A stretch of 15,401 nucleotides of DNA, taken from an uncultured Clostridia bacterium (GTDB taxonomy: Bacteria > Bacillota > Clostridia > Peptostreptococcales > Anaerovoracaceae). The position numbers were made by a program, and so were the translations under genes. Positions 1-15,401 of the stretch are shown here, piece after piece (within the stretch, counting starts at the first letter, position 1; each line of letters starts with the position of its first letter). The notes below the pieces were generated by a model that had not been told where the DNA came from, ran no database searches, and saw only the letters and a program-made list of their open reading frames with translations. The stretch is from contig CAKQNZ010000038.1 in the NCBI GenBank assembly GCA_934255435.1, forward strand, positions 1 to 15,401. Reading direction: 5' to 3'.

Positions 1-102
1 GCATTCTGCAATGCAGTAGGGCTCCAGTACGTATCATGCTCACCGTTCAGAGTTCCTATCGCAAGACTGGCAGCAGCTCAGGCAGCGATCACTCAGAAAT
101 AA
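1..102 (+). CDS. ppdK: Pyruvate phosphate dikinase, C-terminal end (partial)
   Basis: Only the last 33 residues and a TAA stop are inside the window; the frame is open from base 1. The residues [20 protein letters not shown] are the conserved C-terminal signature of pyruvate phosphate dikinase, where the PEP/pyruvate-binding TIM barrel ends. The enzyme interconverts pyruvate, ATP and phosphate with PEP, AMP and pyrophosphate in the cytoplasm; in anaerobes it often serves glycolysis or gluconeogenesis. The catalytic His and Cys residues lie upstream of the window, so activity cannot be judged. The gene faces the phosphoribosyltransferase gene and the two appear to share the hairpin at 214-254. 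Assignment rests on a short but very distinctive motif. Confidence 0.9.
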
Positions 103-213
103 AAAATATATAGCATTTTATGGTGGGATGCGTTATAATGAAGATATAGTGATTCCAATTCCATGAAATGTCAGGATCATTCAACACAGGACATGATGAT
201 GATTTTATATATG

Positions 214-254
214 AAAGAAGCCTCCGGAACTGTTCAAGTTCAGGAGGCTTCTTT
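214..254. terminator. Bidirectional hairpin terminator between ppdK and the purine phosphoribosyltransferase
   Basis: A perfect 12-bp stem pairs 214-225 (AAAGAAGCCTCC) with 243-254 (GGAGGCTTCTTT). The 17-nt loop can add an inner GAAC/GTTC helix (227-230 with 238-241). The stem begins with A's and ends with T's, so it can serve both converging genes. The T-tracts are short (TTTCT on the plus strand), so efficiency is uncertain. The remaining bases between the two genes (103-213 and 255-314) show no convincing gene. Confidence 0.75.
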
Positions 255-314
255 CTATGATCCTGCATATGCTGTAAGATCAAATCAACGAGTCTTTTAT
301 ATTATTTTCTGTAT

Positions 315-869
315 TTACTCTTTTATCGTACCGTCAGCATTGAAAAGCGGGAGCTGCTCCAGTGCTGTGATATCGTCTCTGTTCATTGAATCACCTTCAG
401 CAAGTACAGCCATCTTTCCGGCAACAATGCCGCCGGATTTTTGTACAAGTGTTTCAAGGGATCTCAGAGAAGCACCGGTACTTATAACATCATCAACGAT
501 AAGCACACGGCGATCTTTTAAACGGGCAGTTTCATTTTTGCCAAGGCACAGTGTCTGGGTATGCTGTGTCGTGAGAGAATCAACATCAGAAGTTATCACG
601 TCTTCCATATAAACCTTGACGCCTTTTCTGGCGATGATATAGTCGTTCATATCTGCCTGACGGGCCATCTCATAGGCAAGAGGGATACTCTTAGCTTCGG
701 CTGTCATTATGATATCGAATTCAGGCGCACGTTTCAGCAGTTCTGCCGCTGCTGCCTTTGTTATCTCTACATCCCCGAAGAGGATGAAAGCTGCGATACT
801 CATGTTTTCGTTAACAGGGAAAAGTTCGAGTTTCCTTTTTAAACCTGCTATTTCCATTTCATAGTACAT
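315..869 (-). CDS. Purine phosphoribosyltransferase (adenine/xanthine PRTase-like)
   Basis: A 184-residue type I phosphoribosyltransferase that would join a purine base to PRPP to make the nucleotide and pyrophosphate. The PRPP-binding motif VLIVDDVISTGAS is at residues 122-134, preceded by the family's hydrophobic strand. The segment AEAKSIP (58-64) and the ARKG loop (80-83) resemble adenine and xanthine PRTases, but the sequence is not canonical Apt. The base used is therefore not settled, and no gene symbol is given. Start is ATG at 867-869 with a modest GGTGGT ribosome binding site. It lies 41 bases downstream of the purine permease gene on the same strand, so import and conversion of the base are probably co-expressed from the promoter at 2327-2355. 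A second purine PRTase (hpt) is present at 11163. Confidence 0.85.
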   Translation of the reverse strand: MYYEMEIAGLKRKLELFPVNENMSIAAFILFGDVEITKAAAAELLKRAPEFDIIMTAEAKSIPLAYEMARQADMNDYIIARKGVKVYMEDVITSDVDSLTTQHTQTLCLGKNETARLKDRRVLIVDDVISTGASLRSLETLVQKSGGIVAGKMAVLAEGDSMNRDDITALEQLPLFNADGTIKE

Positions 870-910
870 TTTAATACCACCATTTCATTTTTATTATGAC
901 CGGGCATGTA

Positions 911-2266
911 TCAGACTACAAGGGTTATTATCCTTATAGCGAACAGTCCTGCCGATATCCACATAACAGGATGGATATCCTTTATCTTTCCAGTGAAGAT
1001 CCTTACGATAACGTATGATAACATACCAAACATGATGCCGTTTGCGATGGAATATGTGAAAGGCATCATGATGATCGCCATGAATCCGCTTATAGCACCC
1101 GCAGCGTCTTCAGAGAAGTCCATGTTCTTTACAGAACTGAGCATAAGAAGTCCTACGAACACCAGTGCAGGAGTCGTGGCAAATCCCGGTATTGCCAGGA
1201 ATACAGGAGAGATCAGCAGAGAAAGAAGGAACAGTACAGCAGTAGTTACTGAAGTAAGCCCTGTACGTCCGCCTGCTGCAGCTCCGGCACTTGATTCTAC
1301 ATAGCTTGTCACAGTGCTTGTACCAAGGCATGCACCAGCTATAGTACCTACAGCATCACTGAGCAGCGCATTGCTGGCTTTAGGCAGATCTCCGTTTTCA
1401 TCAAGAAGCTCGGCCTTGTTAGCTACTCCGACCAGTGTCCCTGCTGTATCGAAGAGATCCACGAACAGGAATGCGAATACGATGACTGCAAAATCAACGA
1501 TGTGTCCTGCAACATATCCGAAGTCAAAAGCGAACATAGTAGGTGCAGCAGGTTTTATTCCTGATGAGAAATCCGGGAACAGTGAGTATATGCCTGCGTC
1601 TATATCAACCTGATACCAGCCGATAGCCTGAGCCAGCATACCAAGCCCCCATGTGATCAGTATGCTCCAAAGGATATATCCGGTAACATTGAAATGATAG
1701 AGGATCACAAGGATCATAAGTCCTATGAATGCCAGAGCCACCTGTGGAGTACCTATGGAACCCAGGTTGACGAGCGTGGAGTCATCATTGATAGTGATGC
1801 CGGCACCCTGCAGTCCGACGAAAGTGATGAACAGGCCAATACCTGCAGTTATACCAAGCTTGAGATTGGCAGGGATCTTGTTTACAAGTGCTTCTCTGAA
1901 CTTGCACAGTGAAAGCAGTACGAATACGATACCTTCCACGAGGATAGCAGCCAGTGCGACTTTCCATGGGTCCTGTATGCCGGCAGCTGAAAGTTCACCG
2001 CATACTGTGTAGGCGAAATACGCATTAAGTCCCATTCCGCTGGCCAGTGCGATAGGATAGTTTGCCAGGAAAGCCATCAGCAGTGTAGCGAATGCTGCAG
2101 AAACTGCAGTGGCTGTGAATACTGATGCAGCATTCATGCCTGATGCAGACAGGATAGACGGATTGACAGCAAGTATATATACCATCGACAGGAAAGTCGT
2201 GATACCGGCCGTTATCTCCGTTCTTACGTTAGTGTTGTGTTCTTTGAGTTTGAATAGTTTTTCCAT
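911..2266 (-). CDS. NCS2-family purine permease (AzgA/PbuG-like)
   Basis: A polytopic membrane protein of 451 residues, the usual length for the AzgA-like branch of the nucleobase:cation symporter-2 family, which takes up adenine, guanine or hypoxanthine. Typical family segments are visible: the N-terminal EITAGITTFLSMVYILAVNP, GMGLNAYFAYTVCG near residues 78-90, the DLFDTAGTLVG segment, and the long conserved stretch with GTSTVTSYVESSAGAAAGGR. About 12-14 hydrophobic segments are apparent. The open frame extends 13 codons further upstream, but the ATG at 2264-2266 is preferred. It sits directly after GGAGGAG, matches the family N-terminus (MEKLFKLKEH), and leaves a leader consistent with the promoter at 2327-2355. 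The PRTase gene follows 41 bases downstream, forming a salvage operon. Exact substrate is inferred only to the level of purine base. Confidence 0.93.
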   Translation of the reverse strand: MEKLFKLKEHNTNVRTEITAGITTFLSMVYILAVNPSILSASGMNAASVFTATAVSAAFATLLMAFLANYPIALASGMGLNAYFAYTVCGELSAAGIQDPWKVALAAILVEGIVFVLLSLCKFREALVNKIPANLKLGITAGIGLFITFVGLQGAGITINDDSTLVNLGSIGTPQVALAFIGLMILVILYHFNVTGYILWSILITWGLGMLAQAIGWYQVDIDAGIYSLFPDFSSGIKPAAPTMFAFDFGYVAGHIVDFAVIVFAFLFVDLFDTAGTLVGVANKAELLDENGDLPKASNALLSDAVGTIAGACLGTSTVTSYVESSAGAAAGGRTGLTSVTTAVLFLLSLLISPVFLAIPGFATTPALVFVGLLMLSSVKNMDFSEDAAGAISGFMAIIMMPFTYSIANGIMFGMLSYVIVRIFTGKIKDIHPVMWISAGLFAIRIITLVV

Positions 2267-2298
2267 TGCTCCTCCAAATAAATAATAAAATTGCAAAA

Positions 2299-2319
2299 GT
2301 TGCATCTGAACAATGCAAC
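2299..2319 (-). repeat. Inverted repeat at the predicted transcription start of the purine permease gene
   Basis: GTTGCAT (2299-2305) and ATGCAAC (2313-2319) form a perfect 7-bp inverted repeat around a 7-nt loop. A third copy of TTGCA lies at 2291-2295. With the promoter placed at 2327-2355 the repeat spans roughly +1 to +22 of the transcript. It could be an operator for a repressor or a 5'-end hairpin in the mRNA, where it is followed by TTTT. No known purine riboswitch core was recognised here. Function is inferred. Confidence 0.5.
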
Positions 2320-2326
2320 AATTTTA

Positions 2327-2355
2327 ATTATATTATTTTTGAATATTATTTACAA
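2327..2355 (-). promoter_or_regulatory. Promoter of the purine permease - PRTase operon
   Basis: Reading the minus strand, TTGTAA (2355-2350) and TATAAT (2332-2327) are separated by 17 bases, a near-ideal housekeeping-sigma promoter. Transcription would start near 2320, giving a leader of about 54 nt before the ATG at 2266. Confidence 0.7.
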
Positions 2356-2406
2356 CTGAAAGAAAAAGTTTTTTAATTGTCAGTAAACGGTTATATCACA
2401 CATTGA

Positions 2407-2434
2407 TTGAAAAACTGAAGTCATGTGCTATAAT
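2407..2434 (+). promoter_or_regulatory. Promoter of the crotonase gene
   Basis: TTGAAA (2407-2412) and TATAAT (2429-2434) are separated by 16 bases, and the -10 box is preceded by TGC, an extended -10 element. The predicted start near 2441 falls after the first in-frame ATG (2423), which rules out that upstream start for the protein. Confidence 0.75.
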
Positions 2435-2470
2435 ATATGTAGTGAAAAGAAAGGGCACATGGTGAGAAAA

Positions 2471-3244
2471 ATGGAATTTGTCAGATTAGAAAAAAAAGAA
2501 AAGATAAGAATACTTACTATTTCCAGAGAATCGGTGCTCAATGCGCTGAACCGTCAGGTGCTGGAGGAGATCTCAGACACCGTAGGAATGCTGGAAAATG
2601 ATGATGATGCTGAGGTCCTGATAATCACTGGCACAGGACGTGCTTTCGTAGCAGGAGCAGACATCAAGACTCAGAGTGATTTCAACGAAGAGGAGGCAGG
2701 TGAATGGGGCAGATATGGCAGCAGTATATTCCGCAGGATAGAGCTGCTTGAATTTCCGACTATCGCTGCAGTGAACGGATATGCACTGGGGGGCGGATGT
2801 GAGCTGGCCATGAGCTGTGATATCATAATCGCCGATGAAAAAGCAAAATTCGGTCAGCCTGAAGTCAAGCTGGGTGTCATACCGGGATTTTCGGGAACGC
2901 AGAGACTTCCGAGAAGAGTAGGAGTCAGCAAAGCAAAAGAACTGCTTTATACTGGTGAAATGATAGATGCCAGGGAAGCTGTCAGGATCGGCCTTGCCAA
3001 CAGAGTTTCAAGTCACGGTCACGTCATGGACGATGCACTGGAACTTGCTGAGACTATAATGAAGAACGCTCCGCTGGCGCTCAAGTATGCAAAGATCGCC
3101 GTAGATGAAGGCATAGAAACAGACATAGATTCGGCCATAGAAATCGAGAACAAAGTTTTCAGGAAGACCTTTGATACAGAAGACCAGAAAGAAGGCATGA
3201 GAGCTTTCATCGAAAAAAGACCGCCGGTATTCAGAAAAAGATAG
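2471..3244 (+). CDS. Enoyl-CoA hydratase/isomerase (crotonase family), probably 3-hydroxybutyryl-CoA dehydratase
   Basis: A soluble 257-residue crotonase-fold protein, the usual length. The oxyanion-hole segments AGADI (61-65) and GGGCEL (107-112) are present, as are both catalytic glutamates of true hydratases: Glu111 in GGGCELAMSCD and Glu131 in FGQPEVKLGVIPG. It should therefore hydrate 2-enoyl-CoA reversibly rather than only isomerise; the short-chain substrate is inferred from resemblance to clostridial Crt. The ATG at 2471 is chosen because GGTGA lies five bases before it, the N-terminus MEFVRLEKK matches the family, and the promoter gives a 30-nt leader. The ATG at 2459 is a possible alternative; the ATG at 2423 overlaps the promoter. 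The gene appears to be transcribed alone. No thiolase, dehydrogenase or acyl-CoA dehydrogenase gene is adjacent, so its pathway cannot be read from context. No strong terminator follows it. Confidence 0.92.
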   Translation: MEFVRLEKKEKIRILTISRESVLNALNRQVLEEISDTVGMLENDDDAEVLIITGTGRAFVAGADIKTQSDFNEEEAGEWGRYGSSIFRRIELLEFPTIAAVNGYALGGGCELAMSCDIIIADEKAKFGQPEVKLGVIPGFSGTQRLPRRVGVSKAKELLYTGEMIDAREAVRIGLANRVSSHGHVMDDALELAETIMKNAPLALKYAKIAVDEGIETDIDSAIEIENKVFRKTFDTEDQKEGMRAFIEKRPPVFRKR

Positions 3245-3367
3245 TCTGAATAATTACAAAAATCGTGCGTCAGCAAAATTTGCTTGCTTTAGATATTATA
3301 AAGTGATATTATCATATGGTACATTTTCTTAAAGTGTATTAATTTAGAATAGTAGAGATGGTATCGT

Positions 3368-4015
3368 ATGGAGATTGAATTAAAGTATAAGATTCCTGCA
3401 ATGGCAATTGCTGATGATATCTGGAAAGACGATATTTTTTCGGATATCGAAGAAGAAGGTTCAAGAGAGGAACTTTATCTGGATGCGAAGTATTTTGACA
3501 CATCACGATGTGATCTTGCAAAGAATGAAATCGCTTACAGAGTGAGAAGCGAAGGCGAGCATATAGTGGCTTCTCTCAAGTGGAAAGGACACTGTGAAGG
3601 CGGGCTGCACACAAGAGAAGAGATAAATGTGCCGGTGATGGATGATGAACCGGATGTTTCTGTTTTCAGTGAAAGCGAGATAGGCCGTCAGCTGATGGAG
3701 ATACTTGAGGGCAAGGATGTGGAGTGCCTGGTCGAAACACGTTTCAACAGACGGCGTTTCAGGATAGACACAGGCAGCAGCATTTTTGAAGTCTCAGTGG
3801 ATACGGGCCGGATAGTGACAGCATACGGCGAACTTCCGATATCCGAGGTGGAGATCGAGCTGTTCTCTGGCGAAACAAGCGAAATGATAAAGATAGGACG
3901 AAAGCTCAGAGACAAATATGAGCTTGCAGCTGAAAATAAAAGCAAATATGCGAGAGGCGTAGAGCTTATCAAAGCCAGTATGGGCGATGGGGATATGCCG
4001 GACATAACAGAATAA
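3368..4015 (+). CDS. CYTH domain protein (putative inorganic triphosphatase/triphosphate-binding)
   Basis: A 215-residue single-domain protein of the CYTH superfamily (CyaB-thiamine triphosphatase), whose members form an eight-stranded tunnel binding triphosphate and metal ions. The defining N-terminal ExExK motif is present as E2-I-E4-L-K6. Basic and acidic tunnel residues follow in order: YFDT (42-45), YRVR (57-60), SLKWKG (69-74), REE (83-85), TRFNRR, the VSVDTG strand, EVEIEL, and KSKYARG near the C-terminus. Bacterial relatives such as E. coli YgiF cleave inorganic triphosphate; whether this one does is inferred. ATG at 3368 has only a weak GAGATGG ribosome binding site, and no good promoter was found in 3245-3367, so it may be weakly expressed or read through from the crotonase gene. 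It ends at a strong terminator (4023-4058). Confidence 0.85.
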   Translation: MEIELKYKIPAMAIADDIWKDDIFSDIEEEGSREELYLDAKYFDTSRCDLAKNEIAYRVRSEGEHIVASLKWKGHCEGGLHTREEINVPVMDDEPDVSVFSESEIGRQLMEILEGKDVECLVETRFNRRRFRIDTGSSIFEVSVDTGRIVTAYGELPISEVEIELFSGETSEMIKIGRKLRDKYELAAENKSKYARGVELIKASMGDGDMPDITE

Positions 4016-4022
4016 ATAAAGT

Positions 4023-4058
4023 AACGGGTATATCGCTGATATAAGATATACCCGTTTT
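4023..4058. terminator. Terminator shared by the CYTH gene and mnmM
   Basis: A 12-bp stem pairs 4023-4034 (AACGGGTATATC) with 4045-4056 (GATATACCCGTT) around a 10-nt loop, followed by T's through 4058. It lies between the converging CYTH and mnmM genes, only 12 bases from the mnmM stop codon. The T-tract favours plus-strand termination; minus-strand use is possible (A-rich flank on the left). Confidence 0.8.
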
Positions 4059-4070
4059 ATGTTTCGGATG

Positions 4071-4646
4071 TTATTTCTTTGTTATGAGAAGAAGTTCGGG
4101 CGGAGCCGAGTGCTGGTTCAGCATCTGCACATATGAAACATGGAATTCTGAAGCATCAAGTGATGAAGCCATTTCAAGCAGCGCAGATTTTTCCTCGCTG
4201 CCTCCGGTATGACCGCTGTACATGGTAATACTTATAAGGCCTCCGGGCGCAAGCAGTGTCAGGCATTTTTTCACGGCTGATATGGTAGATGAAGCTGAAG
4301 TTATACATTTCTTGTCTGAACCGGGCAGGTATCCCAGATTGAATACGGCGATATCCACAGGACCAGATATATAATGATCTATATATTCATGGCCGTCGCA
4401 TATGAGTTTTATACTGCCATTGCCGAGTTCTTCAGAGAAGCCGTTTGAACGGAGCCTTTGTTCTGTTTCGCTGATTGCCTTCTGCTGTATATCGAAAGCA
4501 AAAAGCTGTTTTGGTCTGCACTGTGCAAGACTCAGTGTATCGTGGCCATTGCCGCATGTGGCGTCCACGATTGTGCTGGAATGCCGTATATAGCCATGTA
4601 TCATATACATGGCGAAACCGGTGGTGTTTCGTATGATGTTTTCCAT
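4071..4646 (-). CDS. mnmM: tRNA (mnm5s2U34) methyltransferase MnmM (YtqB family)
   Basis: A 191-residue class I SAM-dependent methyltransferase. The SAM-binding motif I is VDATCGNGHDT (27-37), followed by an acidic residue ending strand 2 (FAFD, 49-52). The family-specific motifs NLGYLPG (103-109) and NQHSAPPELLLI (177-188) identify the YtqB group, previously called a putative rRNA methylase. In Gram-positive bacteria this enzyme is known to make the final methylation of 5-aminomethyl-2-thiouridine at the tRNA wobble position. Start is the ATG at 4644-4646 with AAAGGAA five bases upstream. It is transcribed alone from a strong promoter (4682-4710) that stands back-to-back with the tig promoter, and ends at the shared hairpin 4023-4058. 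No truncation or odd composition was seen. Confidence 0.88.
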   Translation of the reverse strand: MENIIRNTTGFAMYMIHGYIRHSSTIVDATCGNGHDTLSLAQCRPKQLFAFDIQQKAISETEQRLRSNGFSEELGNGSIKLICDGHEYIDHYISGPVDIAVFNLGYLPGSDKKCITSASSTISAVKKCLTLLAPGGLISITMYSGHTGGSEEKSALLEMASSLDASEFHVSYVQMLNQHSAPPELLLITKK

Positions 4647-4681
4647 AGCAGTTCCTTTCCTTGAATTCAGTGTTCGTACAC

Positions 4682-4710
4682 ATTATGTTACTGCAAAAAA
4701 ATATTGTCAA
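4682..4710 (-). promoter_or_regulatory. Promoter of mnmM
   Basis: On the minus strand, a perfect TTGACA (4710-4705) is separated by 17 bases from CATAAT (4687-4682, five of six matches). The start would be near 4675, giving a leader of about 30 nt before the ATG. Confidence 0.75.
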
Positions 4711-4718
4711 GGTTCGTA

Positions 4719-4747
4719 TTTACTTTTTTATATAAAAGATGTATAAT
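4719..4747 (+). promoter_or_regulatory. Promoter of the tig-clpP-clpX operon
   Basis: TTTACT (4719-4724) and TATAAT (4742-4747) are separated by 17 bases; the start would be near 4754, with a 35-nt leader. The -35 boxes of this promoter and that of mnmM are only 8 bases apart, so the two polymerases may compete. No CIRCE or CtsR operator was recognised, which argues against classical heat-shock repression here. Confidence 0.65.
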
Positions 4748-4788
4748 ATCATGAACTATGTGTTTATAATCGAGGAGGATATATATTC

Positions 4789-6072
4789 ATGAAACCAACA
4801 TTAATTTCAAAAGAAAACAACGAAGCAAAATTCACTATGGAGTTTTCTGCCGAAGAATTTGAAAATGCTATTATCAAAGCATATCAGGCACAGAAGGATA
4901 AATTCGAGGTAGACGGATTCAGAAAGGGCAAAGCACCGAGAAGCATAATCGAAAAGAAATACGGTGAAGGCATCTTCTTTGAAGAAGCTATCGACAATCT
5001 TTTCTCAATGAACTATCCGGTAGCGCTTGACGAGCTGGAACTCAGAGTCATCGATCAGCCGAAAGCAGAGTTCAGCCAGGTAAAGAAAGGCGAAGGCTTT
5101 ACAGTTACTATCACAGTAACATGCTATCCTGAAGTGGAAGTCAAGGATTACAAAGGCGTAGAGATCGAAAAAGTAAGCTCCGAAGTGACTGATGAAGATG
5201 TTGAAAAAGAACTTGAAAATATCGCATCGAGAAATTCAAGAATGGTAGCTGTAGACAGACCTGCCAAAGAAGGCGATACAGTCCTGATCGATTATGAGGG
5301 CTGGGTAGGCGATACGAAGTTCGATGGAGGAACCGCTGAAAGACAGCCGCTGAAACTGGGTTCAGGCACATTCATCCCTGGATTTGAAGAGCAGCTTGTT
5401 GGTGTCAGCAACGGAGAAGAGAAAGACGTCAAAGTCACTTTCCCTGAAGAATATCATGCTGAAGACCTTGCAGGCAAAGAAGCTGTCTTCAAGTGCAAAG
5501 TACATGAAGTAAAAGAGCAGGAGATCCCTGAGATCAACGATGAATTCGTAAAAGACGTAAGTGAATTCGATACTCTTGACGAATACAAGGCAGATCTGAG
5601 AGAACAGCTGGAAAAGGCTGCAGCAGTAAAAGCTGAAAACAAGATGAAGAACAATGTCATCGAAGCTGTCTTCAATGCAAACGATATCGATGTACCGGAG
5701 GTAATGGTAGAAAGCGAGATCGACAACATGATGTCAGAATTCGATCAGCAGCTCAGAGGTCAGGGCATGGATCTCCAGTCATATTTCAAGTATGTAGGAG
5801 CAGATCCGGCTGATTTCAGAAAAGAACTCAGAGACGATGCTTTCAAGAAGACAAAGACAAGAATGCTGGTTACTGCAGTTGCAGAGCAGGAAGACTTTGA
5901 AGTTACAGATGAAGAAATCTCAGCAGAACTCGAAAAGATGGCTAAACAGTACGGTCTTGAAGTCGACAAGCTCAGAGAAATGATCGGTGTTGAGAATGTC
6001 GGTGTCATCGCAGGCGACATCAAGATCAGAAAAGCAGTAGAGTTCATGTATGACAATGCTGTAAAAAAATAA
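4789..6072 (+). CDS. tig: Trigger factor (ribosome-associated chaperone and peptidyl-prolyl isomerase)
   Basis: A 427-residue protein, the standard length, that binds the ribosome exit tunnel and shields nascent chains. The N-terminal ribosome-binding domain holds the signature FRKGKAPRSIIEKKYGEG (44-61). The FKBP-type isomerase domain (about 160-245) starts at GDTVLIDYEGWVGDTKFDGG and includes FIPGFEEQLVG. The remaining helical arm domain is charged and runs to the C-terminus. ATG at 4789 follows GAGGAGG with a ten-base spacer. It opens the proteostasis operon and is followed 44 bases later by clpP, an order typical of Clostridia that couples folding of new proteins to degradation of failures. 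No defects seen. Confidence 0.98.
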   Translation: MKPTLISKENNEAKFTMEFSAEEFENAIIKAYQAQKDKFEVDGFRKGKAPRSIIEKKYGEGIFFEEAIDNLFSMNYPVALDELELRVIDQPKAEFSQVKKGEGFTVTITVTCYPEVEVKDYKGVEIEKVSSEVTDEDVEKELENIASRNSRMVAVDRPAKEGDTVLIDYEGWVGDTKFDGGTAERQPLKLGSGTFIPGFEEQLVGVSNGEEKDVKVTFPEEYHAEDLAGKEAVFKCKVHEVKEQEIPEINDEFVKDVSEFDTLDEYKADLREQLEKAAAVKAENKMKNNVIEAVFNANDIDVPEVMVESEIDNMMSEFDQQLRGQGMDLQSYFKYVGADPADFRKELRDDAFKKTKTRMLVTAVAEQEDFEVTDEEISAELEKMAKQYGLEVDKLREMIGVENVGVIAGDIKIRKAVEFMYDNAVKK

Positions 6073-6116
6073 AACTGCGTGAATAAATTTATATTGATCA
6101 GAAGGAGGTCCGGATC

Positions 6117-6698
6117 ATGGCAGTGATACCATATGTGATAGAACAGACGAGCAGAGGAGAAAGGTCGTATGACATATATTCAAGACTGCTTAAAGACAGG
6201 ATAATATTTTTGGGCGAGGCGATAGATGAACATGTCGCCAGTCTTGTTGTTGCTCAGCTGCTGTTTCTTGAGGCAGAAGATCCGGATAAAGATATAAATG
6301 TGTATATAAACAGCCCCGGCGGTTCAGTTACCGCCGGTATGGCTATTTATGACACCATGAATTATATCAAACCGGAAGTTTCGACGATATGCGTCGGCAT
6401 GGCAGCAAGTATGGGAGCATTCCTTCTTTCGGCAGGACAGAAGGGAAAGCGCTACGCACTCCCTAATGCAGAGATAATGATACATCAGCCCCTTGGAGGT
6501 GTACAGGGTCAGGCTGAGGACATAAAGATCCATGCAGAATGGATACTTAAAACAAGAGAAAAACTCAACAGGATACTGAGTGAGAATACAGGACAGCCAT
6601 TAGATATTATCGCAAGAGATACAGACAGAGACAATTTTATGTCTGCAGAAGAAGCAGCTTCATACGGTCTTGTAGATAAAGTGATAAAAGACAGATAA
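6117..6698 (+). CDS. clpP: ATP-dependent Clp protease proteolytic subunit
   Basis: A 193-residue ClpP serine peptidase; fourteen copies form the barrel that degrades substrates unfolded by ClpX or other Clp ATPases. The catalytic triad is intact and at standard numbering: Ser98 in GMAASMGAF, His123 in MIHQPLGG, and Asp172 in the segment [10 protein letters not shown]. The N-terminal [25 protein letters not shown] is the usual axial-loop region, with only a very short propeptide, if any. ATG at 6117 has a strong AAGGAGG ribosome binding site. It lies 44 bases after tig and 18 bases before clpX and is co-transcribed with its partner ATPase. Only one clpP is present in the window. Confidence 0.98.
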
Positions 6699-6716
6699 TG
6701 GGGGTAGAACGACCGA

Positions 6717-8000
6717 ATGAATAAATACGATGAAAATAACGAACTCAGATGTTCGTTCTGCGGAAAACCGCAGAGTCAGGTCAAAAGGCTCATAAGCGGT
6801 TCAGGTGTATATATATGTGATGAGTGTATCGCACTTTGTCAGGATATACTGAAATCAGAAGAAGAAAATCAGGTCAGAGACGGCATAATCGTCAATGAAG
6901 GCGAGACAAGACTGCCAAAACCAAAGGAGATCTTCGGGATCCTTTCAGATTATGTCATAGGTCAGGACGAAGCCAAGAAAGCCCTGGCTGTAGCGGTATA
7001 CAATCATTACAAGAGAATAAACAGTGAAAGAGGAGAAGACGATGTGGAGCTTCAGAAGAGCAATATCGTGATGGTAGGGCCGACAGGCTCCGGAAAGACT
7101 CTTCTGGCACAGACTCTGGCAAAGATACTCAATGTACCTTTTGCAATAGCCGATGCGACTGCACTTACAGAAGCCGGCTATGTGGGAGAGGACGTCGAGA
7201 ATATCCTGCTCAAGCTGATACAGGCAGCAGATTATGATATAGAAAAAGCACAGCGTGGCATAATATACGTTGATGAAATAGATAAGATTTCAAGAAAATC
7301 AGAAAATCCGTCGATAACAAGAGATGTCAGCGGCGAAGGTGTTCAGCAGGCACTGCTGAAGATCCTTGAAGGCACGGTGGCAAACGTGCCTCCTCAGGGC
7401 GGTCGCAAACATCCGCATCAGGATTTCCTGCAGTTCGATACGACGAATGTACTGTTCATATGCGGAGGTGCATTTGACGGACTGGATAAGGTAGTGCAGA
7501 GAAGGATCGGAGAGAAGACAATAGGGTTCAACTCCAACGTGGAGAGCAACAAGATCGAAAAGGCTGAACTTCTCAGGAACGTGCAGCCGGAGGATCTGCT
7601 GAAGTACGGTCTTATACCGGAATTCATAGGTAGACTTCCTGTTCTTGTGACTCTTGAGGAACTTTCCAAAGAAGCTCTTATCAAGATAATCACAGAGCCG
7701 AAGAATGCACTTATAAGACAGTATAAAAAACTGTTCGATATAGATGATGTCGAACTGGAGATAACCGATGATGCTGTAGAAGCTATAGCAGAAAAGGCTC
7801 TCGAACGCAAGACAGGCGCCAGAGGACTTCGAGGCATCATGGAAAAGATAATGACTAACATAATGTATGAGGTGCCGTCGAGAGACGATGTTGCAAAATG
7901 CATTATAACAAAAGAAACAGTGACAGAAGAAAAAGATCCCGATCTTGTATTGGCTGATGGACATACTGAAGAGAAGGAAGTGACTGCGGAGACAGCATAA
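6717..8000 (+). CDS. clpX: ATP-dependent Clp protease ATP-binding subunit ClpX
   Basis: A 427-residue AAA+ unfoldase that recognises substrates and feeds them to ClpP. The N-terminal zinc-binding domain carries Cys12, Cys15, Cys34 and Cys37. Walker A is GPTGSGKT (121-128), the pore loop GYVG is at 154-157, Walker [10 protein letters not shown] at 182-190, the second pore loop GGRKHPHQ near 228-235, and the ClpP-docking IGF loop at 269-271. The sensor-2 arginine lies in GARGLRGI. The C-terminus is an acidic tail, which varies between species. ATG at 6717 has a poor GGGGG ribosome binding site 18 bases after the clpP stop, so translation may depend on coupling with clpP. A terminator-like hairpin follows before lon. 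Confidence 0.98.
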
Positions 8001-8013
8001 AAGAAAGTATGTG

Positions 8014-8044
8014 GGGTGGCTTTTAAAGGTCACCCTGCTTTTTT
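8014..8044 (+). terminator. Hairpin with T-tract between clpX and lon
   Basis: GGGTGGC (8014-8020) pairs with GTCACCC (8029-8035), with one G-U pair, around an 8-nt loop; six T's occupy 8039-8044. It resembles an intrinsic terminator and ends one base before the lon AGGAGG (8046-8051). It probably reduces, rather than abolishes, transcription into lon, or lon has its own promoter inside clpX. Stem is short, so strength is uncertain. Confidence 0.6.
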
Positions 8045-8058
8045 CAGGAGGATAAATT

Positions 8059-10464
8059 ATGGAAGATATAAATAAAAACAACGACAAAGGAATCGAAATC
8101 GAAGAGAAGAAAGATGTCGATCTGCTCGACACTGACGAACTTGTGCTTCCGATGATTCCTCTCAGGGGACTTTCAGTATTCCCGAATATGGTGCTGCATT
8201 TCGATATCGGCAGAGAGAAATCGATCAATGCACTGGAAAAAGCGATGATCACCAACCAGCATATATTCCTGACATCGCAGAAAGACGAAAATACTGATCT
8301 GCCAACGCCTGACGACTTTTACCATACAGGTACCATAGGCAAGATAAAACAGATGCTCAAGCTGCCGGGAGATTCTATAAGAGTTCTTGTAGAGGGTATA
8401 TGCAGAGGTCATGTGGATGAAATAATATCTGAAGTGCCGTTTTTCAAATGCAGGATAACTCCCGTAAAAGAAGACGACACAAAGAAAGACGATCCGGAGG
8501 CAGAAGCCCTCATGAGGACAGTACTTTCCAATTTTGATGAGTATGTAAATATAAATCAGAACCTTTCCCCGGAAGTGTTCGCAAGTGTTGTGAGCATCGA
8601 GGAGCCGGGGCGTATGGCAGATATGATAGGCTCGCATCTTGAGATAAAACTCGAAGACAAGCAGATGCTTCTTGAAACTCTTGATGCAAAGGAGCGTCTC
8701 AACAAGCTGAACGAGATCCTTTCCAGGGAAATAGAGATCCTGAACATAGAGCAGGATATTTCAAGTAAAGTAAAATCCCAGATAAACAAAAATCAGAGAG
8801 AGTATTATCTGAGAGAGCAGATGCGTGCGATACAGGACGAGCTGGGAGTTGGAGAAGATATCGAAGATGAAGTTGCGGATTTCACGGAGCAGCTTGAAAA
8901 ACTTGGACTTGAAGAGAAGACACACGACAAAGTCGAAAAAGAGATCAAGCGTTTTTCAAAGATGCAGCCTTCTTCAGCAGAAGCGACTGTAAGTCGCAAC
9001 TATATAGAGACCATACTGGCTCTGCCATGGAACGATGAAAGTGAAGACAACATAGACCTGAACAAAGCCGAAGATATACTGAATGAGGATCATTATGGTC
9101 TTGACAAAGTCAAGGAGAGAGTGCTTGAATACCTTGCTGTGATGCAGCTTTCAGAAGGTCTCAAAGGTCCGATACTCTGCCTCGTAGGACCTCCGGGAGT
9201 CGGAAAGACTTCGATAGCAAAGAGCATCGCAAGGTCGATCGGAAGGGAATTTGTACGCATGTCCCTGGGTGGAGTCCGTGATGAAGCTGAGATAAGAGGT
9301 CACAGAAGGACATATATAGGAGCAATACCGGGAAGGATCATCGGCGCCATCAAAGACAGCGGAGTAAAGAATCCGGTATTCCTGTTCGACGAAGTTGACA
9401 AGATAGGCGCCGATTACAAAGGTGATCCGGCTTCAGCACTGCTTGAAGTACTCGACCCTGAACAGAACAAGGATTTCACAGACCACTACCTCGAAGTGCC
9501 TTTCGATCTGTCAAAAGTCATGTTCATCACGACGGCAAATACGACAGATACGATACCGAGACCGCTTCTGGACAGGATGGAGATAATAGAAGTCAGCGGA
9601 TATACTGAGGAAGAAAAAGTAAATATCGCTGAAAAGTATCTTGTGCCTAAGCAGATAAAAGAAAACGGACTGACAAAGAGCAATATTTCCTTTACAGAAC
9701 AGGGCATAAGGACTCTTATAAACTACTATACGAGAGAGTCCGGAGTGAGGAATCTGGAAAGAGAAGTAGGGAATCTCTGCCGTAAAGTAGCCAGGAACTA
9801 TGTATGCGGTGATACCAAAAAAGTAAGTATCACTGCAAAGAAAGTCCAGGAACTTCTTGGAAAGAAAAAATATCATTTCGATATCATAAAAGGTGAAGCA
9901 GAAGTCGGCGTCACTACGGGTCTGGCATGGACCATCGTCGGCGGAGACACGCTGTTCATAGAAACTATCGCAGTACCCGGTACAGGAAAACTTGTGCTGA
10001 CTGGTCAGCTTGGCGATGTGATGCAGGAATCGGCAAAGGCAGGCGTCAGCTATATAAGGTCGCAGGCTAAGAAACTGAAGATAGATGAGGATTTTTACAA
10101 GAAGTATGATCTGCATGTACACATTCCTGAAGGTGCAACTCCAAAAGATGGCCCGTCAGCAGGCGTTACTATGTGCACAGCTATAATCTCAACTCTTACA
10201 GGGATACCTGCAAGGAAAGATATCGCTATGACAGGTGAGATAACACTGCGAGGCAAGGTCCTTCCTGTAGGAGGTATAAGAGAAAAAGTGCTGGCAGCTC
10301 ACAGAGCAGGTATCAGAAAAGTGCTGCTCCCTAAGGAGAACGAGCCGGATATACAGGAGATCCCGGAAGCAGTCAGAAACGAAATGGAATTTGTTTTATT
10401 AAAAACAGTAAACGATGCACTTAAACAGGTACTGGTAAAAGGTGAAAAAAATGAAAATCAATAA
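8059..10464 (+). CDS. lon: Endopeptidase La (Lon protease)
   Basis: An 801-residue ATP-dependent serine protease (LonA type), cytoplasmic and hexameric. In order: an N-terminal LON substrate-binding domain starting at [16 protein letters not shown], a coiled-coil region with [16 protein letters not shown], the AAA+ module with Walker A GPPGVGKT (377-384) and Walker [10 protein letters not shown] (440-448), and the C-terminal protease domain. The catalytic dyad is Ser700 (in GPSAGV) and Lys743 (in GGIREKVLA). Their 43-residue spacing equals that of E. coli Ser679/Lys722. ATG at 8059 follows AGGAGG by seven bases. The last 14 bases overlap ysxC, as in many Firmicutes. The gene is complete and lacks a transmembrane insert, which separates it from LonB. 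Confidence 0.98.
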
Positions 10465-11038
10465 ATCAGACCTCGAAGCAGTTGCTGTGAAACCATCTCA
10501 GTATCCGGCTCCAGGACTTAAAGAGATCGCTTTTGCAGGCCGGTCGAATGTCGGTAAATCATCGCTTCTGAATACGATAACAGGCAGGAAGAAACTGGCG
10601 AGAGTAAGCGGCAGCCCCGGCAAAACAAGAACGATAAACTTTTATATCGTCAACGACTCATTCAGGATAGTAGATCTGCCGGGGTACGGATACGCCAAAG
10701 TATCACGTTCGATATCAGAAAGCTGGGGCGATATGATGGAAAAATATCTCGGCAGCCGTGAGAATCTGCTGAAGGTGGTACAGCTTGTAGATATACGTCA
10801 TGAGCCATCAAAGCAGGATATCGAGATGTATCAGTATCTGAGACATTACGGACTTGACGGTATCGTTGTAGCTACCAAAGATGACAAAATATCAAAGAGT
10901 CAGCTCCAGAAACATATCAGGATGATAAGACAGGCTTTGAAACTTTCACAGGAAGATATCGTGATACCTGTGTCTTCATTGAAAAAAACAGGTCAGGAAC
11001 AACTGCTGGAAGTTATAGAGCAGCTGCTGGAAGGGTAG
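10451..11038 (+). CDS. ysxC: Ribosome biogenesis GTPase YsxC/EngB
   Basis: A 195-residue small GTPase needed for large ribosomal subunit assembly in bacteria such as B. subtilis. G1 is GRSNVGKS (30-37), G3 is DLPG (75-78) and G4 is TKDD (142-145). The motif [11 protein letters not shown] (55-65) covers the family's switch I/G2 threonine. The ATG at 10451 is preferred to the upstream in-frame GTG (10442). It follows AGGTGA with a five-base spacer, and its N-terminus [19 protein letters not shown] lines up with that of B. subtilis YsxC. It overlaps the end of lon by 14 bases, so translation is likely coupled. The gap 11039-11162 has only a weak GACTG/CAGTT hairpin near 11045-11067 and no clear promoter, so read-through into hpt is possible. 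Confidence 0.97.
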
Positions 11039-11162
11039 GTAGAGGACTGTGCTTATTTTGCAGTTTTATCAAAATACCATGGCAAAAATGCTGCATATGA
11101 TGTAGAATATCCATATAGAATCCGCAGGTCAGCCGGAAAATAATTTACAGGAGATTTTTAGT

Positions 11163-11690
11163 ATGCATGACGAAACTATCGGAACTGTGATGATAACACA
11201 GGAACAGATAAACAAAAGAGCTGCTGAGATAGGCGCTGAGATCGAAAAAGACTTTGCAGGGGAAGAAATTGTCCTTGTCGGCATCCTTCGTGGAGCTGTG
11301 CTCTGGATGGGAGACATAATGAAAAACGTATCGCTTGACATGAGCATAGACTTTATGGCTGTCAGCAGTTACGGAGCCTCCACAAAGTCATCAGGCGTGG
11401 TGAAGATAAATAAAGACCTTGATACTGTCATAGAAGGCAGAAATGTGATCATAGTGGAGGATATAGTGGATTCCGGAGTGACTCTGAACTACCTCAAGCA
11501 GTATATGGAAGGTATGAATCCGAAGGCAGTGAAGATATGTACGCTTCTGGACAAGCCGAGCGGCAGAAGAGCCGAAATAGACGTAGATTATGTAGGCTTC
11601 ACTGTAGAAGACCGGTTCATCATAGGCTACGGGCTGGATTACGACCAGAAATACAGGAATCTCCCGTATATATCATATCTTCAGGAATAA
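11163..11690 (+). CDS. hpt: Hypoxanthine (guanine) phosphoribosyltransferase
   Basis: A 175-residue soluble enzyme that converts hypoxanthine or guanine and PRPP to IMP or GMP. The PRPP-binding motif VIIVEDIVDSGVT (95-107) is canonical for the Hpt family. The pyrophosphate-loop segment LRGA (42-45), the flexible-loop SSYG (69-71 region) and the purine-binding VGFTVEDRFIIGYGLDY segment near the C-terminus are also present. ATG at 11163 follows AGGAG by nine bases. It complements the permease/PRTase pair at 315-2266, giving the organism at least two salvage PRTases in this neighbourhood. In B. subtilis hpt sits elsewhere (by tilS and ftsH), so its position here after ysxC is a local arrangement. 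It is followed by the hairpin at 11721-11766. Confidence 0.95.
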   Translation: MHDETIGTVMITQEQINKRAAEIGAEIEKDFAGEEIVLVGILRGAVLWMGDIMKNVSLDMSIDFMAVSSYGASTKSSGVVKINKDLDTVIEGRNVIIVEDIVDSGVTLNYLKQYMEGMNPKAVKICTLLDKPSGRRAEIDVDYVGFTVEDRFIIGYGLDYDQKYRNLPYISYLQE

Positions 11691-11720
11691 CCGAATAAAA
11701 AGCAGGTAATAAATCCACTT

Positions 11721-11766
11721 CTCCTGTCAATACTACATTATGTAAGTTTTGGCAGGAGGTTTTTTT
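11721..11766 (+). terminator. Terminator-like hairpin that contains the ribosome binding site of the next gene
   Basis: CTCCTGTCA (11721-11729) pairs with TGGCAGGAG (11750-11758), with one G-T pair, across a 20-nt loop, and is followed by seven T's (11760-11766) directly abutting the ATG at 11767. The right arm contains the AGGAGG ribosome binding site (11754-11759). The structure could therefore end hpt transcription, hide the ribosome binding site, or both. An upstream GCAGG (11702-11706) can pair with CCTGT (11723-11727) and so break the hairpin. The loop contains the near-palindrome TACATTATGTA (11734-11744). Confidence 0.6.
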
Positions 11767-12720
11767 ATGCTTGCAGGATTACCGAGAGGATATTTTTATT
11801 ACAATTATTCAGAGTTCATGGATACGCTGTTCGATTGTACCGATGTGGAGATCAAAGCCGGTCCCGAAAACTGCGATGATATACTGAAGCGAGGAAGCAG
11901 ACTGACAGCAGATGAAGCATGTCTGCCAGTAAGACTTTTTGCAGGGCAGATAGATGCGATGCAGGGGCACTTCGACAGGATACTGATACCCAGGATAATG
12001 AAAGATGCAGGAGGTTCGTGGCTGTGTCCGAAGCTCCTGGGCATACCGGAGCTTTCAGGTGCATCCTTCATAGAAAGCAGCATGTATATAACCGATCCTG
12101 TGTATTTCAACAGACCAGAAGAAAGCTGCAGGATATTCAGGGATATGGGAAGATCTTTTGGCGTAGATAAGAAAAAAATAACAGCGAATTTCAAGAAAGC
12201 ATATCGCAGTCTTAAGGACATATCAGCAGGACGGAGGCCGATCCATATAGAAGCCGGCAATGAATTCATGCCACCGGTACCAGGACCGGGAGAGATAGTC
12301 CTGCCCTGCACAAAAAAAGTGCTGCTGTCCGGACACTGTTACAATGTGTTCGACCGTTTTGCAAATGGTAATATAGTACGTATGCTTGATGATATGGGCG
12401 TCGGAGTCGTCACAGAAAAAGATGCTGCATGCCGCTCGGCATACAGAGCTTCATGCCAGGCAGGTATCATGAAGAAACCTTTCTGGGAGGCTTTTTCGAG
12501 GATATACGGCACTGTGATGAGTCTTATGGATGAAATCGATGGAATAATATACCTGTCATCATTTTCATGCGGAATAGATCCGTTCATAATAGAAATGATC
12601 CGCAAACGTACAGGAAATATGCCGTTCATGATACTGAAACTCGATGAACACAAAGGTGATGCAGGCGTTGAGACACGCATCGAAGCCTTTGTCGATATGC
12701 TTGGAAGAAGGTGCGGCTGA
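11767..12720 (+). CDS. 2-hydroxyacyl-CoA dehydratase-like protein, DUF2229/COG3580 type (first of tandem pair)
   Basis: A 317-residue soluble protein that I assign to the group annotated as acyl-CoA dehydratase activase-related (DUF2229). Visible features are the N-terminal LPRGYFYYNY, the RGSRLTADEACLP segment with Cys52, ILIPR followed by WLCPK with Cys87, and SCGIDPF with Cys268. It closes with DEHKGDAGVETRIEAFVDML, a hallmark of this superfamily. The three cysteines in this arrangement are candidate iron-sulfur ligands. The substrate is unknown; homologous systems eliminate water from 2-hydroxyacyl-CoAs or handle related low-potential chemistry. The ATG at 11767 is chosen over the upstream TTG (11749) because AGGAGG is placed seven bases before it. 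The stop overlaps the next start as TGATG. No signal peptide or membrane segment is evident. Confidence 0.8.
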   Translation: MLAGLPRGYFYYNYSEFMDTLFDCTDVEIKAGPENCDDILKRGSRLTADEACLPVRLFAGQIDAMQGHFDRILIPRIMKDAGGSWLCPKLLGIPELSGASFIESSMYITDPVYFNRPEESCRIFRDMGRSFGVDKKKITANFKKAYRSLKDISAGRRPIHIEAGNEFMPPVPGPGEIVLPCTKKVLLSGHCYNVFDRFANGNIVRMLDDMGVGVVTEKDAACRSAYRASCQAGIMKKPFWEAFSRIYGTVMSLMDEIDGIIYLSSFSCGIDPFIIEMIRKRTGNMPFMILKLDEHKGDAGVETRIEAFVDMLGRRCG

Positions 12721-13871
12721 TGGTATTCACATTTCCAGTATTCGGATCTCTGAAATATATAATTCCGAAGATAATGGATGAGTTCGGAGTCGAATATGTG
12801 CTGCCGCATCAGGGTGAGGATACGCTGAGAAAAGGAAGCAGACTGTCTCCGGAGGAGATGTGTCTGCCCTTCAAATATATGCTCGGCGGTCTGGTGGAAG
12901 CATACGAATGCGGTGCAGATACAGTCATCATGCTATCGACTATCGGACCATGTAGGCTTGGAGAGTATGGAGAGCTTATGTCAGTCGTACTTGACAATGC
13001 AGGTTACAGGTACAAGTGGATAATGCTGGACCCTCCGTCAGAGACGGGACTCATCGAACTTCTGAGGCGTATAAATAAAATAACCAGTGCAGGCGGATAT
13101 TCAGGGAAAGTCAGGGTGCTGGGCGTGGTTTTCAAAGCACTGGTTTTGCTTTACAGTTTTGAAAAAACAGAGAGGCATCTGCTGAAAAAAGCCGGATATC
13201 TCAAAGCGCCGCAGGAAGCTGTAAGGCTTATGGCAAGCCTTGAACGGGATATCAGTGGTGCAGACTGCATCGATGACTGCAGGAAAGCGATAAGGAAAAT
13301 CAGAAAATCATCAGGGCTCTTAAAAAAATCAGTAGATGTTGCCCCTGTCAAGGTGATGGTGACTGGCGAGATATATACATCAGTGGAGAGCAGCGCCAAT
13401 ATGAATATAGAAAAACACCTGGCGGCTCAGGGATGCAGTGTGATAAGATGCATAGACATAACCTGGTGGATGAAACAGACATTAAGCCATATTGCAGATT
13501 CACTTATTACTGTAAGGCTTTTTCACAGGTTAAAGAGGAAAATATGCAGTATAGAAGGTATTCCATGTGGTATAGGAGGCTACGGCCGGGAGACTGTGGA
13601 TATGATAGTCAGATCTGCAGGCCGGGTAGATGGAGTGATAAAAATGATGCCCTCCGGATGTATGCCGGAGATCGTTGCAAAAGCATATTGTGAGAATCGA
13701 GAAGGTCGGGATCATGTACCGGTACTGAATCTCATTTTTGATGAGATGTATGGCGATGCAGGTTATGAAACGAGGATCGAAGCATTCACAGATATGCTGG
13801 AGAGGAGAAAGAATGTACTGGCTGGGAATAGACATAGGCTCCATAAGCACAGATCTTGTTGTGACAGATAG
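12720..13871 (+). CDS. 2-hydroxyacyl-CoA dehydratase-like protein, COG3581 type (second of tandem pair)
   Basis: A 383-residue soluble protein of the dehydratase D-component superfamily, distantly paralogous to the preceding gene. Features: the N-terminal FPVFGSLKYIIPK, KGSRLSPEEMCLPFK with Cys48, the segment IMLSTIGPCRLGEYGE with Cys78, GEIYTSVESSANMNIEKHL (216-234), and MPSGCMPEIV with Cys314. It ends in DEMYGDAGYETRIEAFTDML as in its neighbour. The three conserved cysteines suggest an iron-sulfur cluster. The ATG at 12720 shares one base with the previous stop (TGATG) and has AAGG eight bases upstream, so translational coupling is likely; a GTG at 12711 is the alternative start. After the superfamily's usual end the frame continues about 20 residues (NVLAGNRHRLHKHRSCCDR) and overlaps the activase gene by 59 bases. 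The substrate cannot be told from sequence. Confidence 0.8.
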   Translation: MVFTFPVFGSLKYIIPKIMDEFGVEYVLPHQGEDTLRKGSRLSPEEMCLPFKYMLGGLVEAYECGADTVIMLSTIGPCRLGEYGELMSVVLDNAGYRYKWIMLDPPSETGLIELLRRINKITSAGGYSGKVRVLGVVFKALVLLYSFEKTERHLLKKAGYLKAPQEAVRLMASLERDISGADCIDDCRKAIRKIRKSSGLLKKSVDVAPVKVMVTGEIYTSVESSANMNIEKHLAAQGCSVIRCIDITWWMKQTLSHIADSLITVRLFHRLKRKICSIEGIPCGIGGYGRETVDMIVRSAGRVDGVIKMMPSGCMPEIVAKAYCENREGRDHVPVLNLIFDEMYGDAGYETRIEAFTDMLERRKNVLAGNRHRLHKHRSCCDR

Positions 13872-14769
13872 TAATTTCAAAGTAATAAAAAAACTCTATC
13901 TGAAAACGAAAGGACGACCTCTTGATGCAGTCAGAAAAGGTCTGAGCGTGCTGGGCGGATACTTTGAAGATGGAGACATAGGTGGCGTTGGCGTTACAGG
14001 TAGCGGCAGGATGCTGGGAGGAGCCCTGGCAGGTGCTGATGTCATCAAAAATGAAATAACCGCACATGCCAGGGCGGTATCACTGACAGATCCGGACGTA
14101 CGGACCGTCATAGAGATCGGTGGGCAGGATTCAAAGCTCATACTTATGAGAGATGGATTCGTTGAAGACTTTGCGATGAACACAGTATGTGCGGCTGGAA
14201 CAGGGTCGTTCCTCGATCGGCAGGCAGCACGTATGGGTATATCAGTTGAAGAACTGTGAAGGATATCAGCAGAAACCGATAAATACGTCAACATTGCAGG
14301 GAGATGTGCAGTATTTGCAGAGTCAGATATGATCCATAAGCAGCAGAAAGGCGCCGGGGAAGCAGAACTTATGGCAGGAATGTGCAGGGCACTGGCTCTG
14401 TCATTCCTGTCAAATGTCGCAAAAGGAAAGAAAATAGAGCCAAAGATATGTTTTCAGGGTGGTGTGGCGTCGAATCTCGGTATGAAAAAAGCTTTTGAGG
14501 ATATTCTGGGGTATGAAGTGTTCATTCCAGAGGAGCATGAAGTCATGGGAGCACTGGGAGTCGCAGTGCTGGCATGTGAAAAGTCTGCAGGAAAAACGAA
14601 TTTCAGAGGGTTCGACATCGCAGGCAGGACTCTTATGCTTGAAGAAAAGAGATGTGGGTTATGTGAAAACAACTGCAGCGTTATAAAGATCACGGAAGAA
14701 AACAGTATAATTGGATATGCTGGAGATATATGCGGCAGATATACAGGAGCTGCATCAGGAATGCTTTGA
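13813..14769 (+). pseudogene. Acyl-CoA dehydratase activase (BadF/BcrA/HgdC family), interrupted by an in-frame TGA
   Basis: An ASKHA-fold ATPase of 318 codons that would drive an electron into the dehydratase at the cost of ATP. Visible are the phosphate-1 motif LGIDIGSISTDLV (4-16), VTGSGRMLGG, the phosphate-2 motif IEIGGQDSK, the cluster motif CAAGTGSFLD with Cys126, and GRCAVFAESDMI with Cys165. The 39-residue spacing equals that of the [4Fe-4S] ligands Cys127/Cys166 in Acidaminococcus HgdC. Codon 149 (14257-14259) is TGA, between the two cysteines; the frame is otherwise open and conserved to the TAA-free end at a TGA (14767-14769). A C-terminal extension has Cys281, 284, 288 and 307. 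ATG at 13813 follows GGAGAGGAG and overlaps the preceding gene by 59 bases. A fragment restarting at 14329 would lack both cluster cysteines. Nonsense mutation or sequence error is favoured; recoding is less likely. Confidence 0.85.
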
Positions 14770-14778
14770 ATAAAAAAT

Positions 14779-14820
14779 ACCCGGTGCCATGGGATATTGT
14801 ACTGGTACCGGGTGGTTTTT
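14779..14820. terminator. Bidirectional terminator between the activase gene and folT
   Basis: ACCCGGTGCCA (14779-14789) pairs with TGGTACCGGGT (14803-14813), an 11-bp stem with one G-T pair and a 13-nt loop. It is flanked by an A-run on the left (14772-14777) and T's on the right (14816-14820), so each strand sees a stem followed by U's. It lies between converging genes. Confidence 0.85.
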
Positions 14821-14841
14821 AAACTGTGTTTGTCTTGTATG

Positions 14842-15363
14842 CTATGCAGCTGTTCTGCTTATTACAGGTATACGTGATATGATTTTGTTCCATACAAGCG
14901 GTATGAGCACGAGGTGTATAGGAAGCATCACAGCACATTTGAAAATACGTGTAGGAAGCAATGCTATGAATCCATTGCCCATTAGTATGGAAAGCCATAT
15001 TGTATCCAGTATGAGATTGCAGCCGAGAATTATTATCAGACTTGCGGGCAGGACACGTTTCCATGTGATTTCCTTGTTGTGAAGGAAAATACCAAAGACA
15101 AGTCCTGTCAGGAATGCTGTCAGTGTGAAACCTGGAAAGTATGCACCTGTAGGGAATATAAGCATTCCCAGAAGGTCACCGATAGCATAACCTGCAGCAG
15201 CCCATACAGGCCCGAACATTATGCCCATCATCGCAACAGGAAGGAATCCGAATCCGATCCTGAGTATAGGTGTGTTTATAGAACAGAACCTGGTAAGTAT
15301 AACTTCGAGTGCAATAAGGAACGCCATTATTACAAGGCGTGACGTTGCAGATCTTTTGCCCAT
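14842..15363 (-). CDS. folT: ECF transporter S component, folate family (FolT-like)
   Basis: A 173-residue membrane protein with about six hydrophobic segments, the size of ECF-transporter substrate-binding (S) subunits. The segments LTRFCSINTPILRIGFGFLP, GIMFGPVWAAAGYAIGDLLG and LIFPTGAYFPGFTLTAFLTG closely follow the folate-specific FolT family. It would bind folate (or a related pterin) outside the cell and dock onto the shared EcfA-EcfA'-EcfT energy-coupling module, which is not in this window. Start is ATG at 15361-15363 with AAGGAG seven bases upstream (15371-15376). It ends at a shared terminator. Only 38 bases of its leader are visible, too few to test for the tetrahydrofolate riboswitch that often precedes folT. 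Thiamine or other vitamin specificity is less likely given the FolT-like motifs. Confidence 0.88.
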   Translation of the reverse strand: MGKRSATSRLVIMAFLIALEVILTRFCSINTPILRIGFGFLPVAMMGIMFGPVWAAAGYAIGDLLGMLIFPTGAYFPGFTLTAFLTGLVFGIFLHNKEITWKRVLPASLIIILGCNLILDTIWLSILMGNGFIALLPTRIFKCAVMLPIHLVLIPLVWNKIISRIPVISRTAA

Positions 15364-15401
15364 TAAAAAACTCCTTTCTCTTTGTATTCGTAGATTAACT
15401 A

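Follow-up and report, generated by a model that had tools for sequence, protein, structure and literature searches.

What does a single in-frame TGA signify in an otherwise open activase gene, when it falls between the codons of the two cysteines expected to hold the iron-sulfur cluster of the enzyme? The question arises in a window of 15,401 nucleotides (the window being the whole stretch of DNA analysed), in which two dehydratase-like genes are followed by an activase frame. The TGA is probably a recent nonsense mutation that has turned this gene of a Clostridia-type anaerobe into an early pseudogene and removed the set's own activator.

The interrupted activase frame

The activase frame (13813..14769, plus strand), recognized by profile matches and by alignment with HgdC, starts with the ATG at 13813, meets the TGA at 14257-14259 (codon 149, plus strand) and is then open until the TGA at 14767-14769, with 318 sense positions if codon 149 is included. 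Neither a second internal stop nor a frameshift was found between 13813 and 14769, and the TGA at codon 149 is the only internal stop in the 15 genes of the window, which were delimited by hand and comprise 4,720 codons. In the alignment with HgdC (PDB 1hux), on whose printed form the residue numbers were counted by hand, Cys126 (codon 14188..14190, plus strand) corresponds to HgdC Cys127 and Cys165 (codon 14305..14307, plus strand) to HgdC Cys166; the two positions are cysteine in 110/111 and 111/111 relative loci, respectively. The first-pass annotation, which had reported one TGA at codon 149 of a frame otherwise open to codon 318, together with this pairing of cysteines, was correct on both points. 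The location of the stop between the two ligands is in itself unremarkable, because 38 of the 318 codons lie there.

Each half of the interrupted frame passes the PF01869 cut-off of 31.5 bits on its own (84.2 and 59.8 bits), as does the intact relative P0002. With TIGR00241 (cut-off 125.4), P0002 reaches 174, while the window halves taken alone score 98.2 and 62.7 and stay below. The proposed assignment to the HgdC-type activases is supported by the former profile for each half and by the latter for P0002, which aligns with HgdC (1hux) over residues 1-259. According to a review (PMC11574389), an activase monomer contributes two cysteines to a [4Fe-4S] cluster at the dimer interface, and for the intact form of the window activase a homodimer with a bridging [4Fe-4S] cluster and ATPase activity would be predicted.

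As it stands, the gene places the codons of these two cysteines on either side of the TGA and not within one polypeptide. Between the TGA and the Cys165 codon there is no ATG, GTG or TTG in frame; only ATA at 14263 and ATT at 14293 precede the first such codon found in a start-codon scan of the frame, the ATG at 14329..14331 (plus strand, residue 173). Since this ATG lies 3' of the Cys165 codon, no product from a common start holds both cysteines, and the earlier statement that neither fragment could hold the cluster is upheld. A division into two separate genes was rejected, as the piece from ATG 14329 lacks Cys165, and a search with it gave only seven relatives (44-53% identity), its own sequence not among them. 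Relative to its intact homologues the frame is interrupted, as in a pseudogene.

Codon 149 and constraint among the relatives

A search with the X-marked frame scored at least 8,000 candidates, the best 120 of which were examined; together with the query they yielded 113 proteins of 300-335 residues, or 112 once the query is excluded. P0002, the closest among the matches listed, has 318 residues, is 95% identical and intact, and carries Gly149. The 112 full-length proteins from these best 120 have Gly (98) or Ser (14) at residue 149; the 111 relative loci encode Gly in 104 cases, Ser in six and Ala in one, with neither a stop nor a cysteine in any of the 111 loci and no cysteine in the 112 proteins. 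The loci comprise the best 80 from genome contigs (of at least 80 matches) and 31 from another genome source; L081-L084 were excluded as duplicates or as a long activase-like protein, G192 and G291 are counted twice, and the sources may overlap further. Alignment of close relatives thus bears out the glycine that had been expected at this codon. With 132/378 occurrences, GGA leads the four Gly codons of the window, which makes an origin of the TGA from it by a one-base change plausible.

A stop at this codon was also sought in other copies. A search with the N-terminal half gave 2,595 matches past the E-value, and among the best 120 examined two in addition to the window product itself, P0230 and P0236, end exactly one residue short of column 149. 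A recurrent stop at codon 149 was nevertheless rejected and the coincidence taken as chance: the aligned ends in that sample are spread from 131 to 313, and contig ends and stops are indistinguishable from the protein alone. One family member, genome G273 (locus L110), has an internal TAA of its own after FAESDLVH, at about codon 176 of the window frame. Here the activase gene has suffered a nonsense mutation of independent origin, placed past both cysteines. No other internal stop was found across the 36 family copies of the activase, 30 of them having been read directly and the other six being reported stop-free. Two further loci flagged with a stop, L085 (G192) and L091 (G109), showed no internal stop on reading; the frame simply ends.

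Comparison of the X-marked frame with P0002 gives 8/148 differences before the TGA and 7/169 after it (Fisher p 0.61), and columns that are at least 98% invariant are kept at 60/60 positions before the TGA and 49/50 after it. The exception is Ser152, three codons past the TGA, where Ala stands in 112/112 proteins and in 107 of the 111 loci, two of the loci having Ser. Phe198 departs from the usual Tyr (108/111 loci), and P0002 likewise has Phe. The earlier description of the downstream sequence as undecayed is therefore about right, with Ser152, which hints at relaxed constraint, as a small counterpoint.

The dehydratase-like partners and the spread of the set

The two genes before the activase are both intact. 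Protein A (11767..12720, plus strand; 317 residues) exceeds the cut-off for PF09989 (DUF2229) and falls below that for PF06050 (HGD-D), and protein B (12720..13871, plus strand; a frame of 383 residues) falls below both; the HGD-D scores of the pair are 25.5 and 26.1 bits, short of the curated cut-off of 28.4. The conserved cysteines 52, 87 and 268 of protein A and 48, 78 and 314 of protein B are kept in the window and, by analogy with PMC11574389, the three in each partner may serve as ligands. Among the near-invariant columns, derived from loci in which A was matched in 97/111 and B in 106/111 cases, only 1/28 differs in protein A (Arg for Lys at 56) and 0/31 in protein B. Because both the partner proteins and the frame past the TGA show so little decay, the stop, if real, is young. 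The frame of protein B overlaps the activase gene by 59 bases (13813-13871). In G001 and G192, too, the matches of B and of the activase overlap, so the arrangement seems to be a usual overlap of adjacent genes.

Of the 80 best genome-contig loci, 74 have both partner genes ahead of the activase; the remaining six gave no match to protein A on the stretch covered. The wider distribution was followed in 296 genomes of the family that includes G001, from which the top-scoring genome-contig locus (L001) comes. Some activase match occurs in 275/296, and a close one, defined by E below 1e-70, in 36/296, with G120 (2.3e-56) and G050 (6.5e-54) not counted. Protein B (E below 1e-20) was found in 35 family genomes, all of them among the 36 with a close activase; the sole genome of these without B is G136, whose activase lies at a contig edge. 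The pair is thus normally accompanied by its own activase (35/35 sampled family genomes with B), in keeping with the earlier suggestion that the two-gene set of the window would lack its own activator.

Judged by Lon identity, the window probably belongs in or beside the genus of G192 (49 genomes), with 85-88% to G001, G002, G192, G291, G164, G284, G226 and G129 and 78-82% to the 14 other genus members compared; the window lon gene had no match among plasmid records. A close activase occurs in 4/49 sampled genus genomes (G001, G002, G192 and G291), so that the three-gene set is accessory in the genus, and 39/49 have an open frame of at least 1,000 residues with activase-like matches of about 30% identity. 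In G001, lon-engB-hpt is followed by a block of further genes, then by the set and a folate transporter gene; in G192 and G291 hpt and the set share one contig, and in G164, G284 and G129 hpt and the folate transporter gene are present with no set between them. The interval between hpt and the set spans 11691-11766 in the window. At this place G192 (L128, 7450-14035) carries a block, some 6.6 kb long, which is absent from the window and encodes a phosphate propanoyltransferase and PLD-like, amidohydrolase and polysaccharide-flippase-like proteins. In a Lon tree of 25 sequences the set-less G226, G284, G164 and G129 form one clade (0.98) and a larger set-less group stands separately (0.63; 0.97 without G070 and G212), with the other backbone nodes between 0.06 and 0.83. 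This suggests more than one loss of the set, in a number that the poorly supported Lon backbone leaves uncountable.

Origin of the stop and likeness to known systems

If the stop is a nonsense mutation, translation would end after 148 residues, leaving the ATPase domain halved, and the two cluster cysteines of each monomer would never come together in one chain. Without its ATP-driven electron donor the dehydratase-like pair would stay unreduced and the set would be switched off, except where a second activase encoded elsewhere in the genome, or readthrough of the UGA at a low level, came to its aid. The locus would then represent an early stage of loss, the end state of which is the lack of the set, as in most sampled relatives. 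Several observations count in favor of this reading: a frame that is open but for one stop; the intact P0002 with its Gly149 and the lack of any stop at this position in the 111 loci; the internal TAA of G273 in the same gene; and the presence of the set in only 4/49 genus and 36/296 family genomes, along with its absence between hpt and the transporter gene in G164, G284 and G129. In-frame stops are moreover described as widespread in bacterial genes in the available text of Belinky et al. 2021 (PMC7918605), which points the same way. The protein collection contains the exact 148-residue truncated product, a single sequence present on three contigs of which the longest has 15,401 bases like the window; this argues for a real stop and against an error confined to a single contig. 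No separate protein corresponding to the piece past the TGA turned up there. What counts against a nonsense mutation is the lack of clear decay past the TGA, the constant company of protein B and a close activase, which would make loss of the activase alone unusual or very young, the possibility that the three contigs derive from the same reads, and the weak Lon backbone.

The main rival holds that the TGA is a consensus error of sequencing or assembly and that the gene of the organism is intact. Such an error would leave the rest of the trio looking intact, as it does, and would be shared by no relative, as is the case among the 111 loci; codon 152, nine bases further on, also departs from a near-invariant residue, as if two errors had fallen in one poor stretch. 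Set against this, the exact truncated product recurs on three contigs, the other 14 genes of the window are without internal stop, and Ser152 does occur elsewhere (2/111 loci), so that an error, while it deserves serious attention, appears rather unlikely. The available text of PMC7918605 allows that a substantial fraction of in-frame stops may be artefacts, adding that shared ones tend to persist only briefly and that many are perhaps read through.

Lower still stands the proposal that the stop is real and tolerated, a near-cognate tRNA reading through the UGA at a low level and so supplying some complete activase, which would make the gene a knocked-down allele and not a dead one. Past the TGA the frame resembles P0002 no less closely than before it; little activase might do, given that a review (PMC11574389) credits a single activation with thousands of turnovers in the known 2-hydroxyacyl-CoA dehydratases; and the argument of PMC7918605, in the portion available, that many bacterial in-frame stops are read through lends it some general backing. 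The stop is nonetheless confined to one sequence type, no special RNA fold accompanies it, and Ser152 hints at relaxed constraint, all of which makes tolerated readthrough improbable. It is a long shot that the UGA is, beyond this, a selected low-expression switch, by which rare readthrough, sufficient because one activation serves many turnovers, would arm the pair and throttle a costly low-potential ATPase at translation.

Programmed use of the TGA, as selenocysteine or as a sense codon, is the least credible reading: the frame is open on both sides of the TGA and SelA exceeds its cut-off in 3/49 genus genomes (G226, G281 and G307, with a fourth below cut-off), but the four genus genomes that carry the set (G001, G002, G192 and G291) gave no SelA, the relatives examined (112 proteins, 111 loci) have no Cys at 149, and the RNA around and past the TGA folds no better than shuffled sequences (z 0.24, 0.25 and -0.27 for three stretches) and has no Rfam match past the TGA at E up to 1. 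Selenocysteine was rejected for the missing Cys at 149, SECIS-like fold and Rfam match, and a sense codon because TGA terminates 3/15 window genes, the activase among them, and is absent inside the others, the 4,720 codons containing it internally just once. Of the three origins first put forward for the stop, recoding thus finds no support, and recent mutation and sequencing error both remain.

Should the stop be real, the strain would offer a naturally occurring case of a widespread three-gene set deprived of its activator, and comparison with the intact relative of 95% identity could show the role of the set. Otherwise the case would have little significance, single in-frame stops in accessory genes being common in bacteria. 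A survey of the literature by titles and listings found no functional study of the set (dehydratase-like A and B with the activase), and the available part of PMC13092985 contains nothing on this lineage.

Among characterized systems, the closest likeness is to the HgdC/HadI activases ("Archerases"; PDB 1hux and 4eht; PF01869, TIGR00241), with which the fold is shared by sequence over residues 1-259 of P0002 and both cluster cysteines are in register with the window frame, whereas the window gene is broken by the TGA. The 318-residue type differs from HgdC further in a C-terminal extension beyond the matched part, in which Cys281, Cys284, Cys288 and Cys307 (residues 281-307, window 14653-14733) are each conserved in 111/111 loci; these four cysteines could possibly form a second metal site, for which they are candidates. 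As with the 2-hydroxyacyl-CoA dehydratase component D (PF06050) and DUF2229 proteins, the window encodes two related proteins just 5' of the activase with three conserved cysteines each, but its HGD-D matches lie below the curated cut-off. Like the genes described in the available text of PMC7918605, the activase of the window looks like a gene in every part of its frame but for a single in-frame stop; the large-scale part of that study deals with stops common to at least two species, whereas the stop of the window occurs in one sequence type only. Within what that text covers, the case fits the description given there and is not new in kind.
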